This document shows, one piece after another, positions 1 to 64,000 of a stretch of 64,000 nucleotides of DNA; the first letter of the stretch is position 1; each line of letters opens with the position of its first letter. The notes below the pieces were generated by a model. That model saw only the letters and a program-made list of their open reading frames with translations. It searched no databases and was not told the origin of the DNA. The stretch spans positions 1 to 64,000 of the forward strand of contig DXGH01000050.1 in assembly GCA_019114005.1 (NCBI GenBank). Reading direction: 5' to 3'. Made by a program: the position numbers and the translations under genes. Origin of the DNA: Candidatus Acetatifactor stercoripullorum (GTDB taxonomy: Bacteria > Bacillota > Clostridia > Lachnospirales > Lachnospiraceae).

Positions 1-64
1 CTACTCGGGGAGTTAAGCTCTGTGAGGAAGGGGAGAGCCGGCGTCACGGAGAGGAAAAAGAGAC

Positions 65-136
65 GGCTCCATGGTCAAGCGGTTAAGACATCGCCCTTTC
101 ACGGCGGTAACACGGGTTCGATTCCCGTTGGAGTCA
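65..136 (+). tRNA. tRNA-Glu (anticodon TTC)
   Basis: The cloverleaf can be drawn by eye. The acceptor stem GGCTCCA (65-71) pairs with TGGAGTC (129-135), and base 136 is the discriminator. The anticodon loop reads CTTTCAC, giving TTC for glutamate, and the T-loop is GGTTCGATTCC. CCA is not encoded. It is followed 45 nt later by tRNA-Cys. Confidence 0.95.
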
Positions 137-181
137 TTTGAAGTCATAGCGGAGGCGTTATAAGCATACAATGTGATATCT

Positions 182-252
182 GGCGTCTTAGCCAAGTGGT
201 AAGGCACGGGTCTGCAACACCCTTATCGCCGGTTCAAATCCGGCAGACGCCT
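182..252 (+). tRNA. tRNA-Cys (anticodon GCA)
   Basis: The acceptor arms GGCGTCT (182-188) and AGACGCC (245-251) pair perfectly. The anticodon loop CTGCAAC gives GCA for cysteine, and the T-loop is GGTTCAAATCC. CCA is not encoded. It probably forms one transcript with the preceding tRNA-Glu, ending at the terminator at 261. Confidence 0.95.
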
Positions 253-260
253 TTTACAGG

Positions 261-288
261 GAACCATAGAAATATGGTTCTTTTTTTG
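261..288 (+). terminator. Intrinsic terminator of the tRNA unit
   Basis: An 8-bp stem, GAACCATA / TATGGTTC, encloses a 4-nt loop and is followed directly by seven T residues. It lies 9 nt after tRNA-Cys. Confidence 0.85.
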
Positions 289-417
289 TGTGCAGATTGA
301 TAATGAAAGTATATGTCATGTGTTGTTTAGAAAAAATTTTGAAATTATTTTAAATTTTAAGTCGAAAAAATTTATTCTTTTCCGCTAGAATCAGGGTACG
401 AAAGGAGTGCAGAGCCT

Positions 418-1449
418 ATGAAATATCTTACACTGACCGTACCCTGTTATAATTCACAGGATTATATGAGAAGATGTATAGACTCCTTGCTGCCGGGAGG
501 CGAAGACGTGGAAATTATCATTGTAAACGACGGCTCTACAGATGCAACAGGGCAGATTGCCGCAGAGTACGAAAAAAAATATCCTGGTATCGTAAAAGCC
601 ATACAGAAAGAAAATGGGGGTCATGGATCAGGCGTCAATACAGGAATGAAGCTTGCCAGGGGTTTGTACTTTAAGGTGGTTGACTCTGATGACTGGCTGG
701 ATGCAGAAGCGTACAGGAATCTGCTGAAAGAAATCAAAACCCGCTGCGGTAAAAATCAAGAAGAGATGCTGCCGGATTTGATTGTGTGCAATTATGTCTA
801 CAATCATCTGGAGGAAGGAACCAGCCGCAGCATGGCATATCGAAATGTATTTCCTCAGAAAAAAGTATGCAGCTGGAATGACATGAGACATTTTAAACCC
901 TCTCAGTATCTGATTATGCACGCGCTGGTTTATCGAACGGAAATTCTCAGGCAATCCGGTGTGATTTTGCCGGAGCACACTTTTTATGTGGATAATATTT
1001 TTGCATATAATCCCTTGCCTTATGTGAAACATATTTTGTACTTGGATATGGATTTGTATCAGTATTATCTGGGCAGGGAGGATCAGTCCGTCAATGAAAA
1101 GGTTTTAATGAGCCGCATTGATCAGCAGATTCGAGTCACAAAAATCATTGCGGGCAGCGTGGATTTGAATGAGGTAAGGCAGGTTTATCCCAAGCTTGCA
1201 GATTATATGTGCAGAAATATTTCTATCATGATGGCCATATCGTCTATTCACCTGCTTCTGATACAGAATGAGGATGCAAAGCAGAAAAGGAAAAAGCTGT
1301 GGCAGGATATGAAAAAGGAAAATCCTGCACTTTATTATCGGTTGAAGTATACTACCTTAAGTGGTTTTACTTATCTTCCGGGAACATTGGGCGGCAAGCT
1401 GACGGTGGGAGGCTATCGGATCGCCAGGAAAATATACCAGTTTCAATGA
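418..1449 (+). CDS. Glycosyltransferase family 2
   Basis: A 343-aa protein that should transfer a sugar from a nucleotide donor at the cytoplasmic face of the membrane. The GT-A signature is clear: an N-terminal TVPCYNSQDY strand, IIIVNDGSTD near residues 34-43 for nucleotide binding, ENGGHGSGVNTG, and the metal-binding DSDDW near residue 90. There are no obvious membrane segments. The start ATG has AAAGGAG upstream. The next gene begins 10 nt downstream and the third overlaps the second, so these three probably form an operon for an envelope glycan or glycolipid. The acceptor cannot be told from sequence. Confidence 0.9.
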   Translation: MKYLTLTVPCYNSQDYMRRCIDSLLPGGEDVEIIIVNDGSTDATGQIAAEYEKKYPGIVKAIQKENGGHGSGVNTGMKLARGLYFKVVDSDDWLDAEAYRNLLKEIKTRCGKNQEEMLPDLIVCNYVYNHLEEGTSRSMAYRNVFPQKKVCSWNDMRHFKPSQYLIMHALVYRTEILRQSGVILPEHTFYVDNIFAYNPLPYVKHILYLDMDLYQYYLGREDQSVNEKVLMSRIDQQIRVTKIIAGSVDLNEVRQVYPKLADYMCRNISIMMAISSIHLLLIQNEDAKQKRKKLWQDMKKENPALYYRLKYTTLSGFTYLPGTLGGKLTVGGYRIARKIYQFQ

Positions 1450-1459
1450 GGGGCATAAT

Positions 1460-2035
1460 ATGGCACAGATATATCTTGCATTTGTGGACACTCCCGGGAT
1501 TTTTGCAGCGCTCATCCGTTCTTTCCAGAAACGCAAATATGTGCATGTGGTACTTTCGCTGGATGCAGATCTGGAGGAGGCTTACAGCTTTGGGAGGAGA
1601 AATCCCTTTATCCCTGTGATAGCGGGCTTTGAAAGAGAAAAAAAGGAGCAGATTGTGTGTGCGTTTCCCATGGCTGAATATAAAATATGCCGAATGGAAT
1701 GCAGTGAGGAGCAAAAGAACCGCATACGGGAGGAGCTTCACAGAGATTACCGCAGGCGCTTCCGCCTCCACTATGCTGTGGCGGGACTGCCCTTTTTGGT
1801 ACTTGGCAGAAAATTTTACATAAAAAACCAGTATACCTGTTCCTCTTATGTGGCTAAAATCCTGGGAAAGAATGGCATTGTCATTTCCCAAAAGCATTTT
1901 TCCCTGGTAACGCCCGGAGACGTACAGGAATATGCGGACAGGAATCTTCAGGTCATTTTTGAGGGAAGGCTGTCGGAGCTGACAGGAGGGGAAACATCAA
2001 ACAAAAGGACGAAAGGGATTGCTGTTTATGAATAA
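1460..2035 (+). CDS. Putative permuted papain-like (YiiX/NlpC-P60-type) enzyme
   Basis: A 191-aa protein with no close family that I can name with certainty. An early histidine in YVHVVLSLD (about residue 29) precedes a cysteine in QYTCSSYVAKIL (about residue 127). That His-before-Cys order is typical of circularly permuted papain-like enzymes such as YaeF/YiiX, which cleave amide or thioester bonds. It has no signal peptide. It sits between a GT2 gene and a flippase-like membrane protein, so a role in lipid-linked glycan or lipid processing is plausible but inferred. Its 3' end overlaps the next gene by 8 nt. Confidence 0.55.
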   Translation: MAQIYLAFVDTPGIFAALIRSFQKRKYVHVVLSLDADLEEAYSFGRRNPFIPVIAGFEREKKEQIVCAFPMAEYKICRMECSEEQKNRIREELHRDYRRRFRLHYAVAGLPFLVLGRKFYIKNQYTCSSYVAKILGKNGIVISQKHFSLVTPGDVQEYADRNLQVIFEGRLSELTGGETSNKRTKGIAVYE

Positions 2036-3068
2036 AAAGAAAAGTAAAAAGCTTGCAGCCCAAGTCCTGCTGTTTACAGCGGTTATGCTCCTTACCTTTT
2101 ACGCAGTGTTCCGGGGTCAGGATTTAAGGCAGATCGCGGCGGCTGTGGGACAAATGTCTCTTCAGGGCGTTTTTCTTGCAGTTTTTCTGGCACTCTTTTT
2201 TGTGGCTGCAGAAGGCTTTATGATCTGGTATCTGCTGCGGGGTATGGGCGGCGGAACGGGATTGCTCCGGTGTATGGGATATTCCTACGTGGGATTTTTT
2301 TTCTCAGGGCTTACGCCTTCCGCCACAGGCGGACAGCCTATGCAGCTGTATTATATGAAAAAGGACGGAAATTCTTTGTCGGGAAGCTCTGTAGTGCTGC
2401 TGGCAGTGGCCATAATTTATAAATTTGTGCTGGTGGTAACAGGTATTTTTCTGCTGCTGTTTTGGAACAGGCCCCTGCAGAACAGGCTTCAGGGCTATTA
2501 TGCCTTGTATCTGTTTGGACTGTTCCTGAATGTGGTGGTAGTGTCTGCGCTTTTGCTTGTAATGTGCCGGCCGGAGATTGTGAGAACTATCTTGCGGGCG
2601 GGGGAAAGGATTTTGGTAAGGTGCAGGCTTCGAAAAGAGAGCGCCGGAAGCGAGGAAAAAATCTCCGCTTTTATTGACGGCTATGGAGAAGCGGTCTCCT
2701 ACCTGCGTACGCACAGAAGGGCCGTGTGCGTAGTCGTGGCGGGAACCTTTTTACAGCGCTTCAGCGCTTTTTTGCTGACCTATGTGGTGTACTGGGGGCT
2801 GGGGCTTTCAGAGACGGCTCCGCTAACCATTGTGCTGCTGCAGGCTTCTGTTTCCATTGCAGTGGATATGCTGCCCATACCCGGCGCCCAGGGGATTACG
2901 GAGGCAATGTATGGGGCGGTTTTTCTGAGGGTATTTACGGAACAATATTTAATGCCTTCCCTGTGCCTCTCCAGAGGCATCAGCTTTTACTTTACTATGC
3001 TGGTGAGCCTTTGCGTTACCTTTTTGTTTTGGTGCCAGGATATCAGGAAAAAAGAGAATCTTTCGTAA
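2028..3068 (+). CDS. Flippase-like membrane protein (lysylphosphatidylglycerol synthase TM / UPF0104 family)
   Basis: An integral membrane protein of 346 aa with about eight hydrophobic helices. The family-typical segment SYVGFFFSGLTPSATGGQPMQLYYM is near residues 85-110, and a second SIAVDMLPIPGAQGITEAMYG segment follows near 285. The family holds the integral membrane part of MprF and many stand-alone proteins near glycosyltransferases, consistent with moving a lipid across the membrane. ATG 2028 is preferred over TTG 2019 because GAAAGGG lies 10 nt before it. It overlaps the preceding gene by 8 nt, suggesting translational coupling. Confidence 0.85.
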   Translation: MNKKKSKKLAAQVLLFTAVMLLTFYAVFRGQDLRQIAAAVGQMSLQGVFLAVFLALFFVAAEGFMIWYLLRGMGGGTGLLRCMGYSYVGFFFSGLTPSATGGQPMQLYYMKKDGNSLSGSSVVLLAVAIIYKFVLVVTGIFLLLFWNRPLQNRLQGYYALYLFGLFLNVVVVSALLLVMCRPEIVRTILRAGERILVRCRLRKESAGSEEKISAFIDGYGEAVSYLRTHRRAVCVVVAGTFLQRFSAFLLTYVVYWGLGLSETAPLTIVLLQASVSIAVDMLPIPGAQGITEAMYGAVFLRVFTEQYLMPSLCLSRGISFYFTMLVSLCVTFLFWCQDIRKKENLS

Positions 3069-3140
3069 AAGTATTGTCTTGTATGGAGAATGAGGATATC
3101 CTTGATGTAGATCACTATGATTTTACACAAGGAGAAAGGC

Positions 3141-5582
3141 ATGAAAGGAAATACTGTGCTGTCCGGTTCGGAGATAAAATTTCAGGATCGGGAAATAAGG
3201 CTGGATGAGCGGCATTTATATCTGGACCGCAGCCTGACACAAAGGCAGGCGGAGAGCTCCCCCTTCCTATTTCGAGATTTGACAGAGCTTCTGGATTCAG
3301 GGCGTCTGCAGGACGGAAATCAGGAAAATCCCATGACGGTGTATCTGGCTCCCGGGGTTTACTGGATTGCAGAGCCGGGGGATGAGCGGATTTGTACAGC
3401 AAAACCCGGGGATAAGCTGCCCTATGAAAAAAAGGTAAAGTGTCAGTGGCTTTTTCTGGAAGGGCTTTCCCAAAATCCTATGGATGTGGTGATTGCTGCT
3501 GACAAGGGGCAGTCCCACGGCTGTATCGGAAATTATACTATGTTTCACTTTGAGGGGGACGGCCTCCATCTGAAAAACCTGACTGTGGGAAACTACTGCA
3601 ATGTGGATTTGGTCTATCCCAAAGACCAGTCCCAGAACCGGAAAAAAAGGACTTCGGCGGTGACGCAGGCCCAGCTTGGAGATGTGGAGGGAGACTGCTT
3701 TTTTGCGGAAAACTGCAGATTCATAAGCCGTCTTAACCTCTATCCTTTCTGTGGGGCAAAAAGAAGCCTGTACGATAGGTGCCATTTTGAGAGCACTGAT
3801 GATGCTCTCAACGGGAATGCGGTGTACCTGAAATGTGATTTTGACTTTTACGGAGGGCGGCCCCTGGCCTGTACCCAGGGGGCGGGCTGCGTTTTTTTGG
3901 ACTGTCTCTTCCGTATCCGGGGAATCCGGGCCAGGGAAGAGGCGGACCAATATTTTATGAAGGGACAGGGGACTGTTTATCTCATCCGCTGCCGCTTTGT
4001 AGATGAAAGGGATTGGAAGGAGCCTGCTTCTAAAGAAGGCCGCAGGCTGTCCGTGGAGTGGACCAGATATCCGGAGGCTTCTTTAAAATGTTATGAATAT
4101 GAAAACAGCTTTGAGGGAGTCTCCCTTTGTGTGGGAACGCCGGGGAAAGACACGGTTTCTCTGAAGGGTAAGGACGCCCTGAAGGCCTTTCCTATTCGGA
4201 ATCTTCTTGGGGGAGAGGACGGCTGGAATCCCAAAGGACAGCTATCCCCGGAAAAAGAAGAAAGGATTCCCGTAAAGCTTATGCTGGATACGAAGGAAGT
4301 GACGCTGGAAAAGGGACAGGAGGCATATCTGGAAGCCTTTGAGGTTTTCTTTGACGGAACGAAGCGTAAGGCCCGGGACGTGACCTTTCGGCTGAGCGGT
4401 TCTGTGGCAGAAATAAGGCCGGAAGGGGAAAACGGCTGTGTGATTACAGGGAGCAACCACCATAAGACAGAACAGAGAGCGGTGCTCACCGCCCTCACAA
4501 AGCAAGGCCTCGAGGCGGCGGCGCTTATCATGGCAAGGCCTGCCAGAACACAGCCACCGGCATGGGAGCAGATGCCCTGGATCAAATATGAAAAGGGCGT
4601 TTTTCGGCTGCAGTACAGCTTTAGGGACAAAGAAGAAAAAGACTGTTCTTTGGTGGAATGGTATGTGAGAAGAGACGGGGAGGAAATATTGGTGCGGGAA
4701 AGCAGCCAGGGAGCCGGAGACTTAGGTTATACGCCTGTGGAGGATGACATAGGCGGCAGGCTTCTTGTTCGAGTTACGCCAAAAAGCAGCAGCAGCGGCT
4801 ATGGGGAACCTGTAACGGCGGCAGCGCAACAGGTCATAACCTGGGAGCAGATACCAAAGCATGGCCATTTGGAAACAGATTTTACGGCTTTTCCCAAAGT
4901 TCGTCAGCCCAGGCTGCAAAAAGGCCGCTGGATCAATGATTTTTACGAACCTGCCAAAAAGGAGGAACTGAAGGAATGGCGGAAATGGGTGAGGGAGCTT
5001 CCGTCGGCGCCCTGGGGGTATGGGGAGCTGGGAAACGGCTGTAAGGGAAAGGGCCTGTATCCCTTGGTTCAGGGGGTAAAGCTTATGTATGCCTTTCGGG
5101 AGCGCTGCAGCAATATGAGGCTGGAGCTGGTGCTGGACCCGGCCAAAACCGGCGGCCAGGGCTTTGGAAGCGCCGGGCAGTATCTGGATGTGTGCGTGAA
5201 GCTGGAGGAAACTCTCCTTTCCGGCTATGGACTGCGCGTGATGCGCACTGCCCGGGCGGCGGACGCAGTGGCTGCGTTTCTGGTGAAATATGAAGGAGGA
5301 ATTCCAAGACCCATATCGGAAAAGGTGTATACCTCCTGCTTTATTACCGGCTGTCATATCCTGCTGGAAGCAAGGGGAGAGGTTCTTACGGCAGAGCTGT
5401 TTACGGAGAGTGAGATTCCGCCGGGGAAAGCCTGGGAAAGACAGGTGCGTCTGGAGGGAAAAATCAGTCCGGACGACCGCAGCGGCTTCGGCATTTTCCA
5501 CACGGGAACCAACGGAGACGGAGGCTGGCAGAATACCATTATGCTGCACCGGCTTACGGTGGATGTGACAAAGGATGGTTAA
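3141..5582 (+). CDS. Large right-handed beta-helix (pectin-lyase-fold) protein, probably carbohydrate-active
   Basis: An 813-aa protein. Residues about 60-340 contain the short repeated strands and aligned Asn/Cys/Phe/Leu turns of a pectin-lyase-type beta-helix (for example EGDCFFAENCRF, STDDALNGNAVYLKCDFDF), reminiscent of pectinesterase-like proteins. Middle regions look like beta-sandwich linkers. The last ~150 residues resemble a concanavalin-type sandwich. No signal peptide is seen, so it probably acts on imported oligosaccharides. ATG 3141 is chosen over an upstream in-frame ATG at 3117 because AAGGAG lies 6 nt before it. The substrate is unknown. Confidence 0.7.
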   Translation: MKGNTVLSGSEIKFQDREIRLDERHLYLDRSLTQRQAESSPFLFRDLTELLDSGRLQDGNQENPMTVYLAPGVYWIAEPGDERICTAKPGDKLPYEKKVKCQWLFLEGLSQNPMDVVIAADKGQSHGCIGNYTMFHFEGDGLHLKNLTVGNYCNVDLVYPKDQSQNRKKRTSAVTQAQLGDVEGDCFFAENCRFISRLNLYPFCGAKRSLYDRCHFESTDDALNGNAVYLKCDFDFYGGRPLACTQGAGCVFLDCLFRIRGIRAREEADQYFMKGQGTVYLIRCRFVDERDWKEPASKEGRRLSVEWTRYPEASLKCYEYENSFEGVSLCVGTPGKDTVSLKGKDALKAFPIRNLLGGEDGWNPKGQLSPEKEERIPVKLMLDTKEVTLEKGQEAYLEAFEVFFDGTKRKARDVTFRLSGSVAEIRPEGENGCVITGSNHHKTEQRAVLTALTKQGLEAAALIMARPARTQPPAWEQMPWIKYEKGVFRLQYSFRDKEEKDCSLVEWYVRRDGEEILVRESSQGAGDLGYTPVEDDIGGRLLVRVTPKSSSSGYGEPVTAAAQQVITWEQIPKHGHLETDFTAFPKVRQPRLQKGRWINDFYEPAKKEELKEWRKWVRELPSAPWGYGELGNGCKGKGLYPLVQGVKLMYAFRERCSNMRLELVLDPAKTGGQGFGSAGQYLDVCVKLEETLLSGYGLRVMRTARAADAVAAFLVKYEGGIPRPISEKVYTSCFITGCHILLEARGEVLTAELFTESEIPPGKAWERQVRLEGKISPDDRSGFGIFHTGTNGDGGWQNTIMLHRLTVDVTKDG

Positions 5583-5583
5583 A

Positions 5584-5605
5584 AAGGGGCTGGCAACAGC
5601 CCCTT
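5584..5605. terminator. Bidirectional terminator between convergent genes
   Basis: A 9-bp perfect stem AAGGGGCTG / CAGCCCCTT with GCAA loop, flanked by A-rich sequence on the left. It lies between the beta-helix gene and the sirtuin gene, which converge here, and overlaps the sirtuin stop codon. Confidence 0.7.
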
Positions 5606-6332
5606 ATGAAATTCCCGCAAAGACCTCTCCAATAGAGCCGGAGATCAAAAGGTCAGCAGAACCGTCCCTGGGGGTGGGGGATTTGTTGATGACCACCAGC
5701 TTGTCTCCCTGAAAATAATCGATGAGACCGGCGGCGGGGTATACGGCCAGGGAAGTGCCGCCTATGATCAGCACCTGAGCATTATGGATGTAGCTGACGG
5801 CTGCGTTTAAGGTGGCCTGGTTCAGACTTTCCTCATAGAGCACCACATCGGGCTTTACTGCACCGCCGCATTTTTCACATTTCGGCACTCCCATGCTGCC
5901 CAGAATATAGTCCAGTCCGTAAAAGGCATTGCACCGCTCACAGTAATTGCGAAGCACGGAGCCGTGGAGCTCCAAAACCACCTTGCTTCCTGCAGCCTGA
6001 TGGAGGCCGTCAATATTTTGGGTGATTACTGCCCGCACCTTGCGGGCAGCCTCAAGCTGGGCCAGCTTTTTGTGGGCGGCGTTGGGCTGTGCCTTGGGAA
6101 ACAGCATCTTGTTGCGGTAAAAGCGGAAAAATTCCTGGGGATTCGTCCGGTAGAAGCTGTGGCTTAAAATGGTTTCCGGGGGATAATCATACTGCTGATG
6201 GTACAGACCGTCCACGCTGCGGAAATCCGGGATACCGCTTTCCGTGGAAACGCCTGCGCCGCCAAAAAAGACAATATTGTCATATTTTTCTACGATTCTG
6301 TTTAATTCTGCAATAGATTCCTTTAAATCCAT
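5604..6332 (-). CDS. cobB: NAD-dependent protein deacylase, sirtuin family
   Basis: A 242-aa sirtuin that removes acyl groups from lysines using NAD. Visible motifs are GAGVSTESGIPDFRS (NAD binding, near residue 26), TQNIDGLHQAAG, the catalytic histidine in LELHGS, a zinc site CERC...CEKC, and the GGTSLAVYPA and VINKSPTPRD cofactor segments. Length fits class III/U bacterial sirtuins. The ATG at 6332 is preferred over GTG 6341 because GAGAGGTG lies 6 nt upstream of it. It is followed closely behind a GNAT gene on the same strand, so an acetylation/deacetylation pair is possible but unproven. Confidence 0.93.
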   Translation of the reverse strand: MDLKESIAELNRIVEKYDNIVFFGGAGVSTESGIPDFRSVDGLYHQQYDYPPETILSHSFYRTNPQEFFRFYRNKMLFPKAQPNAAHKKLAQLEAARKVRAVITQNIDGLHQAAGSKVVLELHGSVLRNYCERCNAFYGLDYILGSMGVPKCEKCGGAVKPDVVLYEESLNQATLNAAVSYIHNAQVLIIGGTSLAVYPAAGLIDYFQGDKLVVINKSPTPRDGSADLLISGSIGEVFAGIS

Positions 6333-6355
6333 GAAAATCACCTCTCATTCCGAAA

Positions 6356-6865
6356 TTATTTTTGTACGGAGAACACCAGATGGGGCATATCCATGCCGTA
6401 GTAATGCTTCACCAGACGATCTGTTACCACCATGCCGTTTCGCCGTGCTACATTTTGGGAGGGAAGATTATTTTCCCGGATAATGGAAAACACCTCCGGT
6501 GCCTTCAGTACCTCAAAGGCGTACCGCTTACAGCCCTGGGCGGCTTCTGTGGCATACCCCCTGTGCCAGTATGCTTTCTGAAACAAATATCCGATTTCCA
6601 GAACCTGTCTGCCGCTTAAGTCCTGCATGGTCAGCCCGCACTGACCAATCATTTCCTGTGTGTCTTTTAAAATAACCGCCCACAGCCCAAAGCCGTATTC
6701 CCGGTAGCGCGCAAGCTGCCGATCCAGCCACTGCTGTACCTCTGCGCTGTCAAAGGCATGCTCATAGGCGTACATGACCTCCGCATCCTGCAGTATCCTG
6801 CATAGATCGTTATAATCTGCCTGGGTCAGCTCACGCAGATACAGGCGTTTGGTTTCCAAAATCAT
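6356..6865 (-). CDS. GNAT family N-acetyltransferase (RimJ/RimL type)
   Basis: A 169-aa acetyltransferase. It opens with the family's usual ETKRLYLRELTQADYNDL and carries the acetyl-CoA loop region IGYLFQKAYWHRGYATEAAQ near residues 92-111, followed by NLPSQNVARRNGM, the typical Asn-x-x-Ser segment. The start has AAGGAGGGG at a good distance. It is upstream of cobB by 23 nt and likely cotranscribed. The substrate (a ribosomal protein N-terminus or a small molecule) cannot be told. Confidence 0.88.
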   Translation of the reverse strand: MILETKRLYLRELTQADYNDLCRILQDAEVMYAYEHAFDSAEVQQWLDRQLARYREYGFGLWAVILKDTQEMIGQCGLTMQDLSGRQVLEIGYLFQKAYWHRGYATEAAQGCKRYAFEVLKAPEVFSIIRENNLPSQNVARRNGMVVTDRLVKHYYGMDMPHLVFSVQK

Positions 6866-7088
6866 AGGCTGCCCCTCCTTTTTCTTTGATTTTACACCCG
6901 GCAGGTGCTTCTGTGCAAGGGAAGGGAGACCTATTGTGGAATACAGCTTTCAGCTCACATTCTGCTTAAAAATTTTAAAAAATACTAAGAAATTATTAAG
7001 AAAACCAAGAGTATGTGCCTATTGAGACTTGGGCGCCGGGTGTGATAATATAAAAAAGAAAACGCACTGTAAGCAAAAGAAGAAGGCT

Positions 7089-7928
7089 ATGGGAAGAAAA
7101 AAAGAACATTTGATCCCCTTGGAAAAAAGCAAGAAAGTGATTTATCTGGAAAAACGCGGCAGAAAGAGACGAGGCATGAGTGTATTTGCGGTAATTTTTG
7201 GCGTGCTGGGCTTATTGTGCCTTTTGTACTGCCTGATCATGGGACTGTTTGTAAATTATGGAACCAGATTTTTCCTGGTATGGGGCGCGCTGGGAGTTTT
7301 CTTTGAGGGCATAGCGTTTGTGCTTGCCAGAAGAAATCTGCTGGAGCGGCTGCCCATATGGTTAAAGCTTGGGGCTGTTTTTATTTTTGCTGTGGGGATG
7401 CTGGTTTTTGCCCTGGTGGAGGGGATGATTCTATCCCGATTCTCAAGTGATGGCCAGAGCGGCGCGGACTATCTGATCGTGCTCGGCGCCCAGTGGAGGG
7501 AGGACGGCCCCAGCTACTTGCTGAAAAAGCGTTTGGATCAGGCTTTGGAATATTTGGAGGAGAATCCGCAAACCCAGGTGATCGTGTCGGGAGGCCAGGG
7601 CAGCAATGAGCCTGTCAGCGAGGCGGAAGGGATGTATGGCTATCTGGTGGAGGCAGGCACCCGCCCTGAGAGAATTCTTTTAGAGGCAGAATCTAAAAGC
7701 ACGCGTGAAAATCTGGCATTTTCCGGGGAGCTTTTGGACAAGGCAGGAGACCGGGTAGTGATTGTCACCAATAATTTCCATGTGTTTCGAGCGGTGAAAA
7801 TTGCAGAGAAGCTGGGATATGAACAGGTGGAGGGGCTGGCTGCGGGTTCTTATCCGCTGTCCCTTCCTAATAATATGCTGCGGGAGTTTTTCGGGGTTTT
7901 AAAGGATTTTGCAGTGGGAAATTTGTGA
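7089..7928 (+). CDS. YdcF/SanA-family membrane protein (DUF218)
   Basis: About 279 aa. The first ~130 residues hold a basic N-terminus and several hydrophobic helices. The rest is a DUF218 domain with YLIVLGAQ, a VIVSGGQGSNEPVSEAEGM segment and TNNFHVFRAVKIAEKLGY, matching the conserved Gly/Glu/Arg core of the family. Members are linked to envelope integrity, with the domain possibly binding a nucleotide-like ligand. ATG 7089 is my choice. A TTG at 7029 would extend it but has no better binding site. It runs into the DUF951 gene with only 13 nt between. Confidence 0.8.
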   Translation: MGRKKEHLIPLEKSKKVIYLEKRGRKRRGMSVFAVIFGVLGLLCLLYCLIMGLFVNYGTRFFLVWGALGVFFEGIAFVLARRNLLERLPIWLKLGAVFIFAVGMLVFALVEGMILSRFSSDGQSGADYLIVLGAQWREDGPSYLLKKRLDQALEYLEENPQTQVIVSGGQGSNEPVSEAEGMYGYLVEAGTRPERILLEAESKSTRENLAFSGELLDKAGDRVVIVTNNFHVFRAVKIAEKLGYEQVEGLAAGSYPLSLPNNMLREFFGVLKDFAVGNL

Positions 7929-7941
7929 TGGAGGTTTCGTG

Positions 7942-8124
7942 ATGGAAATCAATGTGGGAGATATTTTAAGGCTGAAAAAACAGCACCCTTGCGGCAGCAG
8001 GGAGTGGGAGGTGCTGCGTGTGGGCGCTGATTTTCGTTTGAAATGCTTAGGCTGCGGCCATCAGATTATGATTGCCAGAAGGCTTTTGGAAAAAAATATC
8101 AAGGAGATCAAGGAAGGAAAGTAG
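7942..8124 (+). CDS. DUF951 family small protein
   Basis: A 60-aa protein of the DUF951 family, found widely in Firmicutes and of unknown function. The conserved pattern is visible: VGDILRLKKQHPCGS, WEVLRVGADFRLKCLGCGHQIMI with a Cys-x2-Cys, then LLEKNIKEI. The ATG at 7942 has GGAGG 7 nt upstream. It is probably cotranscribed with the YdcF-like gene. Confidence 0.88.
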   Translation: MEINVGDILRLKKQHPCGSREWEVLRVGADFRLKCLGCGHQIMIARRLLEKNIKEIKEGK

Positions 8125-8139
8125 GTCCTTGCCCCTGTT

Positions 8140-11100
8140 TTAGCTTAAAAGCGGCAGGAGAAAGAGGGCGCCCTGATGATCGTCCTGTCTGGTCAGAAGC
8201 TCCTGCAGGAGAGAGGAGGCCTCTTTTTTCTTTTCCTGTTCCCCTAAGGCTGCCAGCCCAAGGCTTCCTAAGGCTCTTAGGTAATTGCAGTACTGGGTGT
8301 TTCGAAGCTTGGGGTTATCCTGATATACTTCGATTTCCGGCAGGGAAACGGCGAAGAAATCATAGGAAATCTGGTCAAATATATGCTGCTCCCCGTAGGA
8401 GATGAGCATGTGGAAGGAGCTGGCCGCTTCTGTGGGATTTCCCAGGCGGACCTGCGCAAGTCCCTGATAAAAAATATAATCGGAGGGCTGGTCATTGTAA
8501 TAGAGAACGGGCTCCGGTTTCCTGGAGCCGGAGGCTGCAAGCTGCCAATAGTGGGCGGCTTTTTCTTTTTGTCCTAATTGCTCTAAGGCAAGCCCCATGT
8601 AATAGTGGGACTGGTTGTCGTGGACATTTGGCAGCTTTCCCTCCCCCAGATTTTCGGGATAAGTAAGGCTTCGTTCCAAAAAGGAAAGGGCGGTCTGGCC
8701 GTCATTTTGCGCAAGGGCCCGTATAGCCAGGCTAATCAAGGCATAGCGGTATTGGGCGCTGACCTTGCCCTCTCCTCCTTCCCAGGGGTGGAACCGGTGG
8801 GAGCAGAGAGCGCTCAGTGCCTCTTCCCATCTGCCCGCACAGTTTAGGAGGGTAATGTAGCGTAGATACAGATCGTCCCTCTGTGCAGTAAGCTTCAGCC
8901 GCTGTTCCAGAAAGCGCAGCCTCTCCTCAAAGGGGATGTGGCATTTTGCGCAGAGCTGGTCATGTTCCAGCAAAAGCCTGGGATAGTCCGGATCCAGGGA
9001 CAGAGCCTTTTTAAGGGAAGCCAAAGCCTTTTGAGGAGCATGCTGCTTGTTGTAATAGGCGATGGACAGGTTGCGAAGGGCCATGGGCAGAGCTTCCTTT
9101 TGGCTCACTGCCTGCTCCCAATGGGCAGCTGCCTTCTCATACTGCTTTTTGTCATAGAAGAGATTACCCAGGTAATAGTGGGCCATAGGCGCACAGGGGA
9201 GGGTGCGGATGGCGGTCTTAAGGATCGCAATCTCCTCCAGCCTGTTGGGGAAGCAGTAATCGGGGGGGAGGCTTTCTGCCTTTTCAAAGGAGCAGAGGGC
9301 AGCCTCCTTTTCCCCGTTCAGATCATAAAAACAGCCCAGATAATAGGACACCATGGGGGAAGAGGCCTTGCAGGCCTCCAGCACGGTTATAGCCTCCGGA
9401 TACAATCCGGCCCCGCTGTAGAGCAGGGAAAGCTCCAGATAATTGTGGGCTTCCTCCCTCATTTTTTCCCGCCATGGGGCCAATTCCTCCTTTTTTTGTG
9501 ACAGCTCCCAGGGCTGCTTTCCAAAGAGAGCCTTCTCAAAAAGGCAGCCCATGTATAAGGGGTCTATCTGAAGGGATTCCTCCAGCAAAGAGCTGTTGTC
9601 CCTTCCAAGTCTGCGAAGCAGGGCTGCCTTCAGGGTTCGCGCCTTCATGTTGTGCCAGTTGCGGACCAGAGACTGATTCACAAAGGAAAGGGCGCTTTGT
9701 GCATCCTTCTGCCGCATAGAGAGACAGGAGAGGCGAAAGAAGGCGCTGCTTTGGGTCTCGGCGCTCCAGGAAGCCTTGTAGTAAGCGTCATAAGCCTCCT
9801 CTAAGAACACAAAGCCGCCGCCATCGGATTTATCCTGAGCATGCTCCACAGACCACAGCAGCTCCAGGGCGAGCCCCAGATTGAAATAGCATTCCCCGTG
9901 GTAGGGGTTGGGATTTTTCCAGGACTGCTTTTGGATGGCCCGGCGGAAATAAGGGATGCTTTCCCGGATATGGCCTCTTTTCAAAAGCAGCAGTCCGTAG
10001 CCGTTGTTCAGCCGGATATCGGAGGGGTCTCTTCGCAGGCCTTCCAGATAATAATCGCCGGGCTCATAGGTGGCGTGGCGGTATTGCTCCAGGTGCAGGG
10101 CGGCAAGGTAGAGCTCCTCGGTGGATTTTAACTCCTCCGGCTGTTTTAAGGCCTCGGCAGGCTCCGGAATGGGCTGGAGCTTTTTTGGGGCTTCGGTGTA
10201 TTGCACAAGCGCCTTTCCCTGGAAGGAGACTGTCACGCTGCAGCCGCACAGGCTTTCGGGCGCAGGAAACTGGGCCTCAAAGAAGCCCTCTGGGGAAAGA
10301 TCGGCTTCCTGTTCAAAGAGCACCTGAGCGTCTTTGGCAACGGTTATTTTGGAGCCGGGGAAGCAGCCGGAGGCGTAGACGCGCACGCAGGCTGTCTGGT
10401 CGTTTGCGGGAAAGAGACCTACGGCTGCGTCTCTTGTGGCGTTGCACACTCTGCCCACCCCCTTGTAGGGCATAAAATACTGGGTAAAGGTTTTTTCCTC
10501 ATAGGGCTTAAGCCAGGAAAAATCAGGCTGATTGTCGGTAAAGACACCGGTCATCAGCTCAATATAGGGGCCGTCCGCATCCGTGAGATTCCTGTCCCAG
10601 CTTTGGCCAAAATCTCCGCTGCCCCAGGTCCATTGCTTTTTGCCGGGGGAGATATGGTGGTCTGCCACATGAAGCAGACCGGCCCCTTGCTTTTCATCAT
10701 AGTTGCCGATAAAGTCAAAATCGGAATGGGCCGCCATGTAGGAGGTGGGAACCTTTATATTCTGATAGCGGGAGATATCCACGCCGGCGGAATAGTCGTA
10801 CTTGTAGTATTCTCCCGTCGCAATGGGAAAGGTAGAGACGGCCCGTCTGCCATGGTCCATTACCGCATTTACATCGGGGGGAAATACGGAATAGGTGTGT
10901 TCGTTTACGGGAACCGCAGGATTGGCCCACCACAGAAAGGTCTGGGGAAGTTCCGTATTGTTAAACAGACGTCCGTTTATCTCTATGTAGGCTTTTCCCG
11001 GATACAGGGAAATGCTGGCCATGCCCTTGGTGCCGTACATTTTGTCAATCTCGCTTAAATATACGCTGCAGGAGCCGTCAGGGTTTTGGGACAGTGTATA

Positions 11101-11505
11101 ATCCACCGGAGAAAAGGTGGAGGGCCTGTGGTGCTGGGGCCAGTTAAACTCAATGCCTCCCGAAATCCAGGGCCCGGTCAGCCCCACCAGGGCCGGCTTG
11201 ATTACATGGTTGTAGTAGATAAAGTCATAGCCGTTGGTTTTATCTAAGGCCCGGTGGATGCGTCCGCCAAGCTGGGGAAGCACCATGACAAAAAGATATT
11301 CGTTTTCCAGACAGACTGCCTGATAGGACACGTCCGTAAGCGTATCGCTCAGCTTCTCTGTCACAGGGAGAGGGTAGACCTTTCCCGTGCTGCCCTGGTA
11401 GGCTCTTTTTTCAATAAATAATGGACTTTTTTCCGCAGGATACACCTGATAGGTGGGAAGGGTAAGACTCTCCTCCCATATTTTTACAGAACCTTTTGCA
11501 GACAT
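8140..11505 (-). CDS. DUF5107 domain protein with C-terminal TPR repeats
   Basis: A 1121-aa cytoplasmic protein. Residues about 40-350 match the DUF5107 pattern (GGRIHRALDKTNGYDFIYYN, ISGGIEFNWPQHHRPSTFSPVDY, KQWTWGSGDFGQSWDRNLTD), a probable carbohydrate-binding or hydrolytic beta-rich domain. Residues about 440-1121 are a long run of tetratricopeptide-like helices (for example LNNGYGLLLLKRGHIRESIPYFRRAI). It is divergent from the AraC regulator and the GH2 gene, which supports a role in using a plant or host glycan. AAAGGAG precedes the ATG. No signal peptide is seen. Confidence 0.85.
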   Translation of the reverse strand: MSAKGSVKIWEESLTLPTYQVYPAEKSPLFIEKRAYQGSTGKVYPLPVTEKLSDTLTDVSYQAVCLENEYLFVMVLPQLGGRIHRALDKTNGYDFIYYNHVIKPALVGLTGPWISGGIEFNWPQHHRPSTFSPVDYTLSQNPDGSCSVYLSEIDKMYGTKGMASISLYPGKAYIEINGRLFNNTELPQTFLWWANPAVPVNEHTYSVFPPDVNAVMDHGRRAVSTFPIATGEYYKYDYSAGVDISRYQNIKVPTSYMAAHSDFDFIGNYDEKQGAGLLHVADHHISPGKKQWTWGSGDFGQSWDRNLTDADGPYIELMTGVFTDNQPDFSWLKPYEEKTFTQYFMPYKGVGRVCNATRDAAVGLFPANDQTACVRVYASGCFPGSKITVAKDAQVLFEQEADLSPEGFFEAQFPAPESLCGCSVTVSFQGKALVQYTEAPKKLQPIPEPAEALKQPEELKSTEELYLAALHLEQYRHATYEPGDYYLEGLRRDPSDIRLNNGYGLLLLKRGHIRESIPYFRRAIQKQSWKNPNPYHGECYFNLGLALELLWSVEHAQDKSDGGGFVFLEEAYDAYYKASWSAETQSSAFFRLSCLSMRQKDAQSALSFVNQSLVRNWHNMKARTLKAALLRRLGRDNSSLLEESLQIDPLYMGCLFEKALFGKQPWELSQKKEELAPWREKMREEAHNYLELSLLYSGAGLYPEAITVLEACKASSPMVSYYLGCFYDLNGEKEAALCSFEKAESLPPDYCFPNRLEEIAILKTAIRTLPCAPMAHYYLGNLFYDKKQYEKAAAHWEQAVSQKEALPMALRNLSIAYYNKQHAPQKALASLKKALSLDPDYPRLLLEHDQLCAKCHIPFEERLRFLEQRLKLTAQRDDLYLRYITLLNCAGRWEEALSALCSHRFHPWEGGEGKVSAQYRYALISLAIRALAQNDGQTALSFLERSLTYPENLGEGKLPNVHDNQSHYYMGLALEQLGQKEKAAHYWQLAASGSRKPEPVLYYNDQPSDYIFYQGLAQVRLGNPTEAASSFHMLISYGEQHIFDQISYDFFAVSLPEIEVYQDNPKLRNTQYCNYLRALGSLGLAALGEQEKKKEASSLLQELLTRQDDHQGALFLLPLLS

Positions 11506-11524
11506 AGGAGCTCCTTTCTTTCAG

Positions 11525-11666
11525 TAGGTAATTGCGAAACTCGCTCCCTAGTATCAAAAACTGGACATAATAACCAAAATAAGGGTGACTAGCCACTGCT
11601 TCGGAACCCGTTTTTGGTTATTATGACCGGGTTCGTGACTTTGTTAGCGAGTTTCGCAAACGCCTA
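11525..11666. repeat. MITE-like palindromic element, 142 bp
   Basis: The ends are inverted repeats. The left end (11525-11545) and the reverse complement of the right end (11646-11666) share the core TTGCGAAACTCGCT. Inside lies a second, perfect 14-bp inverted repeat: CATAATAACCAAAA (11566-11579) against 11612-11625. The element carries no ORF. A 21-bp relative of the left end (19 of 21 bases) occurs at 36906-36926. It fills most of the intergenic space 11506-11860 between the divergent DUF5107 and AraC genes. Beyond it I see only an AT-rich promoter zone. Confidence 0.7.
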
Positions 11667-11860
11667 AATATAAATATTTTTGACTGATGGTGCTTTCAGC
11701 ATAGCATGAAAGAGGCAGGAAGAGGAATATCATATCCTTGTTTTTCATGGACAATATTCCACAAACGTGATAGGCTTTAAGAAAAGCGAGAAAAGGAAGC
11801 GGAAAGACGGTGGAATACAGAGAGGAAGGAACCAAAAGAGAGGGCTTTCGGGGAGAGCGC

Positions 11861-12733
11861 ATGATTGTGCTTCCCACGGAGGCATTTGCGGAATATGCGG
11901 CTCATCCGCTGGTGAGACGGATGTATCTGACAGATGTGGGCTTTTTCCCAAGGGCAAAAAGGCATTACCGGGAGAGGACGGAGGGGATAGAGGAGTATAT
12001 TTTTCTGTACTGCACGGAGGGAAGGGGCAGCGTGGAAATCCGGGAAAAGGAAGGATATGGGTGGAAGAAATATCCTCTTGGTCAGAGAGAGGCTGTCTGT
12101 ATTCCCGCAGGCTGCGGCCACCGCTATTATGCGGATGAGAAGAATCCCTGGAGTATTCTGTGGGTGCATTTTAAGGGAGAGGATGCGCAGCTTTTTCCCT
12201 TAGAGCAGTGCATGGTAGCACATTTTGCATCAGAGCATGCCTCCAATCGTATGCTGTTTTTGTTTGAGCTTTTGTTCCGGGTGCTGGAGGCAAACTATAC
12301 TCTTGGTAATCTTATTTATATTTCCCAGGTGCTGGAGCTGATTCTGGCGGAGACCTATTATCGGGAGAAGCATAATACCACGGGGGAGCAGAACAAGCTT
12401 GTGACCAGCGTGATACGATATATGTATGCCCATGTGCAGGAAAATCTTTCCATGGAGCAGATTGCAGAGCATTTTCAGCTGTCTAAAAGCTATCTGCATG
12501 TGATTTTTCAGAAATATACCGGGCGGGCTCCTATGGAATTTTTCACAAGGCTGAAGCTTACGGAGGCCTGCAAGCTGCTTCGCTCCACAGATCTCTATAT
12601 TTATGAGGTGGCCCACAGGCTGGGCTATCAGGATCCATACTACTTTTCCCGGTGCTTTCATAAAGAGGTGGGAATTTCCCCAAAGGAATACAGACACAGT
12701 GACTATGCCTATTTGGAGGAGGGTGGAGAATAA
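11861..12733 (+). CDS. AraC-family transcriptional regulator
   Basis: A 290-aa regulator. The N-terminal half is a cupin-like sensor (EEYIFLYCTEGRGSVEIREKEG...AVCIPAGCGHRYYADE). The C-terminal ~100 residues are a double helix-turn-helix: LSMEQIAEHFQLSKSYLHVIFQKYTG, then EVAHRLGYQDPYYFSRCFHKEVGISPKEYR. ATG 11861 with GGGGAG upstream is preferred to a GTG at 11810. Its stop overlaps the GH2 start (TAATG), so the regulator and the enzyme are coupled. It likely senses a sugar derived from the substrate of the following hydrolases. Confidence 0.92.
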   Translation: MIVLPTEAFAEYAAHPLVRRMYLTDVGFFPRAKRHYRERTEGIEEYIFLYCTEGRGSVEIREKEGYGWKKYPLGQREAVCIPAGCGHRYYADEKNPWSILWVHFKGEDAQLFPLEQCMVAHFASEHASNRMLFLFELLFRVLEANYTLGNLIYISQVLELILAETYYREKHNTTGEQNKLVTSVIRYMYAHVQENLSMEQIAEHFQLSKSYLHVIFQKYTGRAPMEFFTRLKLTEACKLLRSTDLYIYEVAHRLGYQDPYYFSRCFHKEVGISPKEYRHSDYAYLEEGGE

Positions 12734-15555
12734 TGCAAATACAGCTGAAAAGAATGCTTCAGGGCACCTGGAAATTTGGGTTTGAGAAGGGGGAAAGTGC
12801 GGGGGAGAAAAGCCAAGGGCTTCCCGAGCTTAATGACACCATAGAACTGCCCTCAACCACGGAAATCAGCAAGAAAGGGAGCTTTGGGCCCAAGGAGGGT
12901 CAGACCCTGTTTTTGAGCAGGAAATATCCCTTTACAGGCAGGGCGCACTATGAAAGAGAAATTGAAATTCCAAAGGAGTGGGCGGGCCATCCTATCTTTC
13001 TTTTTCTGGAGCGCACCAAATACACAGAGGTTTATGTGGACGGAAAATGGGTATCAGGCTCCCATGAGACCCTGATTCCCCAGAGGCACGAGCTCACAGA
13101 GGCCTTGGGGGACGCCGGAAAGCATTTGCTCCGGATTGTGGTGGACAATGATCTGGCCTCCAAGGAGGATTTCCCGGAAAGCCTCCTTAAGGGGCATCAG
13201 TATACGGAGCATACCCAGACCAACTGGAACGGAATACTGGGAGAAATCTATCTGGAAAAGGGAGAGGAAGGAAGCTGGGAGATTCCCCAGATTGTGGGAG
13301 ATGAAAACGCCGGAGGCTTTTTTATCCGCACAAGGGAAGGAGAGAGCATCACAGTATGGGGGTATAGAAGCGACGGCCTGCCGCTGGCAGAAAGGGAGCT
13401 GAAATGCAGCGAAATACAGGGAACCCGCCAGGCCTTTTATGCGCTTTGGCAGGAGGGGGAGGATGCGCAGAAAAAGACAGAGCTGCTTTGTCTCTGGGAT
13501 GAATTCCATCCTGTTTTTTACCGGCTTTTTCTCATTGTCACAGACAAAAGAGGAGGCAGGCAGCAGTATGAGCAAAATGCGGGAATTTTTGGGCAGGAGA
13601 TCAGAGATAAAAGAATTGTGAGAAACGGTGTGCCCGTGTTTTTGCGGGGGACTGTGGACTGCTGCATCTATCCAAGGACCGGCGCATGCCCCATGGACAA
13701 GGAAAGCTGGCTTAAGATATTTGATCTGTATCAGCAGTACGGCCTGAATCACTGCCGGTTTCACAGCTGGTGTCCTCCAGAGGCGGCCTTTGCGGCGGCG
13801 GATGAGAAAGGCATCTATCTTCAGGTGGAGCTTTCAAACTTTGCAGCCGCCCTGTATGGGGAGAAGGATAAAAGGTGTGATAAGGCTCTGTATGCGTACA
13901 TTTACGATCAGGCGAAAAAGGTGCTTGCCTTTTATGGCAATCATCCTTCTTTTCTGCTGTTTGCGGCAGGAAACGAGATGACGGGGGATTTGCGGGAATT
14001 TGAAAGGCTGATCAGGCAGCTTAGAAGCATCCGGCCGGATAAGCTGTATACCCAGGGGGCCAATAATTTTCTGGAGCATCCCGTCTGCAGCGGTGCGGAC
14101 GACTGCTGGATCATCATGCGGACGGATGAAAAAACCAATATCAGAGCCTCCTTTTCCTTTGGAGACCTGCCCCTGGGATATCTGCAGACACAGGAAGAGC
14201 CCTCTACCCTGCACGATTACAGCGCGGGAGTAGGGCAGTCCCCCCTTCCCCTGATCTCCCACGAGATTGGCCAGTATCAATGCTATCCAAACTACAGGGA
14301 GATTCCCAAGTACACAGGCCCTTTGTCTCCTGAAAATTTAAAGCAGTTTCAAAAAAGGCTGGAAGAGGCCGGTATGGGTGATATGGCGGACAGATTTTTT
14401 CAGGCCAGCGGCAGGCTGGCGGTGCAGTGCTACAGAGAGGAGATAGAAGCGGCCCTGCGCACCAGGGATATGGCGGGCTTTCAGCTTCTGGGCCTGCAGG
14501 ATTTTCCCGGACAGGGAACGGCTCTTGTGGGAATTCTGGACAGCTTTCTGGATTCCAAGGGACTGATTACGCCAGAGGAATTCAGAAGATTTTGCGCCCC
14601 CAGGGTGCTTCTTGCCAAATTTCCCCGCTATGTGTGGCAGGAGCAGGAGACGTTTGAGGGGGAGATTTTCCTTGCGGATTTTGGTCCGGAAAGCGCAGCG
14701 GATGCAGCATGGAGAGCGGGGCAGTATGACGTGGAGGTAATTTTATATTCCTGGGAAAACCAAGTGCTTGGCCAGGCTCATCTTAAGGGAAGCGGCAGTC
14801 CGGGAAAACTTACCGCATTGGGCCCAGTGCATTTTGCACTTCCCAGGGTGGAGCAGGCGGCTGTCATGCGCCTTGTGCTGCGTATGGGAGAGGTGGAAAA
14901 TGAATATCCTTTGTGGATATACAAAAGGCTGCCGGAAAAAAGCGGACAGGACAGCCGGGAAAAATGGATGGGGATAGATTCTAAAAGGGGGATTTTCATC
15001 ACAGACCGGCTGGATCAGAGCGGAGAGGATTTTTTAAAGCAGGGCGGAAGGGTTGTGCTCTTTTCTGATAAGGCGAAGGAAGGGTACAGCGTTCCCGGAG
15101 CCTTTGCCCCTGATTTCTGGTGCTGGCCCATGTTCAGAGACGCCTGCGCAGCGAAGGGACTTCCCGTGGCTCCCGGCACTCTGGGAATGGTCTGTGACAG
15201 CGCCCATCCTGCCTTTCGTGGCTTTCCCACAGAGGATTACGCCCAGTGGCAGTGGCAGCCCCTGTTGTATAACAGCAGGCCGGTGATTTTGGACGGCTGG
15301 GGAGCTGCAATTACTCCCATTGTGCAGATCATAGACAATTTCGAGCGAAATCATAAGCTTTCCTACCTTTTGGAAGCAAGGGTAAAAGAGGGAGGCAGCT
15401 TGCTTTTCTGCGCCGGGGATGTGCTGGGGCATATGGACAGACCTCAGGTGAGACAGTTTTATGAAAGCATCGTAGCTTATGCCGCTTCAGAGGACTTTGC
15501 GCCTGCGGCGGAAATTGCCCTGGAGGAGATTAAGGGTATATTTGTGAATGAGTGA
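12733..15555 (+). CDS. Glycoside hydrolase family 2 protein (beta-galactosidase-like)
   Basis: A 940-aa cytoplasmic hydrolase without a signal peptide. The N-terminal jelly-roll domain is visible (PFTGRAHYEREIEIPKEW, ERTKYTEVYVDGKWV, TNWNGILGEIYL). The TIM barrel carries GNEMTG, with likely acid/base Glu415, and SHEIGQY, with likely nucleophile Glu511. These fit the GH2 pair of glutamates. A further C-terminal region of about 300 aa is less typical. Exact specificity (galactoside, glucuronide, mannoside) is not decided. It is coupled to the upstream AraC gene by a 1-nt overlap. Confidence 0.85.
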   Translation: MQIQLKRMLQGTWKFGFEKGESAGEKSQGLPELNDTIELPSTTEISKKGSFGPKEGQTLFLSRKYPFTGRAHYEREIEIPKEWAGHPIFLFLERTKYTEVYVDGKWVSGSHETLIPQRHELTEALGDAGKHLLRIVVDNDLASKEDFPESLLKGHQYTEHTQTNWNGILGEIYLEKGEEGSWEIPQIVGDENAGGFFIRTREGESITVWGYRSDGLPLAERELKCSEIQGTRQAFYALWQEGEDAQKKTELLCLWDEFHPVFYRLFLIVTDKRGGRQQYEQNAGIFGQEIRDKRIVRNGVPVFLRGTVDCCIYPRTGACPMDKESWLKIFDLYQQYGLNHCRFHSWCPPEAAFAAADEKGIYLQVELSNFAAALYGEKDKRCDKALYAYIYDQAKKVLAFYGNHPSFLLFAAGNEMTGDLREFERLIRQLRSIRPDKLYTQGANNFLEHPVCSGADDCWIIMRTDEKTNIRASFSFGDLPLGYLQTQEEPSTLHDYSAGVGQSPLPLISHEIGQYQCYPNYREIPKYTGPLSPENLKQFQKRLEEAGMGDMADRFFQASGRLAVQCYREEIEAALRTRDMAGFQLLGLQDFPGQGTALVGILDSFLDSKGLITPEEFRRFCAPRVLLAKFPRYVWQEQETFEGEIFLADFGPESAADAAWRAGQYDVEVILYSWENQVLGQAHLKGSGSPGKLTALGPVHFALPRVEQAAVMRLVLRMGEVENEYPLWIYKRLPEKSGQDSREKWMGIDSKRGIFITDRLDQSGEDFLKQGGRVVLFSDKAKEGYSVPGAFAPDFWCWPMFRDACAAKGLPVAPGTLGMVCDSAHPAFRGFPTEDYAQWQWQPLLYNSRPVILDGWGAAITPIVQIIDNFERNHKLSYLLEARVKEGGSLLFCAGDVLGHMDRPQVRQFYESIVAYAASEDFAPAAEIALEEIKGIFVNE

Positions 15556-15630
15556 CGGCTGGAAACGCTCCAGCCCGCGCCAGGGCGCTTTTCGAATATA
15601 GACTTGAATCATGATTACGGAGGGTATCAT

Positions 15631-17640
15631 ATGGGATTTTTTGAGCAGGAAGAAAAAAAGCTGATTTTCAGGGAAAACGGAGAGACAGTCTGGGTGGAAA
15701 CCTGGGGGAATGATAGTCTGCGGGTACGTTCCGCCATGCTCAGTGATGTGGCAGAGGGCAGTGTGGCATTATTGGAAAACAGCAAAGACACTCAGAGTAA
15801 AGCTGCTATTGCGATTGAGGAATGGGAAGCCTCCATCACCAACGGTAATATCAAGGCAGTGCTTACGGTGCAGCCCTGGGGACATGCATTACAAATGGCG
15901 TTTTATAACGGAAAGGGAGAATTGCTGCTTAGGGAAATCAGCAATGGTGGCGCCCTGACACGCAAAGCACGTCATTTTAAGCCCTTGCAGGGTGGAGATT
16001 TCCGGTTGAAGGTTAGTTTTGAAGGGCAGCCCGGTGAGAAAATTTATGGCATGGGGCAGTATCAGCAGGAGCGCATGGATTTGAAGGGGTGTAACCTGGA
16101 GCTGGCACATCGCAATTCTCAGGCAAGTATACCGTTTTATTTGTCCAACAGAGGATACGGTTTCCTATGGCATAATGCAGCCATCGGCGAAGTCTCTTTT
16201 GGAGAAAATGTGATGACCTGGGTGGCAGAGTCTACAAGGCAGATGGATTACTGGATTACCGCAGGGGATACCCCGGCAAGTATAGAAGAGCATTTTGCGG
16301 ATGCTGTGGGCAAGGCGCCTGTGATGCCGGAATATGGTTTGGGATTTTGGCAGTGTAAACTGCGCTATTACAATCAGCAGCAGGTGCTGGATGTGGCGGC
16401 GGAATATTGCCGGAGAGGAATTCCGCTGGATGTGCTTGTGATTGACTATTATCATTGGCCCAGATGCGGCGACTGGCGTTTTGATGAAGAGTATTTTCCT
16501 AATCCGGCGGAAATGGTACAAAAACTTCATGACATGGGGATAGAGACCATGGTATCCATATGGCCTCAGGTGGATTGGCGCAGTGAGAATTATGAGGAAA
16601 TGAAACAACAGGGATTACTGGTGAAATCCAACATCGGAATTGATGTGCAGATGCTGTTCCATGGCAACAATGTGTTTATGGATGCCACCAATCCCCGTAC
16701 CAGAGCCTATGTCTGGGAGAAGTGTAAGAAAAACTATGCGGATTTGGGGATTCATACCTTTTGGCTGGATGAGGCGGAGCCGGAGTTTACCACCTATGAA
16801 TTTGACAATTATCGGTATCATGCGGGTCCCGTGGCCAGTGTGGGTAATATTTATCCCAGAGAGTATGCAAGGTTGTTTTACGAAGGCCAAAAGCAGAACG
16901 GCCAGCAGGAGATTGTAAATCTCATTCGCTGCGCATGGGTAGGCAGCCAGAAATATGGCGCACTGGTATGGTCGGGGGATATTATGTCCGATTATGCGGA
17001 TTTCAGAAAGCAGATTTGTGCCGGTATCCATATGGGAGTGGCAGGTATCCCGTGGTGGACCACGGATATCGGCGGTTTTCACGGCGGATGGATAGAAAAC
17101 GAAGATTTCAGAGAACTTTTAGTGAGATGGTTCCAGTTTGGCGCCTTCTGCCCTGTTATGCGTCTTCATGGATGCAGACAGCCTGCCACACAGATTGTAA
17201 ATAAGGCAGGTGAGGTCAGAGAGCAGACCGGTGCCGATAATGAGGTGTGGAGCTTCGGAGAGGAAGCGACTCCTATCCTCGTTAAATATATTCAAGTGCG
17301 GGAGCGGATGAGAGACTATACCAGAGAGCTGATGCGGGAGGCTCATGAGAAGGGAACTCCAATTATGCGTGGTCTGTTTTATGAATTCCCGGAGGATGAG
17401 GCTTGTTGGGATTGTAAAGATGCCTACCTGTTTGGAAGTGATATTCTGGTGGCGCCTGTCTGTCATGAGCATGCTTTTGGCAGGGAGGTGTATCTGCCTG
17501 CTGGAGCAAACTGGACCTGTGTATCCACCGGTATGGTTTATGAGGGAGGTCAGAGTGTCTGGGTGGATGCACCGCTGGATACGATTCCGTTGTTCCTGAG
17601 GGAAGGCAGACAGCAGTACTTGTTAGAGATGCTGGGGTAA
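15631..17640 (+). CDS. Glycoside hydrolase family 31 (alpha-glucosidase/alpha-xylosidase type)
   Basis: A 669-aa GH31 enzyme that cleaves alpha-linked glucose, xylose or similar residues. GH31 marks are GKIYGMGQYQQERMDL-like N-terminal sandwich sequence, VIDYYHWPRCGDWRF, FWLDEAEPE with nucleophile Asp380, and VWSGDI with acid/base Asp450, then GIPWWTTDIGGF. There is no signal peptide. ATG 15631 follows ACGGAGGG by 7 nt, and an in-frame TTG at 15604 is rejected. It is 75 nt after GH2 and 14 nt before the next gene, so part of the same catabolic unit. Confidence 0.93.
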   Translation: MGFFEQEEKKLIFRENGETVWVETWGNDSLRVRSAMLSDVAEGSVALLENSKDTQSKAAIAIEEWEASITNGNIKAVLTVQPWGHALQMAFYNGKGELLLREISNGGALTRKARHFKPLQGGDFRLKVSFEGQPGEKIYGMGQYQQERMDLKGCNLELAHRNSQASIPFYLSNRGYGFLWHNAAIGEVSFGENVMTWVAESTRQMDYWITAGDTPASIEEHFADAVGKAPVMPEYGLGFWQCKLRYYNQQQVLDVAAEYCRRGIPLDVLVIDYYHWPRCGDWRFDEEYFPNPAEMVQKLHDMGIETMVSIWPQVDWRSENYEEMKQQGLLVKSNIGIDVQMLFHGNNVFMDATNPRTRAYVWEKCKKNYADLGIHTFWLDEAEPEFTTYEFDNYRYHAGPVASVGNIYPREYARLFYEGQKQNGQQEIVNLIRCAWVGSQKYGALVWSGDIMSDYADFRKQICAGIHMGVAGIPWWTTDIGGFHGGWIENEDFRELLVRWFQFGAFCPVMRLHGCRQPATQIVNKAGEVREQTGADNEVWSFGEEATPILVKYIQVRERMRDYTRELMREAHEKGTPIMRGLFYEFPEDEACWDCKDAYLFGSDILVAPVCHEHAFGREVYLPAGANWTCVSTGMVYEGGQSVWVDAPLDTIPLFLREGRQQYLLEMLG

Positions 17641-17654
17641 AGAGGAGAAAGTGA

Positions 17655-19544
17655 ATGAAAAGTCTTTTTCAACTAAAATATGATGAGAACGATTGCCTGG
17701 TGACTCTCCAGAATACTGAGGATAGCTATTGGATGAATTGGGCAGTGGGAGAAATTCCGTGGGGAACAGTGAAATTGCCGGAAGGAATTCAAGTACATAA
17801 GAGCCATTTGATAGAAGAAAACGGCTGTTTACAAGAAAGCTATATTTTTAAGAATGAAATGGGATTTCCGGTTTATTTTAGGGAAAGTGACCTGGGCGTT
17901 ATTCTCTCTCTGCCGGACAGCTATGTGGATTCCGATGAATGTATGCGCAGACATTGTCATACCCATATTTGGTGTGGAGAGGAAGCGTCCTGGATTAAAG
18001 CAGTAAGAATGAGTGGTATTGCACCTCATTTGGGCATGATTTTGCGAAGAGGCAGTCTGAAAGGTTATAGTGTCATGCGCGATTTTGAGAAGAGCAGCAA
18101 TGACCGGGGGAGCTTTTTACTTCATCCCGGCATTGATATGCTGCAGCCGGGTGAAGAATATGAACTGTGTTTTGAATGGTTCTGGTTTCAAAATCCGGAT
18201 GCTTTTCAGAAAATTCTGCTGGAGCAGAAAAACCTGCCCGTGGTATGTATGGAACAAAGTACTTACTTTGTGGGAGAGACAGCTTTGTTTCACATTAAGG
18301 GAAAAGGGAAAGCTGAAACGGTATCTGTTTCCTGTGAAGAAGAACAATTAGAATGGAAAATGCAAGAAGCAGAAGATAAGTATATCGTAACTGTAGAGAT
18401 GCGTATTTCTTCTATGGGAGAGAAGCATATAAACATAGAAGTGAATGGAATTCATACGAGGGCTTTGCTCTATGGATGTATGAAACTGGAGAGGCTGATA
18501 GAAAACAGATGTAACTTTATAGCTGCCCATCAGCAGGAAAATAAAGGTATTCTGGACGGTGGATATATCATTTATGACAGGGAAACAAAGAAACGTTTCT
18601 ATTCTTATTTGTATGATTATAACGGTGGCAGAGAGCGCCTGGCAATGGGGGCGCTGATTGCCCTGTGGCTGCAGGAAAAGTCAGATGTAAAGCTGGAAAG
18701 CAGTCTAAACAGATATATTGAATATGTTTACCGAGAGTTGTTCGACACAGAAACAGGTGACGTTTTCAATGATGCCGGCAGAAACATGGATTGGGATAGA
18801 TTATATAATTATCCATGGATGACTATCTTTCTCATGGAAGTTTATAAATGGAAAAAAGACAAGAAATACATCCTGGATGCATATAAGTCATTGGCGAGAT
18901 ATTACGAGAAGGATGGTAAGAAATTTTATGCAATCGGCATTCCGGCAACGGAGTTAATCAGCTGTCTGGAAAAAGAGAAGCTGTATGATGATGCAGAAAA
19001 GATAAAGACATTGTTTCTTGCGCATGCAGAGCATGTGAAAGAAACGGGATTGCAATTCCCTAAATCAGAGGTAAATTATGAACAGAGCATTGTTGCTCCG
19101 GCAGTCAGTATTTTGCTGCAGGCATATGAGTTAACCGAAAATAAAGAATTTTTAAGCGCTGCAGGGGAAATGATGGCAGTACTGAAATTATTCAATGGAC
19201 AACAGCCAGATTATCACCTCTTTGAAAATGCAATCCGACATTGGGACGGGTATTGGTTTGGTAAGCGCAGATGCTTTGGCGATACGTTTCCGCATTATTG
19301 GAGTGTGCTTACTGGAGAATGTTATGCGCGCTATAGCCAGACGGACGGGCAGGAGGAATATGCGCAGCTCGCAAAAGCATCTCTTCGCGGATGTTTGAAT
19401 CTGTTTAAAGAAGATGGCTGGGCATCCTGCGCAATGGTATATCCCGAAAGTATTAATGGTGTAAAAGCTCATTATTATGATCCATTTGCAAATGATCAGG
19501 ATTGGGCGCTGTATTATGCCTGGAAGATGAAAGCCTTTGTGTAA
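17655..19544 (+). CDS. Probable six-hairpin (alpha/alpha-toroid) glycosidase, family unassigned
   Basis: A 629-aa protein that I cannot assign to a named family. The first ~270 residues look beta-rich. Residues about 290-629 have the Trp/Tyr/Asp-rich helical pairs of an alpha/alpha-toroid (YSYLYDYNGGRERLAMGALIALWL, NYPWMTIFLMEVYKWKKD, HYWSVLTGECYARYSQTDG, FANDQDWALYYAWKMKAF). It resembles six-hairpin glycosidases and lyases. It follows GH31 by 14 nt and has an RBS (AGAGGAG), so it likely acts on the same oligosaccharide. Base use is somewhat more AT-rich than in the GH2 gene. Confidence 0.55.
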   Translation: MKSLFQLKYDENDCLVTLQNTEDSYWMNWAVGEIPWGTVKLPEGIQVHKSHLIEENGCLQESYIFKNEMGFPVYFRESDLGVILSLPDSYVDSDECMRRHCHTHIWCGEEASWIKAVRMSGIAPHLGMILRRGSLKGYSVMRDFEKSSNDRGSFLLHPGIDMLQPGEEYELCFEWFWFQNPDAFQKILLEQKNLPVVCMEQSTYFVGETALFHIKGKGKAETVSVSCEEEQLEWKMQEAEDKYIVTVEMRISSMGEKHINIEVNGIHTRALLYGCMKLERLIENRCNFIAAHQQENKGILDGGYIIYDRETKKRFYSYLYDYNGGRERLAMGALIALWLQEKSDVKLESSLNRYIEYVYRELFDTETGDVFNDAGRNMDWDRLYNYPWMTIFLMEVYKWKKDKKYILDAYKSLARYYEKDGKKFYAIGIPATELISCLEKEKLYDDAEKIKTLFLAHAEHVKETGLQFPKSEVNYEQSIVAPAVSILLQAYELTENKEFLSAAGEMMAVLKLFNGQQPDYHLFENAIRHWDGYWFGKRRCFGDTFPHYWSVLTGECYARYSQTDGQEEYAQLAKASLRGCLNLFKEDGWASCAMVYPESINGVKAHYYDPFANDQDWALYYAWKMKAFV

Positions 19545-19628
19545 GGATTCCGGAAGATACTATGACAGGATGGAACTAAGAGTTGGACATCCTCCTATGG
19601 CTGAGCTGGTATAACTTAGAGTATAATT

Positions 19629-21199
19629 ATCATTGGCAAGAATAAAGGGAAGAGATCGAAACCTCTTCCCAATCATACAGATTTATCTTATTGTTTAATT
19701 GTCGAGAAAAAACATAAGGAGTCTGTATGATGAGTTCAATAATAAAGGAAAACGGCGTAACATTCAAGGAGTTAGAGAAAAATATTTATGCATGGGTCTG
19801 CCAGATCGGAAGAGAGTTCACAAAAGAATTCCTGGAGCGGTATGACCGGATGCTGATGGAAGGCAGGGACAAGAAGAAGTACCGGAATAAGGGAGCCAGG
19901 CAGACAACGGTGAAAACCGTGTACGGGGAAGTAACCTATCAGAGAATCGTCTATGAAGTGACCGAGGAAGATGGAACCAGGCGCTTTGTATATCTGCTGG
20001 ATGAAACACTGGATCTGGATCATGTCGGCCTGATCTCAACGAACCTGTCGGAACTGCTGGTAAAAGGGATTACGGAACTGTCTTACAGGGAGTGCGCCTT
20101 ACAAGTCAGTGAGATGACAGGGCAGACTATTAGTGCAATGGGAGTATGGAACGTCATCCAGGCTTTAGGGGAAAAAGTCTGTGAGGAAGAAGCCGAGCTG
20201 ACAGAAGAATATAAGAGAGGGAATGTAAAGGGGAAAAAAGATGTTCCCGTTCTGTTTGAAGAAGCGGATGGAGTGTATATCAAACTGCAGGGGAAAAACA
20301 GAAAAAAGGAAAAACAGGATAAGGCAGAGATCAAGATCGGGATAGCTTATGATGGATGGAGAAAAACCGGTCCGGATCGGTATGCCCTGGAAAATAAAGT
20401 GGTAGTTGCCGGATTTGCCAAAGCAAAAGAATTCCAGGAATACCGAGAGGCAGTGATCGCGAAGGAGTTTAATCTGGATGAAGTAAGCCAAAGGATCTTA
20501 AATGCGGATGGGGCGTCATGGATCAAGAAAGTAAAAGATAAAAGTACATGCTTCCAGTTAGACCCATTCCATCGGAATAAAGCAGTAAAAGAAAAAATCC
20601 ATGAAGAAGCTGCACGGGATGCCATTTTGGAGCTTCTGAAAGAAGATATTGAAGAATTATTCCAGTATCTGGAGACCTACCGAAACAGTCTGAGCGATGA
20701 GGATGAGATTGAAGATGTAGAAGACCTGATCCATTATTATGAGAACAACCAAGAAGGACTTGTGCCTTACCAATCCCAGGGTCTGGAGCTGCCGGATCCG
20801 CCGGAGGGGTTGGAATACCGGAACATGGGGACAATGGAAAATCATGTGTGGAGTGTGATCGCGAAACGGATGAAACACGGGCACAGAAGTTGGAACCATC
20901 TGGCGAAGATACTGGCCAAAAAATGCAGCGGAAAGCTGCATGAAGTGACAGAACGTCTGAGAAAACCGGTATTTGAAGAAGAAAAAGTAGAAGAGTTATA
21001 CGGCGAGATCCTGATGTCAGCGAAGGCGCCAAAGAAAGACGGAAAGGGCTATCAATATCCAGCAATAGGGCATGTAGTTGGATTGGACGGAAAGATACAG
21101 GGGGAGAGAAAGCGACTGCTGTACATGGCTGGATATTAGAAACCAGAAAAAGGACTGTTTGAACAAAAAAGATAAATCGAAAAGAAAGTTGCCAACGAT
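19629..21199 (+). mobile_element. ISLre2-family insertion sequence (boundaries approximate)
   Basis: The transposase gene at 19727-21139 defines the element. Candidate ends are a short inverted repeat: ATCATTGGCAA at 19629-19639 and its near-complement TTGCCAACGAT at 21189-21199 (10 of 11). No target duplication was found by eye, so the true ends may lie somewhat further out. A GGGAAGAG/CTCTTCCC hairpin at about 19648-19672 stands before the transposase and may shield it from outside transcription. Confidence 0.6.
19727..21139 (+). CDS. ISLre2 family transposase
   Basis: A 470-aa, apparently intact transposase. The family pattern is visible: an N-terminal YKNKGARQTTVKTVYGEV-like segment (here KYRNKGARQTTVKTVYGEVTY), LDETLDLDHVGLISTN, a FEEADGVYIKLQG strand, then ILNADGASWIKKV...FQLDPFHRNKAV and TMENHVWSVIAKRMKHGHRSW near the C-terminus. 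Acidic residues in these blocks fit a DDE-type core. The ATG has AAGGAG 6 nt upstream. It separates the glycosidase locus from the ribosomal-protein operon. Confidence 0.93.
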   Translation: MMSSIIKENGVTFKELEKNIYAWVCQIGREFTKEFLERYDRMLMEGRDKKKYRNKGARQTTVKTVYGEVTYQRIVYEVTEEDGTRRFVYLLDETLDLDHVGLISTNLSELLVKGITELSYRECALQVSEMTGQTISAMGVWNVIQALGEKVCEEEAELTEEYKRGNVKGKKDVPVLFEEADGVYIKLQGKNRKKEKQDKAEIKIGIAYDGWRKTGPDRYALENKVVVAGFAKAKEFQEYREAVIAKEFNLDEVSQRILNADGASWIKKVKDKSTCFQLDPFHRNKAVKEKIHEEAARDAILELLKEDIEELFQYLETYRNSLSDEDEIEDVEDLIHYYENNQEGLVPYQSQGLELPDPPEGLEYRNMGTMENHVWSVIAKRMKHGHRSWNHLAKILAKKCSGKLHEVTERLRKPVFEEEKVEELYGEILMSAKAPKKDGKGYQYPAIGHVVGLDGKIQGERKRLLYMAGY

Positions 21200-21241
21200 T
21201 GCTTGACAGTAACGTGGTATAAAAAATATTCAGGAAAAAGC

Positions 21242-21270
21242 TTGAAAACTGGGAGTTTTTATGGTATCAT
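21242..21270 (+). promoter_or_regulatory. Sigma-A promoter of rpsF-ssb-rpsR
   Basis: TTGAAA (21242-21247), a 17-bp spacer and TATCAT (21265-21270) precede rpsF by about 73 nt. The leader between them contains CGCATCCATGATGCG, a small hairpin. Firmicute rpsF leaders often bind S6:S18, but I cannot confirm that motif here. Confidence 0.65.
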
Positions 21271-21342
21271 ATCATTTCGTGATACATTGATTCCTTGCTC
21301 GCATCCATGATGCGGGCCAGAGACCAAAAGGAGGTAACAAGC

Positions 21343-21633
21343 ATGAACAAGTATGAATTAGCCGTTGTTGTCAGCGCTAAGGCCGAAGATGATGAGAGAG
21401 CTGCAGTGATTGAAAAATGTAAGGCTCTGATCGAAAGATTCGGCGGCACCATTACAGAGGTGGATGAATGGGGTAAGAAGAGACTTGCTTACGAAATTCA
21501 GAAGATGAAAGAAGCTTTCTATTATTTCATCAGATTTGAGGCTGATAGCACCGCTCCGGCAGAGATTGAGAGCCGTGTCCGTATTATGGACAATGTTATC
21601 AGATATTTATGCGTTAGACAGGACGAGGCATAA
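21343..21633 (+). CDS. rpsF: 30S ribosomal protein S6
   Basis: A 96-aa small-subunit protein that binds 16S rRNA next to S18. The sequence begins MNKYELAVVVSAKAEDDER and contains WGKKRLAYEIQKMKEAFYYFI and the ending RIMDNVIRYLCVRQDEA, all typical of S6. ATG 21343 has AAGGAGG 8 nt before it, and an in-frame TTG at 21295 is upstream of any binding site. It leads the conserved rpsF-ssb-rpsR operon. Confidence 0.97.
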   Translation: MNKYELAVVVSAKAEDDERAAVIEKCKALIERFGGTITEVDEWGKKRLAYEIQKMKEAFYYFIRFEADSTAPAEIESRVRIMDNVIRYLCVRQDEA

Positions 21634-21654
21634 ACAGAAAGCGAGAAGTTGATT

Positions 21655-22122
21655 ATGAATAAAGTAATTCTTATGGGACGTTTAACAAGGGACCCTGAGG
21701 TGAGATACTCACAGGGGGCAAGCCAGACCGCAGTAGCGCGCTTTTCCATAGCGGTTGACAGAAGATTCAAGCGAGAGGGAGAGCCCGACGCAGATTTCTT
21801 TAACTGTACCGCATTCGGCAGACAGGCAGAGTTTATTGAGCGTTATCTGCACAAGGGAACCAAGGTGGTAGTCTGTGGGAGAATCCAGAACGACAATTAT
21901 ACCAACAGGGACGGCCAGATGGTTTATAGTGTCCGTGTCATGGTGGATGAGATTGAGTTTGCTGAGAGCAAAAATGCTTCTGCAGGAAACGAAGGCGGAT
22001 TCAACAATGGCGGCTTTAACGGAGGTTACTCAGGCGGTAATGCTGCTCCGGCTCCGTCCGGCGCAAGCGACGGCTTCATGAATATCCCTGACGGCATTGA
22101 CGAAGAATTACCGTTCAACTAA
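21655..22122 (+). CDS. ssb: Single-stranded DNA-binding protein
   Basis: A 155-aa SSB that coats single-stranded DNA in replication and repair. The OB fold begins MNKVILMGRLTRDPEVRYSQG and includes FFNCTAFGRQAEFIERYLHKG. A Gly/Asn-rich linker follows residue ~115, and the acidic, hydrophobic tail ends DGIDEELPFN, the partner-docking tip. It lies 21 nt after rpsF and 27 nt before rpsR. Confidence 0.97.
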   Translation: MNKVILMGRLTRDPEVRYSQGASQTAVARFSIAVDRRFKREGEPDADFFNCTAFGRQAEFIERYLHKGTKVVVCGRIQNDNYTNRDGQMVYSVRVMVDEIEFAESKNASAGNEGGFNNGGFNGGYSGGNAAPAPSGASDGFMNIPDGIDEELPFN

Positions 22123-22149
22123 GATTTGATTGAGACAGGAGGTACTGAC

Positions 22150-22413
22150 ATGGCTTACAATAAAGCAGAGAAATCCGATGCTCCGGTAAGGAAAAAGAGC
22201 GGCGTTCGCAGAAGAAAGAAAGTTTGCGTATTCTGCGGCAAGGATAATGTGATTGATTACAAGGATACAAACAAGCTGAAAAGATATGTGTCCGAGAGAG
22301 GAAAGATTCTTCCCCGCCGTATTACCGGCAACTGTGCAAAGCATCAGAGAGCGCTGACCGTAGCGATTAAGAGAGCGCGTCACGTTGCATTGATGCCTTA
22401 CGTTCAGGACTAA
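22150..22413 (+). CDS. rpsR: 30S ribosomal protein S18
   Basis: An 87-aa small-subunit protein. The basic N-terminal arm is followed by [41 protein letters not shown], including a Cys-x2-Cys often seen in one S18 form, and the ending [13 protein letters not shown] 22150 has AGGAGG upstream. It closes the rpsF operon before the terminator at 22434. Confidence 0.97.
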
Positions 22414-22433
22414 TTCCATAATGCAGCATCAGG

Positions 22434-22463
22434 ACCGGCTTCCGAAATGGGAGCCGGTTTTTT
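22434..22463 (+). terminator. Terminator of rpsF-ssb-rpsR
   Basis: A stem ACCGGCT / AGCCGGT (22434-22440 and 22452-22458) ends in a run of six T residues, 20 nt after the rpsR stop. Confidence 0.9.
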
Positions 22464-22530
22464 AACAGTATGACGGGTATGCCTGGATGGTTTTTGAAAT
22501 GGTTTGCGCATTGGTAAAGGAGGGACGGCT

Positions 22531-23241
22531 GTGCTTAGGATCGGTGTCTGCGATGATGAACAGGATACGCTGAGAAATAATTGTGAAATAGTACAGGACT
22601 TTTTGAGAAAAAGAGGCATCAATGGAGACATTGCCGCCTGCAGCTCAGGACAGGAGCTGCTGTGGGAGGCTGAGCAGCATGGAGACTTCCAGATTATTTT
22701 ACTGGACATAGAAATGGACGGCTTTAACGGTGTGGAAACGGCCAAAAAGCTCAGAGAGAGGGATTACTATACCGTGCTCATTTTTATATCCGCCCATGAC
22801 CAGTATTGTAAAGCATTGATGAATGTAAAGCCCTTTGCGTTTTTGGACAAGCCTGTGGACCAGAAACAACTATTTCAGGTATTGGACCGGGTCATGGAAC
22901 AGGAAATTGCCCAAAGCGAAAACTTTTGCTTTACATCGGGCAAGGTTCGGTATCAGGTGGATATCAAATCGATTCTTTACTTTGAAAGCAGTCTTCGGAA
23001 AATCCTTTTGGCAGGCAGGGGAAAAAGCTACTGGTTTTACGGACGGATGGACGAGGTGGAGGCCAGAATTTCTGCAAGCGGGCATAAGTTTCTGCGCATA
23101 CATAAATCTTATCTGGTTAATGTCCGGTACATCGAAAGCTATCATTATACCTCCATTACCATGCAGAATGGGAAACAGCTTAATATCAGCAAGGCCAGGC
23201 TTGACAGCATAAGAGAGTATTATAGGAATCAGCTGCTGTGA
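22531..23241 (+). CDS. LytTR-type response regulator (AgrA-like)
   Basis: A 236-aa regulator. The receiver domain starts MLRIGVCDDEQDTL, carries the phosphoacceptor Asp59 in ILLDIEMDGFNGVETAKKL and ends at FLDKPVDQKQL. The C-terminal LytTR DNA-binding domain reads ILYFESSLRKILLAG, FLRIHKSYLVNVRYIESY and QLNISKARLDSIREYY. The GTG at 22531 follows GGAGGG closely. A TTG at 22504 would add residues without a binding site. It forms a pair with the histidine kinase 38 nt downstream, typical of peptide-sensing systems. Confidence 0.93.
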   Translation: MLRIGVCDDEQDTLRNNCEIVQDFLRKRGINGDIAACSSGQELLWEAEQHGDFQIILLDIEMDGFNGVETAKKLRERDYYTVLIFISAHDQYCKALMNVKPFAFLDKPVDQKQLFQVLDRVMEQEIAQSENFCFTSGKVRYQVDIKSILYFESSLRKILLAGRGKSYWFYGRMDEVEARISASGHKFLRIHKSYLVNVRYIESYHYTSITMQNGKQLNISKARLDSIREYYRNQLL

Positions 23242-23279
23242 GAAGCAGGCGGATACCAGAAGATCGGGGGTAGAGGCTT

Positions 23280-24557
23280 ATGGAAATGGCGTCACTGCTT
23301 TTTCTTGAAATTTTTACTACCATTGTATATAAGTTAAGCTGTGATAAGCTTTTGGAAAAGCGAAAGATGAGCTGTGTAAAGCAGACATTGGTCTGGTGCG
23401 CTTTCTTTTGTCTTTGCAACGGTCTTACCTATGGCGGGGGTCTGCCCCCGGCGGTAAATGGGCTTATATTTATGGCAACGCTTTTGGCGGCGCTGGAGCT
23501 GCTCTATCAGGCATCCCACAGGCAAAAGCTGCTTCTTACGGCAGTATTTTATCTGCTGGGAGTAGGGGCGGAGGGAATCGCCTTCGCTGTGACAGCGTTA
23601 CTTCTGCCCGAAAATGGCAGTGCAATGACATCCCTTTTGGTGTCAAAGCTGTTGTGGTTTGCGGCGGTAAGGGCAGTGCCTTTCCTCTGGAAAGGCTCAA
23701 GGGCTGCAGAACAGGTCAGTATGGCAGACTGGCTGGAAACCCTGATGATTCCCCTGTTCAGTGCAGTGATTGCAGTGTCTGTACTGGGAGAAGGAACAGA
23801 ATATGGAAAGTGGGCTTATCTGCTTTCTATGATGCTATTGGTGGGAATCAATTTGCTTTCCTTTCTTTTGTATGAGAGAGTGCGGGAAAATTCGGGCAGG
23901 CAGGCCAGAATGGATTATCTGGAAAAGACGGTAGAGCAGTATTTGAGCATGTCAAAGGAGATGGGAAGCTATTATGAGGAGCTGCGGTATTTCAAGCATG
24001 ATCTGAAGCAGCGCTATCTTTTGGAGCAGACATATCTGGAAGAGAAAAATTACGGGAAGCTGCAGGAGAGCTATCAGGAAAGCCTGCAGATTTTAAATCA
24101 GGAAAAGCTGCTTTCAAGAACGGGGAATCCTTATATAGATAATATAGTAAACTATAAGGCTCTTTTGGCCCGAAAGGAAAATGTGAAGATGGAGGCAGAA
24201 ATGTCTGTTGCCAGTGACGCAGCGTTTTCAGAGGCGGATGTATGCTTTCTTTTGGGAAATCTGATTGACAATGCCATTGAAGCGGCTGTAAAATCTCAGG
24301 ATAAATCTGTGAGAATTTGTGTAAGGATGAAGGACGGCAATTTGTTCATAGACATAGAAAATACAAAAGAACCTTTAAGGAACGAGACGGCGGAGAAAAA
24401 GAGGACGCCGACTACCAAAGATAATCCTCGAGAGCATGGCATGGGACTTGCAATTATTCACAATATTGTAGAGAAATATCACGGAGAGCTGCAGATAAGG
24501 GAAGAAGAGCAGCGTTTTCGGGTTCAGATATGGCTTTTTGACATAGAGACGGCATAA
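23280..24557 (+). CDS. GHKL-domain sensor histidine kinase (AgrC-like)
   Basis: A 425-aa membrane kinase. Residues 1-205 hold about six hydrophobic helices as the sensor. The phosphoacceptor lies in YFKHDLKQRYLLEQTYLEE near residue 240. The ATPase domain shows LLGNLIDNAIEAAVKS (N box), and DNPREHGMGLAIIHNIVEKYHGEL (G box). It pairs with the LytTR regulator upstream. No pro-peptide or AgrB-like processing gene is visible next to it, so the signal is unknown. Confidence 0.92.
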   Translation: MEMASLLFLEIFTTIVYKLSCDKLLEKRKMSCVKQTLVWCAFFCLCNGLTYGGGLPPAVNGLIFMATLLAALELLYQASHRQKLLLTAVFYLLGVGAEGIAFAVTALLLPENGSAMTSLLVSKLLWFAAVRAVPFLWKGSRAAEQVSMADWLETLMIPLFSAVIAVSVLGEGTEYGKWAYLLSMMLLVGINLLSFLLYERVRENSGRQARMDYLEKTVEQYLSMSKEMGSYYEELRYFKHDLKQRYLLEQTYLEEKNYGKLQESYQESLQILNQEKLLSRTGNPYIDNIVNYKALLARKENVKMEAEMSVASDAAFSEADVCFLLGNLIDNAIEAAVKSQDKSVRICVRMKDGNLFIDIENTKEPLRNETAEKKRTPTTKDNPREHGMGLAIIHNIVEKYHGELQIREEEQRFRVQIWLFDIETA

Positions 24558-24672
24558 GTCAAGGGAAACCAAAAGTGACAAGGAAACAGTCTTTTTCTTA
24601 CAAAAAGGGAAAACAGGCGTCCTTTTTGTGATAAGATTTCTGTATCTACAGAGATAAGAAGGAGAGGGAAAA

Positions 24673-25278
24673 ATGTTGTTACCATTTCATTATAAGGTTT
24701 ACGAGAGCGCGCCCCTTGCAACCTTTGTGAATATTTTTTTGAAAATCATAGGAGCAGCGCTTTTAGTGGCGGGGATTCCCCTGTTATTTGAGGCGGATGG
24801 GCCTATCGCCATTGTGCTGGTGGCTGTGGGTGTGTGTTTTCTGATTTTGGGAAATGTGCTGGGAAATGTACTTGCCAGAAGAAAGGTAAAAAAGCTGTAC
24901 GGGAAGGATGGAAGCAAGCTGAAAAAGCTGATACCCATGAAGGAGACGGTGACAGAGGAAAATGGTGTGAAAACGACCAAGACTGTTCCGGATATTGTGG
25001 AGGGGATGTTGAATCCGCCGGCAAAAATTACGATCTGCCGGGATAAGGGGCATTATGCAATGGCAGTGAAGATTGAATATTTTGTGAATCAGAAGCCGGT
25101 GGGCAAGCTTCGTATGAGAGAGACGGCCACGATACAAACCATGCAGGCGGTGAATACGGTCAGCGCGGTGCTGGGATCCGGAGATCTGGGAAAGCAGCTG
25201 GAATTTGTGGTGCGCCCAGGTGAGGAGGTTATCATTCATTATTCTGCCTACACCTTTATGGACATTGAAAGACACTAA
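24673..25278 (+). CDS. Membrane protein of unknown function next to a LytTR/GHKL system
   Basis: A 201-aa protein that I do not recognise. Residues about 15-75 form two hydrophobic helices (FVNIFLKIIGAALLVAGIPLLF, IAIVLVAVGVCFLILGNVLGNVLA). The rest is a soluble domain of charged helix and beta strands, ending HYSAYTFMDIERH. AGAAGGAGAG precedes the ATG. It lies 115 nt after the kinase with its own AT-rich upstream region, so it may be a target of the regulator. That is inference from position. Confidence 0.7.
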   Translation: MLLPFHYKVYESAPLATFVNIFLKIIGAALLVAGIPLLFEADGPIAIVLVAVGVCFLILGNVLGNVLARRKVKKLYGKDGSKLKKLIPMKETVTEENGVKTTKTVPDIVEGMLNPPAKITICRDKGHYAMAVKIEYFVNQKPVGKLRMRETATIQTMQAVNTVSAVLGSGDLGKQLEFVVRPGEEVIIHYSAYTFMDIERH

Positions 25279-25310
25279 AAGGGAACGCAGAATATTACTG
25301 CGGTCGGCAC

Positions 25311-25385
25311 AGTATTTCAGAATAAAAAACAGCCTGACAGGAAACGGAGGATTTCCTGTCAGGCTGTTTTTTATTCTGAAATACT
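25311..25385. terminator. Bidirectional terminator in a 34-bp perfect palindrome
   Basis: Two exactly complementary 34-nt arms (25311-25344 and 25352-25385) enclose a 7-nt loop CGGAGGA. The GC-rich inner part CAGCCTGACAGGAAA is followed by TTTTTTA on both strands. It stops the membrane-protein gene on the plus strand and could stop minus-strand transcripts too. Confidence 0.9.
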
Positions 25386-25468
25386 ATTTAATTGCAGTCC
25401 GTTGATTTATATGCTATGCTAATTAAGCACACAATTTTAAAATAGTGCGTGCAGAAAGTTGGTGCATC

Positions 25469-26074
25469 TTGAATAAGATAGAAATTGTTCAAAATATAAT
25501 TCAAAAATCAGGAGGAATTGCAAAAACTTCTGATTTTATTTTGGCAGGGCTTAAAAATTATGATGTGGCAAAACTTTGTAAGGAAGGAGTTATAGAACGT
25601 ATAAGACATGGTTATTATCAACTTCCAAAAAGTAAAGATATAACCGATGAACAACTAATTGCAACACTGCTTCCACAGGGGGTTATTTGTGTCGAATCTG
25701 CATTGTTTCATTATGGCTATAGTGACTTTGCTCCCCGTGAATGGTCCATTGCAATCCCTCGATCTATGTCAAGAACAGTAAGGCGGATGCAGGAAATTTC
25801 AATGAAAGCTTATTATATTCAAAAAGAATATATGGAACTTGGAAAAACAGTTGAAAATTTTAATGGCGTAGCTCTTCCGGTATATGACAGAGAACGCACC
25901 ATATGCGACTGTTTTAAATATCGCACAAAGCTAGACAATGAGCTGTTTAATAAAGCGCTTAACGCTTATGCCTCTGATGAAAAGAAGAATTTAAGCAACC
26001 TTTCAAAGTATGCAAAAAGAATGCGGCTGTATGCAAAAGTCATGAATGTAATGGAGGTGTTGTTAAATGGTTGA
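25469..26074 (+). CDS. AbiEi-type antitoxin / transcriptional regulator (orphan)
   Basis: About 201 aa of the AbiEi antitoxin family. The N-terminal winged helix (IVQNIIQKSGGIAKTSDFILAGLKNYDVAKLCKEGVIERIRHGYY) and the C-terminal domain (ICVESALFHYGYSDFAPREWSIAIPR, YDRERTICDCFKYR) match the type IV system in which AbiEi represses and neutralises the AbiEii nucleotidyltransferase. The start is uncertain: TTG 25469 (MNKIEIVQ) looks more family-like than GTG 25445. The expected AbiEii gene follows but is only a 41-codon remnant. Confidence 0.85.
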   Translation: MNKIEIVQNIIQKSGGIAKTSDFILAGLKNYDVAKLCKEGVIERIRHGYYQLPKSKDITDEQLIATLLPQGVICVESALFHYGYSDFAPREWSIAIPRSMSRTVRRMQEISMKAYYIQKEYMELGKTVENFNGVALPVYDRERTICDCFKYRTKLDNELFNKALNAYASDEKKNLSNLSKYAKRMRLYAKVMNVMEVLLNG

Positions 26075-26192
26075 TATGGGAGCATCCGTGCTAAAAACAA
26101 TAAAAACCTTTTTGACAAAACCGTTTATGGCAGTAGTAAATGAAAAAGAGTTTGTTGGGAAATGGTCTGCTATTAACAGCGAGTGGATGTAA
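26067..26192 (+). pseudogene. Remnant of the AbiEii toxin gene
   Basis: The ATG at 26067 overlaps the AbiEi stop by 8 nt, as in intact AbiE operons. The frame reads MVDMGASVLKTIK, like the start of AbiEii proteins, but stops after 41 codons at 26192. AbiEii proteins are usually about 300 aa and carry nucleotidyltransferase motifs, none of which are found downstream. The toxin is therefore lost. Confidence 0.6.
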
Positions 26193-26281
26193 AGAAAGTG
26201 CAGGAGAAGTATTGTCTTTTTAGCGACCATACATCTTTTTCCCCGGATACGGTACAATAAATACAAATAAAAGCAAAAAAG

Positions 26282-26323
26282 CAAGATGCAACAGTTTACA
26301 CAAATTGTTGCATCTTGTTTTTT
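26282..26323. terminator. Terminator hairpin formed by the left inversion site
   Basis: The 12-bp stem CAAGATGCAACA / TGTTGCATCTTG (26282-26293, 26306-26317) is followed by TTTTTT on the plus strand. On the minus strand, GCTTTTTTGC follows. It would stop transcripts from both sides, including those from the sigma-28 promoter at 26333-26359. The stem is the same sequence as recombination site L. Confidence 0.8.
26285..26314 (-). repeat. Inversion site L
   Basis: A 30-bp near-palindrome: arm GATGCAACAGTTT, centre ACAC, arm AAATTGTTGCATC (12 of 13 arm positions pair). Read on the minus strand its centre is GTGT, identical to site R on the plus strand. It lies between the lost AbiEii gene and the sigma-28 promoter. 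Confidence 0.8.
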
Positions 26324-26477
26324 ACATTAAGTATATCGGTAAGTATCTATAAAACTTTAGTCTTTTTTAAATTTTCTTTTTTCTAATGGCTCTATTATTT
26401 TTTCCCATGTTAAAAGACCGCCGACAGAAAGACCGCGGTAAAAAGACAATATTTATATGGACAAAGGACGAAGGTTC
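26324..26477. other. Intergenic stretch inside the switch
   Basis: AT-rich sequence between site L and the recombinase stop. Apart from the sigma-28 promoter I see no ORF. The stretch 26400-26450 contains a small GC island, ACCGCCGACAGAAAGACCGCGGT, that could be part of a 3' untranslated structure for the recombinase transcript. Confidence 0.5.
26333..26359 (-). promoter_or_regulatory. Sigma-28 (SigD/FliA) type promoter, facing away from flagellin
   Basis: On the minus strand: TAAAGTTT (26359-26352), 11 bp, ACCGATAT (26340-26333). The FliA/SigD consensus is TAAAGTTT-N11-GCCGATAA, so only the two outer bases of the -10 element differ. The predicted start is near 26325 and runs straight into site L and its terminator. 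No comparable promoter is seen facing csrA or flagellin. Confidence 0.8.
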
Positions 26478-27065
26478 CTACAAGGTGGTTTCCCGCAGCA
26501 CGGCGTCCTTGTCGTCCTGTTCCAGGCAGAGATAGCGTTTTGTGATATTTAGAGAAGAATGATTAAACAGCACCATGATGACAATAGGATCCTTCCCTTG
26601 TTTCCAGGCATGGTAGCCGAAGGTTTTGCGCAGGGAGTGACAGCTGACAGTATCCTCAATGCCGACTCCATCCGCTGCCGCACTGATAATGCGGTATGCC
26701 TGAAAACGGGAAAGCGGCTGTCCTTCAGAGCGTGGACTGGGGAACAGATACGGATTTCCGGACTTATACATCCTTGTTTTGATCAGGACCTTACGGTATG
26801 CGGCAAGCATCTGACGGACACGGTCATTGAGAAAAATACGGTTTTCCTTGCCTGTTTTCCGCTCCCTGATTGTAATATGGGTCCTTACTTTTTTCCCGTT
26901 GTAGACGTTTTCGAGGGTAAGATGCAGGATATCGCTGATACGCAGTGCAGTGTTTAATCCCAGTATAATCAATGCGTAATTACGATAATCAGGTCTTTTG
27001 GTTTTGTAGTATTCCTTGAACTGCTCTAATTGCTTTCTGTCTCTGATTGGCTGTGTTGTACTCAT
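26478..27065 (-). CDS. Short tyrosine recombinase, probable DNA invertase
   Basis: A 195-aa protein consisting almost only of a tyrosine-recombinase catalytic domain. Active-site residues are visible: Arg42 in TALRISDIL, His143 and Arg146 in CHSLRKTFGYH, His169 in LFNHSSLN and Tyr178 in TKRYL. Lys in the RERKTGKEN beta turn may be the catalytic lysine. The lack of an N-terminal core-binding domain and the size match FimB/FimE, which invert the fimS promoter in E. coli. ATG 27065 follows AGGGGAAAAG. Extending to 27185 would enter site R. The gene lies within its own predicted invertible segment. Confidence 0.9.
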   Translation of the reverse strand: MSTTQPIRDRKQLEQFKEYYKTKRPDYRNYALIILGLNTALRISDILHLTLENVYNGKKVRTHITIRERKTGKENRIFLNDRVRQMLAAYRKVLIKTRMYKSGNPYLFPSPRSEGQPLSRFQAYRIISAAADGVGIEDTVSCHSLRKTFGYHAWKQGKDPIVIMVLFNHSSLNITKRYLCLEQDDKDAVLRETTL

Positions 27066-27178
27066 ATTTCTTTTCCCCTTCCCTGAATCCGGCATGAGTG
27101 CCGCTCCTTCGGCTCCGAAGCACCCGGACCAAAGCCCGTGAAATGTGCTTATCTTGAGAGTAATAGAAGCCGGGGGCA

Positions 27179-27208
27179 AATGCAACAGTTTGTGTAAAGT
27201 GTTGTATC
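27179..27208 (+). repeat. Inversion site R
   Basis: A 30-bp site: arm AATGCAACAGTTT, centre GTGT, arm AAAGTGTTGTATC. It matches the reverse complement of site L at 26 of 30 positions. Unlike L it is not followed by a T-run (CCGGGC follows), so it should not terminate transcription towards csrA. It lies 114 nt upstream of the recombinase start and 76 nt upstream of csrA. Confidence 0.8.
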
Positions 27209-27283
27209 CCGGGCAGGAGCGAAAAGGTATTGTCCTGCTGGAACGAAAGACCTGCAGGCACCGAAAACAGGGAGGTTTGGGAC

Positions 27284-27457
27284 ATGTTGCGGCTTACAAT
27301 GGCACAGGAAGAGTATCTGATGATCGGAGAAAACGTGAAAATCGTATTTCTGGGGGGAACCGGAAGGCATATGCGGGTGATGATAGACGCCCCCAAGGAG
27401 ATTAATATCGTCAGAAGCAATGTACTTGAGAAAAATAAAAAGCAGTCTCAAGAGTGA
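27284..27457 (+). CDS. csrA: Carbon storage regulator CsrA (divergent, 57 aa)
   Basis: A 57-aa RNA-binding regulator that blocks translation by binding GGA motifs. It keeps the family core: MLRLT at the start, YLMIGENVKIVFLGGTG with the IGxx(I/V) pattern, and VMIDAPKEINIVR, which matches the IDAPKDVEIHR region. The initial strand (MAQEEY in place of RKKGES) is divergent. GGGAGG precedes the ATG. Flagellin follows 136 nt downstream, with a leader hairpin carrying GGA. In Bacillus, CsrA represses flagellin translation, and the same is likely here. Confidence 0.88.
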   Translation: MLRLTMAQEEYLMIGENVKIVFLGGTGRHMRVMIDAPKEINIVRSNVLEKNKKQSQE

Positions 27458-27467
27458 ATCAGGTAAT

Positions 27468-27524
27468 AACCGGATGAGAAGGCAAGGCGGTCAGGGCCCG
27501 GCGGCGGAGCGGACACATCCGGTT
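27468..27524 (+). promoter_or_regulatory. Long hairpin in the csrA-flagellin spacer
   Basis: AACCGGATG (27468-27476) pairs perfectly with CATCCGGTT (27516-27524). The enclosed 39 nt are GC-rich and contain further GGA motifs. It may fold the flagellin leader and offer more CsrA contacts. No T-run follows, so it is not a terminator. Confidence 0.55.
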
Positions 27525-27547
27525 GCTACATAAAACAAGCAGCCATA

Positions 27548-27567
27548 GGCGCAAACGGATTTGCGCC
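27548..27567 (+). promoter_or_regulatory. Candidate CsrA-binding hairpin in the flagellin leader
   Basis: GGCGCAAA (27548-27555), loop CGGA, TTTGCGCC (27560-27567) form a perfect 8-bp stem with GGA exposed in the loop. A second GGA is in the Shine-Dalgarno AAGGAGG (27578-27584), 23 nt further on. Two GGA sites, one in a hairpin loop and one over the ribosome site, are the known layout for CsrA repression of hag in Bacillus subtilis. Confidence 0.75.
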
Positions 27568-27592
27568 AGGTAAAACCAAGGAGGTAAATTTT

Positions 27593-29083
27593 ATGGTAGT
27601 ACAACACAATTTAACAGCGATGAATTCCAACAGAATGCTGGGGCTGACAATGTCATCTCAGGCAAAATCCACCGAGAAGCTCTCTTCCGGCTATAAGATC
27701 AACCGTGCGGCAGACGACGCGGCAGGACTTTCCATTTCCGAGAAGATGAGAAAGCAGATCAGAGGTCTGACTCAGGCTTCCCTGAATGCACAGGATGGCA
27801 TTTCCGCAGTGCAGACCGCAGAGGGCGCGCTGACAGAAGTGCACGACATGCTTCAGAGAATGAACGAGCTGGCAGTGAAGGCGGCAAACGGCACCAACAG
27901 CGAGGATGACAGACAGTATATTCAGGATGAGATTAATCAGCTGATTACAGAGATTGACCGCGTGGCGGAAACCACCAAATTCAATGAGACCTATCTTCTC
28001 AAGGGTAATGGCTCTTCGGTAGGAGATGAGATTACTCCCACTATCAAGAATGCCGGAGCATTGACAGCATTGACACCAACGTTGGTACAAGCAGAAGCAG
28101 ACGTTTATACCACCGGAGCATTGGCAGGTACAATAACTGCCGGAGATGCAGTATATACAGTGGAGTATATGGATAAGAACGGCAATGTGAAGACCAAGGA
28201 TATTGCCTTCACAACCACAACTGCAGCAAATACTACGGCAGATGCTTTCATTGCTGCCGCAAATGGAGACGCTGACCTGGGAGCACTTTTTGATGTGGAT
28301 GGTGATAATACCGGAATTACATTTACCGCCAGAACAGCAGGCGCAGATCAGGGACGTGTACTGAGCGTAACTGTGAAAAGTGGTTCAGGTTCTACTCTCG
28401 ATCCAGGCACCAGAACCACGACGGGAGCAGACGCTTATAACACATATGATTTATCCGATGCTGTAGATGGAGACGGAGATACCATTACTATCGGTGATAA
28501 GACTTATACTTGGGGAAACGTTGCCCATGCCAGCAATGGAGTTTATAATGACTTTGCTACTTTACAGGAGTTAGCAGCGGCAGATGGTTATATCATTAGC
28601 GGTACTGAAGATGCAGCGACCATCCGTACCGAATCCTCTGCATTGGATTTGAGCCTTCATGTAGGAGCGGACAGTACGGATGAGAATCAGATTTCTCTGC
28701 AGATTGACGCGATGGATGCTACCAGCCTTGGTCTGAAGACGGGCAGCATGGAGATTGACGGCGAGTCTGTGAAGACCCTCTTAGTAAATGGAAGCGATGA
28801 TGCCAATGCAAGGGCAGCCATCGACACCATTTCCGCAGCGATCCAGAAGGTATCTACCCAGCGTTCCGCTCTCGGTGCAGTACAGAACCGTCTGGAGCAC
28901 ACCATCAACAACCTTGACAACGTTGTGGAAAATACCACTGCAGCAGAGAGCCAGATTCGTGATACGGATATGGCTACCGAGATGGTGAAATACTCCAACA
29001 ACCAGATTCTTGCACAGGCAGGCCAGGCAATGCTGGCACAGGCAAATCAGGCAAACCAGGGCGTTCTGTCGCTGTTAAGCTAA
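27593..29083 (+). CDS. Flagellin
   Basis: A 496-aa filament subunit. The conserved N-terminal D0/D1 part starts MVVQHNLTAMNSNRMLG and includes EKLSSGYKINRAADDAAGLSISEKMR. The C-terminal D0/D1 part reads RDTDMATEMVKYSNNQILAQAGQAMLAQANQANQGVLSLLS. Residues about 145-370 are the variable, surface-exposed D2/D3 region, rich in Thr, Ala and Asp. The gene is intact. It stands with csrA and no other flagellar genes, beside the predicted invertible promoter. AAGGAGG is 8 nt before the ATG. Confidence 0.95.
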   Translation: MVVQHNLTAMNSNRMLGLTMSSQAKSTEKLSSGYKINRAADDAAGLSISEKMRKQIRGLTQASLNAQDGISAVQTAEGALTEVHDMLQRMNELAVKAANGTNSEDDRQYIQDEINQLITEIDRVAETTKFNETYLLKGNGSSVGDEITPTIKNAGALTALTPTLVQAEADVYTTGALAGTITAGDAVYTVEYMDKNGNVKTKDIAFTTTTAANTTADAFIAAANGDADLGALFDVDGDNTGITFTARTAGADQGRVLSVTVKSGSGSTLDPGTRTTTGADAYNTYDLSDAVDGDGDTITIGDKTYTWGNVAHASNGVYNDFATLQELAAADGYIISGTEDAATIRTESSALDLSLHVGADSTDENQISLQIDAMDATSLGLKTGSMEIDGESVKTLLVNGSDDANARAAIDTISAAIQKVSTQRSALGAVQNRLEHTINNLDNVVENTTAAESQIRDTDMATEMVKYSNNQILAQAGQAMLAQANQANQGVLSLLS

Positions 29084-29116
29084 TGTGGGCATGAAAATTT
29101 AACAAAATAAAATGGA

Positions 29117-29144
29117 CAAAGGGCGGCTTTCGGGCGGCCCTTTG
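29117..29144 (+). terminator. Terminator of csrA-flagellin
   Basis: An 8-bp perfect stem CAAAGGGC / GCCCTTTG (29117-29124, 29137-29144) lies 33 nt after the flagellin stop. The T-run after it is weak (CCAGTTT). Confidence 0.65.
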
Positions 29145-29261
29145 CCAGTTTATGAAGCAAATTAAATGAGACAGATGCAAAAGATAACTGCTTTATTTTA
29201 TGACATTTGGTATAATATTTGATAAAGACCACTTTTCTTATTATTTTTGCAGGTGATGAAT

Positions 29262-29798
29262 ATGAAGCATATAATACACATTTATGGGGCGTCCGGCTCA
29301 GGAACATCTACGCTGGGCAGAAAAATCAGTGAAGAATTAGGTTATAAGTTTATGGATACCGACGATTATTTCTGGCTGCCTACCAATCCGCAGTATACGA
29401 CGAAAAGAAGCAAGGAGGAACGTCTTGCCTTAATGAAAAAGGATATTTACGAAGCCGATAATGTAGTAATTTCCGGTTCTTTGACAGATTGGGGGGACGA
29501 ATTGATTCCGTTATTTACACTGGCGGTCAGGCTGGTTACAGACACTGAAACAAGAATTGATAGATTAAAGCGCAGAGAGAAGCAAAAATTTGGAGAACGA
29601 ATCATGCCTGGCGGTGATATGTATACAAATCATATGGAATTTCTTGATTGGGCGGGAAAATATGATACTGGAAGTGTCAATATGAGAAGCAAGGCAAAGC
29701 ATGATGAATGGCAGAAACTGCTGCTTTGCAGACAGATTGTTTTGAATGGTGCCGATGCGTTAGAAGAAAATTTTAAGAAGGTACAAGCAGAAATATGA
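29262..29798 (+). CDS. P-loop NTPase, adenylate-kinase-like
   Basis: A 178-aa nucleotide-binding protein. The Walker A motif is GASGSGTSTL near residue 8, and DTDDYFWLPTNP follows like the acceptor-site segment of small kinases. Later RIDRLKRREKQKFGERI resembles a lid. It is similar to uncharacterised AAA/adenylate-kinase-like proteins. ATG 29262 follows AGGTGATG. It overlaps the broken rdgB by 4 nt. The substrate is unknown. Confidence 0.75.
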   Translation: MKHIIHIYGASGSGTSTLGRKISEELGYKFMDTDDYFWLPTNPQYTTKRSKEERLALMKKDIYEADNVVISGSLTDWGDELIPLFTLAVRLVTDTETRIDRLKRREKQKFGERIMPGGDMYTNHMEFLDWAGKYDTGSVNMRSKAKHDEWQKLLLCRQIVLNGADALEENFKKVQAEI

Positions 29799-30257
29799 AA
29801 TTATTATATGGAACAAGTAATCAGGCAAAATTATCCGTAATGAAAAGCAGGCTTGAAAAACTAGGCGTAGAGCTGATTGGCTTGAGTGATTTAAAGGCAG
29901 AAGGAATTACAATTCCGGAAGTGCCGGAGAAGGGAAATACACCGCTTGAAAATGCGAGGCAGAAAGCGACCGCCTATTATAAGGCCTTTCAAATGCCGGT
30001 GTTTTCCTGTGATTCGGGACTGTATTTTGATAATGTTCCAGACGGGGTTCAGCCAGGGGTGCATGTGCGCAACGTGAATGGAAAATGTTTATCCGATGCA
30101 GAAATGATAGAATATTATGCAGGTCTTGTAAGACAGTATGGCAACCTTGCTGCACGGTATAAAAATGCAATTTGCTTTACCCCATAGTGCAGTAAGAAAA
30201 AAGGGATTTCCGCTGGACAGTATGTCGATTGATAGAAAATTTTTGAGAAGGTTTTAG
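29795..30257 (+). pseudogene. Broken non-canonical purine NTP pyrophosphatase (RdgB/HAM1 type)
   Basis: The intact enzyme hydrolyses ITP and XTP to keep them out of DNA. Here the first 129 codons look family-like (LLYGTSNQAKLSVMKSRLEKLG, GNTPLENARQKATAYY, FSCDSGLYFDNVPDGVQPG) and then reach a stop at 30185-30187. The expected C-terminal motif appears in another frame just after (HSAVRKKGFPLDSMSID, 30183-30257), and about 30-40 residues in between are missing. So there is an internal deletion with a frame change. Loss of function is likely. Confidence 0.8.
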
Positions 30258-30280
30258 ATTTGAGCTTGGAGTGTGGTTGT

Positions 30281-30727
30281 GTGGAAGTGCAATTTGGAAA
30301 AAATAGTGATATAGATGAGTGGATGAAGCTTGTTACAGAAATCAGCTGGAATTTTCCGGGATTAGAGACGAAAGAAAAAATAGAGGAACATCGGGAAACT
30401 GTTTTACGCTTTATAAGCAAAGAACAGGCTTTGTGTGTGAAAGACGGTGCAAAAATAATAGGGGTTCTTTTGTTTTCAAGAGAACATAATATGATTTGCT
30501 GTTTAGGTGTTTCACCCCGCTGCAGAAGAAGAGGAATCGCTTCCGGTTTATTAGTAAAGGCATTAGATAATCTGGATAGAACAAAAGACATTACAGTATC
30601 AACTTTTCGAGAAGAAGATGAAAAAGGGCTTGCTCCAAGGGCTTTCTACAAAAAATATGGTTTTGTGGAAGATGAACCAATGGAAGAATTTGGATATCCC
30701 AGTCAAAAGTTTATACTACACCCATAA
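30281..30727 (+). CDS. GNAT family N-acetyltransferase
   Basis: A 148-aa acetyltransferase. The acetyl-CoA binding core is CLGVSPRCRRRGIASGLLVKALDNL near residues 76-100, followed by the C-terminal FYKKYGFVEDEPMEEFGYPSQKF typical of the family. GTG 30281 is chosen because the family starts about here and GGAG lies a suitable distance before it. A TTG at 30260 is possible. Substrate unknown. Confidence 0.82.
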   Translation: MEVQFGKNSDIDEWMKLVTEISWNFPGLETKEKIEEHRETVLRFISKEQALCVKDGAKIIGVLLFSREHNMICCLGVSPRCRRRGIASGLLVKALDNLDRTKDITVSTFREEDEKGLAPRAFYKKYGFVEDEPMEEFGYPSQKFILHP

Positions 30728-30810
30728 ATTCTAAAAACAGCTGAACACAGGCAGGAGTATTTGGCTGAATTTGTGGCGGAGTGGGAAGGAGCAAGGTGAT
30801 ATTATTGGAG

Positions 30811-31284
30811 ATGATGAAAAAATATGAGTATAGAAAAGCGACACAGGCAGATATTGAAGAATTGGTAAAAACAAGAATGATTGTCCTCCGTGCGGCGAAT
30901 AAGCTGTCAGATGCTGTGGATATGTCCGAGGTGGAACAGGAATCTTATGTATATTATAAACGGGCGTTGGAAACTGGCGGGCACATAGCATATCTGGTAT
31001 ATGATAATGGAAAATTTATTGGTGCAGGGGGTGTGAGCTTTTATCAGGTTATGCCAACCTATCATAATCCCAGTGGGAAAAAGGCTTATATTATGAATAT
31101 GTATACTGCACCGGAATATCGAAGACAAGGAATTGCATTTTGCACATTGGATTTATTAGTGAAAGACGTGAAGGAACAGGGCGTCACACAGATTGCGTTA
31201 GAGGCAACGGATATGGGGCGGCCATTGTATGAGAAATACGGATTTGTAAAAATGGAAGAGGAAATGTTTTTCCCCGGTCCCTAA
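30811..31284 (+). CDS. GNAT family N-acetyltransferase
   Basis: A 157-aa acetyltransferase. It begins with YEYRKATQADIEELVKTRM, has the acetyl-CoA loop in MNMYTAPEYRRQGIAFCTLDLLV near residues 97-119 and ends RPLYEKYGFVKMEEEMFFPGP. The start is one of two adjacent ATGs (30811 or 30814), with AAGGTGAT upstream. Its stop codon lies inside the first copy of a 23-bp direct repeat (31279-31301), the left edge of a small inserted cassette. Confidence 0.83.
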   Translation: MMKKYEYRKATQADIEELVKTRMIVLRAANKLSDAVDMSEVEQESYVYYKRALETGGHIAYLVYDNGKFIGAGGVSFYQVMPTYHNPSGKKAYIMNMYTAPEYRRQGIAFCTLDLLVKDVKEQGVTQIALEATDMGRPLYEKYGFVKMEEEMFFPGP

Positions 31285-31301
31285 ATTTCTACAGAACATT
31301 T
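31279..31301 (+). repeat. Direct repeat, left copy (cassette edge)
   Basis: A 23-bp sequence with core TAAATTTCTACAGAACATTT occurs here and again, unchanged, at 32820-32842. The first copy spans the last codon and stop of the GNAT gene. The two copies bracket 1.5 kb of AT-rich accessory DNA. Confidence 0.85.
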
Positions 31302-31376
31302 ACAAGTAACCCCAATAATGCTATTATGCAATCAGAAAAGGAACAACGGCCCACAAGGGGTTGCCCGATTATCAGA

Positions 31377-31425
31377 ATAGCAAAGCCACCCTTAACCGTC
31401 CAAAGTATCAGGGTGGTTTTGCTAT
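31377..31425. terminator. Hairpin terminator inside the cassette
   Basis: ATAGCAAAGCCACCCT (31377-31392) pairs with 31410-31425 over 16 nt, with one G-T wobble. The right arm contains GGTTTTGC, a partial T-run. It may insulate the cassette from the upstream GNAT gene. Confidence 0.6.
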
Positions 31426-31462
31426 GTAAGGCTGCTTATAAAACGTAATACGAATGCAGGCA

Positions 31463-31696
31463 ATGCCAAGAGGAAAAGACCAATTTACGCAAGGAGAGAA
31501 GTTTCATGAGGCAACCGATTTTTATGCGTGGAAAGGCTATGATTTCGATATACTGAACGAGCTGGATGATGCGGACTATATCCGGCAAGGAAATCATCCA
31601 TCCCGTTCCAGGTCGGTATATATTACGGAAAGCGGCATTGGGCAGGCGAAAGAGCTTTTAGCCAAGTACGGTATAAACGATTGGAAACAGGGGTGA
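31463..31696 (+). CDS. Small DUF6429-like protein, probably 5'-truncated
   Basis: A reading frame of up to 77 aa containing FYAWKGYDFDILNELDDADYI and SRSVYITESGIGQAKELLAKYGI. This resembles the C-terminal part of DUF6429-type proteins. No good ribosome site precedes ATG 31463 (or 31454), and the expected hydrophobic N-terminal part of the family is absent, so this may be a remnant. Function unknown. Confidence 0.45.
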   Translation: MPRGKDQFTQGEKFHEATDFYAWKGYDFDILNELDDADYIRQGNHPSRSRSVYITESGIGQAKELLAKYGINDWKQG

Positions 31697-31738
31697 GAAA
31701 AGGATTGTTCACTATCTACTGGAGAAAGGTGGAAAAAT

Positions 31739-32389
31739 ATGTTATTGTATCATGGTTCAAAAAGTGGAATACAAGGAGACATTAAGCCTGAAAGCAGGAT
31801 GTCATGTGACTTCGGCTGCGGATTTTATATGGGAGATAAGCCAGACCAGCCAAAGGGCTTGATTGCATCATATGAAAATAACAAGTTTTACGAGATAGAG
31901 TACAATTCAGATGGATTAAAAATAAAAACATTTGAAGATAATTATGTAGATCAGATCGATTGGGCACTATTCATTGCATACAATAGACAACCAGAAAAAT
32001 TAGCAGAATACGACCAGCTATGCAAGAGGTATAAGGCATATAATGAATTATATGATATGATTGTTGGCGTAATTGCAGATGATAAAATGACACAGGTAAT
32101 GCAATTATTTTTTAATGGACAGATGTGTGACAAGGCATTTATTGAGGCAATGAGGTATGTAAAGTTAGGCAGGCAGTATGTATTAAAAACATATGAAGCA
32201 TACAGTAAATGGCGTTTTAATGTCATAAAAGAATATAAACTCACAGATGCTGATAAAAAATTAATCATATCACAGAATATAAATAGAACGAACCAGTTAA
32301 GTACTATGATAAACCAAATTCAGACTAAATATAGACGAGCGCAAGATGTGAAATTCTTCGATGAAATAATAGAGGAGTGGAATAAATAA
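31739..32389 (+). CDS. DUF3990-family protein, ADP-ribosyltransferase-like toxin candidate
   Basis: A 216-aa protein. The start MLLYHGSKSGI, then SRMSCDFGCGFYMGDKPDQ and a late GRQYVLKTYEAYSKW match the DUF3990 family layout. This family is thought to share the ADP-ribosyltransferase fold (L-x-HG-S first block). AGAAAGGTGG precedes the ATG. It overlaps the next gene by 1 nt (TAATG), like a toxin-antitoxin operon. The N-terminal half is the likely catalytic part and the C-terminal half is an added helical region. The activity is inferred, not shown. Confidence 0.7.
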   Translation: MLLYHGSKSGIQGDIKPESRMSCDFGCGFYMGDKPDQPKGLIASYENNKFYEIEYNSDGLKIKTFEDNYVDQIDWALFIAYNRQPEKLAEYDQLCKRYKAYNELYDMIVGVIADDKMTQVMQLFFNGQMCDKAFIEAMRYVKLGRQYVLKTYEAYSKWRFNVIKEYKLTDADKKLIISQNINRTNQLSTMINQIQTKYRRAQDVKFFDEIIEEWNK

Positions 32390-32811
32390 TGGATGCAACA
32401 ACTTTTAACATTGGGATATGCGAAATGTCAGCAGATTTATTTGTACTGTCTGTTAAAAGAGGTTACGATTCAAAGGATTTTATAGAAAAATTAATGAAAT
32501 CAGAGACTGCAACACATTTATATAATAAGACGGATACGCAGATGTGGTTAGGCTCAAATTATATAATGGAAACCCTGGAACAAGAGGTACAGATTAAAAA
32601 AGGAGAGATATATCCAGAAGATTTAATGTCATGGATAGGATATTTATTTGCCTGCTGGAATTTCACATATGCTGACGATACACCAAAAGATATGATAAAA
32701 CAGGCGCCAGTAGAAGTCTTGATACTGGCATATCAAGGGCTGCACGTGTTATCATTTGAAGATGCAATCAGGGAGTTGAAAAACATATACAAAGAAAAGC
32801 GGAAAAAATAA
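32389..32811 (+). CDS. Unknown protein coupled to DUF3990 (antitoxin candidate)
   Basis: A 140-aa acidic and helical protein without a family I can name. It begins MDATTFNIGICEMSADLFVLSVKRGYDSKDFIEKLM, and later has MWLGSNYIMETLEQEV and PVEVLILAYQGLHVLSFEDAIREL. Its start overlaps the stop of the DUF3990 gene, so the two are translated together. The position fits an antitoxin or immunity partner. The end is close to the right copy of the 23-bp repeat. Confidence 0.6.
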   Translation: MDATTFNIGICEMSADLFVLSVKRGYDSKDFIEKLMKSETATHLYNKTDTQMWLGSNYIMETLEQEVQIKKGEIYPEDLMSWIGYLFACWNFTYADDTPKDMIKQAPVEVLILAYQGLHVLSFEDAIRELKNIYKEKRKK

Positions 32812-32819
32812 TCGTTCAG

Positions 32820-32842
32820 CCCTAAATTTCTACAGAACATTT
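32820..32842 (+). repeat. Direct repeat, right copy (cassette edge)
   Basis: An exact second copy of the 23-bp sequence at 31279-31301. It starts 9 nt after the DUF3990 partner gene and stands before the gdpP promoter region. Confidence 0.85.
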
Positions 32843-32924
32843 CCCCTTTTGACAAATTAAATTGTAGCATACTGTTACGATATTTGATATAATGTTCGGT
32901 AAGGGCGTGGCAAGGAGCAAATGA

Positions 32925-34976
32925 ATGAAGAAACGAATCAAACTGAAAGGGAGAATCAAAAGCTACATACTGTTTGGCATATACCTGGGTATTCTGCTGT
33001 TTATTGTGGCTGGCGCCGTATTTATGATAGATTACCGGGCTGGAATTTTGCTGGGAGCCTTTACGGTATTTTATTTTGTGGTCACCCTGACGCTTTATTT
33101 TTATAACAAGCCCGTTATTATGAACGAGCTGATCAGCTTCGCCACAGAATACGGACAGATACAAAAAAAGCTTCTGCGGGACCTGGATTTGCCCTACGCC
33201 CTGCTGGACGATGCAGGCAGAGTGATTTGGACTAACATTGCCTTTGAAAATGTGATTCACCAGCCCAAAGGGTATAGCAAGTCCATCACCTCTCTTTTTC
33301 CCACGATTACAAGGGACAGGCTTCCGGACGATACAGGAGTGGACGAAGCCCAGTATGAGCTGGAGTACGAGGGCAGTGAATATGTGGCCAAGTTTAAGAA
33401 AATTTCTCTGAAGGATATGGCGGAAAACAGCGACATGATAGAGGCTAAGGGCTATAATGGATACCTGATCGCCGTTTATCTTTTCGATGAAACCGCTTTG
33501 CACATTGCGCTGCAGGAGGTGGATGACCAGAGCCTTTCAGTGGGCATGATTTATCTGGATAACTATGAGGAGGCCCTTGAGAGTGTGGAGGAGGTGCGCC
33601 GTTCTCTGCTCATTGCACTGATTGACAGGAAGGTCAACAAATATATCTCTTCTCTGGACGGCATCAGCAAAAAGCTGGAAAAAGACAAATACCTGGTGAT
33701 TCTCCGCAAAAAAACAATTGCCCAGCTGCAGGAAAGCCGTTTTGATCTGCTGGAGGAGGTAAAAACCGTTAACATCGGGAACGAGATGGCAGTGACCATC
33801 AGCATCGGTATTGGATTGGATGGTCTGACCTACGCACAGAATTATGAGTTTGCCAGAAACGCCATTGATCTTGCGCTGGGAAGAGGCGGCGATCAGGCGG
33901 TGATCAAGACCCCTGAAAGCATCACCTACTATGGAGGAAAGAGCCAGCAGGTGGAGAAAAATACAAGGGTGAAGGCCCGGGTAAAGGCTCACGCGCTGCG
34001 GGAGATTATTACCGGCAAGGACAAGGTGCTGGTAATGGGGCACCGTATGCCGGATGTGGACAGCTTTGGCGCCGCAGTGGGCATCTACCGGATCGCCCAG
34101 ACACTGGGGCGCAAAACCCATATTGTGCTGAATGATGTGACCAGCGCCATTCAGCCCATGGTGGATCTGTTTAGAAACAATCCTGAGTATGATGAGGATA
34201 TGATCATAGACAGCCAGCAGGCCATTGAGGCGGCGGGAAGCAATGCGGTGCTGGTGGTGGTGGATGTAAACAAGCCCTCCATTACCGAATGCCCCGATCT
34301 GCTGCGGTTTTGTAAGTCGGTGGTGGTGCTGGACCATCACAGACAGGGCACGGAAACCATAGAAAACGCCACACTTTCTTATGTAGAGCCCTATGCCTCC
34401 TCTGCCTGCGAGATGGTTTCAGAGATTCTTCAATATACCTATGATAACATTAAGATACGCACAGAAGAAGCAGACTGTATGTATTCCGGCATTATGATCG
34501 ACACCAATAATTTCATGACCAAGACCGGTGTACGGACCTTTGAGGCGGCTGCATTTCTGCGGCGAAACGGGGCGGATGTGACCCGGGTGAGAAAGCTTTT
34601 CCGGGAAGATGCCGCAGAATACAAGGCGAAGGCGGATGCGGTCAGTCAGGCAGAAATCTACAAGCAGTACTTTGCAATTTCCGTCTGCACTGCGGACGAG
34701 CTGCCAAGCCCCACCATTATTGGCGCCCAGGCAGCCAATGAGCTGTTAAATATCAAGGGAATCAAGGCAAGCTTTGTGCTCACGGATTATCAGGGAAAGA
34801 TTTATGTGAGCGCTCGTTCCATAGATGAGGTGAATGTACAGATCATTATGGAGAGAATGGGAGGCGGCGGCCATATGAACACCGCAGCCTGTCAGCTGGA
34901 GGGCACGGGGCTTGCAGAGGCCATCGGCATTTTAAAGCGCACTATCGACAGTATGCTGGAAAATGGTGAAATATAA
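32925..34976 (+). CDS. gdpP: Cyclic-di-AMP phosphodiesterase GdpP
   Basis: A 683-aa membrane enzyme that degrades c-di-AMP. Domains in order: two membrane helices (residues ~12-60), a PAS-like region (DLPYALLDDAGRVIWTNIAFENVI), a degenerate GGDEF domain (~180-310), then DHH-DHHA1. The DHH part shows VMGHRMPDVDSFGAAVG, DVNKPS, the VVVLDHHRQG motif and SGIMIDTNNF. DHHA1 shows MGGGGHMNTAACQ. The ATG has AAGGAG upstream. gdpP-rplI-dnaB is a conserved Firmicute order. Confidence 0.96.
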   Translation: MKKRIKLKGRIKSYILFGIYLGILLFIVAGAVFMIDYRAGILLGAFTVFYFVVTLTLYFYNKPVIMNELISFATEYGQIQKKLLRDLDLPYALLDDAGRVIWTNIAFENVIHQPKGYSKSITSLFPTITRDRLPDDTGVDEAQYELEYEGSEYVAKFKKISLKDMAENSDMIEAKGYNGYLIAVYLFDETALHIALQEVDDQSLSVGMIYLDNYEEALESVEEVRRSLLIALIDRKVNKYISSLDGISKKLEKDKYLVILRKKTIAQLQESRFDLLEEVKTVNIGNEMAVTISIGIGLDGLTYAQNYEFARNAIDLALGRGGDQAVIKTPESITYYGGKSQQVEKNTRVKARVKAHALREIITGKDKVLVMGHRMPDVDSFGAAVGIYRIAQTLGRKTHIVLNDVTSAIQPMVDLFRNNPEYDEDMIIDSQQAIEAAGSNAVLVVVDVNKPSITECPDLLRFCKSVVVLDHHRQGTETIENATLSYVEPYASSACEMVSEILQYTYDNIKIRTEEADCMYSGIMIDTNNFMTKTGVRTFEAAAFLRRNGADVTRVRKLFREDAAEYKAKADAVSQAEIYKQYFAISVCTADELPSPTIIGAQAANELLNIKGIKASFVLTDYQGKIYVSARSIDEVNVQIIMERMGGGGHMNTAACQLEGTGLAEAIGILKRTIDSMLENGEI

Positions 34977-35017
34977 GATGGAGGAAGCGCAGAGGGAAGC
35001 GCAGAAATGAGGAGAAA

Positions 35018-35464
35018 ATGAAGATAATTTTATTACAGGACGAGAAGAAGCTGGGAAAAAAGGGCGACATTGTGGAGGTCAGCGAGGGCTACGCAAGAAA
35101 TTATATTATCCCTAAAAAAATCGGCGTGGAGGCAACGGCGCAAAACAGAAATGACCTGAAGCTGCAGAAGGCACATCAGGAAAAGCTGGCAAAGGAGCAG
35201 CTGGATGCTGCAAAAGCGCTGGCAGCAGAGATTGAGTCAAAGCAGGTGATTGTAAAAATGAAGGCCGGGGAGGGAGGAAGAACCTTCGGTTCCATCTCCT
35301 CCAAGGAAATTGCGGCAGCCTGCAAGGAACAGAATGGAATCGAGCTGGATAAGAAAAAAATCCAGCTTCAGGAAAACCTTAAGAGCTTCGGCTCCTATGA
35401 GGTGACAGTAAAGCTGCATCCCCAGGTGAGTGCAAAGCTTGCGGTAAAGGTAGTGGAGGCGTAG
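35018..35464 (+). CDS. rplI: 50S ribosomal protein L9
   Basis: A 148-aa large-subunit protein. The N-terminal domain has MKIILLQDEKKLGKKGDIVEVSEGYARNYIIPKKIGVEAT, followed by the long central helix and a C-terminal domain with GEGGRTFGSISSKEIA. It lies 41 nt after gdpP and 25 nt before dnaB. Confidence 0.97.
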   Translation: MKIILLQDEKKLGKKGDIVEVSEGYARNYIIPKKIGVEATAQNRNDLKLQKAHQEKLAKEQLDAAKALAAEIESKQVIVKMKAGEGGRTFGSISSKEIAAACKEQNGIELDKKKIQLQENLKSFGSYEVTVKLHPQVSAKLAVKVVEA

Positions 35465-35489
35465 GCAGAGCAGAAAGGTAGCAGTTGGA

Positions 35490-36839
35490 ATGCCCACGAT
35501 GGAAGAAAATGTATTAAAAAGAATATTACCTCACAGCGTGGAGGCGGAGCAGTCCGTTATCGGTTCCATGATCATGGACCGCGAGGCTATCATAGTGGCC
35601 TCTGAGCTGATTACGGGAGAGGACTTCTACAATAAACAGTACGGCATTTTGTTTGAGGCTATGGTGGAGCTGAACGAGGAGGGAAGCCCTGTGGATCTGG
35701 TCACCCTGCAGAACAGGCTGCGGGAGAAGGACGTGCCTCCCGAGGTCAGCAGCCTGGAGTTTGTCCGGGAGCTGATTACAGTGGTTCCCACCTCTGCCAA
35801 CATTAAGTATTACGCAAACATTGTTGCGGAAAAGTCCACGCTGCGCAAGCTGATCCGCCTGAATGAGGAGATCGCCAACACCTGCTATGCGGGGAAGGAA
35901 AGCCTGGAATTTATCCTGGAGGATACGGAAAAGAGGGTTTTCCAGCTGGTGCAGAAGCGTAATCTGGGTGACTTTGTTCCTATCCGGCAGATTGTAATGA
36001 ATGCCATGGACAGGATTGAGATTGCTTCCAAAAACAAGGGAAGCGTTACGGGGATTCCCACAGGCTTTACGGATTTGGATTACCGGACTGCGGGTATGCA
36101 GCCCTCGGATCTTGTGCTGATTGCGGCCCGTCCGTCCATGGGAAAAACAGCTTTTGTGCTGAATATCGCACAGTATGTAGCCTTTAAGAAAAAGCTGACG
36201 GTGGCTATTTTCAGTCTGGAGATGAGCAAGGAACAGCTGGTGAACCGTATGTTTTCCCTGGAATCCAGTGTGGACGCCCAGAAGCTGAGAACAGGGCAGC
36301 TAAACGATCAGGAGTGGGAACGGTTGATTGAAAGCGCAGGAGTGATTGGCCGGTCCAATCTGATTATTGATGATACGCCGGGCATCAGCGTTTCAGAGCT
36401 GCGCTCCAAATGCCGGAAATTTAAGCTGGAGCATGATTTGTCCATGATCATCATTGACTATCTGCAGTTGATGAGCGGCAGCGGAAGAACCGATTCCAGG
36501 CAGCAGGAGATTTCCGATATTTCCAGATCGCTGAAATCCTTAGCCAGGGAGCTGGGAGTGCCGGTGCTTGCCTTATCCCAGCTGAGCCGCGCGGTGGAGC
36601 AGCGGCCGGATCACCGTCCCATGCTCTCAGATCTCCGGGAATCCGGGGCAATAGAGCAGGATGCGGACGTGGTTATGTTCCTTTACCGGGACGATTATTA
36701 TAATCATGATTCTGAGAAAAAGGGAGTGTCTGAGGTAATCATTGCCAAGCAGAGAAATGGTCCCATTGGAACCGTGGAGCTGGCCTGGCTGCCGGAGTAC
36801 ACAAAATTTGCCAATCTGGAACGTTCCGGAAGGGATTAA
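35490..36839 (+). CDS. dnaB: Replicative DNA helicase DnaB
   Basis: A 449-aa hexameric helicase that unwinds DNA at the fork. The N-terminal DnaB domain begins LPHSVEAEQSVIGSMIMDREAI. The RecA-like domain has Walker A AARPSMGKTAFVLNIA near residue 212, SLEMSKEQLVNRM and Walker B MIIIDYLQLMSG, and ends in SDLRESGAIEQDADVVMFLYRDDYY. Start ATG 35490 and ATG 35499 are both possible. AAAGG favours the first. Third gene of the gdpP operon. Confidence 0.97.
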   Translation: MPTMEENVLKRILPHSVEAEQSVIGSMIMDREAIIVASELITGEDFYNKQYGILFEAMVELNEEGSPVDLVTLQNRLREKDVPPEVSSLEFVRELITVVPTSANIKYYANIVAEKSTLRKLIRLNEEIANTCYAGKESLEFILEDTEKRVFQLVQKRNLGDFVPIRQIVMNAMDRIEIASKNKGSVTGIPTGFTDLDYRTAGMQPSDLVLIAARPSMGKTAFVLNIAQYVAFKKKLTVAIFSLEMSKEQLVNRMFSLESSVDAQKLRTGQLNDQEWERLIESAGVIGRSNLIIDDTPGISVSELRSKCRKFKLEHDLSMIIIDYLQLMSGSGRTDSRQQEISDISRSLKSLARELGVPVLALSQLSRAVEQRPDHRPMLSDLRESGAIEQDADVVMFLYRDDYYNHDSEKKGVSEVIIAKQRNGPIGTVELAWLPEYTKFANLERSGRD

Positions 36840-36905
36840 AAAGCATAAATCAGTTACGAAAGAGAACAGCATAAACAGGCAGTTCTCTTTTTTGTTAAAA
36901 AATCA

Positions 36906-36926
36906 TAGGTAACTGCGAAACTCGAT
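36906..36926 (+). repeat. Solo copy of the MITE-like end
   Basis: TAGGTAACTGCGAAACTCGAT matches the left end of the element at 11525-11545 at 19 of 21 positions. No partner arm is visible nearby. It lies just upstream of the MerR gene and abuts its ribosome site. Confidence 0.6.
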
Positions 36927-36944
36927 TAGAAAGGGGAAGAGAAT

Positions 36945-37670
36945 ATGGGCCAATATTTATTGATTTCTGACGCTGCAAAAGAAGTAAAGGTGGAAAGTCA
37001 TGTGCTGCGCTACTGGGAGGAGGAGCTGCATCTGCCCATCAAGCGCAATGAGCTTGGACACCGCTATTACACAAGCGAGGATGTGGAACGGTTTAAACAG
37101 ATTAAGAGTATGAAGGAAAGGGGATTGCAATTGAAGGCGATAAAGATGATTTTGAGGGATGGAAAGCTGAATGTACTGCCCCAGGAGGATGAGGAGAAGG
37201 AAAAGAAGGAGTCCCAGCCCGGTATGGCCATTGACATTATTGACAGCAGAGAGCCTGTGCCTGAGAGGGACGATAGAGAAATGGTAAAGGAGAGCCGGGA
37301 GGAGAAGTCCAGGAGACTGCAGTGGCTTTTGCAGCAGCTGATTCGGGAAACCCTTCGGGAAAACAATCAAGAGCTGTGCAGAGAGATCAGAGAGAGCGTA
37401 GTAAAGGAGCTGGATTATCAATTCAGGATGCAGGAAGAGCGGGAAGAGGTCAGAGACCGGGTCAATGCACAGCGCAATGAGGAATATTACCAGCGGATGG
37501 ACGACCTTCTCCGTAAGAAAAGTAGAAAGCTTTTGCGGGGAAAAAAGGAAAACGCCAGCTTGAATGATAGTCTGAACCAAGGCGGTGGAAGCGGTTCAGA
37601 GCAGAAGCAGCCTTTTGGGGAACAGCGGCCGGAAAAGAAGGCAAAAAAGAAGAGGCATTCTATTTTTTGA
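36945..37670 (+). CDS. MerR-type helix-turn-helix protein with a long charged C-terminus
   Basis: A 241-aa protein. The N-terminal MerR winged helix is clear: YLLISDAAKEVKVESHVLRYWEEELHLPIKRNELGHRYYTSEDVERFKQIKSMKERGLQLKAIK. The rest (~90-241) is highly charged, probably helical and coiled, with a basic tail KKAKKKRHSIF. There are no effector Cys residues like those of metal-binding members. Lachnospiraceae often carry such proteins after dnaB. The role is unknown, perhaps a chromosome or division regulator. The stop is inside the terminator at 37651. Confidence 0.82.
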   Translation: MGQYLLISDAAKEVKVESHVLRYWEEELHLPIKRNELGHRYYTSEDVERFKQIKSMKERGLQLKAIKMILRDGKLNVLPQEDEEKEKKESQPGMAIDIIDSREPVPERDDREMVKESREEKSRRLQWLLQQLIRETLRENNQELCREIRESVVKELDYQFRMQEEREEVRDRVNAQRNEEYYQRMDDLLRKKSRKLLRGKKENASLNDSLNQGGGSGSEQKQPFGEQRPEKKAKKKRHSIF

Positions 37671-37678
37671 ATGCCTCT
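37651..37678. terminator. Bidirectional terminator between MerR and ferredoxin genes
   Basis: A 10-bp stem AGAGGCATTC / GAATGCCTCT with a T-rich loop. T residues follow on the plus strand and AAAAAAG precedes, so both convergent genes can end here. It contains the MerR stop codon. Confidence 0.75.
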
Positions 37679-37690
37679 TTCCGCGGAAAA

Positions 37691-37864
37691 TTATTCTCCT
37701 TCGGAAATAGCGCCTACGGGACACTGTCCTGCGCAGGAGCCGCAGTCAATACATTTGTCGGCATCAATTTCAAATTTGCCGTCTCCCATGCTGATAGCGC
37801 CTACAGGGCACTGTGCCTCACATGCACCACAAGCCACACAAGAATCACCAATTACGTATGCCAT
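37691..37864 (-). CDS. 2[4Fe-4S] ferredoxin
   Basis: A 57-aa clostridial-type ferredoxin that carries electrons at low potential. Two clusters are shown by CVACGACEAQCP and CIDCGSCAGQCP, in the near-symmetric repeat usual for the family (MAYVIGDSCV..., ...PVGAISEGE). AAGGAGG lies upstream of the ATG at 37864. It is close to the PFL genes and may serve pyruvate or radical-SAM chemistry, but it is likely a general carrier. Confidence 0.95.
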   Translation of the reverse strand: MAYVIGDSCVACGACEAQCPVGAISMGDGKFEIDADKCIDCGSCAGQCPVGAISEGE

Positions 37865-37987
37865 GCTTTTAATCCTCCTTCAATGAACCCAATCACATTT
37901 GATATTTTATTATCAATTACATACTCTATTTTAATATAAACCCATGGGGAATACAAGGGAAATGTGCGATAATTTTAGCTGATTATT

Positions 37988-38740
37988 TTATTCCTTTTCT
38001 TCTCTGCGCTTTCTGATTCCATTGAGAATCACTTCCTTTTTCTCCACTACCTTGTTTTTGTCCATGGCGGGAACACCGGCAAGCTTATAGGGAATCCCCA
38101 GCTTCTTGTATTTTGCCTCGCCCATGGTGTGGTAGGGAAGCACGTCCAGCGCTTTGAGGTTGGAGAACTGTCCGATAAAATACCCAAGCTCAAACAGATA
38201 TTTATCGTCATCTGTCAGGCCGGGCACTACTACGTGGCGAATCCACATATCTACGTGCTTTTCGTCCAGATATTTGGCAAAGGCCAGAATTCCGTCGTTG
38301 GGCTGCTGCGTCAGCTCCAAATGCTTTTGGGGATCGATATGCTTGATGTCCAGCATGACAAGATCGGTGAGCTCCATAAGACGGTCCAGCTTTTCAATAA
38401 AGGCTTTGTTGTCCGGCTTATAGGCAATTCCTGAGGTGTCAATGCAGGTATGCACGTTGTCGCGCTTTGCCAGAGTGAACAGGTCGATCAAAAAATCTAC
38501 CTGCATCAGAGGCTCGCCTCCTGTTACGGTAATGCCGCCATTTTTGTAAAAATCCTTATTTCTGTTGTATTGTTCGTAAATTTCCTCCGGTTCCATCATT
38601 GTGCCGCCGGTCATGGGCCAGGTGTCGGGATTGTGACAGTAGGCACAGCGCATGGGACAGCCCTGTACAAATACCACAAACCGTGTACCGGGTCCGTCCA
38701 CGGTTCCAAAGCTTTCCAGTGAATGTATTCTGCCTTGCAT
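37988..38740 (-). CDS. pflA: Pyruvate formate-lyase activating enzyme
   Basis: A 250-aa radical-SAM enzyme that makes the glycyl radical on PFL. The cluster motif is CPMRCAYCHNP (Cys28, Cys32, Cys35), preceded by SFGTVDGPGTRFVVF. GGITVTGGEPLMQ and CIDTSG follow as the SAM-binding parts. ATG 38740 has AAAGGAG 5 nt before it, and an in-frame TTG at 38755 is rejected. It is downstream of the split PFL genes but separated from them by a terminator. Confidence 0.96.
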   Translation of the reverse strand: MQGRIHSLESFGTVDGPGTRFVVFVQGCPMRCAYCHNPDTWPMTGGTMMEPEEIYEQYNRNKDFYKNGGITVTGGEPLMQVDFLIDLFTLAKRDNVHTCIDTSGIAYKPDNKAFIEKLDRLMELTDLVMLDIKHIDPQKHLELTQQPNDGILAFAKYLDEKHVDMWIRHVVVPGLTDDDKYLFELGYFIGQFSNLKALDVLPYHTMGEAKYKKLGIPYKLAGVPAMDKNKVVEKKEVILNGIRKRREEKE

Positions 38741-38784
38741 AGCTTCTCCTTTCAAATGGATATATAATAGTACTGCTAAAGGAA

Positions 38785-38817
38785 AAAGGAGTCGGAAAAG
38801 GTAAGTCCGGCTCCTTT
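38785..38817 (-). terminator. Terminator after the split PFL genes
   Basis: On the minus strand AAAGGAGCCGG pairs with CCGACTCCTTT around an 11-nt loop, followed by TTCC. It lies between the radical-domain gene and pflA. Confidence 0.7.
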
Positions 38818-38856
38818 GTGTTTCGGTTTTATTCTATTTCCCGGCTTTTAAATAAA

Positions 38857-39099
38857 TTAAATGCTCTCATGGAAGGTACGGGAAATAACGTCAGCCTGCT
38901 GTTCAGGAGTTAACTTGATAAAGTTAACAGCGTATCCTGATACACGGATTGTAAGCTGAGGATAATTCTCAGGATGCTTCTGAGCGTCCAATAAGGTGTC
39001 TCTGTTTAATACGTTAACATTCAAATGATGTCCGCCTTTGGTTGCGTAACCATCCAATAATGAAACCAGGTTGTCTACCTGTGCTGCACTTGCTGCCAT
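38857..39099 (-). CDS. Stand-alone glycyl-radical domain of pyruvate formate-lyase
   Basis: An 80-aa protein equal to the C-terminal end of PFL. It reads [32 protein letters not shown], then [17 protein letters not shown] with radical Gly55, then [13 protein letters not shown] 39099 has AAGGAGG. It completes the 679-aa core that lacks this domain, so the two must join for catalysis. GrcA/YfiD proteins are similar spare parts, but they usually accompany an intact PFL and are longer. Confidence 0.93.
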
Positions 39100-39151
39100 A
39101 ATTTTTTCCTCCTTAATCAATTATCAATATAATAGGGCTGGGAAAGGACGA

Positions 39152-39355
39152 TTAGTGATAATCGTCCAGTCCCTGCTCAAGAGTGGGGACACTGCAGGCC
39201 AGCGGTGTTCTGGAACAGTCCGTGCAGCCCATTGTCTGAACGTTCTTGGACGCTTCTTCTGCCTGGTCATAATTCACGTTTACATGTCCCACACCTTCGG
39301 TCATTCCCGAATCCAGCATTTTTATCAGATCGTCAATCATTGCCTTTTCGTCCAT
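39152..39355 (-). CDS. Small Cys-containing paralogue of the radical-domain start
   Basis: A 67-aa protein between the PFL core and the radical domain. The first ~30 residues (MIDDLIKMLDSGMTEGVGHVNVNYD) align with the start of the radical-domain protein ([21 protein letters not shown]), but the glycine loop is absent. Instead a tail carries CTDCSRTPLAC, with three cysteines in Cys-x2-Cys-x6-Cys. GAGGTGA precedes ATG 39355. It may be a docking or regulatory subunit. I know no named family. Confidence 0.7.
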   Translation of the reverse strand: MDEKAMIDDLIKMLDSGMTEGVGHVNVNYDQAEEASKNVQTMGCTDCSRTPLACSVPTLEQGLDDYH

Positions 39356-39395
39356 TTGTGTCACCTCACTGTATCATTTTTTGTTTCAGGGTTGC

Positions 39396-41435
39396 TTATT
39401 TGTTCAAATCCAGCTCGATATCGCCGGCAAATACCTGATCCTCTTTGCCCAGTGCTCCAGGAATGATGGTGAAGGTATTGGAGATACCATCCTGTGCATC
39501 ATTGAAAGGAAGCTTGGATACAGAGGACAGGGATGCTACTGCACCATGAGTATCGCGTCCGTGCATCGGGTTAGCACCAGGAGCGAAAGGCTGTCCCTTC
39601 TTACGTCCGTCAGGAGTATTACCAGTAGCCTTGCCGTAGGTTACGTTGGAGGTAATGGTCAGGATGGAAGTGGTGGGAACACCGTTTCTGTAGGTATGGT
39701 GTCTTCTTACTGCCGTCATGAACTTGTGTACAACATCCTGTGCAATGTCGTCAACACGGTCATCGTCGTTGCCGTATTTCGGGAATTCGCCGGTGGTCTT
39801 GAAGTCAACGATAACACCGTCCTCGTCACGCACAACCTCAACCTTTGCATACTTGATAGCGGACAGGGAGTCAGCTACGATGGACAGACCTGCAATACCG
39901 GTTGCGAAATAACGCTTTACGTCTCTGTCATGAAGAGCCATCTCTGCTCTCTCGTAGCAGTATTTGTCGTGCATATAGTGGATAATGTTCAGGGTGTTTA
40001 CATAAACATCTGCCTGCCACTCCATCATATCAATGAATTTTGCATATACATCATCGTAGTCAAGCACATCGCCTTCCACAGGACGATACTTAGGTCCAAC
40101 CTGCTTCTTGGTAACCTCGTCTACACCGCCGTTCAAAGCGTACAGCAGACATTTAGCCAGGTTTGCACGAGCGCCGAAGAACTGCATTTCCTTACCGATT
40201 ACCATGGAGGATACGCAGCATGCAATGCCGTAGTCATCGCCGTGGGTCACTCTCATAAGGTCATCGTTCTCGTACTGGATGGAAGAGGTCTGGATAGACA
40301 TCTTAGCGCAGTACTTTTTCCAATTCTGAGGAAGTCTGGTGGACCACAGAACTGTCAGGTTGGGCTCGGGAGCAGATCCAAGGTTTGTCAGGGTGTGCAG
40401 ATAACGGAAGCTCATCTTGGTAACCATGTGTCTGCCGTCAACGCCAACACCGCCCAGAGACTCGGTAACCCATACGGGATCGCCTGCGAAAATCTGGTTG
40501 TACTCGGGAGTACGTGCAAATTTGATACATCTTAACTTCATAATGAAGTGATCAACAAACTCCTGAATCTCCTGCTCGGTGAAGGTTCCGTTTGCAAGGT
40601 CTCTCTCTGCGTAGCAGTCAAGGAAGGTGGAGGTACGTCCCAGGGACATAGCAGCGCCGTTCTGCTCCTTTACTGCGCACAGATAACCGAAGTAGGTCCA
40701 CTGAATTGCTTCCTTTACGTTGGAAGCGGGCTTGGAAATATCAAATCCGTAGGAAGCTGCCATCTCCTTCATCATCTTAAGAGCCAGCATCTGCTCGGAA
40801 AGCTCCTCGCGGAGACGGATCACGTCATCGGTCATTACACGGCCGGTAGAATCCTTCTGTGCCTGCTTGTCTTCGATCAGTCTGTCGATACCGTACAGAG
40901 CAACACGTCTGTAGTCGCCGATAATACGTCCACGTCCGTAAGCGTCCGGGAGACCTGTGATAATATGAGAAGAACGGCAGGCTCTCATTTCCTGATTGTA
41001 AGCATCAAAGCAGCCTGCATTGTGTGTTTTTCTGTGAATGGTGAAAAACTCACTGATCTCAGGATCAACCTCATAACCGTTGTCGGCACATGCCTTCTCT
41101 GCCATACGGATACCGCCGTAAGGCTGCAGGGAACGCTTGAAAGGCTTGTCAGTCTGGAAGCCTACAATGGTTTCCTTGCTCTTATCAAGATATCCGGGGC
41201 CGTGAGAAGTGATGGTAGAAATAACCCTGGTATCCATATCAAGGACACCGCCGGCCTCTCTCTCCTGCTTCTGCAGATCAAGTACCTGCGCCCACAGATC
41301 CTTGGTGTTCTGTGTAGCCTCAGCCAGAAAGCTCTCATCACCATCGTAGGGATGATAGTTTTTCTGGATGAAGTCGCGGACATTGACTTCTTTGTCCCAT
41401 TTGCCGCCTACAAAATCTTTCCACTCTGGTCTCAT
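39396..41435 (-). CDS. pflB: Pyruvate formate-lyase core without glycyl-radical domain
   Basis: A 679-aa catalytic part of formate acetyltransferase (pyruvate + CoA to acetyl-CoA + formate). Catalytic Cys406-Cys407 lie in [26 protein letters not shown]. The family blocks [23 protein letters not shown] and [19 protein letters not shown] are intact. It ends [20 protein letters not shown], just where E. coli PFL (760 aa) continues into the radical domain. AGGAGG precedes the ATG. It heads a three-gene unit with a strong promoter. Confidence 0.95.
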
Positions 41436-41493
41436 TTTGAAATAGCCTCCTATAAAAAAATTAAATTATTGGGTACATCTAATCCTTAGTTTC

Positions 41494-41522
41494 ATTATAT
41501 GAAAAAGCAGTTGGACAGTCAA
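41494..41522 (-). promoter_or_regulatory. Sigma-A promoter of the PFL genes
   Basis: On the minus strand TTGACT (41522-41517), 17 bp, TATAAT (41499-41494), 58 nt before the pflB ATG. This is a near-consensus promoter, fitting a highly expressed fermentation enzyme. Confidence 0.8.
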
Positions 41523-41622
41523 GCAGCGGCGTGTACTTTTTTTGGTACAAAGCCGCATATTTTCTGGATTCTTTATAAGAATTACAGATTCTTTTCAGAG
41601 AGATTTTATATTTGTGAATGAC

Positions 41623-41651
41623 TTGCAAGATTGTGGGGAAAGTATTATACT
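41623..41651 (+). promoter_or_regulatory. Sigma-A promoter of the DUF1858 gene
   Basis: TTGCAA (41623-41628), a 17-bp spacer and TATACT (41646-41651) stand 33 nt before the ATG. Confidence 0.75.
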
Positions 41652-41684
41652 AAAAGGGCCGAAAACGGCGGAAAGGAGAACACT

Positions 41685-41876
41685 ATGAGTGGAATTACGA
41701 AAGAAATGACCATTGGCGAAATTCTTCGCACCAACCCTGATGTGGCGCCCGTCCTTATGGATGCCGGAATGCACTGTCTCGGCTGCCCTTCGGCCCAGGC
41801 AGAATCCCTGGAGGAAGCTGCGATGGTACATGGAATTGACATAGATGCCCTTATGGCAGCTATTGAGGCAGTTTAA
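41685..41876 (+). CDS. DUF1858 domain protein
   Basis: A 63-aa protein of the DUF1858 family. It shows the typical [45 protein letters not shown], with Cys-x2-Cys near the middle. Related domains occur at the N-terminus of hybrid-cluster and redox proteins, so a sensing or scaffold role in redox metabolism is suspected. AAAGGAG precedes the ATG. It is monocistronic between a good promoter and a strong terminator. Confidence 0.9.
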
Positions 41877-41912
41877 CCGCAGCAGCCGCTTTTATGAATG
41901 CAGAGGGATAAA

Positions 41913-41957
41913 CACAGCCGCCTGAGCTTACTGGCTCAGGCGGCTGTGCCTTTTTCC
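41913..41957 (+). terminator. Strong terminator after DUF1858
   Basis: A perfect 15-bp stem CACAGCCGCCTGAGC / GCTCAGGCGGCTGTG with a 6-nt loop, followed by CCTTTTTCC. Confidence 0.9.
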
Positions 41958-41960
41958 TGC

Positions 41961-41978
41961 GTGCGCCTGATGGCGCAC
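41961..41978. repeat. Short palindrome GTGCGCC-TGAT-GGCGCAC, copy 1
   Basis: A 7-bp perfect stem just beyond the mecA stop. The same stem with a different loop occurs at 45566-45583, also beside the end of a minus-strand gene facing a plus-strand terminator. Confidence 0.55.
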
Positions 41979-41981
41979 ACT

Positions 41982-42707
41982 TCACATATTTCCCAAAGCG
42001 CCCACGGCATCCTTTTCCACCAGGGCATCATAATGCTCTGCCAGGAAAGTACGGCTGCCGGAAAGAGAGCGCTGCAGCGCGCCATACTCGGAGACAATGT
42101 TGCAGGCCCTGTCAAAAACCTCCTTTGAGGCCTTGCCCTGGGTCAGCGCGAGCAGATATCGGCCGGTGCGGTCATCCTTATACAGCGTGCTTTCTCCGGT
42201 GTAATGCCGGGAAATCACCTGGGAAGCTCTGATTACCTGCTGGAGGGATTCCATAAGAAAGATATGGGTGGGTGCTGCTTCGTTTTGATTGGAAGCGGCC
42301 GCTTTGCCCTCCTGGCCCTCAGCGTTTGCCTTGCGGTTTGTCTGGAGCCTGCGAAACAAATCAAGCACCTCGTCAGAGGGAGATTCATAATATTCGTCGT
42401 CGTTATTTTCCTCGGTGACAGATGGGGCAAATCTGGAGAAACGGGTATCCAGTTCCTCGGGATCCTCCACCTTTGTGATAATCAGAACAATACATTCCGC
42501 ATTCAGGGGAATTGCTTCTATCATCAGGGGAATGTCTTCCGCCTCAAAGCCAAATTCAAAATTTGCCTGCTGCATCATGTCCCGAAAGAGAGTCTTAGCC
42601 TTTTCAGTGCCATAGGCAAGCTCGCTGATTTTCAGCTCACGGCTTGCCAGATCTTCTCTGGTCAAAGTACAGCGTATCTGGTTTTCATTTACTTTTTCTA
42701 TTTTCAT
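41982..42707 (-). CDS. mecA: Adaptor protein MecA
   Basis: A 241-aa adaptor that delivers substrates to the ClpC-ClpP protease. The N-terminal domain starts MKIEKVNENQIRCTLTREDLASRELKISELAYGTEKAKTLFRDMMQQA. A low-complexity linker of about 60 residues follows. The C-terminal domain has HYTGESTLYKDDRTGRYLLAL and ends in the helix SEYGALQRSLSGSRTFLAEHYDALVEKDAV. Length and layout match Firmicute MecA. Confidence 0.93.
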   Translation of the reverse strand: MKIEKVNENQIRCTLTREDLASRELKISELAYGTEKAKTLFRDMMQQANFEFGFEAEDIPLMIEAIPLNAECIVLIITKVEDPEELDTRFSRFAPSVTEENNDDEYYESPSDEVLDLFRRLQTNRKANAEGQEGKAAASNQNEAAPTHIFLMESLQQVIRASQVISRHYTGESTLYKDDRTGRYLLALTQGKASKEVFDRACNIVSEYGALQRSLSGSRTFLAEHYDALVEKDAVGALGNM

Positions 42708-42867
42708 ACGGCAACCCTTCCTTTCTGCATCCCGGGGGATGCTGAGTAGCGTGCAAAAATCCTATCTTATAAGTGTGTTTTGATTAAAAGTATATTATAC
42801 TTTCGCCCGCTTTAAGTCAATAGCCGGAAATGACTTTAAGAATATTTAATAATTTTAATAAAAGCTA

Positions 42868-42896
42868 TTGCAAAAAAATTCCATATAAGATATAAT
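42868..42896 (+). promoter_or_regulatory. Strong sigma-A promoter of a candidate ncRNA
   Basis: TTGCAA (42868-42873), 17 bp, perfect TATAAT (42891-42896). The predicted start is near 42903, exactly before the 5' arm of the long-range stem described next. No coding region follows within 400 nt. Confidence 0.8.
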
Positions 42897-42903
42897 TCAC
42901 TGC

Positions 42904-43224
42904 ATAAGTGCCTTCAGTACTCTGGTACGGAAAGGAGGCAGCAGTCTGAATTCTATTTCTGGTTGACTTTGACATGGGAACGAGTCGTTCCGCTTTCATC
43001 CTTTTTACTATATCTATTATACCATATTATATGACAGAGGTGTAGCCGCTGACATATATTTAAGGATGTCTTACAGGCATGGTGCAAGGGAGCATAGCCG
43101 CTTAAAACCGCCTGTTCATAGTGATTCAACTACTAATTTTCACCTTTATAATTCATTTTAAACATTAGAAGCATTAGCAAATTTTAACTAATGCAGAATC
43201 ATGTACTGCTGAAGGCACTGAAAA
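42904..43224 (+). ncRNA. Candidate structured noncoding RNA, ~320 nt, type unknown
   Basis: The ends pair: AGTGCCTTCAG (42907-42917) with CTGAAGGCACT (43209-43219), 300 nt apart. Inside are a GGAACGA/TCGTTCC hairpin (about 42978-42992) and a GCATTAG/CTAATGC hairpin (about 43171-43194). A consensus promoter sits right before the 5' arm. No protein is encoded on either strand. End-to-end pairing resembles 6S, RNase P or raiA-type RNAs, but I see none of the diagnostic RNase P or tmRNA sequences and it is long for 6S. This and the following element fill 42708-43318. Confidence 0.55.
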
Positions 43225-43299
43225 AAGCTTCCGCTAAAATCAATGTATCACAGGGCAAGAGGGAAAAGCCTTTGGCCCCTGCTTTTGGTCCGGAAGCTT
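43225..43299 (+). promoter_or_regulatory. Structured leader before a small gene
   Basis: AAGCTTCCG (43225-43233) pairs with CGGAAGCTT (43291-43299), and within it an imperfect hairpin CAGGGCAAGAGG / CCTTTGGCCCCTG closes a second stem. The element ends 5 nt before the AGGAGG of the next gene, so folding could control translation. It could also be the 3' part of the preceding RNA. Confidence 0.5.
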
Positions 43300-43318
43300 G
43301 GAAACAGGAGGAATTCCA

Positions 43319-43534
43319 ATGAAAGAACCTGATGCTGCCGAAAGGAGTATGATTGATTCCCTGGAGCAGATGCAGAAGGCAGGCGCAAAATTTTTTGTGG
43401 ATGGAGAGCCGGTTTCCTTTGATGAGGCGCTGAAACGCACCGTCAGGGAGGAGCATGCTTACATGGCGGATTATATTGTAAGTCCTGCGGGCAAAGTGGA
43501 GCAGGTGCGCTTTGACAAGGTGGATCTGCCGTAA
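43319..43534 (+). CDS. Small conserved-looking protein of unknown function
   Basis: A 71-aa protein that I do not recognise. It is mainly helical and charged: MKEPDAAERSMIDSLEQMQ, then GAKFFVDGEPVSFDEALKR, and a final strand part YIVSPAGKVEQVRFDKVDL. No Cys, no signal peptide. AGGAGG lies 7 nt before the ATG, a strong ribosome site. It follows the structured leader at 43225-43299. The stretch 43535-43794 after it holds a small TGTCAG/CTGACA hairpin and the promoter zone of the next gene. Confidence 0.65.
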   Translation: MKEPDAAERSMIDSLEQMQKAGAKFFVDGEPVSFDEALKRTVREEHAYMADYIVSPAGKVEQVRFDKVDLP

Positions 43535-43794
43535 AATGTCAGTACGATTTCTGACAAAATGCCGCTTTTGATGTAAGGCAGCAGAAAGCGTGATTTGGAT
43601 GCTTTTTACTGCCGGCATAAGGATTGCCTCTCATGCTGAAGGACTGCGCATATCAGCTGCGCAGATTAATAGAAAAAGTGGCAATTTGTCATATTGTGTG
43701 ATAGAATATAACTGTTCTGCCCCACGGCCGGTATTGGCGGGCGGCATGGACAGTTATATTCAGGAACACGAATTATTTTTCAGAAAGGTACATT

Positions 43795-45495
43795 ATGAAA
43801 AGGAAAATTTTACCGGTTATCGTAGCTCTGCTTTTAATTGCTGTGATCGGAGGCGTCTGGCTTGGCGGCAGGCTGTATGACAGATATTCTTACAGCAGGG
43901 AGCGGGCTGATCTGGACGCGTATTTTCAGGTATCGGGGGAACAGGCGGCAATCATCCTGCAGGATGAAATGGTGGAGGAAAAAGCCATAGTCAGGGATGG
44001 CATCTGCTACTTTGACCTGGCAACGGTGCATAAATACTTCAATGAAATCTTTTATGCAGACCGCAGTGAAAACCTGCTTTTGTATACAACGGCGGTGGAA
44101 ACCTACCGGTCAGGAATTGGAGAGAGCAGCTATTCTTCCAATACGGACAGCCAGGATTACGGCTATGCCATCAGCTTTATAGAGAACGACACGGTGTATA
44201 TAGCGGCGGATTATGTGAAAAAATTTACCAATCTCTCCTACGAGATTTATGACAGGCATGTGCAGGTCTATACTCAGTGGGGAGAAAAGCGGGTGGCCGA
44301 TGTGAATAAGGATACCTGGGTGAGAGAGCTGGGAGGGGTAAAGAGCCCCATTCTGCGTGACCTTTCCGAGGGTGAACAGGTAGAGATACTGGAGGAGATG
44401 GATACCTGGAGCAAGGTAAAGACAGCGGATTCCATCATCGGATACGTGGAGAATAAACGGCTTGCCAATGAGAGCACCGTACAGGAGACGCCGGTGACGG
44501 ATTACACAGCGCCGGAATATACGTCCATAGCCATGGAAGGGAAGGTCAGTCTGGGATGGCATTCTATCGGAGGTGCAGCCGGAAATGATACCCTGGAGAG
44601 CATGGTGTCCGGGACGAAGGACATGAATGTAATTGCTCCCACCTGGTTTAGCTTAAATGATAACGAAGGGAATTTCAGGAGCTTTGCAAGCTCGGAATAT
44701 ATACAAAGGGCTCATGCCATGGGACTTCAGGTATGGGGCGTGTGGGACAATTTTAATTACCGCAATGAGACAGGAGAGCAGGTGGATGAGTATCAGGTGC
44801 TGTCGGTTACCTCAAAGCGCCAGAAGCTAGTCCAGGGAATCGTGGATACGGCGCTGAGCCTTGGCCTTGACGGAATTAATATTGACTTTGAACAGCTGGG
44901 CGTGGACAGCGGAACGCATTTTGTACAGTTTTTGAGAGAGCTTTCTGTTTTGTGCCGCGCTAATGGCCTGGTGCTCTCGGTGGACAACTATGTGCCCTTC
45001 AATTTTAATGATCATTATCGTCTGGATATTCAGGGACAGGTGGTGGATTATGTGATCATTATGGGTTATGACGAGCACTGGCACGGAAGCGGGGATCCGG
45101 GAAGCGTTGCAAGCATTGACTATGTAAGCAATGGAATTGCCAAGACGCTGGAGGAGGTGCCTGCCGGGAAGGTGGTAAATGCCTTGCCCCTGTATACCAT
45201 TCTCTGGAAAACAGAAGGGACAACCGTGACGGATGAATATATCACCATACGGAACACAGAAGAATTTTTAACACGCATGAATGTTACGCCTCAGTGGGAT
45301 GAGGAAACCTGCCAGAATTATGCAGAATGGTCGGATGGAACGGCAACCTATCAGATATGGATTGAGGATGAGGACTCCATCAGTGTGAAGCTGAATGTGA
45401 TGAGCGCCCAGGGAATCGGAGGCGTTGCCGTGTGGAGACTGGGATATGGAACAGAAGGGGTTTGGGAGCTGATTTCAGCTTATGTAAATTCCTAG
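43795..45495 (+). CDS. Membrane-anchored glycosyl hydrolase family 18 protein with SH3 domain
   Basis: A 566-aa exported protein. An N-terminal anchor (ILPVIVALLLIAVIGGVWLGG) is followed by a beta-rich copper-amine-oxidase-N-like part, an SH3-type segment (EGEQVEILEEMDTWSKVKTADSIIGYVENKRL, ~195-225) and a GH18 barrel. The catalytic signature is DGINIDFEQLG with Glu366 as acid. MGYDEHW and a late GGVAVWRLGYG also fit. Similar proteins (YaaH/SleL type) cut peptidoglycan in spore cortex or cell wall. AGAAAGG precedes the ATG. Confidence 0.9.
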   Translation: MKRKILPVIVALLLIAVIGGVWLGGRLYDRYSYSRERADLDAYFQVSGEQAAIILQDEMVEEKAIVRDGICYFDLATVHKYFNEIFYADRSENLLLYTTAVETYRSGIGESSYSSNTDSQDYGYAISFIENDTVYIAADYVKKFTNLSYEIYDRHVQVYTQWGEKRVADVNKDTWVRELGGVKSPILRDLSEGEQVEILEEMDTWSKVKTADSIIGYVENKRLANESTVQETPVTDYTAPEYTSIAMEGKVSLGWHSIGGAAGNDTLESMVSGTKDMNVIAPTWFSLNDNEGNFRSFASSEYIQRAHAMGLQVWGVWDNFNYRNETGEQVDEYQVLSVTSKRQKLVQGIVDTALSLGLDGINIDFEQLGVDSGTHFVQFLRELSVLCRANGLVLSVDNYVPFNFNDHYRLDIQGQVVDYVIIMGYDEHWHGSGDPGSVASIDYVSNGIAKTLEEVPAGKVVNALPLYTILWKTEGTTVTDEYITIRNTEEFLTRMNVTPQWDEETCQNYAEWSDGTATYQIWIEDEDSISVKLNVMSAQGIGGVAVWRLGYGTEGVWELISAYVNS

Positions 45496-45526
45496 AAGCT
45501 CCTGCAGTCAGCGTGTATGAAATACA

Positions 45527-45559
45527 GAGGCCGGAAACCTGTTAAGGGTTTCCGGCCTC
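45527..45559. terminator. Hairpin between convergent GH18 and sortase-substrate genes
   Basis: A perfect 13-bp stem GAGGCCGGAAACC / GGTTTCCGGCCTC with a 7-nt loop. No strong T-run follows on the plus strand, so termination efficiency is uncertain. Confidence 0.6.
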
Positions 45560-45565
45560 TCATTA

Positions 45566-45583
45566 GTGCGCCTGGCGGCGCAC
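45566..45583. repeat. Short palindrome GTGCGCC-TGGC-GGCGCAC, copy 2
   Basis: Same 7-bp stem as at 41961-41978, again next to the stop of a minus-strand gene and after a plus-strand hairpin. Confidence 0.55.
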
Positions 45584-45585
45584 GT

Positions 45586-46425
45586 TTATTTTGCTGACCG
45601 TTTCAGGCCATAGCTTCCTCCAAGGCAAATTACAGCTGCAGCAGCAAGCCACAGAATAAGATTGCTTTCCCCTGTTTTGGGAACATCGTCATACTCGTCT
45701 GCATCAGAGGACTGTGAAGCTTGAGTGGTCTGGGCAGAAGTTTGTGAGCTGGACTCCTGTGCCGGTGCGGTGCTCTGCTGCGCGGTGCCGGAAGCAGTAT
45801 CGGAAGGAGTGGTGCTGTAATCCGACTCCTCTGTTTTTACGGTACCGTTTGAAATCACCAGTTTTCCTGCCGCTACATTATAAAAATCATAATAGGTGGT
45901 GGTGTTATCCTTTCCGATCAGATGCCCTACGGTGCCCGCAACGGTTACGTTAGCGTTGATATCGGAGGAACCCAGAATCTGCAGAGTGGAAATACTGTTG
46001 TTAAAGGTAACGCTGGAGGTGTCATATACATAAGCGTTTGTGATATCTCCGTTAACAGCCGCAACACTGCTTCCCAGCACATAGCAGCTGTCGATTCCGT
46101 TTGTGGTCACTACCACAGTGGATGCGTTGTTCAGGGTCAGATTGCCCAGGCGCGCATTGAGTGTGACATTGAGCGTACCTGTGCCGTCGATGACCACCGT
46201 ATCTCCATCCTTGATATCCTGCTGCATATAGTAGAGCTCCCGATGCTCTGCATTGTCATCCCAGGAAGAACCTCTCTGGAATCTCCATTCGTTGTCGCCG
46301 GCCACGTACCTTACATAGTAGGCTGCAGGCTCCTCCGCAGAAGCGGTAAGCACATTGCCGCCGGGAACCATCACAAGCAGGGCTGCAGCAGCCACAAGAG
46401 AAATAAATTTTTTCAGTTTTTTCAT
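45586..46425 (-). CDS. Cell-wall-anchored surface protein with VPKTGE sorting signal
   Basis: A 279-aa exported protein. A signal peptide (MKKLKKFISLVAAAALLVMVPG...ASA) is followed by ~180 residues of short beta repeats rich in Asn, Thr and Val (LNVTLNARLGNLTLNNASTVVV), probably a beta-helix. A Ser/Thr/Gln-rich spacer follows. The end has VPKTGE, a hydrophobic helix and KRSAK, i.e. an LPXTG-like sorting signal. The sortase gene lies just upstream in the same direction, so it is the likely substrate. AGGAGG precedes the ATG. Confidence 0.85.
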   Translation of the reverse strand: MKKLKKFISLVAAAALLVMVPGGNVLTASAEEPAAYYVRYVAGDNEWRFQRGSSWDDNAEHRELYYMQQDIKDGDTVVIDGTGTLNVTLNARLGNLTLNNASTVVVTTNGIDSCYVLGSSVAAVNGDITNAYVYDTSSVTFNNSISTLQILGSSDINANVTVAGTVGHLIGKDNTTTYYDFYNVAAGKLVISNGTVKTEESDYSTTPSDTASGTAQQSTAPAQESSSQTSAQTTQASQSSDADEYDDVPKTGESNLILWLAAAAVICLGGSYGLKRSAK

Positions 46426-46475
46426 AGTTTGTCCTCCTGACACAAAAATTGTTTTTTATTTTGAACCTTTTGGGT

Positions 46476-47381
46476 CTATTGGGTCAAAGGCAGATAGCTG
46501 TCTCCCTGTGCCGTTTCCTTGGCCACGACCACGAACCGCCCCTGCTCCACATGATAGACGCATGTGGAGAGCGTCAGGAAACGGTCGCCGAACTGGGCGC
46601 TGACCCCGGTGTCATACAGTGATAATGCCATAATGTTTTCATAAAAGTCATCAAATTCTTCCTGGGTGTCGGCCTGGAAAAACTGATAAAACTTAAATAC
46701 CTGATCCGTCTTTTTATAGACCTGTGAACGAAACACGGCGATGACCTCATAGATACGTTCACAGTCCTCTGTATACAAAAGAATCTGGCTGTGCTCTTTA
46801 CAGTAGTCGGGGTCCTCGTAATCTGTCAGGTTGCCGAACATTTCGCCGGAGCGCATATTGTGGCCGTGTATGATCAGATTTGTGGTCAATGGATCCAGGC
46901 TGCTGTCAGTGTCCAGAATCAGACTGCCGTTTTGATTGTCATTTCCCTCAAAATCCCGGTAGAGATAATAATTTTCGTCCCGGGGTGTCCACATTACCGG
47001 ATAATCTATATTGGTGCCAGGTATCTGCAGCCACGCAGCCATATCCTCATTTGCGAGAAAGCTGTCGCGGTAGGGATTCACAACGGCTGCCGGAGCCTCC
47101 GTGGCGTCCCCGGAAGCATTTTCCTGTGCGGCTGTCTGCGTCTCCTCGGGCAGAACATCTTCATCGGAGGCGCTTTCATTCTGGGATGGGGCATCGTCCG
47201 GGCTGCTCTCTTCCCTGCTCCCATCCTCTATGGCCTGGGCCGAGAGGCGGTAGGCCTCCAGCGTATCCCTGGCCTGCTTGTCCGAAATGGCATTTCCCAC
47301 AAGGAGCACACAGACCGCTGTCAGGCATCCGGCCCCGATTACGCCCAGTAAAAGGGCAAAAATTCGTCTTGGTGTTTTCAT
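46476..47381 (-). CDS. Class B sortase
   Basis: A 301-aa membrane-anchored transpeptidase that links surface proteins to the wall. The N-terminal anchor (IFALLLGVIGAGCLTAVCVLL) is followed by a Glu/Ser/Ala-rich spacer (~50-115). The sortase domain shows WLQIPGTNIDYPVMW, NLIIHGHNM with catalytic His174, and FLTLSTCVYHVEQGRFVVVAK with Cys274 and the downstream Arg. Insertions before the catalytic Cys fit class B. The start ATG 47381 has a weak ribosome site. It is 50 nt upstream of the VPKTGE protein. Confidence 0.92.
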   Translation of the reverse strand: MKTPRRIFALLLGVIGAGCLTAVCVLLVGNAISDKQARDTLEAYRLSAQAIEDGSREESSPDDAPSQNESASDEDVLPEETQTAAQENASGDATEAPAAVVNPYRDSFLANEDMAAWLQIPGTNIDYPVMWTPRDENYYLYRDFEGNDNQNGSLILDTDSSLDPLTTNLIIHGHNMRSGEMFGNLTDYEDPDYCKEHSQILLYTEDCERIYEVIAVFRSQVYKKTDQVFKFYQFFQADTQEEFDDFYENIMALSLYDTGVSAQFGDRFLTLSTCVYHVEQGRFVVVAKETAQGDSYLPLTQ

Positions 47382-47472
47382 GCTCTTATTATACGCTAAA
47401 AAATATGGGGAATGCAACTGTTTTACTGAAAAACGGCATATATATGGTACAAAAGAATTGGGAAGAAAATCT

Positions 47473-48177
47473 ATGAGTGATTTTCAAAATAAGCTTTTAT
47501 CACTGATCATGGGGGTTATGCTTTTGGTGTCTATGCTTTTTGTGGGAAGGGAGGCGGCCCGGTATGTGACAGGACAAAATGTAAAGGTGCAAAAAGATGG
47601 GCCCTGTGTGGTGATCGACGCCGGACATGGGGGAGACGATCCGGGCAAGGTTGGGATCAACGGGGCTCAGGAAAAGGACATCAATCTGCAGATTGCCTTG
47701 CTTGTAAAGACATTTTTGGAGCAAAACGGCGTAAATGTGGTGATGACCAGGGAGGACGAGGATGGACTCTACGACCGCAGTGCATCCAATAAGAAGGTTC
47801 AGGACATGAAAAACAGAATTGCCCTGATCGAGGAGACTGCTCCGGATATTGTGGTGAGCATCCACCAAAACAGTTACCCGGAGGAATACGTTCACGGGGC
47901 TCAGGTATTTTATTATGATGGGAGCAGCCAGGGAAAGGAGCTGGCCGAAGTTTTGCAAAGGCAGCTGATTGAAAGGGCGGACCCGGACAATACCAGGCAG
48001 GTCAAGGCAAATGACAGCTATTATCTCTTAAAAAAGACATCTGTGCCCATCGTGATTGTAGAGTGCGGTTTTTTGTCCAATCAAGCGGAGGCCGAAAAGC
48101 TGTGCACGCCGGAGTATCAGGAGCGGATCGCCTGGGCCGTCCATATGGGGATATTGGAGTACTTAAACGGGATCTGA
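47473..48177 (+). CDS. cwlD: N-acetylmuramoyl-L-alanine amidase CwlD
   Basis: A 234-aa amidase that begins muramic-lactam formation in spore cortex. An N-terminal membrane helix (LLSLIMGVMLLVSMLFVG) is followed by the amidase_3 domain. Zinc and catalytic residues are visible: His in VVIDAGHGG, Glu in AQEKDINLQ, His in VVSIHQNSY and Glu in VIVECGFLSN. ATG 47473 is chosen because the anchor starts here. The longer frame from 47278 overlaps the sortase gene. It supports a spore-forming host. Confidence 0.92.
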   Translation: MSDFQNKLLSLIMGVMLLVSMLFVGREAARYVTGQNVKVQKDGPCVVIDAGHGGDDPGKVGINGAQEKDINLQIALLVKTFLEQNGVNVVMTREDEDGLYDRSASNKKVQDMKNRIALIEETAPDIVVSIHQNSYPEEYVHGAQVFYYDGSSQGKELAEVLQRQLIERADPDNTRQVKANDSYYLLKKTSVPIVIVECGFLSNQAEAEKLCTPEYQERIAWAVHMGILEYLNGI

Positions 48178-48277
48178 CCTGAAAAACAGATAGGTTTGTC
48201 AAACATTTCTTTTCCTTTTCTGTAATCTGTGATATACTACCCTTGAATATGTGATTTTTCCGGAAAAGAGTCATAAG

Positions 48278-49363
48278 ATGGAGACAAAAATTGTAAAACT
48301 GGAATGTGGGGACGGCATTTTGTCCCCGGAGGACAAGGCGGCGCTGAAAGAGGCCGGAGAGGTGCTGAAAAAGGGCGGTCTGGTGGCTTTTCCCACGGAG
48401 ACGGTATACGGTCTTGGAGGGGATGCGTTCAATAAGGCATCCTCTCAAAAGATATATGCGGCCAAGGGCAGGCCCTCGGACAACCCGTTGATCGTGCATA
48501 TCTGCAGGTTTGAGGATATTTATCAGATCGCTTCTTGGGTGCCCGGGGAGGCGGAGAGGATTGCAAGGGCTTTCTGGCCGGGGCCTTTGACCATGATACT
48601 TCCCAAGTCTGATCTGGTGCCCAGGGAGACCACGGGGGGATTGGATACGGTGGCTGTGCGTATGCCTTCCCATCCGGCGGCCAGAGAGCTGATCGCCTGT
48701 GCCGGAGGATTTGTGGCGGCACCCAGCGCCAACACATCGGGAAAGCCAAGTCCTGCTGCGGCGCAGTACGTTGTGGAGGATATGCTGGGGAAAATAGATA
48801 TGATTGTGGACGGCGGCCAGGTTGGAATCGGTCTGGAATCCACGATAATCGACCTGACGGTTTCACCGCCCCAGATACTCCGACCGGGATACGTGACCAG
48901 GGAAATGCTGGAAAAGGTATTGGGAACGGTGGAGGAGGACGCCGTCTTGCTGTCTGGGGACAGCAAAAAGCCTCCAAGAGCGCCCGGGATGAAATATCGG
49001 CATTATGCGCCAAGGGGCGAGCTGACCATTGTGCAAGGGCCTCAGGAAGAGGTGGTGCGCTACATCAATTCCCGGGCGGCCAAAGAGAAGGCAGAGGGAG
49101 AGAAGGTAGGAGTGATTGCAACGAAAGAAGCTCTTTCCCTTTACCGGGCAGATGTGGTCAAAAGTGTGGGCAGCAGAAGGGATGAGGAGGAAATTGCCAG
49201 ACATCTCTACAATATACTGCGGGAATTTGACAGGGAAGCGGTTACTAAAATTTATTCCGAGGGCTTTTCCAGCCGGGGATTTGGACAAGCTATTATGAAC
49301 CGGCTTTTGAAGGCGGCAGGCTACAGAGTGGTAGAGTTAAAGGAGGGTACGGAAAACATATGA
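48278..49363 (+). CDS. sua5: Threonylcarbamoyl-AMP synthase (Sua5)
   Basis: A 361-aa enzyme that makes threonylcarbamoyl-AMP for t6A in tRNA. The N-terminal YrdC-like domain shows GGLVAFPTETVYGLGGDAFN, KGRPSDNPLIVHI and APSANTSGKPSPA. The C-terminal Sua5 domain begins PRAPGMKYRHYAPRGELTIV. ATG 48278 is preferred to GTG 48251. It overlaps rpiB by 4 nt (ATGA). Confidence 0.95.
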   Translation: METKIVKLECGDGILSPEDKAALKEAGEVLKKGGLVAFPTETVYGLGGDAFNKASSQKIYAAKGRPSDNPLIVHICRFEDIYQIASWVPGEAERIARAFWPGPLTMILPKSDLVPRETTGGLDTVAVRMPSHPAARELIACAGGFVAAPSANTSGKPSPAAAQYVVEDMLGKIDMIVDGGQVGIGLESTIIDLTVSPPQILRPGYVTREMLEKVLGTVEEDAVLLSGDSKKPPRAPGMKYRHYAPRGELTIVQGPQEEVVRYINSRAAKEKAEGEKVGVIATKEALSLYRADVVKSVGSRRDEEEIARHLYNILREFDREAVTKIYSEGFSSRGFGQAIMNRLLKAAGYRVVELKEGTENI

Positions 49364-49791
49364 TCGCACTGGGAAGTGACCATGGTGGGTATGAATTGAA
49401 GCAAAAGGTGATTCGATATCTGGAAGAGCATAACATTCCTTATCAGGATATGGGATGCGGCAGCAGTGAAAGCTGCGATTATCCGGTGTTCGGGCATGCG
49501 GCGGCAAAGGCGGTGGCCTCCGGGCAGTGCGATAAGGGCATTGTAATCTGCACTACGGGCATCGGTATCAGCATTTCCGCCAATAAGGTGAAGGGGATTC
49601 GCTGCGCATTGTGTGCGGACAGTCTCTCAGCAAAGCTTACGCGGCTGCACAATGATGCAAATATGCTTGCCATGGGCGCGGGCATTGTGGGAGAGAACCT
49701 TGCGCTGGAAATTGTAGATACATTTTTAAACACACCCTTTTCCGGTGAAGAAAGGCATCGAAGAAGAGTGGAACAGATCGAAAAAATTTAA
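49360..49791 (+). CDS. rpiB: Ribose-5-phosphate isomerase B
   Basis: A 143-aa enzyme of the pentose phosphate pathway that interconverts ribose-5-phosphate and ribulose-5-phosphate. It shows MIALGSDHGGYELKQKV, the catalytic Cys region DKGIVICTTGIGISISANKVKGIRCALC and NDANMLAMGAGIVG, all characteristic of RpiB/LacAB. Coupled to sua5 by a 4-nt overlap. Confidence 0.96.
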   Translation: MIALGSDHGGYELKQKVIRYLEEHNIPYQDMGCGSSESCDYPVFGHAAAKAVASGQCDKGIVICTTGIGISISANKVKGIRCALCADSLSAKLTRLHNDANMLAMGAGIVGENLALEIVDTFLNTPFSGEERHRRRVEQIEKI

Positions 49792-49843
49792 CAAAGAGAA
49801 AATTGATTACAAAGCCGCTTGCGCGGCAGAATGAGAGGGAAAA

Positions 49844-50473
49844 ATGGGTAACGTAATTATCATGGATCATCCGCTGATTCAGCACAAGATCGGGCTGATT
49901 CGCAGAAAGGAAACGGGAACCAAGGATTTCAGGCAGACCATCGGCGAGATTGCCATGCTGATCTGTTATGAAGCCACCAGAAATCTGCAGCTGGATGATG
50001 TGGAGATAGAGACTCCCATCTGCAAAACAAGGGTTAAGGCTTTAAAAGGAAAGAAAATGGCCATTGTGCCCATCCTGAGAGCGGGGCTTGGCATGGTGGA
50101 CGGAATGCTTCAGATGATTCCGGCGGCAAAGGTGGGGCATATCGGTCTTTACAGAGATCCACAGACCCTTAAGCCTGTAGAATATTACTGCAAGCTTCCT
50201 GCGGACTGCGCAGAGAGAGAGGTTTTTGTTGTGGATCCCATGCTGGCTACCGGCGGTTCCTCCGTGGCTGCAATTCAGATGCTGAAGGACAGAGGCTGCA
50301 GGAATATTCATTTTATGTGTATTATTGCAGCGCCTGAGGGTGTGAAGGCTATGCGGGAGGCCCACCCTGATGTGGATATTTATATCGGAGCCATGGATGA
50401 GAAATTGAACGATCACGGCTATATTGTTCCCGGACTTGGAGATGCCGGTGACAGAATTTTCGGCACCAAATAA
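49844..50473 (+). CDS. upp: Uracil phosphoribosyltransferase
   Basis: A 209-aa salvage enzyme that makes UMP from uracil and PRPP. The PRPP site is [21 protein letters not shown] near residue 126, and [18 protein letters not shown] at the end binds uracil. [15 protein letters not shown] is also typical. It lies 52 nt after rpiB and 13 nt before the dCMP deaminase gene, forming a nucleotide-salvage pair. Confidence 0.97.
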
Positions 50474-50486
50474 CAGAGGAAGGCAT

Positions 50487-50972
50487 ATGAGCGCAAAAAG
50501 AAAAGATTATATTACCTGGGACGAGTATTTTATGGGTGTTGCGCATCTTTCGGGCATGCGCTCAAAGGACCCCAACACCCAGGTGGGCGCCTGTATCGTC
50601 AGCAGCGATAACAAAATATTGTCCATGGGCTATAACGGATTTCCGTCTGGCTGCTCGGATGATGATTTTCCCTGGGAGCGGGAGGGGGAGGAGCTGGATA
50701 CGAAGTATCCTTTTGTGACCCACAGCGAGCTGAACGCCATATTAAATTACAGGGGCGGCTCCCTTGAGGGGACAAAGCTGTACGTATCCTTGTTTCCCTG
50801 TAACGAATGCGCAAAGGCTATTATCCAGGCGGGCATAAAGACGGTTGTCTATGACAGTGACAAGTATGAGGGAAGCCCTTCCAACAGGGCGTCCAAGCGG
50901 ATGTTCGACGCTGCGGGGGTTGCTTATTATCCGTATCATAAATCAGGAAGACAGATTCATATTGAAGTATAG
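50487..50972 (+). CDS. Deoxycytidylate deaminase
   Basis: A 161-aa zinc enzyme converting dCMP to dUMP. The zinc site is shown by THSELNAIL (His-x-Glu) and PCNECAKAIIQAG (Pro-Cys-x2-Cys). DPNTQVGACIVSSDNKILSMGYNGFPSG is typical. ATG 50487 follows GAGGAAGG. A long in-frame extension to 50424 overlaps upp and is rejected. Confidence 0.95.
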   Translation: MSAKRKDYITWDEYFMGVAHLSGMRSKDPNTQVGACIVSSDNKILSMGYNGFPSGCSDDDFPWEREGEELDTKYPFVTHSELNAILNYRGGSLEGTKLYVSLFPCNECAKAIIQAGIKTVVYDSDKYEGSPSNRASKRMFDAAGVAYYPYHKSGRQIHIEV

Positions 50973-50993
50973 AAAGGCGAGGTTACCAAAGAA

Positions 50994-52160
50994 TTGAAGG
51001 GCTTTAGAAGGCTTGCTGCGATCCTGGTAATTGTGCTGCTGGCACAGACCTTTCGCGCCGATGGGGACGGGGCCATGGTGAGCGCGTCCACCACACAGCA
51101 GCAGATACAGCAGAAGGAAGAGGAAAAGGAAGCGCTGGAGAATGAACTGAATCAGACCCAGCAGGATCTTGAGGGCTTGCGGGAGGAGCACAGCTCTCTT
51201 CAGGGAGAGCTGAACAATCTGAATACACAGCTGTCTGAAGTCAGCCAGAATCTGGAAGAGCTGGAAAGCCAGATTTCAGAGAAGGAGCAGGATATTTTGG
51301 AGGCACAGGAGGCGCTTGCACAGGCGCAGGAGAAGGAAGCCTGGCAGTATGAACTTATGGTGACCCGTATCCGCTATACCTATGAGCACAATGAAACGGA
51401 TATACTCAATGCCATCCTGCGCATGGGAAGCTTTGCGGATATGCTCAATGCGGCCGGCTACTTTGAGAAAATAGCGGCCTATGATCAGGACCTCATGGCG
51501 GAATATACCCAGAACCGCCAGCTCATTGAAGAGGAGGAGGCAAGGCTTCAGTCTGACCGGGCCGAGCTTGAGAATCTGAAAACCCAGGCAGAGGCGGAGA
51601 AAAGCAAGGTTTCCGGCCTGATCAGCCAGACCTCCAATTCCATTACCCAGTATGCGGATCAGATATCCGACGCAGAAGCAGCGGCGCTGGCCTATGAGGC
51701 GGAAATCAAGCAGAGGGAAGAGGACCTGGACTACTTAAGAAAGAAGCTTCAGGAAGAGCTGGCCATGTCACAGGCTGCTGCAAATGCTACCTGGCGGGAT
51801 ATATCGGAGGTAACCTTTGAGGAGGGGGACAGATATCTTCTTGCAAACCTGATCTACTGCGAAGCGGGAGGAGAGCCCTACGAGGGACAGCTTGCGGTGG
51901 GAAGCGTGGTGGTAAACAGAGTGCTGAGCGCTCTGTATCCGGATACCATTGTAGGAGTGATCTACCAGAGCGGACAATTTTCTCCGGTAGCCAGCGGACG
52001 TCTTGAGCTTGCCCTTGCCTCCAACAAGGCCACCGAGAGCTGCTACCGGGCTGCCGACGAGGCCATGTCCGGTGTGACCAATGTGGGAAACTGTGTGTAC
52101 TTTCGGACGCCGGTGGAAGGCTTAAGCGGCATTAATATAGGCGGGCATGTGTTTTATTAA
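50994..52160 (+). CDS. Exported coiled-coil cell-wall hydrolase with SleB-type C-terminal domain
   Basis: A 388-aa exported protein starting at TTG 50994, which is needed to include the signal peptide ([21 protein letters not shown]). Residues about 35-265 form a long coiled coil like that of CwlO and PcsB. The C-terminal ~125 residues are a Hydrolase_2 (SleB/CwlJ) domain: [30 protein letters not shown], with likely catalytic Glu, and [10 protein letters not shown]. It is probably a peptidoglycan lytic enzyme in growth or sporulation. Confidence 0.88.
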
Positions 52161-52208
52161 GGGCCGGCAGGTGTGATCCAGCTTCGCCGGACATACGGCA
52201 TAAAAAAT

Positions 52209-52232
52209 GGGACTGTAAGAAATTACAGTCCC
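52209..52232 (-). terminator. Terminator of the DUF402/GNAT unit
   Basis: A 10-bp perfect stem GGGACTGTAA / TTACAGTCCC with a 4-nt loop. On the minus strand it is followed by ATTTTTTA. It contains the DUF402 stop codon. Confidence 0.85.
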
Positions 52233-52702
52233 AAATCATTGAAAGCGCTCTGCAGACGGTCAAATTTATCCCTGTAAATCAGGGAGAGAAGATAATGAAG
52301 CCTTCTTAAGCAGCAGGACATAAGCCCGGGGGTGATCAGCCCCTTGTCCAAAGCATCCGCCAGCTCGTCCAGATCCGCTACCTGCATTTCTCCGCCGGGG
52401 TGAAGAATCACATCGGCCAGCAGATCCGTCACTGTGAGCGTGTTTTTTTCCCGGTCAAATTCATAATCCACGATGTCACAATACCAGTAGTGCAGGGAAT
52501 TGTCCTCTCTGTAGAATTTGCTGACCTTGACGCCCTTTTTCAGATAATAGCAGGAACAGCCGTGGCTGAAGCCTGTCTTGGGCTTTAAGGTGTTCCATTT
52601 TGTGACAATTATGTCATCGTCAGCCTTGACGATGACATCGTCCTTTAAAAGCACAATTTCCTGTGGGATAATTCGTTTCCGATAAATTTTTAAAGGTTCC
52701 AT
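52223..52702 (-). CDS. DUF402 domain protein
   Basis: A 159-aa protein of the DUF402 family (related to the RNase/phosphatase-like fold of Ntdp and FAU-1). It shows IVTKWNTLKPKTGFSHGCSCYYLKKGVKVSKFY, then WYCDIVDYEFDREKNTLTVTDLLADVILHPGGEMQVADLDELADAL. Some relatives hydrolyse nucleoside di- and triphosphates. ATG 52702 (MEPLKIYRKR) is the natural start. A longer open frame reaching 53164 only crosses the GNAT gene in another frame. Confidence 0.85.
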   Translation of the reverse strand: MEPLKIYRKRIIPQEIVLLKDDVIVKADDDIIVTKWNTLKPKTGFSHGCSCYYLKKGVKVSKFYREDNSLHYWYCDIVDYEFDREKNTLTVTDLLADVILHPGGEMQVADLDELADALDKGLITPGLMSCCLRRLHYLLSLIYRDKFDRLQSAFNDLGL

Positions 52703-52715
52703 TTGTCGTATCCTT

Positions 52716-53252
52716 TCATAGCTGGGAGAAGGGAAGAAAGGGCTTAGGAGGAATCTGTCTGGGGAACAGCTCCTTTTCCATCCACACCATGTCCTGCCAT
52801 TTTCCTGCCTTGTAGCCGGAGGCGGTAAAATGCGCAGCCATATGATATCCAAAGCTTTCGTGGAAGGCAATGCTTTCCGGGTGGGGGTAGGAGATGCAGG
52901 CGCAGAGGTTACAGACATGCTGGGCAAAGAGCAGTCTTTCCAATTCTGTATACAGCGCCCGGCCAACTCCATTTCTTCGGTAGTTTTGCCGTACGTAGAT
53001 GGAGGTTTCTGCAGACCAGGCGTAAGCAGCCCGGTCCTTGAAGGCGGAGGCATAAGCGTACCCGAGCAGCCTGCCGTCGGCTTCTGCCACCAGATAAGGG
53101 TAATTTTCCAAAGTACGGCAGATCCGCTCTTTGAATTCCCCGGGGGAGGGAACCTGGTATTCAAAGGTAATCATAGTGTTTTCCACATAGGGTGCATAAA
53201 TTTCCAATAACCCGGGAGCATCCTCGGCACAGGCGGTGCGGATATGCAGCAT
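52716..53252 (-). CDS. GNAT acetyltransferase, phosphinothricin-acetyltransferase type
   Basis: A 178-aa acetyltransferase like Pat/YwnH, which acetylate methionine sulfone or phosphinothricin-like amines. It shows IYAPYVENTMITFEYQVPSPGEFKERI at the start, the acetyl-CoA loop YVRQNYRRNGVGRALYTELERLL near residue 88-110 and HESFGYHMAAHFTASGYKAGKWQDMVWMEKEL. AAGGAG precedes the ATG. It is 13 nt upstream of the DUF402 gene. Confidence 0.9.
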   Translation of the reverse strand: MLHIRTACAEDAPGLLEIYAPYVENTMITFEYQVPSPGEFKERICRTLENYPYLVAEADGRLLGYAYASAFKDRAAYAWSAETSIYVRQNYRRNGVGRALYTELERLLFAQHVCNLCACISYPHPESIAFHESFGYHMAAHFTASGYKAGKWQDMVWMEKELFPRQIPPKPFLPFSQL

Positions 53253-53369
53253 GATATTACTCCTTTTGCGTTTGTCGTAATCTCTTACATTGCTTTGTAC
53301 AAATCTTACTTCCTGAAAACAGGAAAGTCAACGAGAAACTGATTATTTTTTTAATTCTCATCCCTTTGC

Positions 53370-53398
53370 TGGACTTTTTCGGAAAAATTGGGTATAAT
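53370..53398 (+). promoter_or_regulatory. Likely promoter of the ATP synthase operon
   Basis: TGGACT (53370-53375), 17 bp and a perfect TATAAT (53393-53398) lie 30 nt before the atpZ ATG. Confidence 0.65.
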
Positions 53399-53427
53399 TT
53401 ACTATAGATTTTGCTTTGGGGGCCCCT

Positions 53428-53700
53428 ATGAAACCAAAAAGGCATTACAATAAAAGCGTATATCGTTCTCTCGCCCTCGTGATGCAGCTGGGATTTGATA
53501 TGCTGGTTCCCATCTGCCTGATGACGGCCTTTGGGATTTTTCTGGACAGAAAGCTCGGAACCTCATTTCTTGTGATTCTGCTGTTCTTTGCAGGAGCCCT
53601 GGCAGGAGCCCAGAATATATACCGGCTGGCAAGAAAGATCATGGAGACGGATGAGAACCATGAAAAAAAGGAGCGGGAAAAGAAAGATGAAGATAAATAG
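53428..53700 (+). CDS. AtpZ/AtpI-type small membrane protein
   Basis: A 90-aa protein with two membrane helices (ALVMQLGFDMLVPICLMTAFGIFLD and LVILLFFAGALAGAQNIYRLA) and a charged C-terminus. It matches AtpZ, which precedes atpI in many operons and may help magnesium or calcium uptake for the synthase. ATG 53428 is used. First gene of the operon, overlapping the next by 14 nt. Confidence 0.85.
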   Translation: MKPKRHYNKSVYRSLALVMQLGFDMLVPICLMTAFGIFLDRKLGTSFLVILLFFAGALAGAQNIYRLARKIMETDENHEKKEREKKDEDK

Positions 53701-54082
53701 AACCCTTGCGGAAATGCTGGCCGGCATTTTCTTTCTTGGAATCGTCTGCCAGATCATAGGAGCCTTTGTGGTGTCAGATCAGCTGCTTTATGCAAAAAGC
53801 CTGTGGTTTGGGATACTGCTTGCGGGGGCCAGCGCCGTTCATATGTATCGTTCTCTGGATCGGGCGCTGGATTTAGGCAAAGACGCGTCAAAGATAATTT
53901 TCCGGGCCTATCTTATCCGGTATGTATTAATCTTTGCGATTCTGCTTATCATTATGACAACGGGGGTGCTGCAGCCTCTGGTGGTCTTTATGGCTTATAT
54001 GAGTTTGAAGGTAGCGGCCTTTTTACAGCCGGTTACTCATAAATTATGGTGTAAGCTGGAGAGTTTGAAAAAGGGGAGGTGA
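53687..54082 (+). CDS. atpI: ATP synthase subunit I
   Basis: A 131-aa membrane protein with about four helices (LAEMLAGIFFLGIVCQIIGAFVV, SLWFGILLAGASAVHMYRSL, LIRYVLIFAILLIIMTTG, VVFMAYMSLKVAAFLQPVTHKLW). The last is typical of AtpI, which helps assemble the c-ring. An alternative start at 53660 is possible. Confidence 0.82.
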   Translation: MKINRTLAEMLAGIFFLGIVCQIIGAFVVSDQLLYAKSLWFGILLAGASAVHMYRSLDRALDLGKDASKIIFRAYLIRYVLIFAILLIIMTTGVLQPLVVFMAYMSLKVAAFLQPVTHKLWCKLESLKKGR

Positions 54083-54086
54083 GAAT

Positions 54087-54818
54087 ATGAGATATGGAAT
54101 TCTGTTGTCCGGCGGCTCTGATATTGACTTTATGATACACGGAGTATTTCAGTATTCCTTTTTTGGGCACCAGGTGTGGATTACCACCACTCATGTGTGC
54201 CTTTTGATTGTAATACTTCTTATTCTGGGATTTGCCATTGCGGCAAACCGGGCGATGGCAAAGGCGAAGGAGATTCCCGATGGTTTTCAGAATGTGGTGG
54301 AGCTGATTGTGGAAAAGCTGGACGGTGTTGTGGATGGCCCTCTTGGGAAAAGCGCGCCAAAATTTTATAATTATATCGGTACTGTCTTTATTTTTATTCT
54401 GATCAGCAATTTCTCGGGTCTGCTGGGCCTAAGACCGCCCACTGCGGATTACGGGGTCACGCTTCCCCTCGCTCTTTTGTCCTTTGTGATCATTCGATAC
54501 AATCAATTCACATGCCAGTCTCCAAAGGAAATATGGGATGGGCTATGCTACCCGCTGCCCCGCTGGCTGCCCTTGTGGATGCCCATCAATTTGATCGGCA
54601 TTATCGCCGTGCCGATCTCTTTGTCGCTGCGTCTGTTTGCCAACATTCTTTCCGGCACCGTTATGATGGCGCTGGTTTATGGGCTGCTTGGCTGGATTGC
54701 AACTGCCTGGCCGGCGGCGCTGCATGTATATTTTGATCTGTTTTCCGGTTCTATTCAAACCTACGTTTTCTGTATGCTTACAATGACATATATTGCAGAT
54801 GCAAGGGGAGAAAGCTGA
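54087..54818 (+). CDS. atpB: ATP synthase subunit a
   Basis: A 243-aa membrane stator subunit forming the ion half-channels. It shows PDGFQNVVELIVEKLDG, FIFILISNFSGLLGLRPPTADYGVTLPLAL, and the essential Arg in ISLSLRLFANILSGTVMM. It is followed 43 nt later by atpE. Confidence 0.96.
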   Translation: MRYGILLSGGSDIDFMIHGVFQYSFFGHQVWITTTHVCLLIVILLILGFAIAANRAMAKAKEIPDGFQNVVELIVEKLDGVVDGPLGKSAPKFYNYIGTVFIFILISNFSGLLGLRPPTADYGVTLPLALLSFVIIRYNQFTCQSPKEIWDGLCYPLPRWLPLWMPINLIGIIAVPISLSLRLFANILSGTVMMALVYGLLGWIATAWPAALHVYFDLFSGSIQTYVFCMLTMTYIADARGES

Positions 54819-54825
54819 TCATTAA

Positions 54826-55116
<291 letters not shown>

Positions 55117-55166
55117 AAGCCCCGTGAATAAAGGTCTATTGCTTCAATAGAAGAAAGGAGGCAAAC

Positions 55167-55682
55167 ATGGAGAGGCTGTTTGACCTGGACTGGCAGCTTC
55201 TGGCGGATTCTTGCCTTTCGATTATTGCGGTCTTTTTTCTGTTTCTGGCATTGAGCTATCTTTTGTTTAATCCCGCCAGAAAAATGCTGAATAACCGTAA
55301 GGAAAAGATAAAAGGAGAGCTGGACGAAGCCCAAAGGAGCATGGAGGATGCTGGCAGGCTGAAGGCGGAATACGAGGAAAGGCTGAAAAATATTGACAGG
55401 GAGGCGGAGGAAATTTTAAGCTCTGCCCGCAAAAAGGCGCTGGCAAATGAGAGCCAGATTCTTTCCCAGGCAAAGGAGGAGGCTGCCCGCATTCTGGAGA
55501 GAGCCCGCATGGAGGCTGAGCTGGAAAAACAGAAAATGGCTGACAATATGAAAAAGGAAATGATTTCCATAGCGTCCCTGATGGCTGGCAAGGTGGTGTC
55601 TGCCACTGTTGACACTGCTGTGCAGAACCGTCTTATTGAGGAGACTCTGCAGGAAATAGGTGAGAGCACATGGCAAAGTTAG
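55167..55682 (+). CDS. atpF: ATP synthase subunit b
   Basis: A 171-aa peripheral stalk subunit. One N-terminal membrane helix (LLADSCLSIIAVFFLFLALSYLLF) is followed by a long, charged coiled coil (MLNNRKEKIKGELDEAQRSMEDAGRLKAEYEERL...). AAAGGAGG precedes the ATG. Its end overlaps atpH by 13 nt. Confidence 0.94.
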   Translation: MERLFDLDWQLLADSCLSIIAVFFLFLALSYLLFNPARKMLNNRKEKIKGELDEAQRSMEDAGRLKAEYEERLKNIDREAEEILSSARKKALANESQILSQAKEEAARILERARMEAELEKQKMADNMKKEMISIASLMAGKVVSATVDTAVQNRLIEETLQEIGESTWQS

Positions 55683-56218
55683 TTTCAAGAATCTACGCAG
55701 AAGCCCTGCTGGAGACGGCGGCTGAGACCGGAAAGGGCCAGGAGATGCTGGAAGAAATCGAAACAGTGAGTGAAATCCTGGAACAGAATCTGGAATTTGA
55801 CACACTGATGAAGCATCCGGGTATTCCAAAGCAGGAAAAGGCTGCGGTTGTGGAGCGTGTCTTTCGGGGGCGCGTGTGCGATGAGATTACCGGTTTCTTA
55901 AAGCTGGTGGTGGAAAAGGAGCGCTATAGTCAGCTGCCTGCAATTTTCCGGCATTTTACAGACCAGATGAAAAAGCTGCAGAAAATAGGCGTGGCGTATG
56001 TCACTACAGCCTTTGAGCTGACCAAGACCCAGAAGGAGCAGGTAGAAAAGCGGCTTTTGGAGACCACAGGCTATGTAAAGCTGGAGCTTTATTATGATAT
56101 TGATCCGCTTTTGATCGGCGGAATGGTGATCCGCATAGATGACAGAGTGGTGGACAGCAGCGTCCGCACAAAGCTGGATCACTTGACAAAACAATTATTA
56201 AATATCCAACTGGGTTAA
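55670..56218 (+). CDS. atpH: ATP synthase subunit delta
   Basis: A 182-aa stalk subunit joining b to the alpha3-beta3 head. It begins MAKLVSRIYAEALLETAAETGKG, and the conserved C-terminal block DPLLIGGMVIRIDDRVVDSSVRTKLDHL is intact. It overlaps atpF and is 28 nt before atpA. Confidence 0.94.
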   Translation: MAKLVSRIYAEALLETAAETGKGQEMLEEIETVSEILEQNLEFDTLMKHPGIPKQEKAAVVERVFRGRVCDEITGFLKLVVEKERYSQLPAIFRHFTDQMKKLQKIGVAYVTTAFELTKTQKEQVEKRLLETTGYVKLELYYDIDPLLIGGMVIRIDDRVVDSSVRTKLDHLTKQLLNIQLG

Positions 56219-56246
56219 GCCGTTGGAAGAAAGGTGAGACATCTCC

Positions 56247-57749
56247 ATGAATTTAAAACCGGAAGAGATAAGTTCTGTGATTAAGGAACAGATTATGAGA
56301 TATGCGGCAGATCTGGAAGTGTCCGATGTAGGGACAGTCATTCAGGTTGCCGACGGTATTGCCCGGGTACATGGGCTGGAAAAGGCCATGCAGGGCGAGC
56401 TGCTTGCATTTTCTGGCGATGTATACGGTATGGTGCTCAACCTGGAAGAGGACAATGTGGGCGTAGTGCTTCTTGGAAACGCTGAAAATGTCAATGAAGG
56501 AGATACCGTGAAAACCACGGGACGGGTGGTGGAGGTTCCGGTGGGCGACGCTCTTTTAGGACGCGTTGTGAATGCGCTGGGACAGCCAGTGGACGGACGG
56601 GGCCCTGTGCTTTCCAACCAGTTCCGGAGAATTGAGAGGGTGGCAAGCGGCGTTATTACCAGAAAAAGCGTAGACACACCGCTGCAGACGGGGATCAAGG
56701 CCATTGACTCCATGGTGCCCATCGGACGGGGGCAGAGAGAGCTGATTATCGGAGACCGGCAGACGGGAAAGACTGCCATAGCCATTGATACCATAATCAA
56801 TCAAAAGGGACAGAATGTAAAATGTATTTATGTAGCCATAGGGCAGAAGGCCTCCACTGTGGCAAACATTGTAAAAACGCTGGAGGAGCACGGAGCCATG
56901 ACCTATACCACTGTGGTGATATCCACAGCCAGTGAGCCGGCTCCCATGCAGTACATCGCGCCCTATTCGGGCTGCGCCATTGGTGAGGAATGGATGGAGA
57001 AGGGGGAGGACGTGCTGGTGGTTTATGACGATTTAAGCAAGCACGCCGCCGCCTACCGCACCCTTTCTCTGCTGCTGCGCCGTCCCCCCGGACGCGAAGC
57101 ATATCCCGGCGATGTGTTTTATCTTCACTCAAGACTTTTGGAGCGCGCCGCCAGAATGAGCGAGGAATACGGAGGAGGCTCTCTTACGGCCCTTCCCATT
57201 ATAGAGACCCAGGCAGGGGATGTGTCTGCCTATATTCCCACCAACGTGATTTCCATTACCGACGGACAAATTTATCTGGAGACGGAAATGTTTAACTCCG
57301 GTTTCCGCCCTGCGGTAAATGCGGGACTTTCTGTTTCCCGGGTGGGAGGAGCGGCCCAGATCAAGGCGATGAAAAAGATAGCCGCTCCCATTCGTACAGA
57401 GCTTGCCCAGTACCGGGAGCTGGCTGCTTTTTCCCAATTTGGCTCCGAGCTGGATGCGGACACCAGAGAAAAGCTGGCCCAGGGCGAAAGAATCAAGGAG
57501 GTATTAAAGCAGCCTCAGTATCAGCCCATGCCGGTGGAATATCAGGTTATCATTATCTATGCGGTGACACGGAAGCATCTTCTCGATGTGCCTGTGGAGG
57601 AGATTACAGCTTTTGAGCAGGGATTGTTTGAATTTTTGGACACCAGATATCCGGAGGTGCCGGGGAAAATCAGAGAGGAAAAAGAGATTTCGCAGGAGAC
57701 GGAGACGCTGCTGGAGAAGGCTATCCGTGAATTTAAGACTTCCAGATAA
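56247..57749 (+). CDS. atpA: ATP synthase subunit alpha
   Basis: A 500-aa non-catalytic head subunit. The P-loop is [13 protein letters not shown] near residue 169. [31 protein letters not shown] and the Arg finger block [20 protein letters not shown] are complete. AGAAAGGTGAG precedes the ATG. Confidence 0.97.
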
Positions 57750-57790
57750 TCTGCAGGATCTAAATTTGTATTGGAAAGAGAGGATAGAAT

Positions 57791-60089
<2,299 letters not shown>

Positions 60090-60110
60090 CGCGGAAGGAG
60101 AGACAGCATT

Positions 60111-60515
60111 ATGACAGTGGACAAAAGCTTTCACCTGCGCATTATCACGCCCGACCGGGTGTTTTATGAGGGCGAGGCAAATATGGTGGAATTCAATACC
60201 ACAGAGGGGCAGATAGGAGTGCTGCCCGGGCACATTCCGCTGACTGTGATTATAAAACCGGGGATATTGTACATTTATGAACCGGAGGGAGAAAGGCGTG
60301 CCGCCCTTCATGCGGGCTTTGTGGAAATTCTTCCCGATCAAGTGACTATTTTGGCGGAAATTATTGAGTGGCCGGAGGAGATTGACGCTGAGCGGGCGGC
60401 TGCTGCGCTGCAGAGGGCCCAGAAGCGTCTGGAAAGCCCTACGCCGGAAACGGATATAGCGAGGGCGGAGACGGCGCTGTATCGGGCTATGGCCCGCATC
60501 CAGGCGCTGAAATAG
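60111..60515 (+). CDS. atpC: ATP synthase subunit epsilon
   Basis: A 134-aa rotor subunit. The beta-sandwich begins FHLRIITPDRVFYEGEANMVEFNTTEGQIGVLPGHIPL. The C-terminal helical hairpin (EIDAERAAAALQRAQKRLESP...) can act as an inhibitor. Last gene of the operon. No clear terminator follows. Confidence 0.95.
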   Translation: MTVDKSFHLRIITPDRVFYEGEANMVEFNTTEGQIGVLPGHIPLTVIIKPGILYIYEPEGERRAALHAGFVEILPDQVTILAEIIEWPEEIDAERAAAALQRAQKRLESPTPETDIARAETALYRAMARIQALK

Positions 60516-60593
60516 AGATTTCCATCCCCTAAACATCGTAACAGGAAGGGTTTTTCTGCATATGCTATGAAAAAGAGATAAGAGGCACTGGGT

Positions 60594-60995
60594 ATGGATA
60601 TTGAGCAGAGAATGAAAAAGCCCCTTCCCTTTTACATGACGCATCCCGGTTATTTTGGCCCCGGGAAGGAAAATACCGTACTGCGGGACCTGGAATATCT
60701 GCAGCAGACCTATCCCCTTGAAGTAAGAAAATACCAGCGCAGGGTAGCGGAAATATTGGACAAAATGGATTATGAGGGAAGCATGATATACGACGAGTAT
60801 CCTGACCGGTACAGTCTGCTTCATATGACAAAAACCATTCTGAAGATATTGCAGAATGAAGAAATGGAAGCAATGGAGGAATCCGATTCATCCGGCGAGA
60901 AATGGCACTGGATGGAGAACATGATACAAGTGCTTTTGTGCAATGAGATTTATAAGCGCCGGCATGGCGGAAAAAGAGGATTTTTTGCTTTTTAG
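60594..60995 (+). CDS. Conserved-looking protein of unknown function
   Basis: A 133-aa soluble protein that I cannot name. It contains MKKPLPFYMTHPGYFGPGKENTVLRDLEYLQQTYPLEVRKYQRRVAEILDKMDYEGSMIYDEYPDRYSL and ends with a basic tail (YKRRHGGKRGFFAF). It is mainly helical, with no signal peptide or cysteine pairs. The upstream AAGAGATAAGAGG is a modest ribosome site. It follows atpC by 78 nt. The link with the synthase is only positional. Confidence 0.7.
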   Translation: MDIEQRMKKPLPFYMTHPGYFGPGKENTVLRDLEYLQQTYPLEVRKYQRRVAEILDKMDYEGSMIYDEYPDRYSLLHMTKTILKILQNEEMEAMEESDSSGEKWHWMENMIQVLLCNEIYKRRHGGKRGFFAF

Positions 60996-61028
60996 GGGAA
61001 CCGAAAATTTTAGTTGTGATTTTAAGGC

Positions 61029-61083
61029 AAAGTTATTACAATATAGTCATGGCATGGCCGGACTATGTTGTAGTAACTTTTTT
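61029..61083 (+). terminator. Terminator-like palindrome after the unknown gene
   Basis: A 20-nt arm (61029-61048) pairs with 61061-61080 with two G-T wobbles. TTTTTTG follows. It is the first of two adjacent palindromes in this spacer. Confidence 0.7.
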
Positions 61084-61098
61084 GCGCGACTGAGCAGA

Positions 61099-61161
61099 GT
61101 CATAATCTCCTTCGGACAAGCGCCTTGCTTGCAAAAGCGCCTGTCTGAAGGAGATTATGAC
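61099..61161. repeat. Long hairpin, 25-nt arms
   Basis: The 25-nt arms 61099-61123 and 61137-61161 (core CATAATCTCCTTC / GAAGGAGATTATG) pair with only two wobble positions, around a 13-nt loop. It lies between a terminator and the methyltransferase gene and looks like a palindromic mobile repeat. The right arm adds an in-frame ATG (61157) ahead of the methyltransferase. Confidence 0.65.
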
Positions 61162-61216
61162 GAGCAACGCGAATGCAAGCCTGAAAGGGGTTGCATCTGC
61201 TAAGAAGGAAAGAAGA

Positions 61217-62407
61217 ATGGAAGAATTAGAACAGCTGCTGGATCAGACACTGAACCAGGATTTGATACAGATCATTTTAAGCAATTCCCGGGATGCAAAG
61301 CAGGCGATGAAGAGTAAGGTCCGCCCGGTGCTTTTGAAGGGAGCCCTGCTGTTTCAGGAAACCCTGTACCGGGGAAATCAGGTGTTTCATACCAATTATA
61401 CAAAGGAAGAGATGAAGGCAAAAATTCTGAAGGATATGGGTGAGCTGTTTGGTCAGGCCCAGCTTAAGGGCATCTCTTTGGAGGCGTCTGTCCTTGTGAG
61501 CAAAAAGGGAAAGGTGACGGTGAAAAAAAGACGGCTGTCCCAACAGGAGGGACAAAAGACAGGGAATGCCCCCTTATCCCGGGATTTGTCCCATGACCGC
61601 AGTAAGCGCTATATCCTGCAGGAAGGAATTCCTGTGGATTTTCTGGTGGGGCTTGGCGTGCAGACTCCCGAAGGGAAAATTGTCCGGGCAAAGTACGATA
61701 AGTTTCGCCAGATCAACCGATATCTGGAATTTATTGAGGATGTATTGGACGCCCTTCCAAAGGACCGCTGTATCCGTATTATAGATTTTGGATGTGGAAA
61801 ATCCTACCTGACCTTTGCCATGTACTATTATCTTCACCAGCTGAAAAAAAGAGAGATTCAGGTAACGGGGCTGGATTTGAAGGAAGAGGTCATTGAGCGC
61901 TGCAGCCTGCTTGCAAAGTCTCTGCACTATGACGGACTGCAGTTTGAAAAGGGAGATATCAGCACCTACCAGGGGGAGCAGAAGATTGACATGGTGGTTT
62001 CCCTCCACGCCTGTGATACGGCTACGGATTATGCCCTGGAAAAGGCTGTGAAATGGGGAGCGGAGGTGATTATGGCGGTTCCCTGCTGCCAGCATGAGGT
62101 CAACGGGCAGATTCATTGTGATGTTCTGGAGCCTGTGCTGAAATATGGGGTAATCAAGGAGAGAATGTCTGCGTTAATCACCGATGCCCTGCGGGCGGAT
62201 TTCCTGGAGCAGAAAGGGTATCATACACAGATTCTTGAGTTTATTGACATGGAGCATACGCCGAAGAATCTTCTGATACGCGCCGTGAAAACAAAGAAAA
62301 TGCAGCCTGGGAAGGGAAAAGGGACTGTTTCTGGAGACACGAAGCTTCAGAGCATCATGGAATTTCTGCATATAGAGCCTACGCTGCAGAAGCTTTTGAA
62401 GGAATAG
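61217..62407 (+). CDS. Class I SAM-dependent methyltransferase (Methyltransf_32-like)
   Basis: A 396-aa protein. The C-terminal half has the SAM motif IIDFGCGKSYLTFAMYYYLHQL, then VTGLDLKEEVIERC, MVVSLHACDTATDYALEKAVKWGAEVIMAVPCCQHEVNGQI, characteristic of the methyltransferase_32 group that includes tRNA-modifying relatives. The N-terminal half is charged and probably binds substrate. ATG 61217 (MEELEQLLD) with AAGGAAAG is preferred to ATG 61157, whose 20 extra residues come from the repeat. Target unknown. Confidence 0.82.
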   Translation: MEELEQLLDQTLNQDLIQIILSNSRDAKQAMKSKVRPVLLKGALLFQETLYRGNQVFHTNYTKEEMKAKILKDMGELFGQAQLKGISLEASVLVSKKGKVTVKKRRLSQQEGQKTGNAPLSRDLSHDRSKRYILQEGIPVDFLVGLGVQTPEGKIVRAKYDKFRQINRYLEFIEDVLDALPKDRCIRIIDFGCGKSYLTFAMYYYLHQLKKREIQVTGLDLKEEVIERCSLLAKSLHYDGLQFEKGDISTYQGEQKIDMVVSLHACDTATDYALEKAVKWGAEVIMAVPCCQHEVNGQIHCDVLEPVLKYGVIKERMSALITDALRADFLEQKGYHTQILEFIDMEHTPKNLLIRAVKTKKMQPGKGKGTVSGDTKLQSIMEFLHIEPTLQKLLKE

Positions 62408-62417
62408 GAAGTAGAGC

Positions 62418-64000
62418 ATGAAGAAAACCATAATAAAATTATCTGTCTTTCTGGCAGTATTTATTGTGTCCCTGATTGTAGCGGGCAGAATTATGAATCA
62501 AGGACATGATAATCTCACCATGGAGCTTGCAGAGGCAACCTATCCTATTGTCACCATGGAGAGAAATGGAATTGCATATAATCAGCTCCATGGGTATAGG
62601 GAGGCCATGGAGACAGCCTTCCAAAGGGACACGGTGACGGTTTTGAATGAAAGCCGCAGCACCGATTTTACTGTGGATACCTATGGACGCAATATTACAG
62701 GAATTTCCATAGAGGTCAGGAGCACGGACGGCAAGCGTCTCATAGAGGATACGCCTGTGACAGATTATGAGACAGACGGGGAGCGGATTTATGGGACCAT
62801 TTCCCTGAAGGATTTGATTGAGAAGGACACGGAATATTCTCTGGCTGTGGTGCTTGAGGCGGATGAGGATACGCAGCTGCGGTACTATACGCGGGCCGTG
62901 TGGAGCGACAGCTCTTATGTGGATGAAAAGCTTGCCTTTGTAACGGACTTTCATCAGCGTCTGTACGATAGAACGGCTGCGGAGGAGCTGACCAAGTATC
63001 TTGAAACAGATTCCTCCTTAGAGGACAACAGCTCCTTTCACAAGGTAAATATACACAGCAGCTTCAGGCAGATCACATGGGGAGACCTGCCGGTGGAAGA
63101 GGTGGGAGAGCCTGTGGTATCCTTAAAGGAGATTGCAAGCCAGACCGCTTCCATACTTATCAATTATATGGTCTGTACTTCCGGGGAAGAGGAAACGGTG
63201 TATTACCAGGTGGAAGAATACTATCGGGTGCGTTACACCACAGACAGAATGTATCTTCTGGACTATGAGAGAACCATGACCCAGATACCGGATGTACAGA
63301 ATATGTATGCAAACAACAAGATACTGCTGGGAATTACAGATGAAAATGTGCCCATGGTGGAGAGCGAGGATGGAAATGTAGTTGTATTTTTGGCGGCAAA
63401 CCAGCTTTTCAGCTATAATGTGACCAACAACAAGCTCACGGTGATTTTCAGCTTTTATGATGAGCATAATATGGATGCCAGGACACTGTATGGAGAGCAT
63501 TCCATTAAAATACTGGACGTGGATGAAGGGGGGAACGTAGCCTTTGCAGTGTACGGCTATATGAACCGGGGACGGCATGAGGGACAGGTAGGAATCCAGA
63601 TTTATAATTATGACAATTCCCTGAATACCATTGAGGAATTGATTTATATACCTTATCAAAATTCATACGCTGTGCTTGCGGCGGAGATGGAGCGGCTTTT
63701 GTATTTAAGCCGGGATCAGAAGCTGTATCTTTCCCTGGACAATATCGTGTATGAAATTAATCTGGAGGAAAAAACCTATTCCCAGCTTGTGCACATCTCC
63801 CAGGATGACAGTATGCAGGTCTCCGAGAATCATAAGATCATCGTGTGGATGGAGGGAGAGGATTTCTATCACGGAAGCAGGCTGTATATCAAAAACCTGG
63901 GAAACGGTACTGAGAGTGAAATTGCCGCAGAGGCGGGGGACGCCATCCTTCCCCTTGGGTTTATGGGAGAAGATGTGATTTATGGAATCGCGCGAAGGGA
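62418..64000 (+). CDS. Exported protein of unknown function (runs past the window end)
   Basis: An open frame of at least 527 codons that continues beyond 64000, so the C-terminus is missing. It starts MKKTIIKLSVFLAVFIVSLIVAG, a membrane anchor or signal peptide. The rest is acidic and beta-rich with repeated strands (YLLDYERTMTQIPDVQNMY, GNVVVFLAANQLFSYNVTNNKLTVIF, KLYLSLDNIVYEINLEEKTYS), suggesting a beta-propeller outside the cell. No named family recognised. It begins 10 nt after the methyltransferase gene and may be cotranscribed. Confidence 0.8.
   Translation, partial: MKKTIIKLSVFLAVFIVSLIVAGRIMNQGHDNLTMELAEATYPIVTMERNGIAYNQLHGYREAMETAFQRDTVTVLNESRSTDFTVDTYGRNITGISIEVRSTDGKRLIEDTPVTDYETDGERIYGTISLKDLIEKDTEYSLAVVLEADEDTQLRYYTRAVWSDSSYVDEKLAFVTDFHQRLYDRTAAEELTKYLETDSSLEDNSSFHKVNIHSSFRQITWGDLPVEEVGEPVVSLKEIASQTASILINYMVCTSGEEETVYYQVEEYYRVRYTTDRMYLLDYERTMTQIPDVQNMYANNKILLGITDENVPMVESEDGNVVVFLAANQLFSYNVTNNKLTVIFSFYDEHNMDARTLYGEHSIKILDVDEGGNVAFAVYGYMNRGRHEGQVGIQIYNYDNSLNTIEELIYIPYQNSYAVLAAEMERLLYLSRDQKLYLSLDNIVYEINLEEKTYSQLVHISQDDSMQVSENHKIIVWMEGEDFYHGSRLYIKNLGNGTESEIAAEAGDAILPLGFMGEDVIYGIARR

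Follow-up and report, generated by a model that had tools for sequence, protein, structure and literature searches.

A probable self-contained inversion switch for a csrA-flagellin unit in Candidatus Acetatifactor stercoripullorum

A 924-bp segment of the Candidatus Acetatifactor stercoripullorum genome very probably constitutes a self-contained ON/OFF inversion switch for the neighbouring csrA-flagellin unit, and stands in its OFF orientation in this assembly. It lies in the window, that is, the whole stretch of 64,000 nucleotides analysed here (assembly GCA_019114005.1, contig DXGH01000050.1, positions 1 to 64,000 of the forward strand), to which unprefixed coordinates refer. Two inverted sites, L and R, bound the segment, and an intact tyrosine recombinase is encoded between them. 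A preliminary description had proposed a self-contained phase switch; this proposal is now supported by the matching of site spacers within loci, by inversions between sister genomes and by a near-fixed distance between promoter and site. Additions to that description are a sigma-D-type promoter, a terminator-like hairpin at site L, the comparison with relatives and the naming of csrA-flagellin as the probable target. We infer from sequence comparison that the segment flips within this strain and that its biological use is phase-variable flagellin.

Sites, recombinase and promoter of the segment

Site L (26285..26314, + strand, core 26289-26310) is the csrA-distal site and a near-palindrome; site R (27179..27208, - strand) is csrA-proximal and inverted relative to L. 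The inverted 30-bp pair originally described is borne out, since L and the reverse complement of R share 26/30 bases, against 23/30 for L and R in direct alignment. The asymmetric centres, ACAC in L and GTGT in R, agree in the inverted alignment only, and the near-palindromic character claimed for both sites corresponds to self-complement matches of 24/30 for L and 20/30 for R. This is the top inverted 30-mer pair within 25500-28500; the maximum among 60 dinucleotide shuffles of that interval was 23/30, and 26 was reached by none. In the whole genome of the organism (3.07 Mb, 73 contigs) the site pattern, with up to 3 mismatches allowed, matches solely L and R.

The recombinase (26478..27065, - strand, stop codon included) starts with an ATG at 27065 and is 195 amino acids long, consisting of a catalytic domain only. 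Its score with Pfam Phage_integrase, 90.2 bits against a curated cut-off of 27.1, and its complete R-K-H-R-H-Y set place it in the tyrosine recombinase superfamily. R42, H143-x2-R146, H169 and Y178 are all present as previously listed and, together with K70, are invariant across 45 aligned relatives, the window's included. The predicted structure has a mean pLDDT of 92, and the nearest solved folds are XerA/Xer, Tn1549 Int, XerH, integron IntI, Cre and the lambda core; XerA is also on top of the profile matches. The protein is nevertheless not assigned to XerC or XerD, with 63 versus a cut-off of 335.15 bits and 65.5 versus 329.6 bits, respectively, and by comparison with these it is devoid of the N-terminal domain. 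FimB and FimE are small tyrosine recombinases of about 200 amino acids that invert a promoter. The earlier label "FimB/FimE-like" holds for size and mode of action, but by model cut-off the protein is not FimB/FimE. With PRK09870 and PRK09871, two NCBIfam models for a "tyrosine-type DNA invertase" that we take to be those of FimB/FimE (200 and 198 positions), it scores 42.6 against a cut-off of 221 and 43.5 against 222 bits, far under both. Catalysis by the window enzyme would take place on L and R.

Inside the segment, a candidate sigma-D-type promoter, TAAA-N16-CCGATA (26334..26359, - strand), recognized by consensus, points outward through L, in the direction opposite to csrA-flagellin. By itself the motif is weak evidence of promoter activity: TAAA-N15-17-CCGATA has a single match in the window where 0.21 is expected, yet 21/100 shuffles of the window also contain one, and a stricter pattern gives 12 matches in the whole genome versus 8 for a backward control. 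The genome encodes a FliA sigma factor scoring over its model cut-off. Some of its promoter matches precede a flagellin on contig C59 and a cluster on C32 that accompanies a canonical csrA and reads as flgK-flgK-flgL-fliW, names taken from the open reading frames. The consensus agrees with the sigma-28 promoters of Butyrivibrio, Eubacterium and Roseburia flagellin genes in the excerpts of PMC3720852 used here, the main text of which is free of the terms "recombinase", "integrase" and "phase var".

Together with its extension, site L forms a terminator-like hairpin (26264..26323, - strand; arms 26276-26297 and 26302-26323) with a T-run at about 26264-26278 on the - strand. Its predicted fold is of -23.6 kcal/mol (z -6.1), and it is likely to act as a terminator. 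In the computed inverted state, the hybrid site on the csrA side folds at -13.6 kcal/mol and is without a T-run. The probable target of the switch is the pair formed by a csrA-like gene for 56 amino acids (27287..27457, + strand; Pfam CsrA, 56.9 bits, second by score among three CsrA matches in the genome) and a flagellin of 496 amino acids (27593..29083, + strand; Pfam Flagellin_N and Flagellin_C).

The switch would thus operate as follows. Two monomers of the segment-encoded recombinase would bind each of the inverted sites, and the segment would be inverted by strand exchange within the spacer at the centre. In the OFF state, the promoter, whose -35 element starts 48 nt from the site-L core, would read out through L, and the transcript would end at the site-L hairpin and T-run. 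Inversion would place the promoter on the + strand at 27134-27159, with 128 nt between it and the csrA ATG, and transcription would then pass the T-run-less hybrid site into csrA and the flagellin gene. According to PMC3720852, flagellin expression of B. subtilis is inhibited by CsrA. Our guess is that a csrA-like gene switched along with flagellin may keep repressor and product matched.

Spacers and orientation among relatives

Relatives of the recombinase were drawn from 22 places at E <=1e-40 in 61 genomes and from the best 80 of 140 matches in genome contigs. At that threshold 17/61 genomes are positive, the organism's own counted, and a relative is present in 34/294 genomes of an order-level sample; most of the named records with relatives are MAGs of Lachnospiraceae, among them Roseburia sp. 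and Acetatifactor sp. Removal of 6 duplicates across the two collections and of one distant integrase (L003) from 103 loci (L001-L103) left 96, window included. A scan with the window's site motif recovered few relatives, owing to variation in the arms, and the sites were located by a de novo scan instead. Fifteen loci with an inverted-repeat score <20 were set aside, leaving 81, then three (L010, L023, L044) whose best repeat is poor or lies in flagellin code, leaving 78. The promoter analysis further omits L097 for lack of a csrA or flagellin neighbour, giving 77. Among the low-score loci, L046 and L061 have a promoter facing away from csrA, and L054 (sites 2.3 kb apart) and L094 also show sites or a promoter.

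Both csrA and flagellin adjoin the recombinase in 82/96 loci, at least one of them in 89/96, and neither in 7/96, some of which sit at contig ends. Three loci from two other families of the order (L016, L017, L023) have neither gene within 1.5 kb; the enzyme family is therefore wider than its flagellin use. The distant relative L097 has an inverted-repeat pair matching at 24/24 with neither csrA nor flagellin nearby, and is perhaps a switch for other genes. Six genomes from other families of the order (G150, G178, G139, G195, G183, G208) hold four to seven recombinase relatives each.

Strand exchange by tyrosine recombinases requires matched spacers at the partner sites. Identical 8-9-nt centres are shared by the inverted sites of the same locus in 52/78 loci with clean sites, against 34/3,542 comparisons between loci; in direct orientation this is so in 0/78. 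Within a locus (78 loci) the mean spacer mismatch is 0.36, versus 4.65 between loci, and 65 distinct spacers occur. Spacers that vary among loci but match between partners are what strand-exchange recombination demands. Spacer mismatches within the locus are found in 26/78, some of these loci being perhaps decayed. Arm similarity alone is weak evidence because the arms are conserved across the family: matches of at least 22/24 are seen in 70/81 cases with a locus's own flanks and in 19/150 trials with mispaired flanks. Nine pairs of elements share a genome, and all eight that can be scored differ, five in spacer (by 1-5 bases) and three in site length.

The same spacer data weigh against reading the segment as a small mobile element, inserted near csrA and bounded by terminal inverted repeats, whose recombinase would serve transposition or integration. 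The recombinase is indeed enclosed by terminal inverted repeats, its top PHROG match is an integrase family, and relatives on phage contigs reach 36-47% identity (best 80 of the matches listed). However, the csrA or flagellin neighbour is kept in the 89 loci mentioned above, the spacers vary among loci while agreeing inside each, the organism's genome is free of further site copies, and inversion has occurred in place between sister genomes (see below). We consider the mobile element highly improbable. As a control on the switch reading, an inverted-repeat scan found flanking sites at 1/76 scanned phage-encoded relatives versus 81/96 cellular loci.

In 76/77 loci a sigma-D-type promoter directed outward is found 42-57 nt inside one of the sites, matching at 10/10 positions in 56 and at 9/10 in 20; the inward control gives no perfect match and two at 9/10. 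Between the csrA-side site and the flagellin, leaders contain a perfect promoter match in 0/75 cases and a 9/10 match in 5/75. The promoter faces away from csrA-flagellin (OFF) in 71/77 loci, window included, and towards it (ON) in five (L052, L063, L077, L087, L090), in all of which the recombinase is turned too; it is missing in one (L100). This promoter-position rule replaces an earlier automatic count (70 OFF, 8 ON and 3 undecided of 81). L014, L059 and L068 are rejected as ON loci, their promoters being 9/10 matches inside a gene or site. These locus counts are not independent events because near-copies are included (L014/L103, L039/L040, L059/L068). A T-rich stretch marks the outer side of the distal site: the 12 nt outside the site contain on average 7.6 T on the csrA-distal side versus 2.2 on the csrA side, with distal exceeding proximal in 76/78 loci.

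Sister loci occur in opposite states. The element of L087 (ON) aligns inverted with that of L083 (OFF) over 776 columns at 78%, and the flanks are collinear (212 bp at 81% on the csrA side, 49 bp at 94% on the distal side). L052/L013 and L077/L075 likewise combine an inverted element with collinear flanks, and L063/L071 and L090/L096 do so in part, L096 being carried by Roseburia porci, a culturable commensal. All these pairs compare species, at about 71-94% identity. ON rows stand among OFF rows in a tree of 95 recombinases, where the evidence on them consists of their neighbours only; L087 and L083 are joined with support of 100/84, several of the other joins being weakly supported. The locus is thus organized as an inverton, with inverted sites around a promoter (by consensus only) beside a target gene, and both orientations occur between sister species. 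Relatives with the inverted segment and retention of the sites alongside the recombinase, two of the checks suggested in the preliminary description, were both found.

The most serious alternative is that of a locked relic, in which a segment that flipped in ancestral cells has become fixed OFF in this lineage and the flagellin is either silent or served by another promoter. A mostly locked system would look alike, given that 71/77 loci are OFF and that all rows of the window's 13-row clade in the tree are OFF. Moreover, L and R of the window differ at 4/30 bases. There is also one close paralog of the recombinase in the same genome (G000:C47:65147-65704, L002; 59% identity) that adjoins a csrA-like gene and a flagellin and retains the csrA-side site, while neither a distal site nor a sigma-D promoter was found at this locus, which looks like a decayed switch. 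Against this, the window's central spacer is the same in both sites, the enzyme is intact with its invariant residues, and arms differ in ON loci as well, for example in L052 and L087. A locked relic is therefore judged unlikely. Still less credence is due to the outward state being the working one, with a short sigma-D-dependent RNA that stops at the site hairpin and with control of csrA-flagellin secondary: the prevalence of that orientation and the conservation of hairpin and T-run would fit, but such an RNA would mostly equal the site, whose centre takes 65 forms, and a second flagellin lies on that side in L044 and L010, where the promoter is directed at it.

Variant loci and a possible flagellin choice

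The ON/OFF switch preferred for the window has variants in other genomes. Two divergent flagellins flank the element in L010 (G027) and L044 (G012). G012, a genome 73% complete, has three sites with one spacer, at positions 1303, 6798 and 7532 (L111, G012:C33), each before a different flagellin, a possible three-way flagellin choice. In G334, the genome of L042, identical inverted sites bound a 22.8-kb island (G334:C1:229971-252772; L212, L213), each end of which carries an inward-facing flagellin and family-2 glycosyltransferase. The two flagellins are 75% identical, as are the two transferases; the leaders from site to ATG are identical, judged by eye; and both the recombinase and a promoter matching at 9/10 positions are located outside the island. 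In G013, a relative of G334, two contigs with the same site break off at one common base of the leader, a pattern that could stem from a repeat or an assembly fork. The site pair is beside the recombinase rather than around it in L095 and L102, and an additional ORF lies within the element in L049, L067 and L038. That of L049 (L049:3542-4645) belongs to the choloylglycine hydrolase family (PF02275, 267 bits) and lies within the invertible segment.

We lean towards a broader reading, a modular form of flagellin selection that is widespread in gut Lachnospiraceae, in which one recombinase lineage, of an origin separate from Hin, moves a sigma-D promoter among flagellin units, copy-specific spacers keep switches of the same genome apart, and the site acts as an orientation-dependent terminator. 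Most loci would then switch csrA-flagellin ON and OFF. The promoter of G027 and G012 would serve two divergent flagellins in turn, G012 having in addition a third matching site that precedes a third flagellin. In G334 the promoter and recombinase would stay in place as the island turns over, exchanging a flagellin and its glycosyltransferase as a pair. Gut communities would keep much of their flagellin repertoire silent yet reversible. Gut Lachnospiraceae flagellins are immune antigens and TLR5 ligands. If many of them stand behind self-encoded switches, the presence of a gene in a metagenome does not predict its expression, and the state of a switch would be readable directly from orientation-specific reads.

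Relation to known switches

The nearest known systems are Hin, RecV and fim. In Salmonella hin/fljBA the linked regulator gene is fljA, whose place is taken here by csrA. That system resembles the present one in its invertible segment with its own recombinase and in a promoter turned to or from a flagellin unit to which a regulator gene is linked (abstract of PMC9368917 and passages of PMC5903667). Unlike Hin, which is a serine recombinase, the window enzyme is a tyrosine recombinase outside the Hin type, and the sites are spacer-matched, the promoter is of the sigma-D type and the site doubles as a likely terminator. The locus would represent convergence on the Hin switch by means of an unrelated enzyme, and the family would offer natural sets of spacer-distinct sites for studies of recombination specificity.

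The RecV flagellar switch of Clostridioides difficile likewise has inverted repeats that control flagella in a clostridial gut bacterium (portions of PMC5386303), and RecV is termed tyrosine-type in the sections of PMC5903667 used, so that a tyrosine recombinase is common to both systems. However, the same portions of PMC5386303 place a 154-bp switch and its 21-bp repeats upstream of the early flgB operon and sigD, and describe RecV as acting in trans on several switches, whereas here the recombinase is inside the segment, the sites are dedicated and the target is a flagellin gene. The fim segment comprises the promoter alone in 296 bp, while that of the window also encloses the recombinase. 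A precedent for the latter architecture is the putative fimbrial inverton of Providencia stuartii, an 844-bp putative invertible segment enclosing a recombinase gene of unstated type, although it concerns fimbriae, 14-bp repeats and another phylum (both from section 13 of PMC5903667).

Inverton group 139 and invertase group 35 of gut Clostridia are similar in their nearby tyrosine-type recombinases. In the excerpted text of PMC11892184, 32/33 of these invertons are clostridial and statistically linked to such recombinases, and the example given spans about 260 bp versus the 924-bp segment here; "flagell" is absent from that paper, as is "motil" from its main text. A search of open-licence full texts, over titles and abstract openings, returned no description of a csrA-flagellin system of this kind, an earlier mention being possible.

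Two further genes of the window deserve mention. An AbiEi-type regulator (PF13338) is encoded at 25475-26071, on the csrA-distal side of L, and what follows it looks short. A UPF0236 family protein (PF06782, 169 bits), of a family whose members we take to be often transposase-like, is encoded at 19727-21139.
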